From assembly GCF_036231965.1 (NCBI RefSeq), contig NZ_CP109499.1, forward strand, positions 6,882,001 through 6,946,000: a stretch of 64,000 bases of DNA, written 5' to 3'. Numbering within the stretch: position 1 is the first letter of the stretch; every line of letters starts with the position of its first letter. The DNA comes from Streptomyces sp. NBC_01428. Lineage in GTDB: Bacteria > Actinomycetota > Actinomycetes > Streptomycetales > Streptomycetaceae. Made by a program: the position numbers and the translations under genes. Of this stretch, positions 1 to 64,000 are shown piece after piece. The notes under the pieces are model-generated. The model saw nothing but the letters and a program-made list of their open reading frames with translations, did no database searches and had not been told where the DNA came from.

Positions 1-589
1 ACGCCGCGGGAGACCTGGTGGGCTTCACCACGTCGTCGATGTAGTCGAGGCTCGTGGTGCCGACCTGCGCGCCGAGCTTGAGGCCCTTGAGGCCGGCGAG
101 CCCTGTCGCCTTCGCCGCCTTGGAGCCCTTCAGCGCGATGACGGCCTGGCGCACGTCGTAGTAGCCGGACGAGAAGTCCACGGCCTTCTTGCGCTCGTCG
201 CTGATGGACACCTGGTTGATGTCGAAGTCGAAGGTCTTGCGGCCGGGCGCGAACGCCTTGTTGAAGGGCACGCTCTGCCAGACGACGTCGCCGCGCGCGT
301 AACCGAGCTGCTTCGCCACGGCATAGGCGACCGCCGACTCGAAGCCCTTGCCGTTCGCGGGCTTGTCGTCCTCGAACCACGGTTCGTACGCGGGTTCGTC
401 GGTCGCGACGGTGAGCTTGCCGGCGGTCCGCGTGCCCGACGAGCCCTTGGCGCAGGCCTCGGCACCGCTTCCGGAGGCCTTGCCGGACGCCTTCTCCTCA
501 GGCTGCGGGGCGCAGCCCACGGCGAGGGCGAGCAGGACGACGGTGCCGGCGGACGCGGCGCGGGCCAGGGCGCGTTGAGCGAGATGCAT
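1..589 (-). CDS. ABC transporter substrate-binding lipoprotein (partial, 3' end outside window)
   Basis: The minus-strand frame from the ATG at 589 runs off the left edge, so about 196 residues are visible. The N-terminus is a lipoprotein signal peptide with the lipobox LAVGC at about residues 25-29, so the mature protein should be anchored by Cys to the outer face of the membrane. It continues with KLTVATDEPAYEPWFEDD and GFESAVAYAVAKQLGY, typical of family 3 (amino-acid type) periplasmic binding proteins, and the D/N-Q-V-S-I-S-D-E-R-K loop that follows the ligand-binding region. No partner permease or ATPase is visible; they may lie to the left. Ligand specificity cannot be read from the sequence; polar amino acids are the family default. 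Confidence 0.85.
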   Translation of the reverse strand, partial: MHLAQRALARAASAGTVVLLALAVGCAPQPEEKASGKASGSGAEACAKGSSGTRTAGKLTVATDEPAYEPWFEDDKPANGKGFESAVAYAVAKQLGYARGDVVWQSVPFNKAFAPGRKTFDFDINQVSISDERKKAVDFSSGYYDVRQAVIALKGSKAAKATGLAGLKGLKLGAQVGTTSLDYIDDVVKPTRSPAA

Positions 590-733
590 GGCGGGAGAGT
601 GACAGCGAACCGTGCCGTCTGTCGAGGTCACGGCGGTAAATGTCCGCATGGTGGGAACGGGTGTTGCAATCCCGTGAACACGTAGGGCGTGTCCGCCCCC
701 GCACCGCGGCGGGGGCGGGGAACGAGCCCGGGT

Positions 734-1390
734 TCACCAGCCCCGCGCGCGCCACTCCGGCAGGTGGGGGCGCTCGGCGCCCAGCGTGGTGTCGTTGCCG
801 TGTCCCGGGTAGACCCAGGTCTCGTCCGGCAGCACGTCGAAGATCCTCGTCTCGACGTCGTGCAGGAGACTCGCGAACGCCTCCGGGTCCTTGCGGGTGT
901 TGCCCACCCCGCCGGGGAAGAGGCAGTCGCCCGTGAAGACATGGGGGTGACCGTGCGGGTCGTCGTAGACGAGGGCGACCGAGCCCGGCGTGTGGCCCAC
1001 CAAGTGGCGCGCGGTGAGGCGCACGTTCCCCACGCGGACGGTGTCGCCGTCCTCCAGGAGGACGTCGGTCGGGACGGGGATGCCGTCGGCGTCCTCCCGG
1101 CCGGCGTACGTCCGCGCGCGCGTGGCGGCCACGACGTCCGCGAGCGCCTGCCAGTGGTCGCCGTGCTGATGGGTGGTCACGACCGAGGCGATGCCGTCGT
1201 CGCCGATCAGGGTGAGCAGGGTCGGGGCGTCGCTCGCCGCGTCGATCAGGAGCTGTTCGTCGGTGGCCCGGCAGCGCAGCAGATAGGCGTTGTTGTTCAT
1301 CGGGCCGACCGCGACCTTGGAGATCATCAGGTTCTGCAGCTCGTGCACGTCGGCAGGGCCGCCGACCTTCACCGCTCCGCTGTACGTCAT
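734..1390 (-). CDS. MBL-fold metallo-hydrolase (glyoxalase II-like)
   Basis: 218 residues. The metallo-beta-lactamase metal motif THQHGDH is at about residues 93-99. Later ligands are the His of HLVGHTPGS, the Asp of FTGDCLFPGG and the His of YPGHGNDT. Compact single-domain enzymes of this kind hydrolyse thioesters or related bonds; glyoxalase II and persulfide dioxygenase are the closest models, but the substrate is not determined. It lies 10 nt downstream of the mycothiol-dependent isomerase gene on the same strand, so the two are probably one transcript. The pairing suggests a thiol-conjugate substrate (inference). The ATG at 1390 is the start that leaves room for the upstream gene. Confidence 0.88.
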   Translation of the reverse strand: MTYSGAVKVGGPADVHELQNLMISKVAVGPMNNNAYLLRCRATDEQLLIDAASDAPTLLTLIGDDGIASVVTTHQHGDHWQALADVVAATRARTYAGREDADGIPVPTDVLLEDGDTVRVGNVRLTARHLVGHTPGSVALVYDDPHGHPHVFTGDCLFPGGVGNTRKDPEAFASLLHDVETRIFDVLPDETWVYPGHGNDTTLGAERPHLPEWRARGW

Positions 1391-1400
1391 GGCGGCCAGC

Positions 1401-2090
1401 CTATAGCGGGGGCAGGGCCGGCAGCGGCCCGCCGTCGACGGTCAGCGCCGAGCCGTCGCGGCGCCCGCAGAGCCAGCCGAGCAGGTCGGCCGCCGTGCCC
1501 CGGACCGCGACGGGGCCGCCCGTGGCGCCTCCGCCGGTGGTCCACGTGCGGCCGGTCTCGGAGGCCAGTTCCGTCGAGGGCACGTCCGGGTGGCCGGCGA
1601 ACCGCTCCACGAGGAAGTCGATCTCGCGGTCCGTGAACTCCTCCGGCAGGTCCTCCAGCTCGTACCCGGTCCCGAGGTCCACGTGGTGCAGCTCGGCCTC
1701 GACCCATCGCCGGAACGGCACCCGGGCCGCGGTGTCGGTGACGCCGTTGCGCAGTTCCACCGTGCGCGACCAGTCGGCCGGCGTGGCCCCCACGTCCTGG
1801 AAGCGGGCCGCGCTCTCGCGGACGTCGGCGAACTGTGCGTCGAGGGGTCGCGGGGCGTCCCGCTCGATGTCGGCGTCGCGGGCGGTCGCGGAGGCGTACA
1901 TGGGCCGGCCCTCCAGGACGTTCACGAGGGCGTCGGCGTTGCGGGCGACGTGGGCGAGCACGTGCCCACGGCTCCAGCCGGGAAGCCGTGACGGTTCCGT
2001 CACAGAGGCGTTGTCCAGTCCGGCGGCTGCGGTGAGCAGCCGATCCGTCGCGGCACGTACAGATGCCAGGTCGCGCACATGATCAATCAT
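1401..2090 (-). CDS. Maleylpyruvate isomerase family mycothiol-dependent enzyme
   Basis: 229 residues. The N-terminal DinB-like/MDMPI domain has LPGWSRGHVLAHVARNADAL at about residues 38-57, carrying the metal-binding His, and VEAELHHVDLG further on with the other ligands (HxxxD type). A C-terminal domain follows with the low-complexity TGGPVAVRGTAADLLGWLCGR stretch common to MDMPI_C. Family members use mycothiol or similar thiols as cofactor for isomerisation, conjugation or detoxification. The frame extends upstream, but the start at MIDHVRDL aligns with the usual beginning of the family. Its only close neighbour is the MBL hydrolase 10 nt downstream. Confidence 0.85.
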   Translation of the reverse strand: MIDHVRDLASVRAATDRLLTAAAGLDNASVTEPSRLPGWSRGHVLAHVARNADALVNVLEGRPMYASATARDADIERDAPRPLDAQFADVRESAARFQDVGATPADWSRTVELRNGVTDTAARVPFRRWVEAELHHVDLGTGYELEDLPEEFTDREIDFLVERFAGHPDVPSTELASETGRTWTTGGGATGGPVAVRGTAADLLGWLCGRRDGSALTVDGGPLPALPPL

Positions 2091-2314
2091 GGGGCCGACC
2101 CTAGCTCCGGCACACGTTCGGGTGAAGGTGGTCGGCCGCCCCCGTAAATCGAATGCACGTGCTATACGCTCGTGAACGGCGTCGGGCATGCTGGACGGTC
2201 CGGGATTGTTGTGAACCAACGAAAGCAACCGGCGCTGTCAGTGGCTCGCCCTAGTCTGGGAAAGACGGGGGCCCGCGGCCCCTGTCACCACTCTCAAGAA
2301 AGGTGCGGACCGGC

Positions 2315-5300
2315 GTGGCCGACCGTCTCATCGTCCGTGGAGCGCGCGAGCACAACCTGAAGAATGTCTCGCTCGACCTCCCGCGCGACTCGCTCATCGT
2401 CTTCACGGGCCTGTCGGGGTCGGGCAAGTCCTCCCTCGCCTTCGACACGATCTTCGCCGAGGGCCAGCGGCGCTACGTGGAGTCCCTCTCCTCGTACGCA
2501 CGGCAGTTCCTCGGCCAGATGGACAAGCCGGACGTGGACTTCATCGAAGGCCTCTCCCCGGCGGTCTCCATCGACCAGAAGTCGACCTCGCGCAACCCGC
2601 GCTCGACGGTCGGCACCATCACCGAGGTCTACGACTACCTGCGGCTTCTCTTCGCCCGCATCGGGAAGCCGCACTGCCCCGAGTGCGGCCGCCCCATCTC
2701 CCGGCAGTCCCCGCAGGCCATCGTCGACAAGGTGCTGGAGCTGCCCGAGGGCAGCCGTTTCCAGGTGCTGTCGCCGCTGGTCCGCGAGCGCAAGGGCGAG
2801 TTCGTCGACCTCTTCGCCGACCTCCAGACCAAGGGATACAGCCGTGCCCGGGTCGACGGCGAGACCATCCAGCTGACCGAGCCGCCCACGCTGAAGAAGC
2901 AGGAGAAGCACACCATCGAGGTGGTCATCGACCGCCTCACGGTGAAGGACTCCGCCAAGCGCCGGCTCACCGACTCCGTGGAGACCGCGCTCGGCCTGGC
3001 CGGCGGCATGGTCGTGCTCGACTTCGTCGACCTCCCCGAGGACGACCCCGAGCGCGAGCGCATGTACTCGGAGCACCTGTACTGCCCGTACGACGACCTG
3101 TCCTTCGAGGAGCTGGAGCCCCGCTCCTTCTCCTTCAACTCGCCCTTCGGCGCGTGCCCGGACTGCAGCGGCATCGGCACACGCATGGAGGTCGACCCCG
3201 AGCTGATCGTCCCGGACGAGGAGAAGTCCCTCGACGAGGGCGCCATCCACGCATGGTCGCACGGGCACACCAAGGACTACTTCGGCCGGCTGATCGGGGC
3301 CCTCGCCGACGCGCTGGGATTCCGCACCGACATCCCCTTCGCCGGCCTGCCGCAGCGCGCCAAGAAGGCCCTGCTCTACGGCCACAAGACACAGATCGAG
3401 GTCCGCTACCGCAACCGGTACGGCCGCGAGCGGGTCTACACCACGCCCTTCGAAGGGGCCGTCCCCTTCGTCAAGCGGCGCCACAGCGAGTCCGAGAGCG
3501 ACGCCAGCCGTGAGCGCTTCGAGGGCTACATGCGCGAGGTGCCCTGCCCCACCTGTCACGGCACGCGCCTGAAGCCGCTCGTCCTCGCGGTGACGGTCAT
3601 GGAGAAGTCCATCGCCGAGGTCTCCGCCATGTCGATCAGCGACTGCGCGGACTTCCTGGGCCGGATGAAGCTCAACGCCCGTGACAAGAAGATCGCCGAG
3701 CGCGTCCTGAAGGAGGTCAACGAACGGCTGCGCTTCCTGGTCGACGTCGGCCTCGACTACCTGTCGCTGAACCGAGCGGCCGGCACCCTGTCCGGCGGCG
3801 AGGCCCAGCGCATCCGGCTGGCCACCCAGATCGGCTCCGGACTCGTCGGCGTGCTCTACGTCCTCGACGAGCCGTCCATCGGCCTGCACCAGCGCGACAA
3901 CCACCGGCTGATCGAGACCCTCGTCCGCCTCCGGGACATGGGCAACACGCTCATCGTCGTCGAGCACGACGAGGACACCATCAAGGTCGCCGACTGGGTC
4001 GTCGACATCGGCCCCGGCGCCGGTGAACACGGCGGCAAGGTCGTCCACAGCGGTCCCTTGAAGGAACTGCTCGCCAACTCCGAGTCGATCACCGGGCAGT
4101 ACCTGTCGCGGAAGCGGGAGATCCCCACCCCGGACGTGCGCCGCCCCACCGACCCGAGCCGCAGGCTCACGGTGCACGGCGCCCGGGAGAACAACCTCCG
4201 GGACATCGACGTGTCGTTCCCGCTGGGCGTCCTCACGGCCGTCACCGGCGTGTCCGGCTCCGGCAAGTCGACCCTGGTCAACGACATCCTGTACACGCAC
4301 CTGGCCCGCGAGCTGAACGGCGCGAGGAACGTGCCGGGCCGCCACACGCGCGTGGCGGGCGACGACCTCGTCGACAAGGTCGTGCACGTCGACCAGTCGC
4401 CGATCGGCCGCACCCCGCGCTCGAACCCGGCGACGTACACCGGAGTCTTCGACCACGTCCGCAGGCTGTTCGCCGAGACCACCGAGGCGAAGGTGCGGGG
4501 CTATCTGCCCGGCCGCTTCTCCTTCAACGTCAAGGGCGGCCGCTGCGAGAACTGCTCGGGCGACGGCACTATCAAGATCGAGATGAACTTCCTGCCGGAC
4601 GTGTACGTCCCCTGCGAGGTCTGCCACGGGGCGCGCTACAACCGGGAGACCCTGGAGGTCCACTACAAGGGCAAGTCCATCTCCGAGGTCCTCGACATGC
4701 CGATCGAGGAAGGGCTCGCCTTCTTCGAGGCGGTCCCGGCGATCGCCCGCCACCTGAGGACGCTGAACGACGTCGGCCTCGGGTACGTCCGGCTCGGTCA
4801 GTCCGCGCCGACCCTGTCCGGCGGTGAGGCCCAGCGCGTCAAGCTCGCCAGCGAGCTCCAGAAGCGTTCCACCGGCCGCACCGTGTACGTGCTCGACGAG
4901 CCGACCACCGGTCTGCACTTCGAGGACATCAGCAAGCTCATCACGGTGCTGTCCGGCCTGGTCGACAAGGGCAACACGGTCATCGTGATCGAGCACAACC
5001 TGGACGTCATCAAGACGGCGGACTGGGTCGTCGACATGGGCCCCGAGGGTGGCAACGGCGGTGGACTGGTGGTCGCCGAGGGCACTCCCGAGGAGGTCGC
5101 CGGCGTTCCGGCCAGCCACACCGGCAAGTTCCTGCGCGAGGTCCTCGGCGCCGACCGGATCAGCGACGCCGCTCCGGTGAAGGCGCCCCGCAAGGCGGCC
5201 GCCAAGAGGGCGGTCGCGGCCAAGGCGCCCGCCAAGAAGACGGCCACGAAGACCGTCACCGGCGCGGCCACCAAGGCCGCCGCCAAGAAGACCGCCGCGC

Positions 5301-5362
5301 AGTCGACGGCGGCGAAGAAGGCGGCACCCGCGAAGAAGACCACGCGGGCACGCAAGGCCTGA
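2315..5362 (+). CDS. uvrA: Excinuclease ABC subunit A
   Basis: UvrA recognises DNA lesions for nucleotide excision repair together with UvrB and with UvrC, encoded 5 kb downstream. About 1015 residues with two ABC ATPase modules. Walker A motifs are GLSGSGKS (about residue 32) and GVSGSGKST (about 645); LSGGEAQR signatures are at about 492 and 835. Zinc-type Cys clusters include CPECGR, CPDC, CPTCHG and CENCSGDG...CEVCHG. The GTG at 2315 gives the standard [17 protein letters not shown] start; the in-frame GTG at 2303 overlaps the AAAGG ribosome site at 2299-2303. The last about 60 residues are a Lys/Ala-rich tail beyond the conserved core, rich in AAKK repeats and resembling histone H1 tails. 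Confidence 0.97.
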
Positions 5363-5398
5363 GCGGACGCCCGGCCGGGCGGACGGCGACTCACCGAC

Positions 5399-5434
5399 GG
5401 CGGCGCCCCGCGGATCTCTCCGCGGGGCGCCGCC
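5399..5434. terminator. Bidirectional terminator between uvrA and pfkB
   Basis: Perfect 16-bp stem (5399-5414 with 5419-5434) and a TCTC loop. It sits 36 nt after the uvrA stop and 80 nt from the stop of the convergent kinase gene. There is no U-tract, as is usual for Streptomyces hairpin terminators. Confidence 0.8.
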
Positions 5435-5514
5435 ATGTCACGCCGGGCCCCGGTTTCGGCGCCGTTGTGGCCGCGGTCCGCCCCGCGCGCGGACCGGACG
5501 GCTGCCGCCCGGTG

Positions 5515-6426
5515 TCAGGCAGCGCCGAGCTCCGAGGCGTACGGCGGTTCCGCACCCGCCCGCGAGCAGGTGATCGCCGCGGCACGGGCCGCGAAGCGCA
5601 GCAGGTCGGTCCAGCCCTGCGGGCCCAGCTCCGCCGTCGCCGCGGAGGACAGGGCGTCCCGGGCGGCCAGGCCGTGCAGCAGTGCCGCGTTCACGGTGTC
5701 ACCCGCGCCGATGGTGTCCACGACCTCCACCGCCTCACCGGGCACGGAGTGCACCGAACCGTCCCGGGTGAAGGCGGTGAGCCCGTCGCCACCCCGGGTG
5801 ACCACCACGGCCGCCGGTCCCGCGGCCAGCCATTCCCGCGGTGTGCCGCCGAGCCACGCGGCGTCCTCCTCGGACAGCTTCAGCAGGGACACCGAGGGGA
5901 GCCAGCTCAGGAACCGGGCGCGGTAGGCGTCGGGATCCGGGATCAGGCCGGCGCGGATGTTCGGGTCGAGCGCGGTGAACACCCCCTGTGCGGCGGACTT
6001 GCGCATCAGCTCCTCGTACGCGCTCGCGCCCGGTTCCAGCACGAGGGAGCAGGTGCCGAAGGACACGGCCCGAGCGGCGTCGGGGAGAGCGACGGGAGTC
6101 GAGAACAAGCGGTCCGCCGTGCCCTCGACGTAGAAGGAATAGGCGGCCGAACCGTCCGGTCCTATCGTGGCGGCGGCCAGCGTCGTCGGCTCGTCGCCGC
6201 GCTGCACGGACGACACGTCGACGCCCGCTCCGGTCAGCCCTGCCAGGAGCGCCTCGCCGAACGCGTCGCGCGAGACGCGGGAACAGAAGGCGGTGGGCGA
6301 GCCGAGGCGGCCCAGCGCCACGGCCGTGTTGTAGGGGCCGCCGCCGAGACGCGGCAGCAGGCCCGCCAGGGCGCCCGCGCCCTGCGGCACCAGATCGATC
6401 AGGGCCTCACCGGCGACGACGATCAC
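5515..6426 (-). CDS. PfkB-family carbohydrate kinase (fructokinase-like)
   Basis: 303 residues. The ribokinase/PfkB signature near the N-terminus is RLGGGPYNTAVALGRLG (about residues 26-42). The C-terminal active-site motif DTIGAGDTVNA (about residues 235-245) contains the anion-hole GAGD with the catalytic Asp. It should phosphorylate a sugar with ATP in the cytoplasm; fructokinase or a related ketose/deoxy-sugar kinase is the best guess. The GTG start at 6426 overlaps the stop of the upstream lacI-type regulator by 4 nt (GTGA), with AAAGGA just upstream as ribosome site. Regulator and kinase are therefore translationally coupled, and the kinase substrate or product is the likely inducer. 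Confidence 0.9.
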   Translation of the reverse strand: MIVVAGEALIDLVPQGAGALAGLLPRLGGGPYNTAVALGRLGSPTAFCSRVSRDAFGEALLAGLTGAGVDVSSVQRGDEPTTLAAATIGPDGSAAYSFYVEGTADRLFSTPVALPDAARAVSFGTCSLVLEPGASAYEELMRKSAAQGVFTALDPNIRAGLIPDPDAYRARFLSWLPSVSLLKLSEEDAAWLGGTPREWLAAGPAAVVVTRGGDGLTAFTRDGSVHSVPGEAVEVVDTIGAGDTVNAALLHGLAARDALSSAATAELGPQGWTDLLRFAARAAAITCSRAGAEPPYASELGAA

Positions 6427-7490
6427 GACGTGGTTCCTTTCCTGGGGGCCTCATGGCTTTCGGGGAGCGTGGAGTTGTCGGGACAGCCGCACGAGGTGCG
6501 GTGGACGAACGTGGCGGGCAGCCGCACGGTGCGGCTCTCACGGCCCGGCTCCGCCAGTCGCTCCAGGAGCAGTTCGACGGCGCGGGCACCGATCTCCTTG
6601 CTGGGCTGGGCGATCGCGGTGAGCCCGGGGCTGAACAGGTCCGCCCAGGAGAAGTCGTCGAAACAGCACAGGGCCAGGTCCTTCGGCACGGACAGTCCTC
6701 GTTCGCGCAGCGCCCGCAACGCGCCGATCGTCATGGCGTTGTTGGCGGTGACGAGGGCGGTCGGCCGCGCCGTGAGGGACAGCAGCCGGTGGGTGGCGTG
6801 CTCGGCCGTGTCCGTCCGGGACTCGCCGTGCGCGACGAGCCGTTCGTCGTAGGGGAGCCCGGCGTGGGCGAGGCCGAGCCTGTACCCCGTGACGCGCTCT
6901 GCCGTGGTGCTCAGCCCCGGGAGGCCGGCGACGAGCCCGATGTGCCGGTGTCCCCGTCCCGCGAGATGACTGACGAGGGCCGTCATGGGTGCGGTGTTCT
7001 CGGTGCCGACCTGGTCGTGGCGGAAGCCGCTCCCGGCGGGGGAGCGCACCGTCCGGTCCAGGAACACGGTCGGTACGGCGTGCTGCCCGAGATAGCGCAG
7101 CAACGCCTCCGGGGTCGCGGAGGGGGCGATGATCATGCCGTCCACGCGCCGCTCGTGCAGCAACTGGACGATCTTCCGCTCGTGTTCCGGGTCGTCGTGC
7201 GGATCGGCGATGAGCAGGGTGTATCCGCCCTCCAGAGCGCGGGCCTCGACACCCTGCAGGATCTCCGTGAAGTACGGGTTGCTGATCGCCGAGACGGCGA
7301 GCCCGATGGACCGGGTGCGCGAGGTGACGAGCGAACGGGCCAGGGTGTTGGGCGTGTAGCCCAGCTCGTCGATCGCGTCGAGGACGGCCTGGCGCGTCCG
7401 CGGCAGAACAGGGCGTGTGTCGTTCAGGACGTGCGACACCGTCGCGATGGACACGCCCGCACGCCGGGCCACGTCGACCATCGTCGCCAT
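6423..7490 (-). CDS. LacI-family transcriptional regulator
   Basis: 355 residues. The N-terminal HTH is MVDVARRAGVSIATVSHVLN followed by the hinge helix region (ELGYTPNTLARSLVT). The sugar-binding domain starts about residue 60, with typical RSIGLAVSAISNPYFTEILQ and a C-terminal DDFSWADLFSPGLTAIAQPS effector loop. The chosen ATG at 7490 has GGGAGGG about 7 nt upstream; an ATG at 7481 is also possible. The gene precedes and overlaps the PfkB kinase. Two matching LacI-type operators lie 147-204 bp upstream (7637-7650, 7681-7694), in front of both this operon and the divergent Rieske gene, so autorepression and control by a sugar ligand are likely. Confidence 0.93.
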   Translation of the reverse strand: MATMVDVARRAGVSIATVSHVLNDTRPVLPRTRQAVLDAIDELGYTPNTLARSLVTSRTRSIGLAVSAISNPYFTEILQGVEARALEGGYTLLIADPHDDPEHERKIVQLLHERRVDGMIIAPSATPEALLRYLGQHAVPTVFLDRTVRSPAGSGFRHDQVGTENTAPMTALVSHLAGRGHRHIGLVAGLPGLSTTAERVTGYRLGLAHAGLPYDERLVAHGESRTDTAEHATHRLLSLTARPTALVTANNAMTIGALRALRERGLSVPKDLALCCFDDFSWADLFSPGLTAIAQPSKEIGARAVELLLERLAEPGRESRTVRLPATFVHRTSCGCPDNSTLPESHEAPRKGTTS

Positions 7491-7636
7491 GGCGCTCCCT
7501 CCCCGGGACCTGGTGGCTCGCTCCGGGGACGTCGTCGTCCCCGCGCCGACGGGGCGCCGCTTCGCCCGTGACCCGAGGGTGTCCGGGCGTGCGGAGCCAG
7601 CCGTCCGCCCGCGAAGGTATCCCATCCGGCACCGCA

Positions 7637-7650
7637 CGTAAACGCTTACG
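7637..7650. promoter_or_regulatory. LacI-type operator O1
   Basis: CGTAAACGCTTACG, a near-palindrome around a central CG, the hallmark of LacI/GalR-family operators. It is the exact reverse complement of the second site at 7681-7694. Centres are 44 bp apart, about four helical turns, which would allow two dimers on one face or a short loop. Confidence 0.75.
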
Positions 7651-7680
7651 TAAAGGATCCATGGGCTCGCTCGGTGCGGG

Positions 7681-7694
7681 CGTAAGCGTTTACG
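7681..7694. promoter_or_regulatory. LacI-type operator O2
   Basis: CGTAAGCGTTTACG, the exact reverse complement of O1. It lies 135 bp before the Rieske start and 191 bp before the lacI start. The remaining part of the 338-bp divergent region (7491-7828) shows no other gene or strong structure. Confidence 0.75.
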
Positions 7695-7828
7695 CGGGCC
7701 GGCTGGCCGCGCTCACCCGGCGTCGGGCGGAACGATCTGTGCCGGTATCGTCGCCCTGCGCCCCCGTGTCACGCCGGGCGGAGCATCCGCACAGTCACCG
7801 AATCACCGACCAGACCAGGGGAGATGCC

Positions 7829-8254
7829 ATGCCGGGGCGTCCGTCCGCGAGCCGTCGCACCGTCCTGAGGGGAGCGGCGCTCACCCCCGTCGCCGGGCTC
7901 GGACTCGCCGCGTGCTCCGGAGGCGGCGGCGGGGGAGCCCCCGCGACACCGACCGCCCCGGTCGTGCTGGGTGCCGAGAGCGAGGTCGCCAAGGGCGGTG
8001 CCGAGCTCTACCAGGACCAGAACGTCGTGGTCAGCCGCGCCGAGGACGGTTCGCTCACGGCGTTCAGTTCGATCTGCACGCACGCCGGGTGCGCCATCAA
8101 CAAGCTGGACGGCACGACACTCGTGTGCCCGTGCCACGGAAGCGAGTTCGACGCACGGACGGGCAAGGTGCTGAGGGCGCCGGCCACCGAGCCGCTCAAG
8201 GCGCTGACCGTCGAGGCGAAGAACGGCAAGATCGTCGCCGGTCCGGAGGCCTGA
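7829..8254 (+). CDS. Rieske [2Fe-2S] protein, Tat-type lipoprotein
   Basis: 141 residues. It begins with a twin-arginine signal (SRRTVLRG), a short hydrophobic stretch and the lipobox LAAC at about residues 26-29, so it should be folded in the cytoplasm and exported as a membrane-anchored lipoprotein. The Rieske cluster motifs are CTHAGC (about 84-89) and CPCHGS (about 101-106), giving two Cys and two His ligands. The size matches small arsenite-oxidase-type or ubiquinol-type Rieske modules, but no partner oxidase or cytochrome is next to it. AGGGGAGA lies 6 nt before the ATG. The partner redox enzyme is unknown; electron transfer at the outer membrane face is the safest statement. Confidence 0.9.
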   Translation: MPGRPSASRRTVLRGAALTPVAGLGLAACSGGGGGGAPATPTAPVVLGAESEVAKGGAELYQDQNVVVSRAEDGSLTAFSSICTHAGCAINKLDGTTLVCPCHGSEFDARTGKVLRAPATEPLKALTVEAKNGKIVAGPEA

Positions 8255-8400
8255 GTACCGGTCCTCGGCCCGGGCGAGGTCCGGGTACGCGCTCGGAGGA
8301 CCAGGGGCTGGCCCGGAGGGGTCCCGCGGGCGGGCTCGGGGGTCCCGGCGGCGGAGGGGGAGTTCCGTGCCGGCTGTCCACCGGTCCGGCCGAGCGGAGA

Positions 8401-8456
8401 CAGGCCCGAGACGGTCACGCCCCGGGACGGCCAGGCCCCGAGACGGTCACGCCCCG
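8401..8456. repeat. Tandem pair of about 24 bp
   Basis: CAGGCCCGAGACGGTCACGC and following CCCG at 8401-8424 recurs at 8432-8456 with one extra C, period about 31 bp. It lies in the gap between two convergent genes (8255-8469); nothing else is seen there. Confidence 0.7.
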
Positions 8457-8469
8457 AATGGGCGGCCGG

Positions 8470-9423
8470 TCACTCCCAGTCCCACCCGATGCCCACGATC
8501 CCCGACCGCACGCGGGGCTCGACCAGGTGCACGGAGTGATGACGGCCGCTCAGCGCGAGTTCCTGGCGGCCGCTGCGCGGCGCGGCAGCCGAGTGCTGGG
8601 TGAAGCGATGGCAGCGCACGGGAAGCGCGTCCTCGGCGAAGTGCACCTGGAGCGCGTACTGTCCGCCGGCGAAGCCGAACCCGCGGACGTACTCGCTGGA
8701 CGTCCCGGCTGTCCCGTCCTCGAAGCCGTAGCGGAAGAGAAACGTATCGCCTGCTCGGAGCCGGATGTCGAAGAGGAGTTCGGCGACGAGGATCCCCGTG
8801 TCGTGGTGCCGGCGCACCCGGCCCGTACGGCAGTTCTCCAGGGCGAGGACCGCCGTGCTCTCCGGGTCGCATCCCGGGTCGCCGTGGTGGACGGCCACAT
8901 AGCGGTCGACGCCGTCCTTGTGGGCGCGCACGATGTGCTGCGACTCGCGGCCGAGCAGTTCGCGCCGGGCACCGATGCGGACCCGCTCGTGATGGCCGAT
9001 GGTGTGCAGGCCGCCGTCGAGAGGCGACTCCAGTTCGGCGAGCAGACCCTCCAGGACGCCGGAAGCCTCCACCAGGGAACGGTAGGAGCGGCCGGTGGGA
9101 CGCTCCGGGTCGGCGCGCTCCTCGGCCTTGGCGAGCAGGCGTATCAGGGATTCGTCGGGCAGCTGAAGTATCTCCTCCAGGGCGCGGACTGCCCGCAGGG
9201 ACTCGGGGCGCTGCGGCCGCCGGGCGCCCTGCTGCCAGTAACTCAGGCTCGTCACCCCGACCTTGACCCCGTAGCGCGACAGATGGTGCTGGACGCGTTG
9301 CAGCGGCAGTCCGCGGGCGGCGATCGCGGCACGCAGCGCGACATGGAACGGGCCGCCGCGCAGGGCCGTGTCCAGTTCCGCCGTGCCGATCTCCGCGTCC
9401 GCGTGGTGTGTGCCGTGCCGCAT
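8470..9423 (-). CDS. Putative XRE-type HTH regulator with C-terminal beta-rich domain
   Basis: 317 residues. Residues about 25-100 look like a Cro/C1-type HTH: VALRAAIAARGLPLQRVQHH and then VTSLSYWQQGARRPQRPES, where the recognition helix would end, then VRALEEILQLP. The rest (about 110-317) is a conserved-looking, Trp/Tyr/Phe-rich soluble region with alternating polar and hydrophobic residues (VHFAEDALPVRCHRFTQH) that I cannot assign. The ATG at 9423 has AGAAAGG upstream and gives a normal-length N-terminus. GTTCAC/GTGAAC motifs occur at 9444, 9508 and 9528 in its upstream region. Function as a regulator is inferred from the HTH only. Confidence 0.7.
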   Translation of the reverse strand: MRHGTHHADAEIGTAELDTALRGGPFHVALRAAIAARGLPLQRVQHHLSRYGVKVGVTSLSYWQQGARRPQRPESLRAVRALEEILQLPDESLIRLLAKAEERADPERPTGRSYRSLVEASGVLEGLLAELESPLDGGLHTIGHHERVRIGARRELLGRESQHIVRAHKDGVDRYVAVHHGDPGCDPESTAVLALENCRTGRVRRHHDTGILVAELLFDIRLRAGDTFLFRYGFEDGTAGTSSEYVRGFGFAGGQYALQVHFAEDALPVRCHRFTQHSAAAPRSGRQELALSGRHHSVHLVEPRVRSGIVGIGWDWE

Positions 9424-9654
9424 GCAGGGGCCTTTCTGTGAATGTTCACTGCGGCTGACCAGGCCGTTCGTGCGATGGTCGGGCCGCCTGGTGGGCGCGC
9501 GGGGACCGTTCACACGCGGGTTGCGCCGTTCACGCCCCAAGTTCCCCCGCATTGAAGCGTGTTGACCAAGTCCCGACAACACCTGATGCTCAACATGGCC
9601 GACCTCGGCCCCCGTAGGCGCTCCTTCCCCCTCGACCCCAGCGGGAGCAACGCG

Positions 9655-10029
9655 ATGCGCTCCGTACGACGACTCGCCGTTCTCGCCGCGCTACTGGCCG
9701 CTGTCGGTGGCGCCCCGCTGGCCCACGCGGAGGGGCGCGCGGACGTCCGTCACGCCGCACCGGCCTCCGCGGATCGCGGGAACGGGAACTCGGGGTCCGT
9801 CAGGACGGCCGACGGGACAGCCGACGGGACCGGCCTCGGAGGGCACGTGGCCGGCGATGGACCGGGGCGGGACGGACGGGCGGGGGAGGAGAGCCCGCGA
9901 GGGCGCAGGAACGCGCGGAGCGAGCGGACCGACCCCTTCGTCGTGGTGGCGTCGGCGGCGGCCGGAGCGGGGGCGCTCGTCGCGCTCTTCCTGAGCGTCT
10001 CGCGCGCCCTGCGCCGCCGTCGCGGCTGA
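9655..10029 (+). CDS. Small secreted, C-terminally membrane-anchored hypothetical protein
   Basis: 124 residues. A signal peptide ([19 protein letters not shown], cleavage probably after AHA) is followed by a Gly/Asp/Arg-rich, low-complexity exported linker (residues about 25-88). A single C-terminal membrane helix ([21 protein letters not shown]) ends in the basic tail RALRRRRG. The topology is that of a tail-anchored exported protein; no enzymatic motif is visible. GGGAG stands 9 nt before the ATG. It lies 113 bp before uvrC on the same strand but need not share its function. Confidence 0.7.
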
Positions 10030-10142
10030 CGGGCCCGCGGCCACCCCGGGAGGGTCCGCGGCGCCCGGGAACGCCACCCCTGTACGGTGCCGTCGGCCGG
10101 GAGCCCGCCGCGCTGTCGGCGCACGCCAGTAGGGTGTGTGAC

Positions 10143-12278
10143 ATGGCCGACCCCTCCAGCTACCGCCCCAAGCCGGGACAGATCCCGGACACTCCCGGGG
10201 TGTACAAATTCCGCGACGAGCACCGCCGGGTGATCTACGTCGGAAAGGCGAAAAGCCTGCGCCAGCGCCTCGCGAGCTACTTCCAGGACCTGGCGAACCT
10301 GCACCCGCGCACCCGCACCATGGTCACCACCGCCGCGTCCGTGGAGTGGACGGTCGTGTCCACGGAGGTCGAGGCCCTCCAGCTGGAGTACTCCTGGATC
10401 AAGGAGTACGACCCCCGGTTCAACGTCAAGTACCGCGACGACAAGAGCTATCCCTACCTCGCGGTGACGATGAACGAGGAGTTCCCGCGCGTGCAGGTGA
10501 TGCGCGGCCACAAGAAGAAGGGCGTGCGGTACTTCGGCCCCTACGGGCACGCCTGGGCCATCCGCGACACGGTGGACCTGCTGCTGCGCGTCTTCCCGGT
10601 CCGCACCTGCTCCGCCGGCGTCTTCAAGAACGCCGCCCGCACCGGCCGCCCCTGCCTCCTCGGCTACATCGGCAAGTGCTCCGCCCCCTGTGTCGGACGG
10701 GTCTCGCCCGAGGAACACCGCGAGCTGGCCGAGGAGTTCTGCGACTTCATGGCCGGCCGCACCGGGACGTACATCCGCCGGCAGGAACAGCAGATGGCGG
10801 AAGCCGCCGAGGAGATGGAGTACGAGCGCGCGGCCAGGCTGCGCGACGACATCGAGGCCCTGAAGAAGGCCATGGAGAAGAGCGCTGTGGTGCTCGCCGA
10901 CGCGACCGACGCGGACCTCATCGCCGTCGCCGAGGACGAGCTGGAAGCCGCCGTGCAGATCTTCCACGTACGCGGCGGACGCGTGCGCGGCCAGCGCGGC
11001 TGGGTCACGGACAAGGTCGAGGCGGTCACCACCGGTGACCTCGTCGAACACGCGACCCAGCAGCTCTACGGCGAGGAGACCGGCGACTCCGTCCCCAAGG
11101 AGGTGCTCGTCCCGGCCCTGCCCGATCCGGTGGAACCCGTGCAGGAGTGGCTCACCGCGCGCCGCGGTTCGAACGTGTCGCTCCGCATCCCGCAGCGCGG
11201 CGACAAGAAGGCCCTCATGGAGACCGTGCAGCGCAACGCGCTCCAGGCCCTCGCCCTGCACAAGACCAAGCGCGCCTCCGACCTCACCACCCGCTCGCGG
11301 GCCCTGGAGGAGATCGCCGAGGCGCTCGACCTGGACAGCGCGCCCCTGCGGATCGAGTGCTACGACATCTCGCACCTCCAGGGCGACGACGTCGTGGCGT
11401 CCATGGTCGTCTTCGAGGACGGCCTCCAGCGCAAGAGCGAGTACCGGCGCTTCCAGATCAAGGGTTTCGCCGGTCAGGACGACGTCCGGTCGATGCACGA
11501 GGTGATCACCCGCCGCTTCCGGCGCTACCTGGTCGAGAAGGAGAAGACGGGGGAGTGGACGGACGGCGCGGACACCTCCGACGAGTCCCCGTCCTCCGTC
11601 GCCGCCGGCCCCGAGCCCGGCACGGACGCCGACGGGACCCCCGGGGGCGAGGTTCCCGAGATCACCTTCACCGAGGACGACGGCCGCCCCAAGCGCTTCG
11701 CCTACCCGCCGCAGCTCGTCGTCGTCGACGGCGGCCGGCCCCAGGTCGCCGCCGCCAAGAGGGCCCTCGACGAACTCGGCATCGACGACATCGCCGTCTG
11801 CGGGCTCGCCAAGCGCCTGGAGGAGGTGTGGCTGCCGGACGACGACGATCCCGTGGTCCTGCCGCGCAGCAGCGAGGGCCTGTACCTCCTCCAGCGCGTC
11901 CGGGACGAGGCCCACCGCTTCGCGATCACCTACCAGCGCGCCAAGCGGGCCAAGCGCTTCAGGTCCGGCCCCCTGGACGACGTGCCCGGCCTCGGTGAAT
12001 CACGCAAACAGGCACTGATCAAACACTTCGGCTCGGTGAAGAAGCTGCGTTCCGCGACGATCGACCAGATCTGCGAGGTTCCCGGCATAGGCCGAAAGAC
12101 GGCGGAGACCATCGCCGTGGCCCTCGCCCAGGCGGCTCCCGCCGCACCCGCCGTGAACACGGCGACTGGAGAGATCATGGAAGACGACGAAGACGCGGCG
12201 CCCGCGACGACGGCGGGCCCCGTGGAGGAGCCCGTGACCGCGGGAGCCTCGGACGAACGACGGGGGCAGGAGACATGA
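10143..12278 (+). CDS. uvrC: Excinuclease ABC subunit C
   Basis: UvrC makes both incisions in nucleotide excision repair. Here it has about 711 residues. The N-terminal GIY-YIG nuclease domain shows [20 protein letters not shown] (about 15-34). A UvrB-interacting UVR motif (about 205-245, [20 protein letters not shown]) follows, then the UvrC RNase-H-like domain with [20 protein letters not shown], and paired helix-hairpin-helix motifs at the C-terminus ([37 protein letters not shown]). An extra acidic insert of about 45 residues (around [20 protein letters not shown]) interrupts the C-terminal half. The ATG at 10143 is preferred over the GTG at 10134. It overlaps rapZ by 4 nt. Confidence 0.97.
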
Positions 12279-13294
12279 GCGAGAACGACGCGCACGAAGC
12301 GGAACGCCCGGCGCAGACCCAGGAGGGCCACGGCGCGCCGGCCGAGGACCGAACAGAGCACGAAGCACCACAGGAAGACGGAGCACACGTGGGTACGGGC
12401 ACCGAGACGGCCACGACCGCGGTCCCGGACGGGGTCATCCCCGAACTGGTGATCATTTCCGGCATGTCCGGGGCCGGCCGGTCCACCGCGGCCAAGTGTC
12501 TGGAGGACCTCGGCTGGTTCGTCGTCGACAACCTGCCGCCCGCGCTGATCCCCACCATGGTGGAGCTGGGCGCCCGCTCCCAGGGGAACGTCGCGCGGAT
12601 CGCCGTCGTCGTCGACGTACGCGGCCGCCGCTTCTTCGACAACCTGCGCGAATCCCTCGCCGACCTGGAGGCGAAGCACGTCACCCGGCGGATCGTCTTC
12701 CTCGAGTCCTCCGACGAGGCCCTGGTCCGCCGCTTCGAGTCGGTGCGCCGGCCGCACCCCCTCCAGGGCGACGGCCGCATCGTGGACGGCATCGCCGCCG
12801 AGCGCGAACTGCTGCGCGAGCTGCGCGGCGACGCCGACCTGGTCATCGACACCTCCAGCCTGAACGTGCACGAGCTGCGCGCCAAGATGGACGCCCAGTT
12901 CGCGGGCGACGAGGAGCCCGAGCTGCGGGCCACCGTCATGTCCTTCGGCTTCAAGTACGGGCTGCCGGTCGACGCCGACCTGGTCGTGGACATGCGCTTC
13001 CTTCCCAACCCGCACTGGGTCCCGGAACTGCGCCCCTTCACCGGCCTGAACGAAGAGGTCTCGGCGTACGTCTTCAACCAGCCCGGCGCCAAGGAGTTCC
13101 TCGACCGCTACACCGAGCTGCTCCAGCTCATCGCCGCCGGATACCGGCGCGAGGGCAAGCGTTACGTGACCATCGCCGTGGGCTGCACCGGCGGCAAGCA
13201 CCGCTCCGTGGCCACCTCGGAGAAGCTCGCCGCCCGCCTCGCCTCCCAGGGCGTGGAGACCGTGATCGTGCATCGGGACATGGGGCGCGAGTGA
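12275..13294 (+). CDS. rapZ: RNase adapter/GTPase RapZ (YvcJ family)
   Basis: 339 residues; the P-loop is [10 protein letters not shown] (about 65-74), followed by [14 protein letters not shown] and the C-terminal [20 protein letters not shown] phosphate-sensing motif characteristic of RapZ/YvcJ. In E. coli RapZ presents GlmZ sRNA to RNase E to tune glucosamine-6-phosphate synthesis; in actinobacteria the partner is unclear. The first about 50 residues are an unusual acidic, Gln/Glu-rich extension ([18 protein letters not shown]); a later GTG at 12389 would remove most of it, but the ATGA overlap with uvrC supports the upstream start. The yvcK start overlaps the end of this gene by 4 nt. Confidence 0.93.
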
Positions 13295-14361
13295 CCGAAC
13301 GTGCCGTCTCCCGGCTGTACCGGCTGCGCCGGGAGACCCCCGGTGAGCGCGCCGGCCGTCCGGTCGTGGCGCGCGGCGCCAAGCCGCGCCGCCGTGGCGC
13401 CCAGCCCAAGGTCGTCGCCCTCGGCGGCGGCATGGGTCTGTCCGCCTCGCTCGCCGCGCTGCGCAGGATCACCGGCGACCTCACCGCCGTCGTCACCGTG
13501 GCCGACGACGGCGGCTCCAGCGGGCGCCTGCGCGACGAACTGGGTGTCCTGCCCCCCGGCGACCTGCGCAAGGCCCTGGCGGCCCTGTGCGGCGACGACG
13601 ACTGGGGCCAGACCTGGGCCCGCGTCATCCAGCACCGCTTCCAGTCCAAGGGCGACCTGCACGAACACGCGGTCGGCAATCTGCTGATCGTGGCCCTGTG
13701 GGAGCAGCTCGGCGACCACGTTCAGGCACTCGACCTGGTCGGCAGGCTGCTGGGCGCCCACGGCAGGGTGCTGCCCATGTCGGCCGTGCCCCTGGAGCTG
13801 CAGGCCCTGGTCAGAGGGCACGACCCGGACCGGCCCGAGGACGTCGACACCGTCCGGGGCCAGGCGACCGTGGCGCTCACCCCGGGTGAGGTCCAGTCCG
13901 TACAGGTCGTGCCGCACGACCCGCCCGCCGTGCCGGAGGCCGTCGCCGCCGTCCTCGACGCCGACTGGGTGGTCCTCGGTCCCGGCTCCTGGTTCTCCTC
14001 GGTGATCCCGCATCTGCTGGTGCCCGAACTCCTCGACGCCCTCATCCAGACGAAGGCGCGCCGGGTGCTCTCCCTGAACCTCGCTCCGCAGCCCGGAGAA
14101 ACCGAAGGCTTCTCCCCGCAGCGTCATTTGGAGGTTTTGGGACGACACGCCCCTAAACTCGCCCTGGACGTGGTGTTGGCCGACGAGGCCGCCGTGCCCG
14201 ACCGCGACTCTCTCGCCGACGCCGCCAAGCGGCTCGGCGCCGCGGTCGAGCTGGCGCCGGTGGCCCGGACCGACGGATCTCCGCGGCACGACCCGGAGCT
14301 GTTGGCCGCCGCGTACGACCGTATTTTTCGGATGCATGGAAGGATCGGCCCATGGCGATGA
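13291..14361 (+). CDS. yvcK: YvcK/CofD-like family protein (gluconeogenesis factor)
   Basis: 356 residues. [20 protein letters not shown] (about 42-61) is the glycine-rich nucleotide-binding N-terminus, followed by [29 protein letters not shown], the diagnostic YvcK/CofD segment. [20 protein letters not shown] is in the C-terminal half. In Bacillus and Mycobacterium YvcK (CuvA) binds UDP-sugars and is needed for growth on gluconeogenic carbon and for peptidoglycan synthesis. The GTG start at 13291 overlaps the rapZ stop (GTGA). Its 3' end overlaps whiA by 10 nt, so it is the third gene of the coupled uvrC-rapZ-yvcK-whiA unit. Confidence 0.93.
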
Positions 14362-15341
14362 CGGCAGCGGTGAAGGATGAGATTTCCCGGCTTCCCGTCA
14401 CCCGGACCTGCTGCAGAAAGGCGGAGGTCTCCGCCATTCTGCGGTTCGCCGGCGGCCTTCACCTGGTGAGCGGCCGGATCGTGATCGAGGCGGAGCTGGA
14501 CACCGCCATGGCGGCGCGCCGCCTGAAGCGGGACATTCTCGAGATCTTCGGCCACAGCTCCGAACTGATCGTGATGGCGCCCGGCGGACTGCGCCGCGGC
14601 TCGCGCTATGTCGTGCGGGTCGTCGCGGGCGGTGACCAGCTGGCCCGCCAGACCGGGCTCGTGGACGGCCGCGGCCGTCCCATCCGCGGCCTGCCGCCGC
14701 AGGTGGTCTCGGGGGCCACCTGCGACGCCGAGGCGGCCTGGCGCGGGGCGTTCCTGGCGCACGGCTCCCTCACGGAGCCCGGCCGTTCCTCCTCCCTGGA
14801 GGTGACCTGCCCGGGCCCGGAGGCCGCGCTCGCGCTGGTCGGTGCCGCCCGCCGGCTGTCCATCGCGGCGAAGGCCCGCGAGGTGCGCGGCGTGGACCGC
14901 GTCGTCGTCCGTGACGGTGACGCGATCGGCGCCCTGCTGACCCGCCTCGGCGCGCACGAGTCGGTGCTGGCCTGGGAGGAGCGCCGGATGCGCCGCGAGG
15001 TGCGTGCCACGGCGAACCGACTGGCCAACTTCGACGACGCCAACCTGCGCCGGTCGGCGCGCGCCGCCGTCGCCGCCGGGGCCCGCGTGCAGCGCGCCCT
15101 GGAAATCCTCGCCGACGAGGTGCCGGAGCACCTCGCCGCCGCCGGACGGCTGCGCATGGAGCACAAGCAGGCCTCCCTGGAGGAGCTGGGCGCTCTCGCC
15201 GACCCGCCGCTGACCAAGGACGCCGTGGCGGGCCGGATCCGCCGTCTGCTGGCCATGGCCGACAAGCGGGCGCAGGACCTCGGCATCCCCGGGACCGAGT
15301 CGAACCTCTCCGACGAGATGGCCGACAACCTCGCGGTCTGA
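14352..15341 (+). CDS. whiA: Sporulation transcription factor WhiA
   Basis: 329 residues. Family-wide features: N-terminal [21 protein letters not shown], the degenerate LAGLIDADG-like domain in the middle ([40 protein letters not shown]) and a C-terminal helix-turn-helix ([20 protein letters not shown], then [10 protein letters not shown]). WhiA acts with WhiB to start sporulation septation in Streptomyces aerial hyphae (established). ATG at 14352 lies inside the end of yvcK. A terminator hairpin follows at 15359-15399, ending the operon. Confidence 0.97.
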
Positions 15342-15358
15342 CCTGACGGAAGCTCAAC

Positions 15359-15399
15359 ACGCCGGTGCCGACGCCCGCTTGGGACGTCGGCGCCGGCGT
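15359..15399 (+). terminator. Terminator after whiA
   Basis: 15-bp stem (15359-15373 with 15385-15399, one T:G wobble), 11-nt loop, 3' side running into TTTG. It lies 18 nt after the whiA stop. Confidence 0.75.
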
Positions 15400-15491
15400 T
15401 TGACCAGTCTTGAGGCGCTCTTGACTTGACCATGAACTGTCATGAGCCTGGCTCTGTTCGCTGCTGTGGCGGACCAGTGCAAGGGGGGCTC

Positions 15492-18449
15492 ATGAGACGA
15501 AGAGCGAGCGCGATCCTCGCTACCGGCGCGCTCCTGCTGGGCGGTGCGGCCGTGGCGCCGATCGCCCAGGCGCAGAACGGGAGTTCGCCCGGGCCCGACA
15601 CGAACGCCGTCAAGGTGTTCCGCGCAGAGGTCACGAAGCAGCAGGTACCCCTGCTGCTCGCGGCCGGTCAGGACGGACACGAACTCGGCGACGCCACCTG
15701 GAAGAACGGGAAGAGCACGGTCGAGGTCTACGTCACCGACCGGCAGGCCCGGAAACTGGAGAAACAGGGCGTCGACCTCACCGAACACACGCTCTCCGCC
15801 AAGGCCGAGAACCGCGTCGCCGACGCCGCCCAGGGGGTGTTCCGCCCGTACAGCGGGAAGGGCAACCTCCAGGAGGAGATCATCAGAACGGGTGAGGCCA
15901 ACCCCGGTCTCACCAAGGTCGTCTCCATCGGCAAGACCCTCGGCGGCCAGGACATCCTCGCGCTCAAACTGACCAAGGGCGCGAAGAAGACCAAGGACGG
16001 CGCCAAGCCGTCGGTGCTGTACATGTCCAACCAGCACGCGCGCGAGTGGATCACCCCCGAGATGACCCGGCGGCTGATGCACTACTACCTCGACAACTAC
16101 GCGACCGACCGGCGCGTCAGGAAGATCGTCGACTCGACCGAACTGTGGTTCGTGCTGTCCGCCAACCCCGACGGCTACGACTACACGTTCCAGGACGAGG
16201 ACACCCGCCAGTGGCGCAAGAACCTGCGGGACGTCAACGGCGACGGCGTCATCTCCACCGGTGACGGCGTCGACCTCAACCGCAACTTCGCCTACAAGTG
16301 GGGCTACGACGACGAGGGGTCGTCCCCGAACGCCACCAGCGAGACCTACCGCGGCGCGAGCCCCGCTTCCGAGCCCGAGACCAAGGCCCTCGACGCCTTC
16401 GAGAAGCGCGTCGGCTTCACGTACGGCATCAACTACCACTCGGCCGCCGAACTGCTCCTCTACGGAGTCGGCTGGCAGGTGGCGACGCCGACCCCGGACG
16501 ACGTGCTCTACAAGGCGCTCGCCGGAACCCCCGAGAACTCGGCGATCCCCGGCTACCACCCGCAGGTCTCCTCGGAGCTGTACACCACCAACGGCGAGGC
16601 GGACGGACACGCCGGCAACGTCAACGGCACGGCGATGTTCACCCCCGAGATGTCGACCTGCCAGACCGCCTCGGACCTCGACCCGGACGACGCCTGGAAC
16701 GCGGCCGACTGCGCCTCCGTCTTCACCTTCCCGGACGACGAGAAGCTGATCAAGCAGGAGTTCGAGAAGAACGTCCCGTTCGCGCTCTCCGTCGCCGAGA
16801 CCGCGGCCCACCCCGACCGGCCGTCCTCCTCGGTGGGCCTCGACGCCCCCGACTTCACCCCCGCCGCCTTCACCACGTCGTACTCCCGCGGCGCCGACCA
16901 GGAGGTCTCCGCCGTCGTCCGCAGGTCGGTGCGCGACAAGGAACTGAAGTACCGCGTCGACGGCGGCCGCACCCGGGACATGGCGCTCCGGCCCTGGAAG
17001 GGCGGCGAGACGTACGGCGGCGCCGACAACCTCTACTTCGACGAGTACCGCGCCAAGGTCAAGGACGGCGACCCGGGCGACAAGGTCGAGGTCTGGTTCA
17101 CCGGCGAGACCAGGAGCGGGAAACCCACCTCCAGCCCGCACTTCACCTACACCGTCGCCGAACGGCCCCGCGCCGACGTCCTCGTCGTCGCCGAGGAGGG
17201 CGCCACCGCCACCCAGGCCCAGACGTACGTCGACGCGCTGAAGGCCAACGGGAAGAAGGCCCTCGTCTGGGACGTCGCCACCCAGGGCGCGCCCGACGCG
17301 CTCGGCGTCCTCGGCCACTTCGACACCGTCGTCCACTACACCGGCGCCCCGCGCCCCGGCAACGCCACCCAGCTCCAGCTGCGCGCCTTCCTCAACGAGG
17401 GCGGCAAGCTGGTCGAGGCGGGCGAACAGGCCGGCGGCAACGTCGACCTCGGCGGCGGCAACCTCTCGAACGACTTCAGCCAGTACTACCTGGGCGCCTA
17501 CTCCCGTACGTCCACCCCGGGCGCCACCGGTTTCACCGGCTCCGGCCGCCTCGCCGGTGCCGCCGGAACGCTCGGCGACGCGCCCGGCAACCCGCTGAAC
17601 ACGGCGGGAACCTACGGCGTCACCTCGGACTCGCTGTCCGCCGCGCAGTACCCGCAGTTCGCCACCAGCGCGGGAGCGGGCCAGTTCGCCGGGACCGTCA
17701 ACCCGTACGGGCCCTACGCGGGCTCCTTCATGGCCGCCGCCGTCCACACCGACGACGCCTACAAGCGCCTCACCCGCACCATCGACCTCACCGGTGTCTC
17801 CGCCGCCGACCGGCCGGCGCTGCGCTCCCAGCTCCTGTGGGACACGGAGCCCGGCTACGACCACGCGATCGTCGAGGTCCACACGACGGGCGCCGACGAC
17901 TGGACCACGCTCCCCGAGGCGGGCGGCGCCACCTCGGCCACCGTGCCCACCGAGTGCGAGGCCGGCTTCCTCGCACGGGAACACCCGTGGATCCGGCACT
18001 ACCTCACCGTGGAGGCGTCCGGCTGCTCCGCCACCGGCACCAGCGGCGCCTGGAACAGCTTCACCGGCGCCTCCAGCGGCTGGCAGCAGGTCTCCTTCGA
18101 CCTGAGCGCGTACGCGGGCCGGTCGATCGAGGTGTCGTTCAGCTACATCAGCGACCCGAGCGCGGGCGGCCACGGCCTCCTGGTCGACGACGCGTCCCTC
18201 GTCGTCGGCGGCACCGCCACCGCGACGGAGGGCTTCGAGTCCTCCTTCGGCCCCTGGGCCGTCGCCGGACCGCCCCCGGGCAGCCCGGCCGTCCTCCGGG
18301 ACTGGACCCGCACGGGAGAGCTGTTCAAGACGTACGGAGCGGTCACCACCCGCGACACCGTGCTCCTCGGCTTCGGCCTGGAACACGTCACCGCGGCGGC
18401 CGACCGCGCGGCCCTGATCGGAAAGGCCCTCTCCGCACTGCGGCGCTGA
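15492..18449 (+). CDS. Secreted M14-family zinc carboxypeptidase, multidomain
   Basis: 985 residues, much longer than a bare M14 enzyme (about 300-400). After a Sec signal (MRRRASAILATGALLLGGAA, cleaved near AQA) comes a propeptide-like region. The catalytic domain has zinc ligands His182 and Glu185 (QHAREWITPE) and His316 (NYHSAAE), the substrate-site motifs NPDGYDY and DLNRNF, and Glu386 in FTPEMST as candidate catalytic base. From about residue 480 there are further modules: a ThuA-like or beta-sandwich stretch and a C-terminal jelly-roll region (VSFDLSAYAGRSIEVSFSYI) of the type found in immune-inhibitor-A proteases. AAGGGGGG precedes the ATG at 15492. It is probably an extracellular peptidase for nutrient proteins. 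Confidence 0.92.
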   Translation: MRRRASAILATGALLLGGAAVAPIAQAQNGSSPGPDTNAVKVFRAEVTKQQVPLLLAAGQDGHELGDATWKNGKSTVEVYVTDRQARKLEKQGVDLTEHTLSAKAENRVADAAQGVFRPYSGKGNLQEEIIRTGEANPGLTKVVSIGKTLGGQDILALKLTKGAKKTKDGAKPSVLYMSNQHAREWITPEMTRRLMHYYLDNYATDRRVRKIVDSTELWFVLSANPDGYDYTFQDEDTRQWRKNLRDVNGDGVISTGDGVDLNRNFAYKWGYDDEGSSPNATSETYRGASPASEPETKALDAFEKRVGFTYGINYHSAAELLLYGVGWQVATPTPDDVLYKALAGTPENSAIPGYHPQVSSELYTTNGEADGHAGNVNGTAMFTPEMSTCQTASDLDPDDAWNAADCASVFTFPDDEKLIKQEFEKNVPFALSVAETAAHPDRPSSSVGLDAPDFTPAAFTTSYSRGADQEVSAVVRRSVRDKELKYRVDGGRTRDMALRPWKGGETYGGADNLYFDEYRAKVKDGDPGDKVEVWFTGETRSGKPTSSPHFTYTVAERPRADVLVVAEEGATATQAQTYVDALKANGKKALVWDVATQGAPDALGVLGHFDTVVHYTGAPRPGNATQLQLRAFLNEGGKLVEAGEQAGGNVDLGGGNLSNDFSQYYLGAYSRTSTPGATGFTGSGRLAGAAGTLGDAPGNPLNTAGTYGVTSDSLSAAQYPQFATSAGAGQFAGTVNPYGPYAGSFMAAAVHTDDAYKRLTRTIDLTGVSAADRPALRSQLLWDTEPGYDHAIVEVHTTGADDWTTLPEAGGATSATVPTECEAGFLAREHPWIRHYLTVEASGCSATGTSGAWNSFTGASSGWQQVSFDLSAYAGRSIEVSFSYISDPSAGGHGLLVDDASLVVGGTATATEGFESSFGPWAVAGPPPGSPAVLRDWTRTGELFKTYGAVTTRDTVLLGFGLEHVTAAADRAALIGKALSALRR

Positions 18450-18477
18450 CACTGCGTGACGAACGCGTGAACAGCGC

Positions 18478-18515
18478 GGGTGGTCCGTACCCCTACTGGC
18501 GGGTACGGACCGCCC
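18478..18515 (+). terminator. Terminator after the carboxypeptidase gene
   Basis: 15-bp stem (18478-18492 with 18501-18515, one T:G wobble) and an 8-nt loop, 28 nt after the stop codon. Confidence 0.75.
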
Positions 18516-18627
18516 TGCCGTGTATGGCCCTACTCGATGTCACTCCGTGGGCCTCAGGGAGGTAGGGTCGTAGGCGGTCGGGGACATCCCATACAACTCG
18601 CCGACATCTGAGTCGGCGCGTACCTAA

Positions 18628-19653
<1,026 letters not shown>

Positions 19654-19680
19654 GTCCCGGAGCAGGCACCTCGATGTGAG

Positions 19681-19722
19681 ACAGGGCCCGGGCAGCGCAG
19701 AGCCGCGCTGTCCGGGCCCTGT
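19681..19722 (+). terminator. Hairpin between gap and pgk
   Basis: 18-bp stem (19681-19698 with 19705-19722, one G:T wobble), 6-nt loop, 27 nt after the gap stop. It may terminate or attenuate transcription into pgk. Confidence 0.75.
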
Positions 19723-19779
19723 GCCACGTACTGATCGATCCGCCCTCCGGATCCGAAGAGCCTTCCTAGGAGACCTTTC

Positions 19780-20991
19780 ATGAAGACGATCGACGAACTT
19801 CTCGCCGAGGGCGTGGACGGAAAGCGGGTCTTCGTCCGCGCCGACCTCAACGTGCCGCTGGCCGACGGACTCATCACCGACGACGGCCGCATCCGCGCCG
19901 TGCTGCCCACCGTCAAGGCGCTCGCCGACGCGGGCGCCAAGGTGATCGTGGCCTCCCACCTGGGCCGCCCCAAGGGCGCCCCGGACCCGGCCTTCTCCCT
20001 CCTGCAGCCCGCCGAACGCCTCGGTGAACTCCTGGGCGCCCCCGTGGCGTTCGCGCAGGACACGGTCGGCCCCGCCGCCCACGACGCCGTGAACGGCCTG
20101 GAGCCCGGCCAGGTCGCGGTCATCGAGAACCTCCGCTTCAACCCCGGCGAGACGTCCAAGGACGACACCGAGCGCGGCGAGTTCGCCGACCGGCTCGCGG
20201 CCCTGGCCGACGTCTACGTGGGTGACGGCTTCGGTGCCGTGCACCGCAAGCACGCCTCCGTGTACGACCTCCCGGCCCGCCTGCCGCACTACGCCGGCCA
20301 CCTCATCGCCACCGAGGTCGGCGTGCTGAAGAAGCTCACCGAGGACGTCGCGCGGCCGTACGTCGTCGCGCTCGGCGGCTCCAAGGTCTCCGACAAGCTC
20401 GCCGTCATCGACCAGCTCCTCGGCAAGGCCGACCGCATCCTGATCGGCGGCGGCATGGCCTTCACCTTCCTCAAGGCCAAGGGCTACGAGGTCGGCAGCT
20501 CCCTGCTGCAGGAGGACCAGATCCCGGCCGTCACCGAGTACATGGAGCGCGCCGAGAAGACGGGCGTCGAGCTGGTGCTCCCGGTCGACGTCGTCGTCGC
20601 CCCCGGATTCCCGGACCTCAAGGCCAAGGCGTCCACCGAGCACACCGTCGTCGACGCGGACAAGATGCCCGCCGGACAGCTCGGCCTGGACATCGGCCCG
20701 AAGACCGGCGCCCTCTACGCAGCCAAGCTCGCCGACGCCGAGACCGTGTTCTGGAACGGTCCCATGGGCGTCTTCGAGCACCCCGACTACGCCGAGGGCA
20801 CCAAGGCGGTCGCCCAGGCCCTCGTCGACTCCAAGGGCTTCACCGTCGTCGGCGGCGGAGACTCCGCCGCCGCTGTGCGCACCCTCGGTTTCGACGAAAA
20901 CGCATTCGGCCACATCTCGACCGGTGGCGGCGCCTCCCTCGAATACCTCGAGGGCAAGACGCTCCCCGGCCTCGCCGCACTGGAGGACTGA
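19780..20991 (+). CDS. pgk: Phosphoglycerate kinase
   Basis: 403 residues. Signature [12 protein letters not shown] (about 15-26) carries the substrate-binding Arg/Asp/Asn; [10 protein letters not shown], the hinge region [18 protein letters not shown], and the C-terminal nucleotide loop [12 protein letters not shown] are present. It transfers phosphate from 1,3-bisphosphoglycerate to ADP. AGGAGA lies 7 nt before the ATG. tpiA starts only 5 nt after the stop, so the two are cotranscribed. Confidence 0.98.
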
Positions 20992-20996
20992 CCTAC

Positions 20997-21773
20997 ATGA
21001 GCACGCGCACGCCGCTGATGGCGGGCAACTGGAAGATGAACCTCAACCACCTCGAGGCCATCGCGCACGTCCAGAAGCTCGCCTTCGCCCTGGCGGACAA
21101 GGACTACGAGGCCTGCGAGGTCGCCGTCCTGCCGCCCTTCACCGACCTGCGCTCCGTGCAGACCCTGGTCGACGGCGACAAGCTCAAGATCAAGTACGGC
21201 GCCCAGGACATCTCGGCGCACGACTCCGGTGCCTACACCGGCGAGATCTCCGGCGCGATGCTGGCCAAGCTCAAGTGCACCTACGTGGCCATCGGCCACT
21301 CCGAGCGCCGCCAGTACCACGCCGAGACCGACGAGATCGTCAACGCCAAGGTCAAGGCCGCCTACAAGCACGGCCTGACCCCGATCCTGTGCGTCGGCGA
21401 GGAGCTGGACGTCCGCGAGGCGGGCAACCACGTCGCCCACACGCTGTCGCAGGTCGAGGGCGGTCTCAAGGACCTCCCGGCCGAGCAGGCCGAGTCCGTC
21501 GTGATCGCGTACGAGCCCGTCTGGGCCATCGGCACCGGCAAGGTCTGCGGCGCCGACGACGCCCAGGAGGTCTGCGCCGCGATCCGCGCCAAGCTGGCCG
21601 AGCTGTACTCGCAGGAGCTGGCCGACAAGGTCCGCATCCAGTACGGCGGCTCGGTGAAGTCCGGGAACGTCGCCGAGATCATGGCGAAGCCCGACATCGA
21701 CGGCGCTCTGGTCGGTGGCGCGTCGCTCGACGCCGACGAGTTCGTCAAGATCGCCCGGTTCCGCGACCAGTAA
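20997..21773 (+). CDS. tpiA: Triosephosphate isomerase
   Basis: 258 residues. GNWKMN near the N-terminus supplies the catalytic Lys, AIGHSERR (about residue 100) the catalytic His, [11 protein letters not shown] (about 169-179) the catalytic Glu and flexible loop 6, and [11 protein letters not shown] the phosphate loop. It interconverts dihydroxyacetone phosphate and glyceraldehyde-3-phosphate. It sits directly behind pgk and before secG, a common actinobacterial order. Confidence 0.98.
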
Positions 21774-21805
21774 GTATGCGGTAGCGGCGATTCGTCGTAC
21801 CCTTG

Positions 21806-21837
21806 CGGGGGTCTGGTGCCCCGGCACCGGGCCCCCG
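21806..21837 (+). terminator. Hairpin between tpiA and secG
   Basis: 15-bp stem (21806-21820 with 21823-21837, two G:T wobbles) 32 nt after the tpiA stop; the innermost pairs must open to form a loop. It probably reduces read-through into secG. Confidence 0.6.
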
Positions 21838-21871
21838 TCGTCCATCCAGTTCCGAGGAAGTTGGTCCAGCC

Positions 21872-22108
21872 GTGGTTTTGGGGTTCTCGATCGCCCTGAT
21901 CGTCTTCAGCCTGCTGCTGATGCTGCTCGTGCTGATGCACAAGGGAAAGGGCGGCGGCCTCTCCGACATGTTCGGTGGCGGCATGCAGTCGTCCGTCGGT
22001 GGTTCCTCGGTCGCCGAGCGCAACCTCGACCGCATCACCGTGGTGCTCGGCGTGCTCTGGTTCGCGTGCATCGTCGTGCTCGGCGTCCTCATGAAGATCA
22101 ACAACTGA
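21872..22108 (+). CDS. secG: Preprotein translocase subunit SecG
   Basis: 78 residues with two membrane helices (VLGFSIALIVFSLLLMLLVL and ITVVLGVLWFACIVVLGVLM) separated by the Gly/Ser-rich loop GKGGGLSDMFGGGMQSSVGG that defines SecG. It is the small accessory subunit of the SecYEG channel. GTG at 21872 is preceded by GAGGAAG; the frame is open further upstream, but that part is hydrophilic and Pro-rich and does not match SecG. Confidence 0.95.
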   Translation: MVLGFSIALIVFSLLLMLLVLMHKGKGGGLSDMFGGGMQSSVGGSSVAERNLDRITVVLGVLWFACIVVLGVLMKINN

Positions 22109-22343
22109 TCGCCCGCCGACAACGGTACGCAGCACAACTGCACATAACGCAAGCACATTCCGCACGTAAGGCCCCATGTCCGGTACGCGCCCCCAAGCGC
22201 CGCCTATCATGGGGCTTGCGTCTAGGGGTGGGGATGTAACGCCAATCACTGGACGCGCGTTGGGCCTTACGTAGACTGAGGCGCTCGCAGCGAAGCGTCA
22301 CGCCGACTCGTTTCGCGGCACCATCACGCAGGGAGTTACGACC

Positions 22344-22679
22344 GTGGCAAGTGGCAACGCGATCCGAGGAAGCCGGGTCGGGGCGGGGCCGATGGGCGAG
22401 GCCGAGCGCGGCGAGTCCGCGCCGCGGCTGCGCATCTCCTTCTGGTGCTCCAACGGGCACGAGACGCAGCCCAGCTTCGCCAGCGACGCGCAGGTCCCCG
22501 ACACCTGGGACTGCCCGCGCTGCGGCTTCCCCGCCGGACAGGACCGGGACAATCCGCCGGACCCGCCGCGCACCGAGCCGTACAAGACGCACCTCGCGTA
22601 CGTACGGGAGCGGCGCAGCGACGCGGACGGCGAGGCGATCCTCGCCGAGGCGCTCGCCAAACTGCGGGGCGAGATCTAG
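22344..22679 (+). CDS. RbpA-family RNA polymerase-binding protein (paralogue-like)
   Basis: 111 residues, GTG start at 22344 with GGGAG upstream. A zinc-site pattern Cys35, His39, Cys57, Cys60 (CSNGHE, CPRCG) and a C-terminal sigma-interaction-like helix (THLAYVRERRSDADGEAILA, then EALAKLR) match RbpA, which binds RNA polymerase and the principal sigma factors in actinobacteria. The N-terminal tail starts with GNAIRGSRVG, comparable to the basic RGTRL of RbpA. It lacks the longer C-terminal tail of S. coelicolor RbpA (recalled as 124 residues), so it is more likely the second paralogue than RbpA itself. Confidence 0.88.
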   Translation: MASGNAIRGSRVGAGPMGEAERGESAPRLRISFWCSNGHETQPSFASDAQVPDTWDCPRCGFPAGQDRDNPPDPPRTEPYKTHLAYVRERRSDADGEAILAEALAKLRGEI

Positions 22680-22689
22680 AAGTTCACCA

Positions 22690-22717
22690 CCGGCCGGGCA
22701 CCCAGGTGCCTGGCCGG
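22690..22717 (+). terminator. Terminator after the RbpA-like gene
   Basis: 13-bp stem (22690-22702 with 22705-22717, one G:T wobble) starting 11 nt past the stop. Confidence 0.65.
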
Positions 22718-22852
22718 AGCCGTTTCCCGACGGCCCGCCGGCCGGGGCCCCGCCCCGTCGCCGGCTCCCGGCATGCCCGAACCCCCTGGTGGGACCCGGT
22801 TGTCAGTGCCGCCCTCTACGGTTCGTGAAGTGGCCGGACCTGAGGGGGCGTT

Positions 22853-24121
22853 GTGACGGCGGCGGAGATGACGGGAGCCGGGGCCCCCGCGTGGCGCGGG
22901 GGATTCGGGAGGCTGTGGAGCGCGGCCGTGGTGTCGCGTTTCGGGGACGCCCTGCGTACGGCCACGCTGCCGCTCATCGCGGTCGGGCTCAGCGACGATC
23001 CGTTCGTCATCGCCTCCGTCACGGCCTGCGGCTATCTGCCGTGGCTGCTGTTCGGACTGCTCGGCGGAGCGCTCGCCGACCGGGTGGACCAGCGTCGTGC
23101 CATGTGGGCCGTCGACACCGTCCGCGGAGCGCTGGTCGCCTGTTTCGCCCTCGCCGTCGGACTCGGACACGCCTCGATCGGGCTGCTCGTCACCCTCGCC
23201 TTCACTCTGACGACCCTTCAGACCCTTTTCGACAACGCGTCCACCGCTCTGCTGCCCTCCCTGGTGGACCGTGCGGCGCTCGGCAGCGCCAACGCACGAC
23301 TGATGACCGGGCAGCAGCTCGCCGGCGGTCTGCTCGCGAGCCCCCTGGTGCCAGTGCTGCTGACCGTGGGAGCCGCCCTGCCGTTCGCGGCCGACGCCAC
23401 CTCCTACCTGCTCGCGGCCGCGCTGGTCGCCTCCCTGCGCGTCCAGGGGCCCGAGCGGGCGCCACGGCCGAGCGGCAGCACCCTGCGCAAGGAGGTGGGC
23501 GAGGGGCTGCGCGCCCTGTGGGACGACCGGGTCCTCCGGGCGATCTGCACGGCCACCCTGCTGTGCAACATCGGCATGGGCGCGCTCATCGGCACCCTGG
23601 TCCTGCACGTCACACGCTGGCTGCACGCAGGGAACGCGGGATACGCCGCGGCGATGACGGCGTACGCGGCGGGCAGCCTCTGCGGCGGTTTCGTCGCCCA
23701 GCGTCTCGCCCGCCGCTTCGGACGGGCCCGCACCCTCCTGCTGGGCGGATCGGTGCAGACGCTCGCGCTCGTGGTCATGGGCACGGTCCGCCGGCTGGAC
23801 GCCCTCGTCGTGGCCATGCTGCTGCTGGGCCTGATGAACATGGTGTGGAACGTCAACCAGGTCACGCTGATGCAGCAGCGGAGCCCCGCCGCCATGGTGG
23901 GGCGCGTCAGCTCGGCGTTCCGCACCGCCTCGACCTCGGGCGCTCCGCTCGGCGCCCTGCTCGGAGGCGCCGCCGCGACGGTCTGCGGACTGAACGGGCC
24001 GGCCCTGTTCGCCGCCGCCCTCTTCGCCTTCGCCGTCGTCTCGCTGATACCCGCGGTCCAGCGGGACGTATCTGTTGTTGAGCCGGAGGACGGCGTGACG
24101 TCAGCTCATGTCCAGTCCTGA
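22853..24121 (+). CDS. MFS transporter (exporter type)
   Basis: 422 residues with about 11-12 hydrophobic helices. The motif-A-like loop GGALADRVDQRRAMWAVD lies between helices 2 and 3, as in drug-export MFS proteins, and a second-half counterpart RLARRFGRARTLLLGG is present. The opening GFGRLWSAAVVSRFGDALRT is typical of the MFS_3/enterobactin-exporter-like group. Substrate unknown. GTG start at 22853 with GAGGGGG upstream. It lies between rbpA-like and pgi without evident functional link. Confidence 0.88.
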   Translation: MTAAEMTGAGAPAWRGGFGRLWSAAVVSRFGDALRTATLPLIAVGLSDDPFVIASVTACGYLPWLLFGLLGGALADRVDQRRAMWAVDTVRGALVACFALAVGLGHASIGLLVTLAFTLTTLQTLFDNASTALLPSLVDRAALGSANARLMTGQQLAGGLLASPLVPVLLTVGAALPFAADATSYLLAAALVASLRVQGPERAPRPSGSTLRKEVGEGLRALWDDRVLRAICTATLLCNIGMGALIGTLVLHVTRWLHAGNAGYAAAMTAYAAGSLCGGFVAQRLARRFGRARTLLLGGSVQTLALVVMGTVRRLDALVVAMLLLGLMNMVWNVNQVTLMQQRSPAAMVGRVSSAFRTASTSGAPLGALLGGAAATVCGLNGPALFAAALFAFAVVSLIPAVQRDVSVVEPEDGVTSAHVQS

Positions 24122-24193
24122 TCAATTAGGTTGGAACCGGCAGCGGGGCAAGGCAGGCAAGCGCACACGCAGGAAAGAAGGCGGAAGTCCCAG

Positions 24194-25846
24194 ATGAACG
24201 CAGACAGCCGTACCCGGCTCAACCAGACACCCGAGTGGACCGCTCTCGCCAAGCACCGCGAGGATCTCGCGGACACCCACCTGCGGGACCTGTTCGCCGC
24301 CGACCCCGGCCGCGCCGAGCGCTACGTCGTCCGGGTCGGCGATCTGCACATCGACTACTCCAAGCACCTGATCACGGACGAGACCCTCGCCCTGCTCCAG
24401 GAACTGGCCACCGCGACGGACGTGTTCGGGTTGCGGGACGCGATGTTCCGGGGCGAGAAGATCAACACGACGGAGGACCGGGCGGTGCTGCACACCGCGT
24501 TGCGGGCGCCGGCGGACGCGGTGGTGGAGGTCGACGGCGAGAACGTGGTGCCCGGGGTGCACGCGGTGCTCGACAAGATGGCCGCGTTCGCGGGGCGGGT
24601 GCGCTCGGGTGAGTGGACCGGTCACACCGGGCGGCCGATCCGCAATGTGGTGAACATCGGTATCGGCGGCTCGGATCTGGGTCCGGCGATGGCCTACGAG
24701 GTGCTGCGTCCCTTCACCGACCGCGGGCTGACGGTGCGGTTCGTGTCGAACGTGGACGGTGCGGACCTGCACGAGGCGTTGCAGGGCCTGGACCCGGCGG
24801 AGACGCTGTTCGTGATCGCGTCGAAGACGTTCACCACGATCGAGACGATCACGAACGCGACGTCCGCGCGCGAGTGGCTGCTGGAGGGTCTGAAGGCGGG
24901 TCAGGAGGCGGTCGCCCGGCACTTCGTGGCGTTGTCGACGAACAGCGGCAAGGTCGCGGACTTCGGGATCGACACGGCGAACATGTTCGAGTTCTGGGAC
25001 TGGGTCGGGGGCCGGTACTCCTTCGACTCGGCGATCGGCCTGTCCCTGATGATCGCGATCGGTGCGGACCGGTTCCGGGAGATGCTGGACGGTTTCCGTC
25101 TGGTCGACGAGCACTTCCGTACGGCTCCGGCGGAGGCCAACGCGCCGTTGCTGATGGGTCTGTTGGGGATCTGGTACGGGAACTTCCACGACGCGCAGTC
25201 GCACGCGGTGCTGCCGTACTCGCACTACCTGTCGCGGTTCACGGCGTATCTGCAGCAGCTGGACATGGAGTCCAACGGCAAGTCGGTCGACCGTGAGGGC
25301 CGGCCGGTGGAGTGGCAGACGGGTCCGGTGGTGTGGGGGACGCCGGGCACCAACGGGCAGCACGCGTACTACCAGTTGATCCATCAGGGGACGAAGCTGA
25401 TCCCGGCGGACTTCATCGGGTTCGCGAACCCGGTGGGTGAGCTGAGCGAGATGCTCAAGGCGCAGCACGACCTTTTGATGGCGAACTTCTTCGCCCAGAC
25501 GCAGGCCCTCGCGTTCGGCAAGACGCCCGACGAGGTCCGCGCCGAAGGGGTCCCGGAGGAGCTGGTCGCGCACAAGACGTTCCGTGGTGACCATCCCACC
25601 ACCACGATCCTCGCGGCCGAGCTGACGCCGTCCGTGCTGGGCCAGTTGATCGCGTTGTACGAGCACAAGGTGTTCGTCCAGGGCGCGGTCTGGAACATCG
25701 ACTCCTTCGACCAGTGGGGCGTCGAACTCGGCAAGGTCCTCGCCAAACGCATCGAGCCCGCCCTCACCGACGGCACCGACGTACCGGGGCTGGACGAGTC
25801 GACCAAGGCGCTGGTCGCCACGTACCGGGAGCTGCGCGGGCGTTGA
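24194..25846 (+). CDS. pgi: Glucose-6-phosphate isomerase
   Basis: 550 residues. Conserved blocks: [14 protein letters not shown] (about 153-166), [17 protein letters not shown], the P-GI signature [33 protein letters not shown] with the catalytic Glu and [16 protein letters not shown] with the catalytic His, and [16 protein letters not shown]. It interconverts glucose-6-phosphate and fructose-6-phosphate, the branch to the pentose phosphate genes that converge on it. The ATG at 24194 follows GGAAAGAAGGCGGAAG. The middle of the gene uses more G-ending codons (GCG, GTG, GGT) than its neighbours. Confidence 0.98.
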
Positions 25847-25920
25847 GCCCGCGGGCTGCATGAGGAGGACGCGGGCAGCGGGCGGTGGGAGTCCGCCCGC
25901 TGCCCGGACGTCCGGCACCG

Positions 25921-25944
25921 ACCCGTACCCGTACCCGTACCCGT
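25921..25944. repeat. ACCCGT hexamer x4
   Basis: Four perfect tandem copies of ACCCGT in the pgi-pgl gap, 75 nt after the pgi stop. No function evident; likely a slippage-prone simple repeat. Confidence 0.85.
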
Positions 25945-25975
25945 ACGGCCGGCCGCCCGGCGGGAGCTGACGCCG

Positions 25976-26030
25976 GAACGCCGAACGCCGGAGAAGCCTG
26001 GACGTTCGGCTTCTCCGGCGTTCGGCGTTC
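25976..26030. terminator. Bidirectional terminator between pgi and pgl
   Basis: Perfect 23-bp stem (25976-25998 with 26008-26030) and a 9-nt loop, placed 8 nt from the pgl stop. It separates two converging operons. Confidence 0.9.
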
Positions 26031-26037
26031 GTATCGG

Positions 26038-26820
26038 TCAGGCGGAGGCCGGCGGGTACAGGGAGCGCGGCAGCTGGGAGGCCGCCGCCGCGTCCAGCAG
26101 CCACAGGGTGCGGGAGCGGCCCTGGGCGCCCGCCGCCGGAGCCTGGATCTCACCCGCGCCGGACAGGGCGATGGCGGCCGCCTCCGCCTTGTCCTCGCCC
26201 GCCGCGAGCAGCCACACCTCGCGGGCGGAGCGGATCGCGGGCAGGGTCAGCGAGATGCGGGTCGGGGGCGGCTTGGGCGCGCCGTGCACACCGACCACCA
26301 TTCGCTCCGTCTCCCGCACCGCGGGCAGCTCCGGGAAGAGCGAGGCGACGTGGGTGTCCGGGCCGACACCCAGCATCAGGACGTCGAACTCCGGCACCGT
26401 GCCGTGGTTCTCGGGCCCCGCGGCCTTGGCCAGCTCGGCCGCGTACGCCTCCGCCGCCGCCTCGACGTCGTCCCCGTGGGGACCGTCGGACGTGGGCATC
26501 GGGTGGACCCGTGCCGCGTCCAGCGGAACCGCGTCGAGGAGGGCCGCGCGGGCCTGCGTGTCATTGCGGTCGGGGTCACCCTCGGGGAGGTAGCGCTCGT
26601 CGCCCCACCACAGGTCGAGGCGTCCCCAGTCCACGGCGTCCCGGGCGGGCTGGGAGGCGAGCGCGGCGAGGAGGCCTTTGCCGTTGCGTCCGCCGGTGAG
26701 CACGATCGAGGCGTATCCGCGCGAGGCCTGCGCGTCCACGATCTTCGTGATCAGCCGGGCCGCCGCGGCCTGGGCCATCAGTTCCTTGTCGCGGTGGACG
26801 ACGAGCTGCGGAGTGTTCAC
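26038..26820 (-). CDS. pgl: 6-phosphogluconolactonase
   Basis: 260 residues of the DevB/SOL type: SIVLTGGRNGKGLLAAL near the N-terminus, LDLWWGDERYLP (active-site region) and FDVLMLGVGPDTHVASLFPE, where the usual D-G-H is D-T-H, then TRISLTLPAI. It hydrolyses 6-phosphogluconolactone, the second step of the oxidative pentose phosphate pathway. The GTG at 26820 overlaps the opcA stop by 4 nt; the frame is open much further upstream but that is only a shadow of opcA and zwf. Last gene of the tkt-tal-zwf-opcA-pgl unit. Confidence 0.95.
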   Translation of the reverse strand: MNTPQLVVHRDKELMAQAAAARLITKIVDAQASRGYASIVLTGGRNGKGLLAALASQPARDAVDWGRLDLWWGDERYLPEGDPDRNDTQARAALLDAVPLDAARVHPMPTSDGPHGDDVEAAAEAYAAELAKAAGPENHGTVPEFDVLMLGVGPDTHVASLFPELPAVRETERMVVGVHGAPKPPPTRISLTLPAIRSAREVWLLAAGEDKAEAAAIALSGAGEIQAPAAGAQGRSRTLWLLDAAAASQLPRSLYPPASA

Positions 26821-27941
26821 TCGGCGGCCGCCTTCTTCGCCGGAGCCTTCTTGGCGGTGGACTTCTTCGCCGCGGAGCCCGACGTCGCCTTCTTGGCCGC
26901 GGACGACGAGGCGGTCTTCTTCGCCGCCGGGGCCGCCGTGGACTTCTTGGCGGCCGGAGCCGTCTTCGTGGCCGTCGCCGTCCCGCCCGAGGAGGCCTCC
27001 TCGGCGGCCGCGGCCTCCGCGTTCAGCCGGTCCACGCCGTAGCGCAGCGCCGAGGCGTAGGTGTCGTCCGGGTCGAGGCGGCGCAGTTCCTCCGCCATCA
27101 GCTCGGCCGTCTCGCGGCGCTTGAGCGCCACCGCACGGTCGGGCTGGCCCTCGATGGAGAGGGTGGCGAGGGAGCCGTCGGCCCGGTCCAGGACGATCGG
27201 GCCGCAGCTCGTGTCCATCCGCACCGCGGTGAGACCCGGGCCGGCCGACAGCGAGCGCTTGACGGGGACGTCGAGCCGGTCCGCGAGCCACATCGCCAGC
27301 AGCTCGCAGCTCGGGTTGAACTCCTCGCCCTCCACCTCGACCGCGGACACGTCGCACACGACCTGGTCCAGGGCCGCGGCCAGCATCGAACGCCAGGGCG
27401 TGATGCGGGTCCACGACAGGTCGGTGTCGCCGGGGGCGTAGGCGTCGGCGCGGGCGTTGAGCTCCCGGACCGGCGACTCCGCGGCGTAGGTGTCGGTCAC
27501 GCGGCGCTGCGCGAGCGCGCCGAGCGGGTCCTTCGCCGGATCGAGCGGCGCGTTCACCGGCCACCAGGCGACGACGGGAGCGTCCGGCAGCAGCAGCGGC
27601 AGCACGACCGACTGGGCGTGGTTGAGGACCTCGCCGTACAGACGCAGCACCACCGTCTCGCCGGTGCCGGCCTCCGCTCCGAGCCGTACCTCGGCGTCGA
27701 GGCGCGACTTCGTGCGGTCGCGGGGCGAACGGGAGACGCGCTTGATGACCACGAGGATGCGCGAAGGGTGCTCGCGCGAGGCGTCGTTGGCGGCCCTCAG
27801 GGCGTCGTAGGCGTTCTCCTCGTCGGTGACGATGACGAGGGTGAGCACCATGCCGACGGCAGGGGCGCCGATTTCGCGGCGGCCCTGCACCAGCGCCTTG
27901 TTGATCTTGCTGGCCGTGGTGTCCGTGAGATCGATCTTCAT
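26817..27941 (-). CDS. opcA: Glucose-6-phosphate dehydrogenase assembly protein OpcA
   Basis: 374 residues. OpcA activates or assembles glucose-6-phosphate dehydrogenase in cyanobacteria and actinobacteria. Family features include MKIDLTDTTASKINKALVQG at the start, GMVLTLVIVTDEENAYDALR, and VLPLLLPDAPVVAWWPVNAP. The last about 50 residues are a Lys/Ala tail (AAKKATSGSAAKKSTAKKAP) not needed by the family core and similar in style to the UvrA tail in this window. ATG at 27941 overlaps the zwf stop (ATGA), and its own stop overlaps pgl, so zwf-opcA-pgl are translationally coupled. Confidence 0.96.
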   Translation of the reverse strand: MKIDLTDTTASKINKALVQGRREIGAPAVGMVLTLVIVTDEENAYDALRAANDASREHPSRILVVIKRVSRSPRDRTKSRLDAEVRLGAEAGTGETVVLRLYGEVLNHAQSVVLPLLLPDAPVVAWWPVNAPLDPAKDPLGALAQRRVTDTYAAESPVRELNARADAYAPGDTDLSWTRITPWRSMLAAALDQVVCDVSAVEVEGEEFNPSCELLAMWLADRLDVPVKRSLSAGPGLTAVRMDTSCGPIVLDRADGSLATLSIEGQPDRAVALKRRETAELMAEELRRLDPDDTYASALRYGVDRLNAEAAAAEEASSGGTATATKTAPAAKKSTAAPAAKKTASSSAAKKATSGSAAKKSTAKKAPAKKAAAE

Positions 27942-29461
27942 GGGCGACGCCAGCTCCGTCCGTCTCGCTCGAGCATCTCGTCGGCCTCGACGGGACCCCA
28001 GGTGCCCGACGCGTACTGCGCGGGCTTGCCGTGCTTTTCCCAGTACTGCTCGATCGGGTCGAGGATCTTCCAGGACAGCTCGACCTCCTCGGTGCGCGGG
28101 AAGAGGTTCGAGTCACCGAGCAGGACGTCGAGGATCAGCCGCTCGTACGCCTCGGGGCTGGACTCGGTGAACGACTCGCCGTAGGCGAAGTCCATCGAGA
28201 CGTCCCGGATCTCCATCGAGGTGCCGGGCACCTTGGAGCCGAAGCGGACCGTGACGCCCTCGTCGGGCTGGACGCGGAAGACGATCGCGTTCTGGCCCAG
28301 CTCCTCGGTCGCCGTGTGGTCGAAGGGGGAGTGCGGGGCGCGCTGGAAGACGACCGCGATCTCGGTGACGCGACGGCCGAGCCGCTTGCCGGTGCGCAGG
28401 TAGAAGGGGACGCCCGCCCAGCGGCGGTTGTCCACCTCGACCTTGATCGCGGCGAACGTGTCGGTCTTCGACGTGGGGTCGATGCCGTCTTCCTGGAGGT
28501 AGCCGACGACCTTCTCGCCGCCCTGCCAGCCGGCCGCGTACTGACCGCGGACCGTGTCCTTGCCGAGGTCCTTGGGCAGCTTGGCGGCGCCGAGCACCTT
28601 GGTCTTCTCCGCGGCGAGCGCGTCCGCGTCGAAGGAGGAGGGCTCCTCCATGGCGGTCAGCGCCATCAGCTGGAGGAGGTGGTTCTGGATGACGTCACGG
28701 GCGGCGCCGATGCCGTCGTAGTAACCGGCCCGGCCGCCGATGCCGATGTCCTCGGCCATGGTGATCTGCACGTGGTCGACGAAGGACCGGTTCCAGATCG
28801 GCTCGAACATCGTGTTGGCGAAGCGGAGCGCCAGGATGTTCTGGACGGTCTCCTTGCCGAGGTAGTGGTCGATACGGAAGACCTGGTCCGGGGCGAAGAC
28901 CTGGTGCACGATCGCGTTGAGCTCCTCGGCCGACTTGAGGTCGTGACCGAAGGGCTTCTCGATGACCGCGCGGCGCCAGGAGCCGTTCGCCTGGTCGGCC
29001 AGCTTGTGCTTCTTCAGCTGCTTGATGACCACCGGGAACGCGGACGGCGGCACCGACAGGTAGAAGGCGAAATTGCCGCCGGTGCCCTGTGCCTTGTCCA
29101 GCTCGTCGATGGTGGAGCGCAGCCGCTCGAAGGCCTCGTCGTCGTCGAAGGTGCCCTGGACGAAGCGCATGCCCTGCACGAGCTGCTGCCAGACCTCCTC
29201 ACGGAACGGCGTGCGCGCGTGCTCCTTGACCGCGTCGTGGACCTCTTGCGCGAAGTCCTCGTCGGCCCACTCGCGCCGGGCGAAGCCGACGAGGGAGAAG
29301 CCCGGCGGCAGCAGACCCCGGTTGGCGAGGTCGTACACCGCGGGCATCAGCTTTTTACGTGACAAATCGCCCGTGACGCCGAAGATGACCAGGCCCGACG
29401 GCCCCGCGATACGCGGGAGCCGTCGGTCTGCGGGGTCACGCAGCGGGTTGCTGCTCGACAA
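27938..29461 (-). CDS. zwf: Glucose-6-phosphate 1-dehydrogenase
   Basis: 507 residues if it begins at the TTG at 29461, which gives SSSNPLRDPADRRLPRIAGP, the usual N-terminus, with GGAGGG about 9 nt upstream. The NADP site is VIFGVTGDLSRKKLMPAVYD; the active-site block RIDHYLGKETVQNILALRFA contains the catalytic His and substrate Lys. It catalyses the first committed step of the pentose phosphate pathway. It starts 4 nt after the tal stop and ends in a 4-nt overlap with opcA. The TTG start may keep its translation rate low. Confidence 0.96.
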   Translation of the reverse strand: MSSSNPLRDPADRRLPRIAGPSGLVIFGVTGDLSRKKLMPAVYDLANRGLLPPGFSLVGFARREWADEDFAQEVHDAVKEHARTPFREEVWQQLVQGMRFVQGTFDDDEAFERLRSTIDELDKAQGTGGNFAFYLSVPPSAFPVVIKQLKKHKLADQANGSWRRAVIEKPFGHDLKSAEELNAIVHQVFAPDQVFRIDHYLGKETVQNILALRFANTMFEPIWNRSFVDHVQITMAEDIGIGGRAGYYDGIGAARDVIQNHLLQLMALTAMEEPSSFDADALAAEKTKVLGAAKLPKDLGKDTVRGQYAAGWQGGEKVVGYLQEDGIDPTSKTDTFAAIKVEVDNRRWAGVPFYLRTGKRLGRRVTEIAVVFQRAPHSPFDHTATEELGQNAIVFRVQPDEGVTVRFGSKVPGTSMEIRDVSMDFAYGESFTESSPEAYERLILDVLLGDSNLFPRTEEVELSWKILDPIEQYWEKHGKPAQYASGTWGPVEADEMLERDGRSWRRP

Positions 29462-29465
29462 GGTT

Positions 29466-30584
29466 TCAGCCCTCCGAAGGGGCGAGGCGCTTGAGTTCCG
29501 CCTCGGTCGACTTGAGCAGGTCGTTCCAGGCCGCCTCGAACTTCTCGACGCCCTCTTCCTCGAGGAGCTGGACCACGTCGTCGTAGGCGATCCCGAGCTT
29601 CTCGACGGCGTCGATCTCGGCACGGGACTGGTCGTACGTACCGGCGACGGTGTTTCCGGTGATCCGGCCGTGGTCGTCGGTGGCCTCCAGCGTGGCCTCC
29701 GGCATGGTGTTCACGGTGTTGGGCGCGACCAGCTCGTCGACGTACAGGGTGTCCTTGTACGCCGGGTCCTTGACGCCCGTCGAGGCCCACAGCGGACGCT
29801 GCTTGTTGGCCTGCGACTTGTCCAGGGCGGCCCAGCGGTCCGAGGAGAAGACCGACTCGTACGCCTCGTAGGCGAGCCGGGCGTTCGCCAGGGCCGCCTT
29901 GCCGCGGGCGGCCTTCGCCTCGGGGGTGCCGAGGGCGTCGAGCCGCTTGTCGATCTCGGTGTCCACGCGGGACACGAAGAAGGACGCCACGGAGTGGATC
30001 TTCGACAGGTCCAGGCCGCGCTCCTTGGCCTTCTCGAGGCCGGCCAGGTAGGCGTCCATGACCTCGCGGTAGCGCTCCAGCGAGAAGATCAGCGTGACGT
30101 TGACGCTGATACCGAGGCCGATGACCTCGGTGATCGCCGGCAGACCCGCCCTGGTGGCCGGGATCTTGATCAGGGTGTTGGGACGGTCCACCAGCCAGGC
30201 GAGCTGCTTGGCCTCGGCGACGGTCGCGTGGGTGTCGTGCGCCAGGCGCGGGTCGACCTCGATCGAGACCCGGCCGTCCTGGCCGCCCGTCGCGTCGAAG
30301 ACGGGCCGCAGGATGTCGGCGGCGTCACGGACGTCCGCCGTCGTGATCATGCGGATGGCCTCCTCGACGGTCACCCTGCGGGCCGCGAGGTCGGACAGCT
30401 GCTGGTCGTAGCCGTCGCCCTGGGAGATCGCCTTCTGGAAGATCGACGGGTTGGTGGTGACGCCCACGACGTGCTGCTGGTCGATCAGTTCCGCGAGGTT
30501 GCCTGACGTGATCCGCTTGCGGGACAGGTCGTCCAGCCAGATCGCGACGCCCTCCTCGGAGAGGCGCTTGAGTGCGTCTGTCAT
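29466..30584 (-). CDS. tal: Transaldolase
   Basis: 372 residues, the longer actinobacterial transaldolase type. [14 protein letters not shown] (about 38-51) is signature 1; [16 protein letters not shown] holds the Schiff-base Lys; [19 protein letters not shown] follows. It transfers dihydroxyacetone units between sugar phosphates. ATG at 30584 has AGGAGA 10 nt upstream. It lies 34 nt after tkt on the same strand, and the zwf start follows 4 nt behind. Confidence 0.97.
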
Positions 30585-30618
30585 GGAAATTGCATCTCCT
30601 ACGTGTCGTATGTCGGCG

Positions 30619-32709
30619 TCAGCGCTGGGCTGCTGCTGCGATCGATTCACGGGCGGCGTCGGCGACGTGCTCGGCGGTGAAGCCGAACTCGGCGAACAGC
30701 GTCTTGGCGTCCGCCGAAGCGCCGAAGTGCTCCAGCGAGACAATCCGTCCGGCGTCCCCGACGAAGCGGTGCCAGGTGAGACCGATACCGGCCTCCACCG
30801 AGACACGCGCCTTCACCGACGGCGGCAGGACGCTGTCCCGGTACCCCTGGTCCTGCTCGTCGAACCACTCCACGCAGGGCATGGACACGACCCGCGTGGG
30901 GACGCCCGCGGCCTGGAGACGCTCACGCGCCTCGACGGCCACATGCACCTCGGAGCCGGTGCCGATGAGGATGACCTCCGGCGTGCCGCCCTCGGCCTCG
31001 AACAGCACGTACCCGCCCTTGGCGGCGTCCTCGTTCGCGTCGTACGTCGGCACGCCCTGACGGGTCAGCGCCAGGCCGTGCGGGGCACCCTTGCCGTACA
31101 CCTTCGTGTAGCGCTTGAGGATCTCGCGCCAGGCGATCGTGGTCTCGTTCGCGTCCGCGGGACGGACGACGTTCAGGCCCGGGATGGCGCGCAGCGAGGC
31201 GAGGTGCTCGACCGGCTGGTGCGTCGGGCCGTCCTCGCCGAGGCCGATCGAGTCGTGCGTCCACACGTACGTCACCGGCAGGTGCATCAGGGCCGACAGG
31301 CGGACCGCGTTGCGCATGTAGTCGGAGAACACCAGGAAGGTGCCGCCGTAGACACGCGTGTTGCCGTGCAGCGTGATGCCGTTCATCTCCGCGGCCATGG
31401 AGTGCTCGCGGATGCCGAAGTGGATCGTGCGGCCGTACGGGTCGGCCTCCGGGAGCGGGTTGTCCGCCGGGAGGAACGAGCTGGTCTTGTCGATCGTGGT
31501 GTTGTTCGAGCCGGCCAGGTCGGCGGAGCCGCCCCACAGCTCGGGGATGACCGGGCCGAGGGCCTGCAGCACCTTGCCGGACGCGGCGCGGGTGGCGACG
31601 CTCTTGCCCGTCTCGAACGTGGGGAGGTGCTCCTCCCAGCCGGCGGGCAGCTCGGTCGCGGCGATGCGGTCGTACTCGGCGGCGCGCTCCGGGCTGGCGG
31701 TGCGCCAGGCGGCGAAGCCCTTCTCCCACTCGGCACGGGCCTCACGGCCGCGGTCGAGCGCCTGGCGCGTGTGCGCGAGGACCTCGTCGGCGACGTCGAA
31801 GGACTTGTCCGGGTCGAAGCCGAGGACGCGCTTGGTGGCGGCGACCTCGTCGTCGCCGAGCGCCGAGCCGTGCGCGGCCTCGGTGTTCTGCGCGTTCGGC
31901 GCGGGCCAGGCGATGATCGAGCGCATCGCGATGAACGACGGCCGGTCCGTCACCTTCTTCGCGGCCTCGACGGCGTCGAAGAGAGCGTTCGGGTCGAGGT
32001 CGCCGTCCGGCTTCGGGGCGACCCGCTGGACGTGCCAGCCGTACGCCTCGTAGCGCTTGACGGTGTCCTCGGAGACAGCGGTCTCCGTGTCGCCCTCGAT
32101 CGAGATGTGGTTGTCGTCCCACAGCAGGATCAGGTTGCCGAGCTGCTGGTGCCCGGCCATCGAGGACGCCTCCGCGGAGATGCCCTCCTGGAGGCAGCCG
32201 TCACCGGCGATGGCGTAGATGAAGTGGTCGAACGGGGACTCGCCCTGCGCGGTCTCCGGGTCGAACAGGCCGCGCTCGTAGCGGGCGGCCATCGCCATGC
32301 CCACGGCGTTGGCGACACCCTGGCCGAGGGGACCGGTCGTGGTCTCCACCCCGGGGGTGTGCCCGTACTCCGGGTGGCCCGGCGTCCTGCTGCCCCACGT
32401 CCGGAAGGCCTCGAGGTCCGCCAGCTCCAGGCCGAACCCGGCGAGGTAGAGCTGGGTGTAGAGGGTCAGGGACGAGTGGCCCGCGGACAGCACGAAGCGG
32501 TCACGCCCCACCCAGTCGGGGTCCGCCGGGTCATGCCGCATCACCTTCTGGAAGAGGGTGTACGCGACGGGCGCGAGGCTCATGGCCGTACCGGGATGGC
32601 CGTTTCCGACCTTCTGTACGGCATCGGCGGCCAGGACGCGGGCGGTGTCGACAGCCCGCTGGTCCAATGCGGTCCACTCGAGGTCTGTGGTGGTCGGCTT
32701 GGTGCTCAC
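30619..32709 (-). CDS. tkt: Transketolase
   Basis: 696 residues. [20 protein letters not shown] near the N-terminus is the transketolase signature; [17 protein letters not shown] with a following N binds thiamine diphosphate/metal; [14 protein letters not shown] and [20 protein letters not shown] hold catalytic Glu and His. It transfers two-carbon units between sugar phosphates. GTG start at 32709 ([12 protein letters not shown]) with AGGAG about 12 nt upstream. First gene of the leftward pentose phosphate operon. A direct repeat ACATGT-CAC-ACATGT (32731-32745) lies 21 nt upstream of the start. Confidence 0.97.
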
Positions 32710-33070
32710 CCTGGGTCAGGGCTCCTCTCCACATGTCACACATGTCGAATTGCCGGTGCACTGGGCGCCCCGGCCGTTGTCGAGCCTACCCCCGTAAGTA
32801 CGTGCGTTTTTTCGAGTCATTCCAGACTGCCGGGACTCTTCGGGATCCGCCTCCCGACCGGTCCGTTCCCTGTTCGACACGTGAATACGGAGCCGCTCGT
32901 CCGAGTGCTCAATCGAGTGGCGACCGGCTCTTCCAGCGGCACCTCCCAACACGAGCGCACCCCCGCGAATGCCGGGGTCTGGGCAACGTCTACAGTGGCG
33001 TGGTACGCGCGAGCCTTTACGGGGAGTTCACACCCCGGGGCTTGCTGGGATGTCTCTGTCAGGGGTGTGC
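32710..33070. other. Divergent intergenic region, tkt / ctaB
   Basis: 361 bp without a convincing gene. It must hold promoters for both divergent transcripts. Visible structure is limited to the ACATGT direct repeat near tkt (32731-32745) and a T6 run near 32808. No promoter hexamers could be placed with confidence. Confidence 0.5.
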
Positions 33071-34018
33071 GTGACGGCCGTCGAATCCCGTCCAGCCGGT
33101 GTGCTCGGGACGAGCAGCAGCCGGGGTCAGCGGCCATTCGGGGCCCGTGTCAAAGCGTTCGTGGCGCTGACGAAGCCGCGGATCATCGAACTGCTGCTGA
33201 TCACCACCGTTCCAGTGATGTTCTTGGCCCAGCAGGGCGTACCCGACCTGAAGCTGGTGCTCCTCACCTGCCTCGGCGGCTACCTCTCCGCGGGCGGCGC
33301 CAACGCGCTCAACATGTACATCGACCGCGACATCGACGCCCTCATGGAGCGGACCTCGCAGCGGCCACTGGTCACCGGGATGGTCAGCCCCCGCGAGTGC
33401 CTCGCCTTCGGCCTTTCGCTGGCCGTCGTCTCGACGCTGCTGTTCGGACTCACCGTCAACTGGCTGTCCGCCTGGCTGTCGCTCGGAGCGCTCCTCTTCT
33501 ACGTCGTCGTCTACACGATGATCCTCAAGCGCCGTACGTCGCAGAACATCGTCTGGGGCGGCATCGCCGGCTGCCTGCCCGTGCTCATCGGCTGGTCGTC
33601 GGTCACCGACTCCCTGTCCTGGGCGCCGGTCATCCTCTTCCTCGTCATGTTCTTCTGGACGCCGCCGCACTACTGGCCGCTGTCGATGAAGGTGAAGGAC
33701 GACTACGCGCGCGTGGGCGTTCCGATGCTGCCGGTGGTCGCCAGCAACAAGGTCGTCGCCCGCCAGATCGTCATCTACAGCTGGGTGATGGTCGCCGTCT
33801 CCCTGCTGCTCACCCCGCTCGGCTACACCGGCTGGTTCTACACCGTCGTCGCGCTCGGCGCGGGCGGGTTCTGGCTGTGGGAGGCGCACGGCCTGCAGAA
33901 CCGGGCCAAGTCCGAGGTCACGGGCGGCAAGCTCAAGGAGATGCGGCTCTTCCACTGGTCGATCACCTACGTGTCGATCCTCTTCGTCGCCGTCGCCGTG
34001 GACCCCTTCCTGCGGTAG
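33071..34018 (+). CDS. ctaB: Protohaem IX farnesyltransferase (haem O synthase)
   Basis: 315 residues, nine or so membrane helices. The UbiA-family motif [20 protein letters not shown] with the Asp-rich polyprenyl-diphosphate site is at about residues 75-95; [20 protein letters not shown] and a second Asp-containing loop ([18 protein letters not shown]) follow. It converts haem B to haem O for cytochrome aa3 oxidase; the next enzyme, CtaA, is encoded 3.5 kb downstream on the other strand. GTG at 33071 follows AGGGG; an ATG further upstream (MSLSGVCV) is possible but matches the family less well. Confidence 0.96.
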
Positions 34019-34032
34019 GCACCTTCTCCGCC

Positions 34033-34076
34033 CGACGGGCGGGGTGCGTGGTCAAGGCCACGCACCCCGCCCGTCG
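34033..34076 (+). terminator. Terminator after ctaB
   Basis: Perfect 19-bp stem (34033-34051 with 34058-34076), loop TCAAGG, followed by CCGTTTG. It starts 15 nt after the ctaB stop. Confidence 0.88.
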
Positions 34077-34109
34077 CCGTTTGATCTACCCGTCGGTAGC
34101 ATCCTGCCC

Positions 34110-34466
34110 ATGGCAGACACCGAGCAGATCGACGAGACCCCCGGCACCGCCCAGGACCCCAAGGCCGAGCGCGTGGCCGCCCGGCTCGGACGCGAGATCG
34201 ACGCCTTCGCCAAGGCGCACGGCGGGGCCGAGGCGCAGATCGCGTACCTCGGCGAGCGCGGCGCCCGCATCGTGCTCGTCGGCGAGGACGGCGGCTGGGG
34301 CGACCTCGTGGCGCCGAGCGTCGCCGTCGCGGAGGACGCCGTGAAGAAGGCCGGCGTCACCGTGCACGAGGCGTTCGACGGAGAGTTCGCGGCCAAGGTG
34401 AAGACGGGCCCGTACGAGTGGAAGCGCATGGCCGGCATCCAGCTCGGCGGACCCTCCAACGGCTGA
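34110..34466 (+). CDS. Conserved hypothetical small soluble protein
   Basis: 118 residues with no membrane segment or signal peptide. The N-terminus is acidic and polar; the core ARIVLVGEDGGWGDLVAPSV and the C-terminal GPYEWKRMAGIQLGGPSNG look like a compact alpha/beta domain. I do not recognise the family. ATG at 34110 lies only 33 nt past the ctaB terminator, and no clear Shine-Dalgarno is visible (CATCCTGCCC), so it may be leaderless or weakly translated. Confidence 0.7.
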   Translation: MADTEQIDETPGTAQDPKAERVAARLGREIDAFAKAHGGAEAQIAYLGERGARIVLVGEDGGWGDLVAPSVAVAEDAVKKAGVTVHEAFDGEFAAKVKTGPYEWKRMAGIQLGGPSNG

Positions 34467-34593
34467 CCCGTCACCCGTCGCACGGACGGCCGACAACCGT
34501 CGGCTGTTCGCACGGGGTGTGCGCGACCAACACCTGACACCCGCTTCACCCGTTAGGACCTGAAAAGGAACGGTCCAGTCGCGGGGAGTCCGG

Positions 34594-35700
34594 ATGATCG
34601 AAACGCCGTCCCTGGTGGACCAGTACTGCCACGGCGTACTGCGGACGGAGCTGGGCCTCGGCACGTTCGAGGCCCACCTCGCCAGAACCGAGGGGCCCCC
34701 GGCCCCCGGCACCACCTTCTTCGACACCCAGACCGGCTTCGCCGTGCGCCGCTGGTGCCCGCCCCTGCTCGGTCTGGAGCCGCACTGCACGCCGGCCCGC
34801 TATCTGGCCCGGCGTCGCGAACTCGGTGTTCTCGAATCGGGCCGCAGGCTGCTGCGCGGCAGCGGCATCACCACGTACCTCGTCGACACCGGGCTGCCCG
34901 GAGACCTGACCGGGCCGGGCGAGATGGCCTCCACCGGAGCGGCCGGGGCGCACGAGATCGTCCGCCTGGAACTGCTCGCCGAACAGGTCGCCGACACCTC
35001 CGGAACCGTCGAGTCCTTTCTCGCCAACCTCGCCGAGTCCGTCCACGGAGCCGCCGCCAACGCCGTGGCCTTCACCTCGGTCGCCGGGGTGCGGCACGGC
35101 CTGGCGCTGGCGCCCGAACCACCGGGACCCGGCGAGGTCCGCGGGGCGGCGGGCCGCTGGCTGGCGGGCCGCCGGGTGGGCGGCCCGCTCTCCGACCCCG
35201 TCCTGCTGCGCCATCTGCTGTGGATCGCGGTCGCCTCGGGCCTGCCGCTGCAACTGCACGCCGGACTGGGCGAGCCCGGCCTGCGCATCGACCGCACCGA
35301 CCCCGTCCTGCTCGCCGACTTCGCCCGCGCCACCGCGGGACTCGGCACCGACCTGGTCCTGCTGCACGGCTACCCGTACCACCGGCACGCGGCGCACCTC
35401 GCCGGGGTCTTCCCGCACGTGTACGCCGATCTGGGCGCCGCCCTGGTCCGCACCGGAGCGAGGGCGGCGGCGGTCCTCGCCGAGATCCTGGAGCTCGCCC
35501 CCTTCGGCAAACTGCTCTTCTCCAGCGGCGCCCACGGCCTGCCCGAACTCCACGTCATCGGGGCCCGCCTCTTCCGTGAGGCGCTCGCCCGGGTCCTCGG
35601 CACCTGGGTCGCGGAGGGTGCCTGGTCGCTGGCCGACGCCCAGCGCGTCGCGGGCCTGATCGCCGCGGGGAACGCCCGGCGGGTGTACGCCGTGGAGTGA
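34594..35700 (+). CDS. Amidohydrolase-family protein with altered metal-ligand positions
   Basis: 368 residues, TIM-barrel amidohydrolase of the FluG/Amidohydro_2 type. The N-terminal metal motif, normally D-x-H-x-H, reads VDQYCHGV (D-Q-Y-C-H), so the first His is Tyr. LQLHAGLGE and LLHGYPYHRHA supply further His ligands. The late Asp motif, usually SSDAH or GSDA, reads FSSGAHGLPEL, with Gly in place of the Asp. Two substitutions at metal or catalytic positions suggest altered metal content or a non-hydrolytic role. ATG at 34594. The stop overlaps a possible start of the nucleotidyltransferase gene, so these two are likely coupled. Confidence 0.82.
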   Translation: MIETPSLVDQYCHGVLRTELGLGTFEAHLARTEGPPAPGTTFFDTQTGFAVRRWCPPLLGLEPHCTPARYLARRRELGVLESGRRLLRGSGITTYLVDTGLPGDLTGPGEMASTGAAGAHEIVRLELLAEQVADTSGTVESFLANLAESVHGAAANAVAFTSVAGVRHGLALAPEPPGPGEVRGAAGRWLAGRRVGGPLSDPVLLRHLLWIAVASGLPLQLHAGLGEPGLRIDRTDPVLLADFARATAGLGTDLVLLHGYPYHRHAAHLAGVFPHVYADLGAALVRTGARAAAVLAEILELAPFGKLLFSSGAHGLPELHVIGARLFREALARVLGTWVAEGAWSLADAQRVAGLIAAGNARRVYAVE

Positions 35701-35777
35701 TGCCGGGGCCCCGCTCCGCCGCGCCCCGCTGGAGGGCGCCCTTCACCGGGGCGCCGCCCGGGGCCCAGACTGTGCGG

Positions 35778-36545
35778 ATGACCGACGACGCCACGGCCCG
35801 ACTGCTCGACCGGTTCCTCCGCGGGTTGCGCGTCCTGGACCCGGTCGCCGTCTGGGCGCACGGCTCACTGGCCGGCGGGGACTACCGCGAGGGGCGCAGC
35901 GACCTCGACCTCATCGCCGTACTGGAGGAGGATCCCTTCCGGCTGCCCACCGCCCGCGCGGTGCTCGGGCTGCACCGGCGGCTGCGGGCAGCCGAGCCAC
36001 TGGCCCGCAGACTGCACTGCAGCTACCTGACACCCGCGACGGCGGCCGACGCCGAACGGTCGCACCTGACCTGGGCGCACGACGGCCCGATGAGGCGGCC
36101 GGTCACCCCGGTCACCCGCTGCGAGCTGCACACCTTCGGGCGCGTCCTGCACGGCACGCCCCCGGCGGGACTGCTGCCGCCCGTTCCCCCGAGCGAGCTG
36201 AGGGCCTTCGTCGTCAGGGACCAGAAGGAGTTCTGGCGTCCCGCCGTGGACAAGGCGCGGCTGTGGCGGCAGGACGTGTGGGTCGACCTGGGCACGATCA
36301 CGTACGCGCGGGCGACGGCGACACTGCGGGACGGGCGACTGATCACCAAGCGGGAAGCGCTCGACCTGCTCCCCGGGCTCGGGGCTCCCCAGGACGTCGT
36401 CGACGACATCACGGGACGCCGCTACGGGGAGCCCGGACCGACCGACCCGGCCTGGCGGGACCGCCGGGCCGACCGCACGAGAAGCTACCTGGGACCCGCC
36501 ATCGACTCCCTCGTGGCGGCCCACGGCACCGCTACGCGCGCGTGA
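35778..36545 (+). CDS. Nucleotidyltransferase-fold protein (aminoglycoside NTase-like)
   Basis: 255 residues. The NTase motif is AHGSLAGGDYREGRSDLDLI (GS followed by DxD at about residues 28-46), the metal-binding core of the polymerase-beta-like fold. A helical C-terminal domain follows. Relatives modify antibiotics or other small molecules, but nothing here proves a substrate. The ATG at 35778 is preceded by CCAGACTGTGCGG and no Shine-Dalgarno, suggesting a leaderless start; in-frame starts at 35697 and 35700 overlap the amidohydrolase stop and would add 26-27 low-complexity residues. Its 3' end overlaps the convergent ctaA by 14 bp. Confidence 0.8.
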   Translation: MTDDATARLLDRFLRGLRVLDPVAVWAHGSLAGGDYREGRSDLDLIAVLEEDPFRLPTARAVLGLHRRLRAAEPLARRLHCSYLTPATAADAERSHLTWAHDGPMRRPVTPVTRCELHTFGRVLHGTPPAGLLPPVPPSELRAFVVRDQKEFWRPAVDKARLWRQDVWVDLGTITYARATATLRDGRLITKREALDLLPGLGAPQDVVDDITGRRYGEPGPTDPAWRDRRADRTRSYLGPAIDSLVAAHGTATRA

Positions 36546-37539
36546 GGGCCGATTCCGTCGCCGGGCCCGGGACGTCCGCCACGATCTCCGGGCGTTCCCG
36601 CAGGGCCAGCAGGACGCGCACGACCCCGATCCACACGAGGCAGGAGCCGAGCATGTGGACGGCGACCAGCGCCTCGGGCAGGTCGGTGAAGTACTGCACG
36701 TAGCCGATGACGCCCTGGGACAGCAGGATCAGGAACAGGTCCCGGGTGCGGTGCAGCGGGCCGCGCGGCGCGTCGACCGCCTTGAGGACGAACCAGAGCG
36801 CGAACGTCAGCGTCACCACGATCCACGCCAGCACGGCGTGCAGCTTGGCGACGTTCTCCCAGCTCACGTGCATCCGGTCGACCTCGCTGGAGTCGCCCGC
36901 GTGCGGACCCGCGCCGGTGACGACGGTGCCGACCGCGATCAGCAGGACGGCCGCGACGACCAGGCACCAGACGAGCTGCTGCACCGACCCGCCGACCAGC
37001 GGACGCGGCGCGCCGTCGCCCTCGCGGGTGCGCTGCCACATGAGGGCGGCGACCGTGATCAGAGCGGTGGACAGCAGGAAGTGGGCGGCGACCGTGTAGG
37101 GGTTCAGACCGACCAGGACGACGATGCCGCCGAGCACCGCGTTGCTCATGACGATCCAGAACTGCGCCCAGCCGAGTCGGGTCAGGCCGCGTCGCCACGG
37201 CTTCTGCGAGCGGGCGGCGACGATCGCCCAGCCGACGGCCGCGCACAGCACGTACGTCAGCATGCGGTTGCCGAACTCGATCGCGCCGTGGAAGCCCATC
37301 TCGCTGGTCGCGGTGAGCGAGTCGTCGGTGCACTTGGGCCAGGTCGGGCAGCCGAGGCCGGAACTGGTGAGCCGCACGGCACCGCCGGTGACCACGATGA
37401 CGACGGACATGACGAGCGCGGCGAACGCCGCGCGCCGCACCGTGCGGGTCGTCGGGGTCCAGCGTTCGGCGATGAAGGCGAGCGGGTTGCGCACCGCGCT
37501 GAGGGCGTCGGCTCGGGTCAGGTTCGGCACGCGCACCAT
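36532..37539 (-). CDS. ctaA: Haem A synthase (CtaA/COX15)
   Basis: 335 residues with eight predicted membrane helices. The first exoplasmic loop has GAVRLTSSGLGCPTWPKCTD, with the paired Cys typical of many bacterial CtaA proteins. Haem-binding His are in EFGNRMLTYV (nearby GFHGA), NPYTVAAHFLLS, and NVAKLHAVLAW and LVAVHMLGSCLVW in the second four-helix half. It oxidises haem O to haem A after CtaB. The start at ATG 37539 (MVRVPNLTRADAL) has a weak ribosome site; a GTG 27 nt upstream (VHKQPPT) is an alternative. Its 3' end overlaps the NTase gene on the other strand. Confidence 0.94.
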   Translation of the reverse strand: MVRVPNLTRADALSAVRNPLAFIAERWTPTTRTVRRAAFAALVMSVVIVVTGGAVRLTSSGLGCPTWPKCTDDSLTATSEMGFHGAIEFGNRMLTYVLCAAVGWAIVAARSQKPWRRGLTRLGWAQFWIVMSNAVLGGIVVLVGLNPYTVAAHFLLSTALITVAALMWQRTREGDGAPRPLVGGSVQQLVWCLVVAAVLLIAVGTVVTGAGPHAGDSSEVDRMHVSWENVAKLHAVLAWIVVTLTFALWFVLKAVDAPRGPLHRTRDLFLILLSQGVIGYVQYFTDLPEALVAVHMLGSCLVWIGVVRVLLALRERPEIVADVPGPATESALTRA

Positions 37540-37597
37540 CGTAGGGGGCTGCTTGTGCACGCTTTCACGAGGGTCCGGTTCACCGGAGTCCACCCGA

Positions 37598-38368
37598 TTA
37601 CTCCCAGCGGAAGAACTTCCCGGCCGCGCCGAGCCCCAGGACCGCCCAGACGGCCAGGATCCCCAGGTCGGCCCACGGCATCGAGGCACCGTGCTGGAGC
37701 ACGTCCCGCAGTCCGTCGGAGAGCGCCGAGATGGGCAGCAGACCCAGGACGTCCTGGACGCCGGCCGGGAACTTGTCCATCGGCACGATCACTCCGCCGC
37801 CCACCAGGAACAGCAGGAACACCAGGTTGGCGGCGGCCAGCGTCGCCTCGGCCCTGAGCGTGCCCGCCATCAGCAGTCCCAGCCCCGAGAAGGCCGCCGT
37901 GCCGAGGACCAGCAGGAGGAGCACGGCGAGCGGGTTGCCGTGCGGCGACCAGCCCAGCGCGAAGGCGATCACGGTCAGCAGGATCACCTGGAGGATCTCC
38001 GTGACCAGGACCGCCGCCGTCTTCGCGGTCATCAGGCCCCAGCGGGGGAGCGGTGAGGCCGCCAGCCGCTTCAGGACGCCGTAGCGGCGCTCGAAGCCCG
38101 TGGCGATCGCCTGTCCGGTGAACGCCGTCGACATCACGGCGAGGGCCAGGACGCCGGGCGTGAGGAAGTCGACCGCCTCGCCCGCGCCGGTGTCGACGAT
38201 GTCGACCGTGCTGAACAGCACGAGCAGCAGGGTCGGGATGATCACGGTGAGGAGGAGCTGCTCGCCGTTGCGGAGCAGCATCCTCGTCTCCAGAGCGGCC
38301 TGCGCGCCGATCATCCGCGGCAGCGGCGAGGCCCCCGGCTTCGGGGTGTACGTACCGGCGGTGGTCAC
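37598..38368 (-). CDS. ABC-2 type transporter permease
   Basis: 256 residues with six membrane helices; LLTVIIPTLLLVLFSTVDIV and FERRYGVLKRLAASPLPRWG are typical of the ABC-2/drug-exporter permease family. The start is GTG at 38368, overlapping the stop codon of a short frame that copies the 3' end of the ATPase gene (see 38365-38482). Works with the ATPase encoded just upstream; exports an unknown molecule such as a drug or lipid-like compound. Located beside ctaA, as in several actinobacteria. Confidence 0.92.
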   Translation of the reverse strand: MTTAGTYTPKPGASPLPRMIGAQAALETRMLLRNGEQLLLTVIIPTLLLVLFSTVDIVDTGAGEAVDFLTPGVLALAVMSTAFTGQAIATGFERRYGVLKRLAASPLPRWGLMTAKTAAVLVTEILQVILLTVIAFALGWSPHGNPLAVLLLLVLGTAAFSGLGLLMAGTLRAEATLAAANLVFLLFLVGGGVIVPMDKFPAGVQDVLGLLPISALSDGLRDVLQHGASMPWADLGILAVWAVLGLGAAGKFFRWE

Positions 38369-38482
38369 GAACGCAGCTCCTTGCCGGTCAAGTCGAGGCT
38401 GTGCCGTCCCGGGGGACGACCCCCGGACCCCCGGCCGTCGTGCAGTGGGTGCCTGTTCACGAACGCAGCTCCTTGCCGGTCA
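38365..38482 (-). repeat. Duplicated 3' end of the ABC ATPase gene (26-bp direct repeat)
   Basis: The 26 bp TCACGAACGCAGCTCCTTGC plus CGGTCA are found at 38457-38482 (true end of the ATPase gene, encoding LTGKELRS-stop) and again at 38365-38390, period 92 bp. The second copy ends a 31-codon frame (GTG at 38460 to TGA at 38365) that also finishes in DLTGKELRS. Both copies end in GTGA: at 38460 the frame's GTG overlaps the ATPase stop, and at 38368 the permease GTG overlaps the frame's stop. A tandem duplication that inserted about 92 bp between ATPase and permease explains this. Confidence 0.85.
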
Positions 38483-39380
38483 GCTCGAGAAAGACGTCCT
38501 CGAGCGTGTGGCGTTCCACGGAGATCTTCTCCGGCATCACGCCGTGCTGGGCGCACCAGGACGTCACCGTCGCCAGCAGCTGGGGGTCGATCTTGCCGCC
38601 GACCCGGTAGGCGCCCGGGGTCAGCTCGGCCGCCGTGCAGTCCGCCGGGAGCGCCTTGAGCAGGGAGCCCACGTCGAGTCCGGGCCGGCCGCCGAAGCGC
38701 AGGGTGTTCTCGGCGCCGCCGCGGCACAGCGCCTCGGGCGAGCCCTGGGCGATGACCTTGCCGGCGTCGATGATCGCGACGTCGTCGGCGAGCTGCTCGG
38801 CCTCGTCCATGTAGTGGGTGGTGAGGATGACGGAGACGCCGTCCGACCGGAGGTCGCGCACGAGGTCCCAGGTGGCGCGGCGGGCCTGCGGGTCGAGGCC
38901 CGCGGTCGGCTCGTCGAGGAAGACGAGCTCGGGCCGCCCGACGACCGCCATGGCGAGCGCGAGGCGCTGCTGCTGGCCGCCCGACAGCCTCCGGTACGTC
39001 GTCCGCCCGCAGCTCTCCAGGCCGAGCCGCTCGATGAGGGCGTCCACGTCCAGCGGGTGGGCGTGCAGCTTCGCGACGTGGCGGAGCATCTCGTCGGCGC
39101 GGGCGCCGGAGTAGACCCCGCCGGACTGGAGCATCACGCCGATGCGGGTGTGCAGCTCGCCGGACTGTCTCACCGGGTCGAGACCGAGGACGCGCACCGT
39201 GCCGGAGTCCGGCTTGCGGTACCCCTCGCAGGTCTCGACCGTGGTCGTCTTCCCGGCGCCGTTGGGTCCGAGTACGGCGGTGACACCCGCCGAGGCCACC
39301 AGGTCGAGGCCGTCCACCGCGGTCTTCGTGCCGTACCGCTTCACCAGGGCCTGGACCTGGACCACGGGCTCGCTTCGCAT
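38457..39380 (-). CDS. ABC transporter ATP-binding protein
   Basis: 307 residues. Walker A GPNGAGKTTT (about 40-49), Q-loop VMLQSGGVYSG, signature LSGGQQQRLALAMAV, Walker B LVFLDEPTAGLD, H-loop TTHYMDEAEQL, and a C-terminal extension with HTLEDVFLELTGKELRS as in drug/daunorubicin-type DrrA ATPases. ATG at 39380. It pairs with the permease downstream; the two are separated by an 88-bp duplication scar instead of the usual direct overlap. The AAC(3)-type gene upstream ends 11 nt away on the same strand, so all three may share a transcript. Confidence 0.94.
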   Translation of the reverse strand: MRSEPVVQVQALVKRYGTKTAVDGLDLVASAGVTAVLGPNGAGKTTTVETCEGYRKPDSGTVRVLGLDPVRQSGELHTRIGVMLQSGGVYSGARADEMLRHVAKLHAHPLDVDALIERLGLESCGRTTYRRLSGGQQQRLALAMAVVGRPELVFLDEPTAGLDPQARRATWDLVRDLRSDGVSVILTTHYMDEAEQLADDVAIIDAGKVIAQGSPEALCRGGAENTLRFGGRPGLDVGSLLKALPADCTAAELTPGAYRVGGKIDPQLLATVTSWCAQHGVMPEKISVERHTLEDVFLELTGKELRS

Positions 39381-39391
39381 GAGGCGCAAGT

Positions 39392-40234
39392 CTAGGGACG
39401 CCGCCGGGACCCGGAACCGCCGGGGGCGGAGGCCACCTCGACGTACAGGTCCCGCGGCCGGTGCAGCGGAAGCCAGCGCTCCGCGTATGCCACCGCCTCG
39501 GCCACCGGGAACAGCCGGGCGGCGGCCGCGCCCACGGTGCCCCGGACGACCGGACGGTCCCGCTCGAAGTCGGCGCCCAGCTCCGCGAACAGCTCGGAGG
39601 TGATCGACACCTCGCGCACGGTCCGCCAGCCCTCGGGCGACGGGCGTCCGACCTCGACGACGGGGGAGGGCACCCGGTACTCGGCCAGATGGAAGCTGGT
39701 GCACGTGTCGTAGCCCGCGCCGAGGAGCAGGACGCGGGCGCCGCCGGCCTCCAGGCGGGCCAGCGGGCTGCGCTCGCCGAGCCGGCAGTCGGGGGCGTGC
39801 CCCTCGACGATCCGCGCCGCGCCCGGGCCCAGCGCCGCGAACGAGGTCTCCGGGTGGGCGCTGCGCAGGGCGCCGGGCCAGGTCCGGACGGTCTCGGGTA
39901 TCACCCCGACGCCGCGGGAGGGCGTCACCTCGGGGTCGTAGGCGGGCATGGTCGCCCGGATGGTCGGCCACCATTCCTCGGGAACCGGCGGATTGCTCCA
40001 CAGGGCCGGGTCCGAGAGGTCGCCGGACTGCGTCGGGACCACCAGCGTTCCGTCCGGACCGAGCGCGTCGAGCAGTCCTTGGACCAGGGCGACGGGCCCG
40101 CCGTTGACCCATCCGAGGGAACTGAGCGAGGAGTGCACGAGGAGCGTCTCGCCCGCGCGTACGCCGAGGGTGCGCAGGTCCGCGGCCAGGGTGTCCCGGG
40201 TGACGAGTGGGCCGGTCGGAGGGGGTGTCGACAT
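39392..40234 (-). CDS. AAC(3)-family N-acetyltransferase
   Basis: 280 residues. Antibiotic_NAT family: [20 protein letters not shown] near the N-terminus, [36 protein letters not shown] (with the His of the active site) and [20 protein letters not shown]. Members acetylate the 3-amino group of aminoglycosides (AAC(3)) or intermediates in biosynthesis (FrbF-like), using acetyl-CoA. The ATG at 40234 follows GGGGAGA. It heads a leftward unit with the ABC exporter, so resistance or export is a reasonable guess, not shown. It diverges from sufR. Confidence 0.85.
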
Positions 40235-40308
40235 GGTTCCGGAGTCTCCCCGAGAGGGGGGCCCGGCGCCACCGAATTGATCGATCAAAGATCGTTTGCG
40301 CAGGTCAC

Positions 40309-40324
40309 CTTAGGTATACCTAAG
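40309..40324. promoter_or_regulatory. Perfect 16-bp palindrome CTTAGGTATACCTAAG
   Basis: Lies between the divergent AAC(3) and sufR genes. TTAGGT and ACCTAA arms are those of DtxR/IdeR/DmdR iron boxes, but the spacing between them is shorter (14 bp overall against the usual 19). Possible iron- or metal-dependent operator; unproven. Confidence 0.5.
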
Positions 40325-40359
40325 TGATGCAGCGCACCGTCCCTCGTGAGGGGGGTGGG

Positions 40360-40396
40360 TTGTCAGGCTCTGAGGAATTACGCAACAATGGTGTTG
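40360..40396 (+). promoter_or_regulatory. sufR promoter with CAAC-N6-GTTG operator
   Basis: TTGTCA at 40360-40365 and AACAAT at 40384-40389, 18 bp apart, form a plausible sigma-70-type promoter that would start transcription at about the GTG of sufR. The palindrome CAAC-N6-GTTG at 40383-40396 covers the -10 region and the first base of the start codon. I recall this as the binding sequence described for Streptomyces SufR; the literature was not consulted here. Confidence 0.75.
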
Positions 40397-41139
40397 TGAA
40401 ATACGTTGGCGAGGCTCGGGAGACCCCCACGGGGGCCCCGCAGGAGGAGCTCGCGACCGGAGAGCGCTCGACGCGCAACCGGGTCGCGCGATCCATCCTG
40501 GACCACGGCCCGTCGACGGTGACCGACCTCGCGGGACGGCTGGGACTGACCCCGGCCGCCGTGCGCCGTCACCTCGACGCGCTCGTCGCCGACGATGTCG
40601 TGCAACCGCGCGAGCAGCGGGTCTACGGAGCGCGTACGCGCGGCCGGCCCGCCAAGGTGTTCGCCCTGACCGACTGCGGCCGCGACGCCTTCGACCAGTC
40701 CTACGACAAGCTCGCCGAGGACGCCCTGCGCTGGATCGCCGAGCGCGAGGGCGGGGACGAGGCCATCCTGTCCTTCGCCCGCGCCCGGATCGCCGCGCAG
40801 GCCGAGGTGTACCGCGAGGTCATCGAGGCCGCGCCGCCCGAGGAGCGCACCGAAGCCCTGGCCAGGGCCCTGAGCGCCGACGGGTACGCTGCTACGGCGC
40901 GTAGCGCACCGGTCGGGGAGCAGCTCTGCCAGCACCACTGCCCGGTCGCTCACGTCGCCGAGCGGTTCCCGCAGCTGTGCGAGGCGGAGACGGAGTTCTT
41001 CTCCCAGCTGCTCGGCACGCACGTCCAGCGACTGGCCACCATCGCCCACGGCGACGGGGTGTGCACGACGTTCATCCCCAAGATTTCCCACACAGCTCAC
41101 AACGCATCTGCAAGCACGGCCGGGAGGAACCCCGCATGA
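40396..41139 (+). CDS. sufR: Fe-S cluster-sensing repressor SufR
   Basis: 247 residues, GTG at 40396 giving [12 protein letters not shown]-terminal winged HTH ([40 protein letters not shown]) and a C-terminal half with the Cys cluster [20 protein letters not shown] plus later Cys of GDGVCTTF, the Fe-S ligands. DeoR/SufR-type repressors bind suf promoters when the cluster is present and release when it is lost. Probably leaderless: the -10 element lies only 6 nt upstream of the GTG and no Shine-Dalgarno is visible. It overlaps sufB by 4 nt (ATGA), so it heads the suf operon. Confidence 0.94.
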
Positions 41140-42557
41140 CGCTCCCCACGGAGACTGCTCACCCCGAACTCGAGGGCCTGGGCAAGTACGAATACGGCTG
41201 GGCCGACTCCGACACGGCCGGCGCCTCTGCCAAGCGCGGCATCAACGAGGACGTCGTCCGTGACATCTCCGGGAAGAAGAGCGAGCCGGAGTGGATGACC
41301 AAGCTCCGCCTCAAGGGCCTGCGCCTCTTCGAGAAGAAGCCCATGCCCAACTGGGGTTCGGACCTCTCGGGCATCGACTTCGACAACATCAAGTACTTCG
41401 TGCGCTCCACGGAGAAGCAGGCGGAGTCCTGGGAGGACCTGCCCGAGGACATCAAGAACACGTACGACAAGCTCGGCATCCCGGAGGCGGAGAAGCAGCG
41501 CCTCGTCGCCGGTGTGGCCGCGCAGTACGAGTCCGAGGTCGTCTACCACCAGATCCGCGAGGACCTGGAGGAGCAGGGCGTCATCTTCCTGGACACCGAC
41601 ACCGCTCTCAAGGAGCACCCGGAGCTCTTCAAGGAGTACTTCGGCACGGTCATCCCGGTCGGTGACAACAAGTTCGCCTCGCTGAACACGGCCGTGTGGT
41701 CCGGCGGTTCCTTCATCTACGTGCCGAAGGGCGTGCACGTCGAGATCCCGCTCCAGGCCTACTTCCGTATCAACACGGAGAACATGGGCCAGTTCGAGCG
41801 GACGCTGATCATCGTCGACGAGGACGCCTACGTCCACTACGTCGAGGGCTGCACGGCGCCGATCTACAAGTCGGACTCCCTGCACTCCGCGGTGGTCGAG
41901 ATCATCGTGAAGAAGGGCGCCCGCTGCCGCTACACGACCATCCAGAACTGGTCGAACAACGTCTACAACCTGGTCACCAAGCGCGCCGTGGCGTACGAGG
42001 GCGCGACCATGGAGTGGATCGACGGCAACATCGGCTCCAAGGTCACCATGAAGTACCCGGCCGTCTACCTGATGGGCGAGCACGCCAAGGGCGAGACGCT
42101 GTCGATCGCCTTCGCGGGCGAGGGCCAGCACCAGGACGCCGGCTCCAAGATGGTCCACATGGCGCCGAACACCTCCTCGAACATCGTGTCGAAGTCGGTG
42201 GCGCGCGGTGGCGGCCGTACGTCCTACCGCGGTCTCGTCGAGATCGGTGAGGGCGCCCACGGCTCGAAGTCCAACGTGCTGTGCGACGCGCTGCTCGTCG
42301 ACACCATCTCCCGCTCGGACACCTACCCCTACGTGGACGTCCGCGAGGACGACGTGTCCATGGGCCACGAGGCGACCGTCTCCAAGGTCTCCGAGGACCA
42401 GCTCTTCTACCTGATGAGCCGTGGTCTGACGGAGTTCGAGGCGATGGCGATGATCGTGCGCGGCTTCGTGGAGCCCATCGCCAAGGAGCTCCCCATGGAG
42501 TACGCCCTGGAGCTCAACCGGCTGATCGAGCTGCAGATGGAGGGCTCGGTCGGCTAG
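41136..42557 (+). CDS. sufB: Fe-S cluster assembly scaffold SufB
   Basis: 473 residues. Characteristic blocks: [60 protein letters not shown], and [20 protein letters not shown]. SufB with SufD and the ATPase SufC forms the SufBC2D scaffold that builds nascent Fe-S clusters in the cytoplasm. The ATG overlaps the sufR stop; GGGAGGAA lies upstream. sufD begins 60 nt after the stop. Confidence 0.97.
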
Positions 42558-42617
42558 ACCGGCCCGCCCACCAGCAGCCAGCGAAACCTGACGTAGGAAG
42601 AGAGCAGACCGACAGCC

Positions 42618-43799
42618 ATGGCTGAGGCCCTTAACATCCCGGTGGGATCCACCACCGCCGGACAGATCGCGGTGGCCGCCGAGTCGACCGTCGCCACGCG
42701 CATGAGCGCGCCCCCGTCCTTCGACGTGGCGGACTTCCCCGTCCCCCACGGCCGCGAGGAGGAGTGGCGGTTCACCCCGCTGGAGCGCCTGCGCGGGCTG
42801 CACGACGGCACCGCGGTCGCCACCGACGGTGCCGTGAAGGTCGCCATCGGCACCCCCGACGGTGTCACGGTGGAGACCGTCGGGCGTGACGACGAGCGGC
42901 TCGGCAGGGCGGGGACCCCCGTGGACCGCGTGGCCGCGCAGGCCTACGCGTCCTTCGACAAGGCCTCCGTCGTGACCGTCCCCAAGGAGACGGTCCTCAC
43001 CGAGCCGATCCGCATCGTCGTGCACGGTGAGGGCGGCACCGCCTACGGACACCAGGTCGTCGAGCTGGGAGCCTTCGCCGAGGCCGTCGTCGTCATCGAC
43101 CACACCGGTGACGCGGTCCTCGCCGCCAACGTCGACTACATCCTCGGCGACGGCGCCAAGCTGACGGTCGTCTCCGTCCAGGACTGGGACGACAAGGCCG
43201 TGCACGTGGGCCAGCACAACGCCCTCATCGGCCGCGACGCGACCTTCAAGTCCTTCGTGCTCACCTTCGGCGGCGACCTCGTCCGGCTGCACCCGCGGAT
43301 CGCCTACGCGGGCACCGGCGGCGAGGCCGAGCTGTTCGGCCTCTACTTCACCGACGCCGGCCAGCACCAGGAGCACCGCCTCCTGGTCGACCACAACACC
43401 CCGCACTGCAAGTCCAACGTCATGTACAAGGGCGCGTTGCAGGGCGAGGGCGCCCACGCGGTGTGGATCGGCGACGTCCTCATCGAGGCCGCCGCCGAAG
43501 GCACGGACACCTACGAGATGAACCGCAACCTGGTTCTGACCGACGGTGCCCGCGTCGACTCCGTGCCCAACCTGGAGATCGAGACCGGCGAGATCGTCGG
43601 CGCCGGCCACGCCTCCGCGACCGGGCGCTTCGACGACGAGCAGCTCTTCTACCTGATGGCCCGCGGCATCCCGGCCGAGGACGCCCGTCGCCTGGTGGTC
43701 CGCGGCTTCTTCGCCGAACTGGTCCAGCAGATCGGTGTCGACGACATCGAAGAGCGCCTTCTCGCGAAGATCGACGAGGAGCTGGAGGCGTCGGTCTGA
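42618..43799 (+). CDS. sufD: Fe-S cluster assembly protein SufD
   Basis: 393 residues. The start is divergent and low in conservation; the core shows GEAELFGLYFTDAGQHQEHR, LLVDHNTPHCKSNVMYKGAL and the C-terminal ARGIPAEDARRLVVRGFFAE typical of the SufBD family. Partner of SufB in the SufBC2D scaffold. AGGAAGAGAG is upstream of the ATG. Its stop overlaps the next start by one base (TGATG). Confidence 0.96.
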   Translation: MAEALNIPVGSTTAGQIAVAAESTVATRMSAPPSFDVADFPVPHGREEEWRFTPLERLRGLHDGTAVATDGAVKVAIGTPDGVTVETVGRDDERLGRAGTPVDRVAAQAYASFDKASVVTVPKETVLTEPIRIVVHGEGGTAYGHQVVELGAFAEAVVVIDHTGDAVLAANVDYILGDGAKLTVVSVQDWDDKAVHVGQHNALIGRDATFKSFVLTFGGDLVRLHPRIAYAGTGGEAELFGLYFTDAGQHQEHRLLVDHNTPHCKSNVMYKGALQGEGAHAVWIGDVLIEAAAEGTDTYEMNRNLVLTDGARVDSVPNLEIETGEIVGAGHASATGRFDDEQLFYLMARGIPAEDARRLVVRGFFAELVQQIGVDDIEERLLAKIDEELEASV

Positions 43800-44122
43800 T
43801 GCCCGGCACCTTCGTGCGCGCCTGTGGGCTGAGCGAGCTGGAGGAGGACACCCCGAAGCGGGTGGAACTCGACGGCACGCCGGTCTCGGTCGTGAGGACC
43901 GAGGGGGAGGTGTTCGCGATCAACGACATCTGCTCGCACGCGAACGTCTCGCTCTCCGAGGGCGAGGTGGAGGACTGTCAGATCGAGTGCTGGCTGCACG
44001 GTTCCGCCTTCGACCTCCGCACCGGCAAGCCGTCCGGCCTTCCCGCGACGCGCCCCGTCCCCGTATACCCCGTACAGATCGAAGGGGACGACGTGCTCGT
44101 CTCCCTCAACCAGGAGTCCTGA
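43799..44122 (+). CDS. Rieske-type ferredoxin in the suf operon
   Basis: 107 residues. Rieske ligands CSHANV (about residues 46-51) and CWLHGSAFD (about 65-73) give C-x-H and C-xx-H pairs; overall resembles bacterial oxygenase ferredoxin subunits. Placement between sufD and sufC with TGATG coupling suggests that it supplies electrons to, or is a client of, the suf machinery. An established feature of actinobacterial suf operons, but its exact role is not known to me. Confidence 0.9.
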   Translation: MPGTFVRACGLSELEEDTPKRVELDGTPVSVVRTEGEVFAINDICSHANVSLSEGEVEDCQIECWLHGSAFDLRTGKPSGLPATRPVPVYPVQIEGDDVLVSLNQES

Positions 44123-44129
44123 GGAACCC

Positions 44130-44899
<770 letters not shown>

Positions 44900-44903
<4 letters not shown>

Positions 44904-46171
44904 CACAGCTGCCGGGCCTCCTCACCGAGTCCAATCTTCTTGGCGAGGCGATCCGCAAGGACTTCCCCATCCTGGACCGACAGGTCCACGACGGCCGGAA
45001 GCTCGTGTACCTGGACAACGCGGCGACCTCGCAGAAGCCGCGTCAGGTGCTGGACGCCCTCAACGAGTACTACGAGCGCTACAACGCCAACGTCCACCGC
45101 GGTGTGCATGTGCTCGCCGAGGAGGCCACGGCGCTGTACGAGGGCGCGCGCGACAAGGTCGCCGCGTTCATCAACGCGCCGAGCCGCGACGAGGTGATCT
45201 TCACCAAGAACGCCTCCGAGTCGCTCAACCTCGTGGCCAACATGCTCGGCTGGGCCGATGAGCCCTACCGCGTCGACCACGAGACCGAGATCGTCATCAC
45301 GGAGATGGAGCACCACTCCAACATCGTTCCGTGGCAGCTGCTCTCGCAGCGCACCGGCGCGAAGCTGAAGTGGTTCGGCCTCACCGACGACGGCCGTCTC
45401 GACCTGTCGAACATGAACGAGATCATCACCGAGAAGACGAAGATCGTCTCCTTCGTGCTGGTGTCGAACATCCTGGGCACCGTGAACCCGGTCGAGGCGA
45501 TAGTGCGCCGCGCCCAGGAGGTCGGTGCGCTGGTCCTGATCGACGCGTCGCAGGCCGCCCCGCACATGCCGCTCGACGTGCAGGCCCTCCAGGCCGACTT
45601 CGTGGCCTTCACCGGCCACAAGATGTGCGGCCCGACCGGCATCGGTGTCCTGTGGGGACGCCAGGAGCTCCTTGAGGACCTCCCGCCGTTCCTCGGCGGC
45701 GGCGAGATGATCGAGACCGTGTCGATGCACTCGTCGACGTACGCGCCGGCGCCGCACAAGTTCGAGGCGGGCACCCCGCCGATCGCGCAGGCGGTCGGTC
45801 TGGGCGCGGCCGTCGACTACCTCTCGTCGATCGGCATGGACAAGATCCTCGCCCACGAGCACGCCCTCACCGAGTACGCGGTGAAGCGGCTCGCGGACGT
45901 CCCCGATCTGCGGATCATCGGCCCCACCACGGCCGAGGACCGCGGCGCGGCGATCTCGTTCACGCTGGGCGACATCCACCCGCACGACGTGGGCCAGGTC
46001 CTCGACGAGCAGGGCATCGCGGTCCGGGTCGGTCACCACTGCGCCCGTCCGGTCTGCCTGCGGTACGGAATTCCTGCGACCACGCGAGCGTCGTTCTATC
46101 TGTACTCCACGCCGGCCGAGATCGACGCTCTGGTCGACGGTCTGGAGCACGTACGGAACTTCTTCGGCTGA
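44900..46171 (+). CDS. sufS: Cysteine desulfurase SufS
   Basis: 423 residues. PLP-binding Lys241 in TGHKMCGPTGIG; catalytic Cys381 in VGHHCARPVCLR; N-terminal YLDNAATSQKPRQVLDAL, and ITEMEHHSNIVPWQLL. It takes sulfur from cysteine and passes it to SufU. GTG start overlaps the sufC stop (GTGA). There is no sufE or sufA in the window, consistent with the SufU-type actinobacterial pathway. Confidence 0.97.
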
Positions 46172-46187
46172 GGGGCTGGCTGAGAAC

Positions 46188-46661
46188 GTGAAGCTGGATT
46201 CGATGTACCAGGAAGTCATCCTGGACCACTACAAGCACCCGCACGGGCGCGGTCTGAGGGACGGCGACGCCGAGGTGCACCACGTCAACCCCACCTGCGG
46301 TGACGAGATCACGCTGCGGGTGAAGTACGACGGCGAGCGGATCGAGGACATCTCGTACGAGGGTCAGGGCTGCTCGATCAGCCAGGCCTCGGCCTCCGTA
46401 CTGAACGACCTCCTCGTCGGCAAGGACGTCACCGACGCGCAGAAGATCCAGGAGACCTTCCTGGAGCTGATGCAGTCCAAGGGCCGGATCGAGCCCGACG
46501 ACGCCATGGAGGAGGTGCTGGAGGACGCGGTCGCGTTCGCCGGTGTCTCCAAGTACCCGGCTCGGGTGAAGTGCGCCCTCCTGAGCTGGATGGCGTGGAA
46601 GGACGCGACGGCCCAGGCGCTGGGCGACGAGCCCGAGAAGGCTGTGAGGAAGACGGCATGA
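46188..46661 (+). CDS. sufU: SufU-type sulfur-transfer protein
   Basis: 157 residues. Three conserved Cys: NPTCGDEITL (with Asp two later), YEGQGCSISQASASVL and ARVKCALLSW, which with the Asp form the zinc site where SufS hands over sulfur. GTG start at 46188 (MKLDSMYQEVILDHYK); the DUF59 gene start overlaps its stop (ATGA). Confidence 0.96.
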   Translation: MKLDSMYQEVILDHYKHPHGRGLRDGDAEVHHVNPTCGDEITLRVKYDGERIEDISYEGQGCSISQASASVLNDLLVGKDVTDAQKIQETFLELMQSKGRIEPDDAMEEVLEDAVAFAGVSKYPARVKCALLSWMAWKDATAQALGDEPEKAVRKTA

Positions 46662-47011
46662 GCGAGAACACTGTGACATCGGGCGAGAGCCTGACGACGA
46701 AGCCGGCCTCGGAGGAGGAAGTCCGCGAGGCGCTGTACGACGTGGTCGACCCCGAGCTGGGCATCGACGTGGTCAACCTCGGCCTCATCTACGGCATCCA
46801 CATCGACGACGCGAACATCGCGACCATCGACATGACCCTGACGTCGGCGGCCTGTCCGCTCACCGACGTCATCGAGGACCAGGCCAAGTCCGCCACGGAC
46901 GGCCTCGTCAACGAACTGCGCATCAACTGGGTCTGGATGCCGCCGTGGGGCCCGGACAAGATCACGGACGACGGCCGCGAGCAGCTCAGGGCGCTCGGCT
47001 TCAACGTCTGA
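46658..47011 (+). CDS. MIP18/DUF59 family Fe-S protein maturation factor (SufT-like)
   Basis: 117 residues. REALYDVVDPELGIDVVNLG and VTMTLTSAACPL-like block MTLTSAACPLTDVIEDQAKS are the DUF59 core, and VWMPPWGPDKITDDGREQL the C-terminus. Homologues (SufT, eukaryotic CIA2) assist maturation of Fe-S proteins. Last gene of the suf operon; a terminator follows at 47076-47105. Confidence 0.92.
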   Translation: MSENTVTSGESLTTKPASEEEVREALYDVVDPELGIDVVNLGLIYGIHIDDANIATIDMTLTSAACPLTDVIEDQAKSATDGLVNELRINWVWMPPWGPDKITDDGREQLRALGFNV

Positions 47012-47075
47012 GACCCCGGGACCGCGCCGGTCGGCTGCTCCGGCAGTCCGTCCGTCCCGTACTCCGGTACGTCGC

Positions 47076-47105
47076 AAGGGGCGGCACCTTCGGGTGCCGC
47101 CCCTT
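47076..47105. terminator. Terminator after the suf operon
   Basis: Perfect 13-bp stem (47076-47088 with 47093-47105) with a TTCG tetraloop, between convergent genes; it serves the suf operon and perhaps the gene ending at 47129. Confidence 0.85.
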
Positions 47106-47128
47106 CGCGTGTTCCCGGGGTCAGGTGC

Positions 47129-48238
47129 CTATGCCGGGGGAGTGCCGGGCGTGCCTGGCGTGCCGGGTGTGGCGGCCACGCGGGCCAGGATGTCCGCGAG
47201 GCCCTCCCGGCGGATGCGCCGGTCGATGTAGAGCAGGGTCGTCACCAGCGGCAGGAACACGGCCGACAGGAGCTGGGTCAGGAACGTCGTGGCCAGCGTG
47301 ACCGCCAGATAGGGCATCAGGTCGGGCAGCACGTCGTGGAACAGCTCCGCGGCGTCCGCCGGAGGCGCCGCCGCGGGGTCGTAGGAGGAGAAGATCGGCA
47401 TCGTGAACATGAACGGCATCCGCACCAGCGAGGCCAGCGTCGTCACGATGACCAGGCCGAGCAGCGAGACGCCGAACGTGCGCCACCAGGCCCCGCGCAC
47501 CAGCCGCACGGACCGCCGCATCGCGGTCACGGGCGAGGCGTCCTCCAGGACGGCGGCTGAGGGGGCGAACGAGAACAGTACGTACAGCCACACCGCCGCC
47601 GCGGCGGAGGCGGGCGCGAGCAGGAAGAAGAGCACGGCGGGCAGCGACGACCCGGACGACAGGGCGATCGTGACGGCGAAGAGGACCACGCCGACGACGA
47701 GGGGGAGCAGCACGGCCAGGCCCGACAGGACCGTCACGCCGAGCACCGACGGGATCCGCCGCCGCGCCCGCCGCCACACCGCGGCGACCCGGGCGCGCCG
47801 GCCGAGCACCGCCTCGTGCAGGGTGGCCACGCAGGCGGCCTGCACCACGGCGTTGGCCAGCGGCATCGTCAGTACGGCGAGGGCCCAGACGAGGCCGAAC
47901 GCCGCCAGCAGGGGCCGGACGTCCGACCAGTGCGCCGTGCCGTGCGCGTCGGTGAGCCGGTGGACGTGGTCCGCCACCGCGCTGTAGGCGAAGGTGCCGG
48001 CGCCGGCCAGGATGATCCCGAGCCCCAGGTAGACGGGGCCGGCCACCCCGAACAGCGGCTTCGCGTAGCGGCCCATCGTGGTGAAGGCGCCGCTGAGGAC
48101 CGAGTCCACCCCCAGCGGGGCCAGCGGTATCACGCCCGGCTTGGGCGGCGGTGGCGGCGGTGTCCAGCCCCAGCCGCCCGGCGCACCGGCATACGGCCCC
48201 TGCGGCCCTTGAGGTCCCCACCCGGATCTGTCCGACAT
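47129..48238 (-). CDS. Multipass membrane protein of unknown function
   Basis: 369 residues. A Gly/Pro-rich cytoplasmic N-terminus (about 40 residues, with PPPPPPKPG) precedes six or so membrane helices in a pattern like GlpF-unrelated DUF-type proteins with conserved PVTAMRRSVRLVRGAWWRTF and LLYIDRRIRREGLADILARV. The tail ends in GTPGTPGTP, a small coding repeat. Similar proteins occur widely in Streptomyces with no assigned role. ATG at 48238. Confidence 0.82.
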   Translation of the reverse strand: MSDRSGWGPQGPQGPYAGAPGGWGWTPPPPPPKPGVIPLAPLGVDSVLSGAFTTMGRYAKPLFGVAGPVYLGLGIILAGAGTFAYSAVADHVHRLTDAHGTAHWSDVRPLLAAFGLVWALAVLTMPLANAVVQAACVATLHEAVLGRRARVAAVWRRARRRIPSVLGVTVLSGLAVLLPLVVGVVLFAVTIALSSGSSLPAVLFFLLAPASAAAAVWLYVLFSFAPSAAVLEDASPVTAMRRSVRLVRGAWWRTFGVSLLGLVIVTTLASLVRMPFMFTMPIFSSYDPAAAPPADAAELFHDVLPDLMPYLAVTLATTFLTQLLSAVFLPLVTTLLYIDRRIRREGLADILARVAATPGTPGTPGTPPA

Positions 48239-48347
48239 ACCTCGTGTGCTCCATCGTCCCGGGAGTCCGTGCGACTCCGCCCCCACTGTGATCGCGAACG
48301 ATATCCGCTGGTGCGTGCGGCGCCCATGGGATTGATGGACCTGACAT

Positions 48348-48387
48348 GTGTACGGGTGTACGCATCGATGTGTACCCTTGTACGCAT
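48348..48387 (+). promoter_or_regulatory. TGTAC operator ladder upstream of and over the SMR start
   Basis: TGTAC occurs at 48349, 48357, 48371 and 48379 (spacing 8, 14, 8). Read another way, the 18-mer GTGTACGGGTGTACGCAT (48348-48365) is repeated as GTGTACCCTTGTACGCAT (48370-48387), 15/18 identity, 22-bp period, and GTACGCATCGATGTGTAC (48358-48375) is a 16/18 palindrome. The second copy covers the ATG at 48386. Likely the operator for the TetR encoded downstream. Confidence 0.7.
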
Positions 48388-48706
48388 GGGATACGTACTG
48401 CTCGCCGGAGCCATCGCGGCGGAGGTCGGCGCGACCACCGCGATGAAGTACACGGAAGGCTTCAGCAGGCTCTGGCCCTCGCTGCTGACCGTCCTCGGAT
48501 ACGTCATCGCGTTCGCGCTGCTCGCCCAGACCCTGAAGACCATCTCCGTCGGCACGGCCTACGCGATCTGGGCCGGCGTCGGCACCGCCGCCATCGCCGC
48601 GATCGGCGCACTGTTCCTCGGCGAGGGACTCACGGTCGCGAAGGCGGGCGGCATCGTGCTGATCATCGGCGGGGTCGTCCTGCTCAACCTGGGCGGGGCG
48701 CACTGA
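48386..48706 (+). CDS. Small multidrug resistance (SMR/EmrE-type) transporter
   Basis: 106 residues, four membrane helices. The first helix has the essential membrane Glu (about residue 13) in AIAAEVGATTAMKYTEGF; the third has TISVGTAYAIWAGVGTAAIA, typical of EmrE/QacC. SMR proteins exchange protons for cationic drugs as antiparallel dimers. The TGA at 48704-48706 overlaps the ATG of a 23-codon frame leading into the TetR gene. Confidence 0.95.
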   Translation: MGYVLLAGAIAAEVGATTAMKYTEGFSRLWPSLLTVLGYVIAFALLAQTLKTISVGTAYAIWAGVGTAAIAAIGALFLGEGLTVAKAGGIVLIIGGVVLLNLGGAH

Positions 48707-48777
48707 TGGCCGCGCGGACGGCTTCGCGCTCCGCCGATTCCGGGGTCGCGTCGGGCCCCGCGGACGGCGGCCGCTGA
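48706..48777 (+). CDS. Mini-ORF linking SMR and TetR genes (23 codons, possible)
   Basis: ATG at 48706 (overlapping the SMR stop as TGATG) encodes 23 residues (AARTASRSADSGVASGPADG plus GR) and stops at 48775-48777, overlapping the TetR ATG (again TGATG). Two successive TGATG overlaps suggest a translational relay rather than a functional peptide. Alternatively it is accidental. Confidence 0.35.
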   Translation: MAARTASRSADSGVASGPADGGR

Positions 48778-49313
48778 TGGCCCGGCGGTACGACCCGGAG
48801 CGGCGGCAGCGGATCATCGACGCGGCGATCCGCGTCGTCGGCGCCAAGGGCATCGCGGGGCTCAGCCATCGCTCCGCCGCCGCCGAGGCCGACGTACCCC
48901 TCGGCTCCACCACCTACCACTTCAAGACCCTCGACGAGCTGCTCGTCGCCGCGCTGCGCCAGGCGAACGAGGGCTTCGCCAAGGTGCTCGCGGCGCGCGG
49001 TGCGCTGGAGGACACCCGCACCGACCTGGCCGCCGAACTCGCCGGGCTGATCGGCGAATGGCTGGCGGGCGACCGCACCGGCGTGGAGCTGGAGTACGAG
49101 CTGTACCTCGCGGCTCTCCGCAGGCCCGCCCTGCGCCCGGTCGCCGCCGAGTGGATCGACAGCCTCGTCGAACCGCTGGCCCGCCGTACGGATCCGGTGA
49201 CCGCGCGCGCCCTCGTCGCCCTGCTGGACGGCATCTGCCTCCAGGTCCTGCTGACCGGCACGTCCTACGACGAGGGGTACGCGCGCGAGGTGCTGGCGCG
49301 CGTCCTGCCCTGA
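48777..49313 (+). CDS. TetR-family regulator
   Basis: 178 residues. The N-terminal HTH RRQRIIDAAIRVVGAKGIAG and LSHRSAAAEADVPLGSTTYH-F is standard TetR_N. The C-terminal ligand domain is unassigned. The ATG at 48777 overlaps the stop of a mini-ORF that itself overlaps the SMR stop. It most likely represses the SMR gene and itself through the TGTAC operator at 48348-48387 and is relieved by a cationic drug. Confidence 0.9.
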   Translation: MARRYDPERRQRIIDAAIRVVGAKGIAGLSHRSAAAEADVPLGSTTYHFKTLDELLVAALRQANEGFAKVLAARGALEDTRTDLAAELAGLIGEWLAGDRTGVELEYELYLAALRRPALRPVAAEWIDSLVEPLARRTDPVTARALVALLDGICLQVLLTGTSYDEGYAREVLARVLP

Positions 49314-49443
49314 GAGCGGGCCGTCCGTCGCGGCGACGCCAACGCGCGAGGTGGGGGACCGTGGTGCCGGTGGCGCGCCCGGTACCTGAGACACCCCCCG
49401 GACCGGTTCGCCCGGGCGGGCCACGCCACGTTAGGTTTCACCC

Positions 49444-50433
49444 ATGACCGACACGACTGCTTCTCGCACCACCGGCGCCGTCGCCGCCGGGCTCGCCACC
49501 CTCACCGCCGACGGCAGCGTTCTCGACACCTGGTTCCCCGCGCCCGAACTGTCCGCCGAACCCGGCCCGGCAGGCACCGAGCGGCTGTCCGCCGAGCGGG
49601 CCGTCGAGCTGCTCGGCGAGGGCGCCGCCCAGGCGATCGGCCCGGACGCCCGGCGCGGCGTCGAGGTGGTCGCGGTCCGTACGGTCATCGCGTCCCTCGA
49701 CGACAAGCCGCTCGACGCGCACGACGCCTACCTGCGCCTGCACCTCCTCTCGCACCGCCTGGTCAAGCCGCACGGCCAGAACCTCGACGGCCTGTTCGGC
49801 CTGCTCGCCAACGTCGCGTGGACCTCGCTCGGCCCCGTCGCCGTCGACGACATCGAGAAGGTCCGGCTGAACGCCCGCGCCGGCGGCCTGCACCTCCAGG
49901 TGACCTCCATCGACAAGTTCCCGCGCATGACGGACTACGTCGCCCCGAAGGGCGTCCGGATCGCCGACGCCGACCGGGTCCGCCTCGGCGCGCACCTCGC
50001 CGAGGGCACGACGGTCATGCACGAGGGCTTCGTGAACTTCAACGCGGGCACGCTCGGCACCTCCATGGTCGAGGGCCGCATCTCCGCCGGTGTCGTGGTC
50101 GGCAACGGCTCGGACATCGGCGGCGGCGCCTCCACCATGGGCACCCTGTCCGGCGGCGGCAACGTCCGCATCACCATCGGCGAGCGCTGCCTCGTCGGTG
50201 CGGAGGCGGGAGTCGGCATCGCCCTCGGCGACGAGTGCGTCGTCGAGGCCGGTCTCTACGTCACGGCCGGCACGCGCGTGACGATGCCCGACGGAGAGAT
50301 CGTCAAGGCCCGCGAGCTCTCCGGCGCCTCGAACATCCTGTTCCGCCGCAACTCGGTCACCGGCAAGGTCGAGGCCCGCCCGAACAACGCGGTGTGGGGC
50401 GGCCTGAACGAGGTTCTGCACAGCCACAACTGA
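49444..50433 (+). CDS. dapD: 2,3,4,5-tetrahydropyridine-2,6-dicarboxylate N-succinyltransferase
   Basis: 329 residues, the longer actinobacterial DapD. The C-terminal left-handed beta-helix shows hexapeptide repeats ([60 protein letters not shown]). N-terminal domain with [20 protein letters not shown]. It transfers succinyl from succinyl-CoA in the diaminopimelate/lysine pathway. ATG at 49444; a dapA-like gene lies 3 kb downstream, on the other strand. Confidence 0.95.
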
Positions 50434-50548
50434 CGGCCGGTCACCGGCGGCCCGCCGGTGTCGCACGGTGTGCGGTCGAGGCCCTTCCGCGGGTGCGGGA
50501 GGGCCTCGGGCGTGTCCGGGGGGCGTCACCCGGGTCCCGACCGTTCTC

Positions 50549-51058
50549 CTACGCTCCGGCGTCCAGGGTGGCGGCGAAATCCCGCAGGGCGTCGAAGTCG
50601 TCCTCGCGCAGGCCCAGGCGGGGGTTCACGTGCCGCAGCAGGGCGGGCGCGGGATGCCGGGCGGCCACGAACTCCTCGTCCGCCGGGCTCTGTTCGTCGT
50701 CCACCCAGGCGAAGGGCCGGTCCTTCGCGTACTCCACGATGCGTTCCGTCTTCCAGTGGACGCCGTCGGGGCGCTCGACGAACAGGGCACCCGTGAAGTC
50801 GACGTAGGGCAGTTCGGGGAGGCCGACGACGGGGGCGATCCAGCGGTTGGCGGCGTCCATCCACGTGGTCGCCCAGCACAGGTCGTAGCCGAGGCCGAGC
50901 AGCACGCCGCCATGGCCCGGGTGCAGCCAGACGCGCAGCGGCCGACCCGGCTCCAGGGCCGCCCGGATCGTGGTGTACCCCTCGGGCCGGCGTTCCTTCT
51001 GGGCCGCGTAGGGGTTGAGGGGGCCGTCGACGTCGAGGAACAGCAGGGGGCGGCTCAC
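50549..51058 (-). CDS. HAD-like hydrolase
   Basis: 169 residues. Motif I LFLDVDGPLNPY (Asp-x-Asp) near the N-terminus and motif IV VDDEQS later mark the HAD fold; KTERIVEYAKDR may be the Lys of motif III. There is no cap domain. Phosphatase activity is possible but the substrate is unknown. Start at GTG 51058, probably leaderless: TACCGT (a -10-like hexamer) ends 6 nt upstream and there is no Shine-Dalgarno. Upstream in-frame codons belong to non-coding sequence. Confidence 0.75.
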   Translation of the reverse strand: MSRPLLFLDVDGPLNPYAAQKERRPEGYTTIRAALEPGRPLRVWLHPGHGGVLLGLGYDLCWATTWMDAANRWIAPVVGLPELPYVDFTGALFVERPDGVHWKTERIVEYAKDRPFAWVDDEQSPADEEFVAARHPAPALLRHVNPRLGLREDDFDALRDFAATLDAGA

Positions 51059-51255
51059 CTCGACACGGTACGACAGGGATGATGTCGGCCTTCGGGAATT
51101 TCGCGCCGAGTGCGGGCCGCGGGTCCGTTGGATCCCCCCGCCGTGGACGGGTCCCGGAAAAACTCGCCCGGCCGAGGCATAGCGGCGGGCGGTCGCGCGC
51201 GTCACAGGGAGCACAGGGGACGGGTGCAGCGCCCGCCGGGGAAGAGAAGGTGACG

Positions 51256-51813
51256 ATGGATGCCGCAGCGCAGGAGAGTTTCAAGGAGTTCGTGGCGAGC
51301 AGGTCGTCCGCGCTGCTGAAGACGGCCGTCCTCCTCAGCGGCGGCGACCGGCACACCGCCGAGGACCTGCTGCAGAACGCGCTGATCAAGGTGGCGGGCC
51401 ACTGGAACCGGGTCGAGGAACCGGAGGCGTACGTCCGCAGGGTCCTCTACCGGCAGCAGATCAGTCGCTGGCGGCTGAAGTGGCCGCGTCGTGAACTCAG
51501 CGTCGCCGAGACGCCCGAGGCGGGCACCGGAGCGGACACGGCGTCCGCCGCCGAGCTGCGCCTCGTGATGCGGGGGGCGCTGGCCCGGCTCACCGCCCGG
51601 CAGCGCACCGTGCTGGTCCTGCGCTATTTCGAGGACCTTCCGGAAGCCGACGTGGCCCGCATCCTCGGGTGTTCCGTGGGGACCGTACGGTCCACGACGC
51701 ACCGCTCGCTGGCCCGGCTGCGCACCCTCGCGCCCGAACTCGCGGGGCTGGGCCCCGCCGGGGCGGAGCAGCAGCCGTCCCGCCCCAACTCGCCCGTGGA
51801 GGTGCGTCCGTGA
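51256..51813 (+). CDS. SigE-family (SACE-type) RNA polymerase sigma factor
   Basis: 185 residues, ECF-like. Region 2: FKEFVASRSSALLKTAVLLS and RHTAEDLLQNALIKVAGHW; region 4: ALARLTARQRTVLVLRYFED and VARILGCSVGTVRSTTHRSL. The family is abundant in Streptomyces. GAAGAGAAGG just before the ATG at 51256 sets the start. The stop overlaps the next gene by 4 nt (GTGA), and that gene encodes a membrane protein with an N-terminal cytoplasmic segment, the standard layout for a sigma factor with its regulator. Confidence 0.92.
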   Translation: MDAAAQESFKEFVASRSSALLKTAVLLSGGDRHTAEDLLQNALIKVAGHWNRVEEPEAYVRRVLYRQQISRWRLKWPRRELSVAETPEAGTGADTASAAELRLVMRGALARLTARQRTVLVLRYFEDLPEADVARILGCSVGTVRSTTHRSLARLRTLAPELAGLGPAGAEQQPSRPNSPVEVRP

Positions 51814-53024
51814 ACGTCGATGAACTGGTGTCCGACGCCTTCCGCGAGCAGGCCGCCGACAGCATGCCGGCACCCCCGTACTTCGCCGAACGCGTCCTGG
51901 CCGTACGGCGCCGCCGCCGCAGCCGCAGGATCGCGTCCGTCGCCGTGGCCACCGTCGCCGCGATCGCCGTCGCGGTGGCCGTACCCCGCCTCGCCGGTGG
52001 CGGGGACGACGTACGTCCCGCGAGCGAGATGAACAAGAGCAGCATCATCGCGCACCCGGACCAGACACCGCCCCGGGACCTGATCGCCGCCGGGGACACG
52101 GCGCTGGCCGCCTACTACGTCCGGCACAGGGCGGTGAAGTCCGCGACGGACGCCGTCAACGGCCGTATCTACAGCCTTCTCGACCAGAAGACCGGCAAGT
52201 ACGTGAAGACCACCAAGTGGTCGTATGTCAGTGTGGCTCCCGGCATGCGGACCGCCGCCGTCCTGGAGAAGGAGCTCCCGGCCAGAAGGATCGGCCTGCT
52301 CGACCTGCTCACCGGCAGGGTCGAGCGCTGGATCCCCGTGGACCACGGTGTCGCGTCGGTCGAGTTCTCCGCAGACGGCCGCAAGCTGGTCGCGACGACG
52401 TACGCCAAGAACCCGGATCTCGTCCACAAGCTGGACTACGACTCCGACGGGGACGGCAAGAAGAACGACTGGGGCGTGCCCTTCGACACCTCGGACCGGA
52501 CAGGCTTCTGCATCGTCGACGTGGGCTCCGGCAAGAGCACCTGGAACGAAGTCACCGACTCGCAGGACCTGAACGCCCGCCAGGACTTTGCCTTCAGCAA
52601 CGATGCCCGGCTCGTCTACTCAGGGCTCACCACGGCGCCCGGCACCCGGTTCTACGACCTCCACGGCAACAAGGCCGCCGCTCCAGCGAACGAGAAGCAC
52701 TTGAATTGGTACGTCGAGGCACGGCTGTCCCCGGACGGCAAGCTCGGCGCGGGTGACTTCGCGGGCGGGCGCAAGACGACGGCGTCGGAGATCATCGACC
52801 CTCACAGCGGCAAGCGGGTCGCCAAGGTGCACGGGCAACAACTGCTGGCCTGGGCCGACAACAAGCGACTGATCGCCTGGGACATCGCGCCCGGCACGAA
52901 CGAGTTCCACAACCGGTTGGTGCTGGTCACCATCGGCAGCGACACAGTGGTCCCGCTCAGTGGCTTCCGCAAGGGCAACGACGGCGCGGGCGGCCGCTGG
53001 GATCCGGTCTTCGCGAAGCGCTGA
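51810..53024 (+). CDS. Single-pass membrane protein, beta-propeller-like exterior; probable partner of the sigma factor
   Basis: 404 residues. Cytoplasmic N-terminus (about 40 residues, ending in VLAVRRRRRSRR), one membrane helix (IASVAVATVAAIAVAVAVPR, about 45-64) and a long exported domain with WD/TolB-like blade repeats (VASVEFSADGRKLVATTY; ARLSPDGKLGAGDFAGGR). A DxDxDG calcium-type loop, DYDSDGDGKKND, is at about 208-219. GTG start overlaps the sigma gene stop. No classical zinc anti-sigma motif (HxxxCxxC) is visible in the short N-terminus, so direct sigma binding is inferred from context only. Confidence 0.75.
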   Translation: MNVDELVSDAFREQAADSMPAPPYFAERVLAVRRRRRSRRIASVAVATVAAIAVAVAVPRLAGGGDDVRPASEMNKSSIIAHPDQTPPRDLIAAGDTALAAYYVRHRAVKSATDAVNGRIYSLLDQKTGKYVKTTKWSYVSVAPGMRTAAVLEKELPARRIGLLDLLTGRVERWIPVDHGVASVEFSADGRKLVATTYAKNPDLVHKLDYDSDGDGKKNDWGVPFDTSDRTGFCIVDVGSGKSTWNEVTDSQDLNARQDFAFSNDARLVYSGLTTAPGTRFYDLHGNKAAAPANEKHLNWYVEARLSPDGKLGAGDFAGGRKTTASEIIDPHSGKRVAKVHGQQLLAWADNKRLIAWDIAPGTNEFHNRLVLVTIGSDTVVPLSGFRKGNDGAGGRWDPVFAKR

Positions 53025-53111
53025 GATGCCGGACCGAGGCGCGCGTGACGGGCGGAGACACCCGTTCGCCCGGCCTGACGGGAGGGGGCGGACGGGGGTC
53101 GGCCCCACCCG

Positions 53112-54068
53112 TCAGGACACCGTGGCGACCAGCTCCGCGTACGTCTTCAGCAGCCCGTCGGCCGTCTCTCGGTCGGCGGGGCGCAGCGGGCGGCGGAGGG
53201 GGCCCGCGGGCAGGTCGAGGGCGGTGAGCAGCGCCTTCGACGTGACCGCGCCCGGCAGGCCGGCCGCCATCATCGACTCGATGAGGGGGAGGAGCCGCCG
53301 TTGGAGGCGGGCCGCGCCGCCGGTGTCCCCGGCGTCGAACAGGTCGAGCAGCGCGCGGAACTGACACGGCACCACGTTCGCGACCGTGCTCACGTACCCG
53401 GCCGCGCCGATCGCGTACAGGGCGAGCACCTGCTCGTCGCAGCCCGCGTAGAACGCCAACTCCGTTTGGGCCAGGACCTTCTGGGTTCCGAGGAGGTCGT
53501 ACGCGCAGTCCTTGACCGCCACGATCCGCGGGTGACCGGCCAGCCGGATCATCGTCTCCGGTTCGATCCGGGTGCCGGTGCGCCCCGGGATGTCGTACAG
53601 CACGAGAGGCAGGCCCGATGCGTCCGCGATCTCCCGGAAGTGCTCCTCGACCGCTTCCTGCGGAGGCTTGCTGTAGTACGGCGCGACCACCAACAGGCCG
53701 TCCGCGCCCGCCTTCTCGGCCGCCAGCGCCAGTTCCACGGTGTGCCGGGTGTCGGCGGTCCCCACCCCCGCGACGATCGACGTCCGGTCGCCGACGGCCT
53801 CCCGCACCGCGCGCACGAGCGTCGCCTTCTCGGCGTCCGTGGTGGTCGGCGACTCGCCCGTCGTCCCGGAGAGGACCAGGCCCTCGCATCCTTGGGCCAC
53901 CAGCCGCTCGGCGAGCCGCTGCGCGCCGTCGACGTCCAGGTCACCCGAGTCGGTGAAGGGCGTGACCATCGCGCAGAGGGCCCTCCCGAAGGGGGCGTTC
54001 GGCCGGGACGGCGGCCGGGGTGCCGGGAGAGGGGCGGCGGTCGGGGGAAGGGGCGTCGGATCGTTCAT
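53112..54068 (-). CDS. dapA: Dihydrodipicolinate synthase family protein (DapA-like)
   Basis: 318 residues after a Pro/Ala-rich N-terminal extension of about 25 residues. Active-site residues of DapA are present: SGTTGES (Thr pair), APYYSKP and LVLYDIPGRTG (Tyr and pyruvate-binding Arg), and the Schiff-base Lys of RIVAVKDCAYD. It should condense pyruvate and aspartate semialdehyde to hydroxytetrahydrodipicolinate, although this superfamily also contains N-acetylneuraminate lyase-type enzymes. Presence near dapD supports the lysine pathway. ATG 54068; a minus-strand AT-rich stretch at about 54090-54120 upstream may hold the promoter. Confidence 0.9.
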   Translation of the reverse strand: MNDPTPLPPTAAPLPAPRPPSRPNAPFGRALCAMVTPFTDSGDLDVDGAQRLAERLVAQGCEGLVLSGTTGESPTTTDAEKATLVRAVREAVGDRTSIVAGVGTADTRHTVELALAAEKAGADGLLVVAPYYSKPPQEAVEEHFREIADASGLPLVLYDIPGRTGTRIEPETMIRLAGHPRIVAVKDCAYDLLGTQKVLAQTELAFYAGCDEQVLALYAIGAAGYVSTVANVVPCQFRALLDLFDAGDTGGAARLQRRLLPLIESMMAAGLPGAVTSKALLTALDLPAGPLRRPLRPADRETADGLLKTYAELVATVS

Positions 54069-54104
54069 GGAAGGAGTGTCGGACGCTCGATGGTGAAGCT
54101 CCAC

Positions 54105-54890
54105 TTAATTCTTCTACGAGGTATCGGCAATGAACGCTAACCAGTGGGGAGGGTGACGCGGGTGAGGTGTCGGGGCCGTTCGGCCGCACGGCGCTGTCGT
54201 TCGCGTCCGGCGCGCGGCCGGTCGACGAGGGACCGCGGGACCCGGTGGCCGAGGCTCCGTCGTCGCCACGGCCGACCTCGGCGTGTCCGGGCCGGCCGCG
54301 AAGACCCCTCCGTTGCGGGCCCGACTCACCTGATTCCAGGGCCGGTTGGCGCGACTCGAAGATCGGGTTTCGCAGGGGTAACGCCGCCCGCCTCGGGTAC
54401 CCGAGCCTCCGCGAGCGAGAGGAGGCGGGACGACCGTGGCCAGGACCCTGGACCGGAACACCGTGCCGAACAGGCGCGGACGGCCGTCCGTGGACGCACC
54501 CGCGGGCCGTGCCGCTCATGTCCTCCACTCGCCGGTACGACGGGAAGTGGGCCCCGCCGGGCACAGGTCGGCGGAGCACCCCCGACGTGCCGGGCGCGGC
54601 GGCGGGCCGCTCGGCGCCGCGGACGGCGATGGCTCGACCGAGCCGTCGACCGGGTCCGTGGCGGAAGCCGCCGCGCCCTCGCCGGCACCACCCGGGCGCA
54701 CGCCACCGTCCCCCGTACCGACAAGGGCGACGCCCGCGTGCGCGCGTGCCGTGCTCGCGGGGGAGAGGCCGACATGGGCGCGGGCGCGGGCGCGGGCGGT
54801 TGACGTCCCGACGATCGCCGCCGGTGCGCCCCGCGTCGCTGCACGGCGGTGTCAGGACACCGACGACCGGTTCGAGGAAAGGGCACACCG
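54105..54890. other. 0.8-kb region without a convincing gene
   Basis: Between the dapA-like gene and the DUF3618 gene. Every frame is open for long stretches because of the extreme GC content, but none gives a recognisable domain, codon pattern or good start. Several Arg/Pro/Ala-rich translations overlap each other on both strands. No tRNA could be built. It may hold regulatory RNA, a decayed gene or merely unconstrained DNA. Confidence 0.5.
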
Positions 54891-55529
54891 ATGACGGAGA
54901 ACGACGGGAAGGGCCCGGTCACGGGCCCGGACGCCGCGGGGGCCCCGGACAGGGGGACGGCCGACGGTACGGGAAGGTCCGCCGACCCGGCCGGCGCGGT
55001 CGGCCGGGCCGGCGCCACGGGTGCCGACAACCCGGAGGAACTGCGGCGTCAGATCGAACGGACCAGGAGCAGGCTCGACGCCGAGGCGAAGGCGCCGCAG
55101 GAGGCCGGGCAGGCCGGGCAGGCCGGGGAGGACGTCACGTCCGGCGCCCGTACCCGCGCCGCCGACCCCAAGGAGCAGGCCGACACGGTCACGGTCCGCA
55201 TGAAGGACACGGCGACCCAGGCGGGCCAGGCCGCGCAGGACGGCGCGGTGGAGGCCGGACGCGCGGCGCAGGACAAGGCGGTCCGGGCGGGGCATGTCGT
55301 CCACGACACGGCGGCCCGGGCCGGTCAGGTGGCCCAGGAGAAGGCCGCCGAGACGGGCCGCGTCCTCCGGGACAACGTTCCGGAGTCGCTGCGCACCGCG
55401 GCCACTTCGGTCGTCGAAGCCGGGCGTCGCACCCCCCGCCCGGCGCTCTTCGCGAGCGCGGGCGCCGGTGCGGTGCTCGCCGTGAGCCTGCTCCGCAGGC
55501 GGCCCAACGGTCGTCGAGGACGCCGTTGA
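54891..55529 (+). CDS. DUF3618 protein with LEA-like 11-residue repeats and C-terminal anchor
   Basis: 212 residues. DUF3618 start: DNPEELRRQIERTRSRLDAE at about 44-63. Residues 111-165 are five tandem 11-residue units (AGQAAQDGAVE, AGRAAQDKAVR, AGHVVHDTAAR, AGQVAQEKAAE, TGRVLRDNVPE), an amphipathic helix pattern like group 3 LEA proteins and apolipoproteins. A hydrophobic segment (ALFASAGAGAVLAVSLL) and basic tail (RRRPNGRRGRR) end it, suggesting membrane attachment. GAGGAAAGGG precedes the ATG at 54891. DUF3618 proteins often sit near membrane-stress or phage-holin-like genes; YihY is the next gene, on the opposite strand. Confidence 0.85.
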   Translation: MTENDGKGPVTGPDAAGAPDRGTADGTGRSADPAGAVGRAGATGADNPEELRRQIERTRSRLDAEAKAPQEAGQAGQAGEDVTSGARTRAADPKEQADTVTVRMKDTATQAGQAAQDGAVEAGRAAQDKAVRAGHVVHDTAARAGQVAQEKAAETGRVLRDNVPESLRTAATSVVEAGRRTPRPALFASAGAGAVLAVSLLRRRPNGRRGRR

Positions 55530-55556
55530 CCACCGCCTGAGGGGTTGGAGGGGAGC

Positions 55557-55595
55557 GATGCGGCGGCGAACCGGATTCCGGTTCGCCGCCGCATC
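55557..55595. terminator. Bidirectional terminator between DUF3618 and YihY genes
   Basis: 18-bp perfect stem (55557-55574 with 55578-55595) with a 3-nt loop, 28 nt after the DUF3618 stop. The rest of the gap up to 55792 is GC-rich and empty. Confidence 0.8.
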
Positions 55596-55792
55596 ACGTC
55601 TGCCCGGTGGCGGGTGCTGGGCCGGGTTCCCGGCGTGGCGCGCGGCGGGTGGTGGACGCACCGCCGGTGAGCGGCGGCAGGCTCCATCGGCCGCCTTCGA
55701 CGCCCGCCGACCGGTGGCCCGCCGTGCAACGCGTGCCTCCGCGGGCCGGTGTCACCGGCCCGCGGGTACGAATCCCCGGGGCCGCGCGGCCG

Positions 55793-56947
55793 TCACGCCC
55801 TCCCCGCCGCGTCCCGTTCGGGGCCGCCCTTGCCCAGCGGGACGACACCCGCGTCCACCTTTTCCCGGGCGGCCCGCAGGGCCCGCAGGCGCGGGGGCCA
55901 CTTGCGGGTGTCGCGCGGTTCGACGTAGGGCTCCTCGGTGGGGAGCCGGCCGTCGCTGCCGATGGCCCTCTGCCGGGCGAGCTCCGCGTCGAACTCCAGG
56001 CCCAGCAGGATGGCCAGGTTGGTGAGCCACAGCCACACCAGGAAGATGATGGCGCCCGCGAGAGCCCCGTACGTCTTGTTGTACGAGGCGAAGCCCGCGG
56101 CGTAGACCGCGAAGCCGGCGGACGCGGCCAGCCAGATCAGGGTGGCGATGACGCTGCCCGGACTGAACCAACGGAAGCCGTGGCCATGGACGTTGGGGGC
56201 GGCCCAGTACAGCAGCGCGATCATCAGCTGGACGAGCACCAGCAGGACGGGCCACTTGGCGACCGACCAGACCGTGATCGCCGCGTCGCCGAGCCCGATG
56301 GTGGTGCCGGCCCGCTCGGCCAGCGGACCGGTGAACACGACGATCACCGCGCTCGCGCTGAGCAGCAGCATCAGCGTGACGGTCAGCGCCAGCCGCAGCG
56401 GTGTGACCTTCCAGACCGGACGGCCCTCCGGCAGGTCGTACACCGCGTTGGAGGTGCGGATGAAGGCGCCGACGTAGCCGGACGCGGACCACAGCGCCGC
56501 GCACAGTCCGACGATCGCGAGCACGCTGCCCGTACCGCCGCTCCGGCCCAGTTGCGTCACCGCGTCCTGAAGGATCTGGCGGACGGGGCCGGGGGCCAGG
56601 TCGCCGATGTTGTCGAGGAGCCGGTTGGTGACGCGCTGCCCCATGACGCCCAGCAGGGACACCAGGACGAGCAGCGCGGGAAACAGGGACAGGACGCCGT
56701 AGTACGTCAACGCGGCTGCCCGGTCCGAGAGTTCGTCGTCCTGGAACTCCTTCGCCGTGCGCCAGGACACGGCCCACCACGATCGTGCGGTCAGCCGGGC
56801 GGGGTCGTCCTTCCCGGTCCGTCCCGCCGTGTCCGTCCCGGGATCCGGGCGTGGATCCGTGCGGGTGCTCGTGTCCTTGCCCGCGTCCGCGTCGGCCCCC
56901 GTGTCCGGAAGAGCTCGCTGCTTCGATTCCGGTCGCTTCTCGTCCAT
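55793..56947 (-). CDS. YihY/virulence factor BrkB family membrane protein
   Basis: 384 residues. After an Asp/Arg-rich hydrophilic N-terminus (about 50 residues) come six to seven membrane helices with the family blocks ELSDRAAALTYYGVLSLFPA, SGYVGAFIRTSNAVYDLPEG and FASYNKTYGALAGAIIFLVW. C-terminal charged tail of about 60 residues. Function of the family is unsettled (not RNase BN). The start at ATG 56947 is uncertain; ATG 56995 would add 16 residues, and neither has a strong ribosome site. Confidence 0.9.
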   Translation of the reverse strand: MDEKRPESKQRALPDTGADADAGKDTSTRTDPRPDPGTDTAGRTGKDDPARLTARSWWAVSWRTAKEFQDDELSDRAAALTYYGVLSLFPALLVLVSLLGVMGQRVTNRLLDNIGDLAPGPVRQILQDAVTQLGRSGGTGSVLAIVGLCAALWSASGYVGAFIRTSNAVYDLPEGRPVWKVTPLRLALTVTLMLLLSASAVIVVFTGPLAERAGTTIGLGDAAITVWSVAKWPVLLVLVQLMIALLYWAAPNVHGHGFRWFSPGSVIATLIWLAASAGFAVYAAGFASYNKTYGALAGAIIFLVWLWLTNLAILLGLEFDAELARQRAIGSDGRLPTEEPYVEPRDTRKWPPRLRALRAAREKVDAGVVPLGKGGPERDAAGRA

Positions 56948-57148
56948 GTCCGGCGGGTTGCCCGAATCCCGCCGCTGAAGCCCCCGGGTACCCATGGAAC
57001 CGGCGGAGATTCCCGAGGAGCGGCCGGAGAGACCGGAGAAGTCGGCCGGACCGGAGCAGCCGGAGAGACCGGCGACGGGATCCCCGGGCGCCCCGCCGAC
57101 GATTTCAGCCGCCTCGACAAAAAAAGTGTTCGGTGGGAGAGTGGAGTC

Positions 57149-57856
57149 ATGTTGGACGTGACCGTGATCGAGGATGCCGAGGCCGCCGCCGTGTCGCTGG
57201 ACCCCATCCGGGCCCGGCTGCTGGCCGAGCTGGCCGCCGGACCCGCGTCGGCCGCCATGCTGGCCGGCAAGGTCGGACTGCCCCGGCAGAAGGTGAACTA
57301 CCACCTCAAGACGCTGGAGCGGCACGGCCTGGTCGAGCTGGCGGGCGAGCGCCGCAAGGGCAACGTCACCGAGCGGCTGATGCGCGCGACCGCCGCGTCG
57401 TACGTCATCTCGCCGCTCGCGCTCGCCGCCGTGCAGCCCGACCCCGACCGTTTCCGGGACCAGTTGTCGGCCCGCTGGCTGCTCGCGCTCGGCGCCCGAC
57501 TGGTCCGGGACGTCGGCACGTTGATCACCGGCGCCACCAAGGCACGTAAAAGGCTGGCCACTTACGCGCTCGACGGCGAGGTGACCTTCGCGTCCGCCGC
57601 CGAACGGGCGGCTTTCATCGAGGAGTTGACGGCGGGCGTCGGCGCGCTGATCAGCAAGTACCACGACGGGGACGCGACGGGCGGACGCCCGCACCGGATC
57701 GTCGTCGCCGTCCACCCCACGGTCCGTCCCGAAACGGCGGCCGCCCCCGTCGTCGCGGACGGAGCCGACCCCGTCGCCGGGCCCGACACGGTGACCGCCG
57801 TGACCGGACCCGGAACCGGGAACGAAGACCCCGCGGGGACCGAGACCACCCGCTGA
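57149..57856 (+). CDS. ArsR-family transcriptional regulator
   Basis: 235 residues. Winged HTH at residues about 15-85: LDPIRARLLAELAAGPASAA, GLPRQKVNYHLKTLERHGLV. No metal-binding Cys motif. A long acidic, Pro/Thr/Asp-rich C-terminal tail is low complexity. ATG 57149 with GGGAGAG upstream. It is followed 19 nt later by an SRPBCC-domain protein; ArsR-SRPBCC pairs are common and usually act in one pathway. Confidence 0.85.
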   Translation: MLDVTVIEDAEAAAVSLDPIRARLLAELAAGPASAAMLAGKVGLPRQKVNYHLKTLERHGLVELAGERRKGNVTERLMRATAASYVISPLALAAVQPDPDRFRDQLSARWLLALGARLVRDVGTLITGATKARKRLATYALDGEVTFASAAERAAFIEELTAGVGALISKYHDGDATGGRPHRIVVAVHPTVRPETAAAPVVADGADPVAGPDTVTAVTGPGTGNEDPAGTETTR

Positions 57857-57875
57857 CCACCCAGGAGCCATCACC

Positions 57876-58607
57876 ATGTCCAAGGAATTCGAGATCGCCC
57901 GCGAGTACGAGGTGGACGCCACGCCCCAGCAGGTGTGGGAGGCGATCACCGACGGCAGCGGCGGCTGGCTCTGGCCGATCGAGTACGAGCCCCGCGAGGG
58001 CGGCGCGGGCCCCTTCGGCAGCACCATCACCGCCTGGGACCCGCCGCACCGGCTGAGCGTGCGCACCGAGGACGTCGGGTTCCCGGGGCAGAGTCTCAAC
58101 CGGATCGACCACACCATCGAGGCCCGGCACGAGGGCCGCAGTTCCTGGGTGCGCTACGTGCACAGCGGCATCTTCACCGACGACTGGGACAACCAGTACG
58201 ACGGAGCCGGCAAGCACACCGACTTCTACCTGCACACCCTGCGCGAGTACGTGACCCGCTTCGCGGGCCGTCCGGTCGCCTTCGCCACCTTCGACGGCCC
58301 CGGCACGTCTACGGCGGCCGGTTCCTTCGCCGCGGTGGGACGGGCGCTCGGCCTCGCGGACGACACCGCCGCGGGCACCCCGGTGCGCGCCCAGGGGCCC
58401 GGCGGAGAGACCTTCGACGCGGTGGTCGACTACCGCAACCCGTACTTCATCGGCCTGCGCACCGACGACGCCCTCATCCGCTTCTTCGGACGCGACCACT
58501 GGGGCGCGCCGGTCGGCATCAGCGTCCACGACTTCGCGCAGGGCGCCGACGCCAAGGCCGACGAGACCGCCTGGAAGGGCTGGCTGGACGGCGTCTTCAC
58601 CGGCTGA
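57876..58607 (+). CDS. SRPBCC (AHSA1-type) domain protein
   Basis: 243 residues. EFEIAREYEVDATPQQVWEAI starts the START/Bet v1-like fold, with GGWLWPIEYEPREGGAGPF and YVHSGIFTDDWDNQYDGAGK, then a second, less conserved half. Such proteins bind hydrophobic ligands, or act as AHSA1-like chaperone partners. The adjacent upstream ArsR gene probably regulates it. ATG 57876 with AGGAG 11 nt upstream. Confidence 0.88.
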   Translation: MSKEFEIAREYEVDATPQQVWEAITDGSGGWLWPIEYEPREGGAGPFGSTITAWDPPHRLSVRTEDVGFPGQSLNRIDHTIEARHEGRSSWVRYVHSGIFTDDWDNQYDGAGKHTDFYLHTLREYVTRFAGRPVAFATFDGPGTSTAAGSFAAVGRALGLADDTAAGTPVRAQGPGGETFDAVVDYRNPYFIGLRTDDALIRFFGRDHWGAPVGISVHDFAQGADAKADETAWKGWLDGVFTG

Positions 58608-58680
58608 GCCGCAGACGGCCGACCGGGCCCGCCGCCGCGCCCGGCGCACGGCCGCCCGCGCACGGCCTGTGGACGGCGAA

Positions 58681-58713
58681 GAGCCCGGCCCCCCGGACGA
58701 CGGGGCCGGGCTC
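58681..58713. terminator. Bidirectional terminator between SRPBCC and nuclease genes
   Basis: Perfect 12-bp stem (58681-58692 with 58702-58713), 9-nt loop, 17 nt from the stop of the convergent nuclease gene. Confidence 0.8.
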
Positions 58714-58729
58714 TCGCGCACCTGAGCGA

Positions 58730-60556
58730 CTACGGGCGGAACCGCAGCACCTGCGGGTCGTGGTCGCTGATCTGGTCGGAGAACTCCGAGTTGATGTGCA
58801 CGCTGTCGTACGTCAGGTCGCAGCCCTTGCGGATCGCGGGGCTGACCAGGATCTGGTCGAGGACCTGGGCGTTGCCCTGGTAGTCGTACGTGTAACGCTC
58901 GCTCTTCGGCAGCGACTTGATCGCCGACCAGAGTTCGCCGTCACCTTCCAGGATCTTCGCCGTGTCGGAGAACTCGAAGTCGTTGATGTCGCCGAGCGTG
59001 ATCACGTCGGCGTTCTTCTGCGCCTTCAGGATCTCCTTGACGAAGCCGTTCACGGCGGTCGCCTGCGCGTGCCGCTGCACCTCCGAGCTGCGCGTCGGGG
59101 GCTGGTACTGCGCGGTCAGCCCCTGGTCACCGCCCTTGGAGTTCAGGTGGTTGGCTATCACGAACACCGTGCGGCCACGGAAGACGAACTCGCCCGCGAG
59201 CGGCTTGCGGCTGTTCGCCCAGGCCGTGTTCGCCGGGTCGACACGGCCGGGGGACGCGGTGAGCTGCGCCTTGCCGTGCGTCTTCGTGACACCGACGGCG
59301 GTCGTCGAGTCGCCGCCCGCGCGGTCGGTGAAGGAGACCCGCTCGGGGTTGAAGAGGAACACCTGGCGGATGTTGCCGCCGGGCTCGCCGCCGTCCTGGT
59401 CGTTCACCGGGTCGATGGAGCGCCAGTCGTACTTCGGGCCGCCCGCGGCGACGATCGCGTCGATCAGCTTGTTCACCGTGGTGTCGGCGGCGACCGTGCC
59501 GTCGTCCGTCGCGCCGTTGTTGTCCTGGATCTCCTCCAGGGACACGATGTCGGGCGACTGCAGGTTGTTCACGATCGCGGACGCGTGGGCGTCGAACGTG
59601 GCGTCGGCCGGGTCCAGGTTCTCGACGTTGTACGTGGCCACCGCCAGCTCGCCACGCGCCTGCTTGTGCGTGGTCTCGCGCTCCAGGCCGCCCTTCTTCA
59701 GGGTGCCGAGCTGGTTCGCGACGAGGGTGTAGCCGCCGAACTGGTTGTAGTCGAGGGGCCCCGCCGTGGTGCCGGTGAGCCGGTCGCCGACGTTCGCGGT
59801 CGGGAAGTCGGCCGTGGCGCCGAGCGACTGGATCTGCAGCCGGCCGGTGTTCTGCGAGGTGTACGAGCCGTACAGCGAGCCACCGCGCCGGGTGTCGTTC
59901 TCGTGCGGCTTCACCGTGACCCACAGCTCGGTGTAGGGGTCGGTGGCGGTGATCACGCGGGCGTCGGCGACCTGGACGGCCATGCCCTCGAGGGACTCGT
60001 AGTAGTCCAGGGCGTACTTCTTCGGCTCCAGCGTGAGGCCGTTGACCGAGCCGGCCGCCGCGGTGTCGCCGGCGGGGGTGTAGGCGTTCGGTACGGACCG
60101 GGCGTCGACGACCGTCGCGGCCGGAACGGCGTTGCCGCTGGAGACCACGGTGACCGTCGCCTTGGTGATCTCCGTGACCGACTGGTTGCCGGTGGAGGCG
60201 CCGCCCGGGACGTACTCCGAGACGGTGCCCGTCACGGTGACGGCGTCGCCGACCGCGACCTTCGGGGCGGAGCTGGTGAAGACGAAGACGCCCTCACTGG
60301 TGGCCGGGTTGTCGTCCGCGTCGGGGTCCTGGAACCAGAAACCCTTCGACGAACCGTAGGTCCGCACACCGGTGACGACACCGGACACGTCCGTGACCGT
60401 CTTGCCCGCCAGCGGGGAGGTCCGGGTGGTGCCCTGGATGTCGTGGATACGGACGGAGTCCGCGTGGGCCGGAGTGGTGAGCACCACGGCGGAAAGGGTG
60501 GAACAGACGGCGGCAACGGTCAGCGCGCCGATGCGCGACGTTCTCTTGCTCGGCAA
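58730..60556 (-). CDS. Secreted endonuclease/exonuclease/phosphatase family protein (ExeM-like)
   Basis: 608 residues. A Sec signal (ALTVAAVCSTLSAVVLTTPA, cleaved after AHA) precedes an OB-fold-like domain (about 30-120) and an EEP nuclease domain: VATYNVENLD with the metal Asn, VSLEEIQDN with metal Glu, VFVIANHLNSKGGD, LGDINDFEFSD, and the final SDHDPQVLRF His-Asp pair. Probable extracellular DNase used for nutrient DNA. The start is TTG at 60556, chosen because GGAGGA lies 5 nt upstream; no ATG or GTG fits the signal peptide. Confidence 0.88.
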   Translation of the reverse strand: MPSKRTSRIGALTVAAVCSTLSAVVLTTPAHADSVRIHDIQGTTRTSPLAGKTVTDVSGVVTGVRTYGSSKGFWFQDPDADDNPATSEGVFVFTSSAPKVAVGDAVTVTGTVSEYVPGGASTGNQSVTEITKATVTVVSSGNAVPAATVVDARSVPNAYTPAGDTAAAGSVNGLTLEPKKYALDYYESLEGMAVQVADARVITATDPYTELWVTVKPHENDTRRGGSLYGSYTSQNTGRLQIQSLGATADFPTANVGDRLTGTTAGPLDYNQFGGYTLVANQLGTLKKGGLERETTHKQARGELAVATYNVENLDPADATFDAHASAIVNNLQSPDIVSLEEIQDNNGATDDGTVAADTTVNKLIDAIVAAGGPKYDWRSIDPVNDQDGGEPGGNIRQVFLFNPERVSFTDRAGGDSTTAVGVTKTHGKAQLTASPGRVDPANTAWANSRKPLAGEFVFRGRTVFVIANHLNSKGGDQGLTAQYQPPTRSSEVQRHAQATAVNGFVKEILKAQKNADVITLGDINDFEFSDTAKILEGDGELWSAIKSLPKSERYTYDYQGNAQVLDQILVSPAIRKGCDLTYDSVHINSEFSDQISDHDPQVLRFRP

Positions 60557-60636
60557 GGGAGTCCTCCGGGGGCGTTCTTGGGCGCCGGGACGAGGGTGGG
60601 CTGTGCTGGACGGAGCGCGGCCCGATTCCGGGCCGG

Positions 60637-60690
60637 TGACGCGCGTAGAAGTGGACGGTCCGCACGGCCGTTGAACTTCTACGCGCGTCA
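60637..60690. repeat. 16-bp perfect inverted repeat upstream of the nuclease gene
   Basis: TGACGCGCGTAGAAGT (60637-60652) and its exact reverse complement (60675-60690) are separated by 22 nt. It lies 81-134 nt upstream of the nuclease start, downstream of a possible promoter (TTGACA at 60718-60713 and GAGATT 18 nt on), so it could be an operator or a 5' mRNA stem. Confidence 0.7.
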
Positions 60691-61031
60691 ATCTCGTGTG
60701 TGGCGTGGGGAGTTGTCAAGGTTTCAGCGGTGTCCTGGAGGTGTCAGGGACATGAACCGGGCGGCATGGGTGGAAATCCGTCTAGGCTGAGCTGTTGGCA
60801 CGGACGTCCCCGGCGGACTTCGGACCCCTCGGGTCCGTGACGCCCGGCGAGGTCCGGTGTCGGCCGCGGCCGACGGTGGCCCGCCACCGCCCGGCGCGGC
60901 CGAGGGCATGTCCGTGACGTCGCGTCGTCCGCCCGCCGGGCAGACGGGACGTTGCGGATGCGCCCTGGGGCGGCAGCCCGCCTGAACCGCTTGCCCTGCT
61001 CGTCGTGGTTGTTCGGAGGAGAACCCAGCCG
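60691..61031. other. Intergenic region, nuclease / hypothetical gene
   Basis: 340 bp between two divergent genes. The left end holds the possible nuclease promoter described in the inverted-repeat entry. The rest shows no gene or clear promoter for the rightward gene; only the GGAGGAGAA ribosome site at its end. Confidence 0.5.
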
Positions 61032-62456
61032 ATGTCAGACAGCTCCTTGCCGCCGGTGCGGCTGCTCCCCGAGGCCCAGCTGGCGCGGGACGCGCTCGCG
61101 GCGCCCCTGCTCTCCCGCGCCGCGCGGCTGGCCCGCTGGGCGAGCCCCGCCACCCGGGTCGGCGCCGGCGGCGAACTCGTCGAGGAACAGCTCCCCGAGG
61201 CCGCGGACGTCCTCGGTCTCACCGGCGACGACGCGGCCGCCTTCGCCGGCGAGGCCTGGCGGGTCGCCGTCGACACCGGACTCGTCGAGATCGTCGACGA
61301 GGAGGAAGGGACCGTCGGCGCGGGCGAGGACCTCGCCGTGCTCACCTCCGGCGCCCCGCAGGACGTCCTCGGCGTATGGCTCGGCGCCCTCGACACCGTC
61401 CTGGCCGACGCGAGCGTGCCCGACCTGGACGACCTCGTCGAGGCCATGGACGAGAGCGGCGAGATCGACCTCTCGTCCCTGGACTGGGACCCCGAGGCGG
61501 AGGCCGAGTTCCTCGACGGGGTGCTCGGCAACCTGTACCTGCTCACCGTCGGCGAGGACACGGCCGGCGAGGTCCCCGTACCGCTGCCCGCGCTCGCCGC
61601 CTCCATGATCGTGCCCGACGACATGGGAGAGCCCACCGACGACGTCCTGGAGCAGGTCTCGGACGCCATGATGCGGCTCGACGACCAGTTCCGGCTGCTG
61701 GAGCCCATCGGACTCGTCGCCTTCCAGCCCGTCGACGAGGCACTCATGGCCGACGCCGACGAGGAACCGGCCGCCCCCGTCGACGACACCGACATCGCGC
61801 GCTACGGCGTCGTCCGGCTGACCCCGCTCGGCCTCTACGGACTGCGCGCGCGGCTGGCTGAGGCCGGCTTCGACGCCCCCGCCGTCGGCGACCTCGCGGA
61901 CAAGGGCGCCGACACCCTCCTCGACGGCACGTCCGGTTTCCCGCCGGCCGCCGCGCAGGCCGAGATCGAGCAGTGGCTCGCCCGGCGCGCCGTCCTGCCC
62001 GCCGCGGAGGAACTGCTGTCCGCGGCGCGCGGCGGCGACGCGGGCGCCCCGCTGCGCCGCCTGCACTGCCAGCAGGCGCTCGCCCTGGTCGGCGCGGAGG
62101 CCGAGCCCGCGCTGCGTTCCGTGCTCGACGACCCCGAGCTGGGGGGTCTCGCCCGCGTCTGGCTCTCCGAGAACGGCGCCACCGACGTGCCCCCGCCGTC
62201 CGAGGACCTCGTCTTCTGGCTCACCATCGACACGGTCGCGGCCCAGCTCGCCGCCGAGGGGAACTCCGACGAGCTCCAGGCCCTGGTGGAGGGTCTGGCG
62301 CAGCAGCACAGCGGCTTCTTCGACACCGCCTGGCGCGTCGGCCACCCGGCCACCCCGGACGTCCTCGACGCGATGGGGCGCCTGCACCCCGACAAGAAGA
62401 TCGCCAAGGAAGCCCGCAAGGCGGCGTTCAAGGCGCGGTCGCAGCAAGCCGGATGA
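61032..62456 (+). CDS. Conserved hypothetical protein (soluble, acidic)
   Basis: 474 residues, no signal peptide or membrane segments. Leu/Ala/Asp/Glu-rich, mostly helical, with an acidic central part (MDESGEIDLSSLDWDPEAEA) and an HEAT-like C-terminal half (LRSVLDDPELGGLARVWLSE; KKIAKEARKAAFKARSQQAG). I do not recognise a catalytic motif. GGAGGAGAACC precedes ATG 61032. It stands alone with a terminator after it. Confidence 0.78.
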   Translation: MSDSSLPPVRLLPEAQLARDALAAPLLSRAARLARWASPATRVGAGGELVEEQLPEAADVLGLTGDDAAAFAGEAWRVAVDTGLVEIVDEEEGTVGAGEDLAVLTSGAPQDVLGVWLGALDTVLADASVPDLDDLVEAMDESGEIDLSSLDWDPEAEAEFLDGVLGNLYLLTVGEDTAGEVPVPLPALAASMIVPDDMGEPTDDVLEQVSDAMMRLDDQFRLLEPIGLVAFQPVDEALMADADEEPAAPVDDTDIARYGVVRLTPLGLYGLRARLAEAGFDAPAVGDLADKGADTLLDGTSGFPPAAAQAEIEQWLARRAVLPAAEELLSAARGGDAGAPLRRLHCQQALALVGAEAEPALRSVLDDPELGGLARVWLSENGATDVPPPSEDLVFWLTIDTVAAQLAAEGNSDELQALVEGLAQQHSGFFDTAWRVGHPATPDVLDAMGRLHPDKKIAKEARKAAFKARSQQAG

Positions 62457-62461
62457 CGACG

Positions 62462-62500
62462 GTCCGGGGTGCCCGCGCCGGGTGGCCGGGCACCCCGGAC
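62462..62500 (+). terminator. Terminator after the hypothetical gene
   Basis: Perfect 14-bp stem (62462-62475 with 62487-62500), 11-nt loop, 6 nt after the stop. Confidence 0.8.
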
Positions 62501-63101
62501 GGCCCCCGCCGGGCACCCGCAGCGGGTGGGTCCCGGCGGCGGAGGATCTTGACGGGTGCGGCGGCCTCCCCGCCTCGGAGCCGTGGTTGCCCGGCAGCTG
62601 CCCGCGCCGGGGCGGCGGCCCTGAGCGGCCCGTGCGGCCCTGTGCGATGAGAGCTCCGGCCCCGGGGCCCGGCGGTGTGGCCGGCCGTCCGCGCCGGGCG
62701 GGGTGCGCGGGCGGCCGGCTCTCATGGCGCGGGGCGGGGCAGCGCGAGCTGCCTTCCGGTGACGCCGATGAGCGCCCCCGCTACGGGTTTCACCTGGGCA
62801 GGCCGGTGAAGGTGGCGTCCGTGGCGCGGCAGGGCTGACTCTCCCCGCCGATGGCGCGTTGCCGGGGCTTGTGGGCGGCGGGCGCACTCCTCCGGGCCGG
62901 GTGACGGGCGTGTGGCGCCCGCGCCGACGCGTGGGCTCGCCTCGCCGGGTTCGGGCGTCGTGGCACGGTCGGAGCAGCCGGCTGCCGCTGGTGTGAGGGC
63001 GTGCGCGTCCCGTGCCGGGGCGGGGTTCGGTGCGGAGCTGCGAGTTCCGGATGCACCGGGTGGGTGGATTCATGGAAGCGGGACCCCTGAAGTCGGCGCG
63101 C
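62501..63101. other. Intergenic region without an evident gene
   Basis: About 600 bp of GC-rich sequence. Open frames on both strands are Arg/Pro/Gly/Ala-rich and lack homology or good starts. Nothing further seen. Confidence 0.5.
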
Positions 63102-63119
63102 GTTCAACTCGCGTTCAGC
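63102..63119 (+). promoter_or_regulatory. PHO-box-like direct repeat upstream of the PhoX-type gene
   Basis: GTTCAAC (63102-63108) and GTTCAGC (63113-63119), 11-bp period, match the Streptomyces PHO box unit (GTTCACC plus 4 nt). It lies about 85-100 bp before the ATG. Confidence 0.65.
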
Positions 63120-63202
63120 CGGGGGCGGGACGGTGTGGCCGCGTACGAGGTCGCCATCCGCCGCCCACGGCAGCCCGAGTCCACCGTCACAGGAGACATC
63201 AC

Positions 63203-64000
63203 ATGTCGCTCACCCGCAGGGACTTCGCCAGACAGTCCGCGATCACCGGTGCAGGCGTGGCCCTGGTCGGCAGCGTAGGCGCCCTCGCCACCGCTCCCAA
63301 CGCGCTCGCGGCCACCGAGACGGAGACGGAGGCCGCGGACTCCGCGGAGGCCCGGCACGGACACGGGCACGGCGGCGTCGGCTACGGGCCGCTCGTCACC
63401 GACCCCGAGGGCCTTCTCTCGCTCCCCGCCGGGTTCACGTATCGCGTGATCACGCACAGCGGAAAGACCAAGCTGGAGTCGGGCGAGTTCACTCCCTCCA
63501 ACCACGACGGCACCTCCACCTTCAGCGGCCCGCGCGGCGCCACCCTCCTCGTCAACAACCACGAACTGGCCGGCCCGCGCGCCAACTGGCCCTACCCCGT
63601 GCCGCTCACCGAGGGACTCGTCTACGACCCCGCCGCCGCGGGCGGCTGCACGGTCGTCGAGGTACGCCGCGACAAGGTCGCCGAGTGGGTCGGCATCGCC
63701 GGCACGGCCACCAACTGCGCCGGGGGCAACACCCCTTGGGGCACCTGGCTCACCTGCGAGGAGACCGAGGACAAGGCCGGCACCAACGGCTTCACCAAGG
63801 ACCACGGCTACGTCTTCGAGGTCGACCCCGAGGACCGCCGCCGCAACCGGAACCCCAAGCCGATCAAGGCACTCGGCCGCTACGCGCACGAGGCCGTCGT
63901 CGTCGACCCCAAGCGCGGCCGCCTCTACCTCACCGAGGACGCGTCGGGCCCCAACGGCCTGCTCTACCGCTGGACGCCCCCGCAGGGCTTCGAGCACGGC
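63203..64000 (+). CDS. PhoX-family (DUF839) alkaline phosphatase, Tat-exported (partial, 3' end outside window)
   Basis: The first 266 residues are seen. Twin-arginine signal (LTRRDFARQSAITGAGVALV) with AxA near residue 38, then a His/Gly-rich linker (ARHGHGHGG). The DUF839/PhoX core has LVNNHELAGPRANWPYP, NCAGGNTPWGTWLTCEETED and ALGRYAHEAVVVDPKRGRLY, carrying residues that bind calcium/iron in PhoX. AGGAGA precedes ATG 63203. The PHO-box-like repeat upstream suggests induction by phosphate starvation via PhoP. Confidence 0.9.
   Translation, partial: MSLTRRDFARQSAITGAGVALVGSVGALATAPNALAATETETEAADSAEARHGHGHGGVGYGPLVTDPEGLLSLPAGFTYRVITHSGKTKLESGEFTPSNHDGTSTFSGPRGATLLVNNHELAGPRANWPYPVPLTEGLVYDPAAAGGCTVVEVRRDKVAEWVGIAGTATNCAGGNTPWGTWLTCEETEDKAGTNGFTKDHGYVFEVDPEDRRRNRNPKPIKALGRYAHEAVVVDPKRGRLYLTEDASGPNGLLYRWTPPQGFEHG

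Follow-up and report, generated by a model that had tools for sequence, protein, structure and literature searches.

The window analysed here is a stretch of 64 kb from Streptomyces sp. NBC_01428 (contig NZ_CP109499.1, positions 6,882,001 to 6,946,000). It contains a gene for a repeat protein related to the DUF3618 family, preceded by the remnant of a Holin-X gene and by a candidate promoter. The open reading frame begins with the ATG at 54891, ends with the stop codon TGA at 55527-55529 and encodes 212 amino acids. The features of the locus are as follows.

54376..54400, plus strand: SigB-type promoter-like site GGGTAA-N13-GGGTAC (GGGTAACGCCGCCCGCCTCGGGTAC), the sole match to the pattern on this strand
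54457..54624, plus strand: N-terminal remnant of a former Holin-X (PF07332-type) gene that has lost its membrane part; HMM positions 7-62 of 140, 26.4 bits
54891..55529, plus strand: gene for a 212-residue repeat protein with a predicted membrane anchor, a DUF3618 relative, from the ORF translation
55026..55082, plus strand: surviving first part of the DUF3618 domain, residues 46-64; PF12277 positions 2-20 of 47, 19.2 bits
55167..55373, plus strand: predicted continuous helix, residues 93-161 (69 residues); AlphaFold2 with two sequences, those of the window and of strain M41
55221..55385, plus strand: five tandem 11-residue units, residues 111-165, from lag-11 identity and alignment with relatives
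55443..55493, plus strand: putative membrane segment, residues 185-201 (ALFASAGAGAVLAVSLL); Kyte-Doolittle mean 2.05 over 17 residues
55494..55526, plus strand: basic C-terminal tail RRRPNGRRGRR, from the translation

Residues 111-165 consist of the units AGQAAQDGAVE, AGRAAQDKAVR, AGHVVHDTAAR, AGQVAQEKAAE and TGRVLRDNVPE, which are in register. Their identity at a lag of 11 residues is 0.477, compared to 0.119 in shuffled sequences (z 7.9), and none of 2000 shuffles reached the observed value at any lag from 2 to 24. The look-elsewhere scan comprised 55-residue segments, taken in steps of 5 from the stop-to-stop ORFs of 100 codons or more on the two strands of the 64 kb. Among these 14,474 segments, residues 111-165 have the largest lag-11 excess (0.333; next best elsewhere, 0.214). 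The chain of 11-residue helical repeats in the focal protein is real. The earlier note had described five exact 11-residue units; their length is exact and they are in register, but their sequences differ from one another. A literature search, which had subscription journals and preprints largely outside its reach, gave no report of such an array in DUF3618 proteins.

The closest relative of the focal protein is found in Streptomyces sp. M41 (89% identity in the best segment). Among 150 genomes of the genus, 55 contain a match to the focal protein at E <=1e-4. When an alignment of 21 sequences served as the query, 89 of 147 genomes of the order matched at E <=1e-8, all of them in the window's own genus, which is one of the five genera sampled; these genome counts overstate the number of orthologues because paralogues are included, the window genome's own copy at 742 kb among them. 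For the comparisons below, 55 loci were reduced to 50 distinct proteins (rows), almost all of them from the genus Streptomyces. Because L014 and L089 represent the same gene with alternative starts, the 50 rows correspond to 49 genes, with the window and M41 included. L001, L002, L028, L029 and L032 were excluded as being paralogue-like or having a different unit, L013, L027 and L034 had no start assigned, and L004 and L005 never entered the set. The gene adjoins dapA in 19 of the 50 rows and an ArsR-type gene in 13, and one or the other in 27, as counted for most rows in flanks of about 1.5 kb. The other 23 rows have neither neighbour, and orthology therefore rests on the sequence, the holin and the promoter.

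Of the rows, 46 were testable for periodicity. The lag-11 z value is at least 5 in 43 of them, and the strongest lag is 11 or 22 in 45; weak lag-11 values were obtained for L088 (1.9), L033 (3.4) and L086 (4.6). Conservation of the repeats among orthologues, on which the earlier note had made its proposal depend, is thus seen for the period, while the copy number varies between 1 and 10 units in the 50 rows. The longest array, with 10 units by pattern, is that of L014/L089 (genome G087). A typical unit of the relatives reads AGHxVQDRAxx, and the consensus of 219 units from 48 proteins is AGHAVQDRATR. Histidine occupies unit position 3 in 86% of these units, and there are about 1.3 His per unit compared to 0.4 in the window; these unit frequencies are biased because the search pattern fixes the allowed letters at positions 1, 2, 3, 6 and 7. 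Arrays such as those of L011 and L012 frequently contain HAGH, which gives rows of His along the helix, and have further His residues in the tail. A response of these His rows to metal or pH is conceivable. The excluded locus L029 (G093) encodes a DUF3618 protein with the same type of holin and promoter, in which the unit VKGKAIEGAAQ is repeated several times. Because this unit looks unrelated but has the same length, it seems that unit length rather than the individual letters is kept.

AlphaFold2 predicted helices at residues 48-72, 93-161, 165-180 and 186-201, with a mean pLDDT of 65 and a pTM of 0.27. The array is the best-modelled part, with pLDDT blocks of 83-90 over residues 101-150 and values of about 71-90 across residues 93-161. 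Structure prediction, which had been proposed as a check, thus places a continuous helix of 69 residues over the array. Group 3 LEA proteins lack order in water, turn helical when dried and are protective in that state, and an AlphaFold helix cannot separate a folded from a conditionally folded array. In the helical wheel, likewise proposed as a check, unit positions 1, 5, 9 and 2 (A, V, A and G) share one arc, but the hydrophobic moment at 98.2 degrees is within the range of column permutation both for the focal array (P 0.146) and for 214 units from 47 other rows (P 0.198). The amphipathicity of the focal helix is no greater than the make-up of its columns gives. The LEA consensus itself does no better under column permutation (P 0.42). 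When periods between 80 and 140 degrees were scanned, 12 of 27 proteins had their hydrophobic maximum close to 131 degrees, which is the other harmonic of 11.

These properties of the array also bear on another explanation, a hendecad coiled-coil stalk. Here, an Ala-rich parallel or antiparallel bundle would space the DUF3618 heads from the membrane or scaffold several copies; it would be off the lipid and not protective as such. The period of 11 residues with small residues (A, G) at unit positions 1, 2 and 9 argues for such a bundle, as do the straight continuous helix of the model and a period that stays constant while the copy number varies. Moreover, Ala-rich hendecad cores are described for the dimeric Streptomyces proteins FilP and Scy in the excerpt of PMC9858780. 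However, 13 of the 50 rows have one or two units, which is short for a stalk. Foldseek with the monomer model gave no PDB match, and the sequence search of solved structures returned one talin chain alone, which is a weak hit (E 0.59). We consider a stalk rather unlikely.

The putative membrane segment (Kyte-Doolittle 2.05) is directly followed by the basic tail, as had been read from the sequence before. With low confidence, the model puts a short helix at residues 186-201 on this segment. A hydrophobic segment reaches a Kyte-Doolittle value of 1.6 in 48 of the 50 rows, and its centre is located 13-25 residues from the C-terminus in the 50 rows. The very basic C-terminal tail fits a simple N-inside tail anchor badly, and an N-inside/C-outside topology is doubtful because this tail is basic.

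The match of the focal protein to DUF3618 scores 19.2 bits, compared to a Pfam cut-off of 24.9 (E 0.0015). A search of the whole genome for this family recovered one locus at 742 kb and another at 5.75 Mb, but not the focal locus. The relatives hold the full domain; for example, residues 27-70 of L007 correspond to positions 3-46 with 51.7 bits. All 21 aligned members, the focal one included, match DUF3618 at E <=1. The designation as a DUF3618 protein in the earlier note is therefore a weak detail: positions 2-20 of the 47 are matched and the relatives pass, but the focal score is below the cut-off and half of the domain is gone. Judged by its sequence, the focal protein is derived from the DUF3618 family and is not a full member of it.

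Of 118 genomes sampled from the class, 101 encode a DUF3618 member. Among 21 further DUF3618 proteins sampled elsewhere in the class, 11 show their strongest periodicity at lag 11, and the focal group thus exaggerates a tendency of the family; outside this group, members have much less regular units than the focal protein. Several DUF3618 proteins from the rest of the class (L037-L044, L063, L066) have a central hydrophobic segment resembling GNPLAAGLIAFG, which is followed by a second, 11-periodic tail. In L096 the strongest lag is 24, due to a Gly-rich repeat in the N-terminal linker before the DUF3618 domain.

According to the excerpt of PMC8346170, SigB-type promoters of Streptomyces have GNNT/GTTT at -35 and GGGTAN at -10, separated by 12-15 bases, and the less conserved -35 element (GNNT) belongs to promoters of the osmotic-stress factors SigB, SigL and SigM. 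The pattern GNNTN14-16GGGTAY has one match on the plus strand of the 64 kb, at 54376, and two on the minus strand. In its hexamers and their spacing, this candidate site agrees with the sequence criterion for the SigB-type regulon. In 45 of the 50 rows, a SigB-type site precedes the DUF3618 start by 430-560 bases, compared to 8 of 1165 control windows of 130 bases; the row counts are not independent because the rows are related. The rows lacking the site are L017, L033, L083, L090 and L096.

In the relatives, a Holin-X gene lies upstream, and its stop codon overlaps the DUF3618 start as ATGA. PF07332 was confirmed for the upstream gene of one relative, L030 (E 1.1e-37). A holin HMM, built from 35 rows and then scored on rows including those, finds a holin in 45 of the 50 rows, with intact rows near 220-250 bits; the rows lacking it are L017, L022, L033, L090 and L096. 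In the window and in M41, this HMM detects N-terminal remnants alone (26.4 and 18.4 bits). A stretch of the remnant frame matched no Pfam family, and no frame of the remnant region has a 17-residue window above a hydropathy of 0.65, compared to 2.68 in an intact relative. The window keeps the ATGA overlap (54891-54894) between the holin-frame stop and the start codon of the gene.

The same two families are found next to each other in Actinoplanes. There, forced expression of a SigB-family factor leads to strong induction of a neighbouring set of DUF3618, Holin-X, YihY and DUF4235 genes (table values of about 4.8-5.3), and a further DUF3618/Holin-X pair is induced as well (excerpt of PMC11205660). 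These genes, ACSP50_3380-3383 and 4921-4922, are known here by description and have DUF3618 and Holin-X adjacent, as in the operon of the relatives. According to the same excerpt, the factor did not induce five Actinoplanes homologues of genes known as SigH targets in Streptomyces, and regulons may therefore not carry over. At the sequence level, the promoter-like site and the operon order are conserved in the relatives, and we infer that the operon would be under SigB-family control in Streptomyces.

The operon suggests comparison with YqjD of E. coli, and one could assume that the focal protein is likewise a ribosome tether, i.e. a stationary-phase protein with a tail anchor by which resting ribosomes would be recruited to the membrane. 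The excerpt of PMC8778775 describes YqjD as a ribosome-binding protein that depends on RpoS and has a membrane helix at its C-terminus. In E. coli, yqjD is immediately followed by yqjE, whose product is a member of PF07332 (E 3.5e-21), as is that of the upstream gene of the relatives; by analogy, DUF3618 proteins appear to share the layout of YqjD. However, the gene order is reversed in the relatives, where Holin-X comes first. Moreover, hhalign against YqjD/ElaB/YgaM aligned 19 columns with a probability of 37, and homology to DUF883/YqjD is therefore not supported. Neither the focal protein nor the 21 members have DUF883 among their Pfam matches. What E. coli YqjD/ElaB/YgaM (DUF883) with YqjE may have in common with the system studied here is a small stress-phase protein with a C-terminal membrane helix and a neighbour of the Holin-X family; unlike the focal protein, the three E. 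coli sequences contain no 11-residue array that could be seen by eye. A role as ribosome tether is improbable.

The earlier note had further called the units close to the group 3 LEA consensus. The focal consensus AGQVAQDKAVE scores 26 against the group 3 motif TAQAAKEKAXE (P 0.004), whereas the consensus of the relatives scores 13 (P 0.17). In the excerpt of PMC10295645, the group 3 rule is given as Phi-Phi-Omega-X-Phi-Psi-Omega-Psi-Phi-X-Omega. With G and T taken as apolar, 73% of the positions of the focal array follow this rule (P 0.008, from permuting the 11 columns, which preserves the period). For the relatives the median is 64%, with P<0.05 in 9 of 36 rows that have at least three units; for M41, P is 0.11. 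LEA_4 (PF02987) is absent from the Pfam matches of the focal protein up to E 10 and is matched by 1 of the 21 aligned members (E 0.025), and membership of the LEA family by profile was therefore rejected. The likeness to LEA proteins, which protect plants during drying, is partial, and closeness to the LEA consensus is strong for the focal copy alone. The proposal of the earlier note, that a spore-forming actinomycete might use a membrane-tethered form of such helices, is supported in part.

Like group 3 LEA proteins, the focal protein has tandem 11-residue units; unlike these, it is linked to DUF3618 and Holin-X and has a predicted membrane anchor. The relatives differ from the group 3 motif by the His at unit position 3 (86%) and by a Gln in place of Lys at position 6. 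The array is also less hydrophilic than the LEA motif (GRAVY -0.56 vs -1.11). By analogy, the focal protein may nevertheless work like a LEA helix. DosH from Deinococcus radiodurans is a bacterial group 3 LEA protein with eight 11-residue motifs, and peptides of such motifs protect E. coli (excerpt of PMC10295645). It is likened to the focal protein by description, and that excerpt does not report DUF3618, Holin-X or a SigB-type promoter with it. In the literature searched, nothing on-topic joins LEA, Streptomyces, spore and desiccation. A separate candidate family, apolipoprotein (PF01442), is matched weakly by 19 of the 21 members (best E 3.6e-5); because the listed scores are far under the curated 90-bit cut-off, these matches were taken as shared helical make-up and the candidate was dropped.

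The losses at this locus raise the question whether the copy in this strain still has a function. It could be a decaying gene with little or no function, in which case the intact operon of the relatives would be the interesting system. The Holin-X gene of the window is reduced to a remnant, and the second half of DUF3618 is missing both here and in M41. The ORFs of the window and M41 differ at 26 of 621 aligned bases, distributed as 9, 10 and 7 over the three codon positions (dN 0.041, dS 0.049, dN/dS about 0.85). The divergence is similar in the holin remnant upstream, where 18 of 438 bases differ, and dapA has a dN of 0.017 and a dS of 0.037. In the other non-identical close pairs listed, the third codon position changes most. 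The ratio of first plus second to third position changes is 19:7 for window and M41 compared to 146:195 for nine other close pairs (p=0.0036), which were picked after seeing the list, with no sequence used twice. Because the excess at the third position is absent from the window/M41 pair, the constraint on the window copy looks relaxed.

On the other hand, the frame is open, and the GC content by codon position of 0.80/0.63/0.91 is typical of coding sequence. Indels between window and M41 measure 9 and 9 bases inside the ORF compared to 15, 5 and 1 upstream, and the SigB-type site is identical in both strains. Furthermore, the test is a small one, since it comprises 26 changes alone. A decaying gene with little or no function is a possibility that we take seriously but would not expect. 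The window copy looks weakly constrained or on its way out, with the promoter and the overlap remaining, and this genome offers an unfavourable copy for further work.

The neighbours of the gene in the window received the Pfam names DHDPS, BrkB (YihY) and winged-helix regulator, and a weak SRPBCC-type match was obtained. YihY was dropped as a conserved neighbour, being downstream in 4 of 22 stretches and in 7 of the 50 rows. A second SigB-type site, at 57012-56988 (minus strand), precedes the probable start codon of YihY (56947) by 41 bases; it is also present in M41 (as GGGTAT) and absent from the two other YihY loci tested. At 26857-26962, read on the minus strand, there is a tandem repeat of about 27 bases, one reading of which encodes a Lys/Ala-rich C-terminal tail of the kind known from histone-like proteins.

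Taken as a whole, the gene is best read as a derived copy of a Streptomyces Holin-X/DUF3618 stress module, whose product would be a stress-induced, membrane-anchored rod that steadies the membrane; we hold this reading tentatively, at somewhat less than an even chance. In this module, one SigB-type promoter, provided that the site is used, would drive the genes for a membrane protein of the Holin-X type and for a DUF3618 protein anchored in the membrane. The variable number of 11-residue units would build one long straight helix with three turns per unit, and the helix of 69 residues predicted here would be about 100 angstrom long and joined to the single hydrophobic segment near the C-terminus. 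With a SigB-type factor active under osmotic stress or during development, rods would accumulate at the membrane. We infer that the protein would be located there and helical in the cell, and that the rods would pack side by side or on the lipid via a stripe of small apolar residues, by which the membrane would be steadied and protected. The mode of action of such a rod would resemble that of a tethered LEA helix, although the protein would not belong to the LEA proteins. As this strain has lost the Holin-X partner along with the second half of DUF3618, and constraint looks relaxed, its copy may act alone, weakly, or be on its way out.

A bolder proposal, which we regard as speculative and unlikely to hold in full, is that Streptomyces possesses a stress-induced, membrane-tethered analogue of LEA proteins, in which a DUF3618 array, adjusted in length from species to species like a belt, together with Holin-X holds the membrane of hyphae or spores during water loss; the DUF3618/Holin-X pair would then be the counterpart of YqjD/YqjE in Actinobacteria. 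The genes for DUF3618 and chromosomal Holin-X proteins are common in Actinobacteria and have no known role; in the literature searched, DUF3618 was named in a sigma-factor study alone. If true, the proposal would provide the first function for both kinds of protein. The conserved stress promoter, the operon and the length-variable array make the question testable in Streptomyces.
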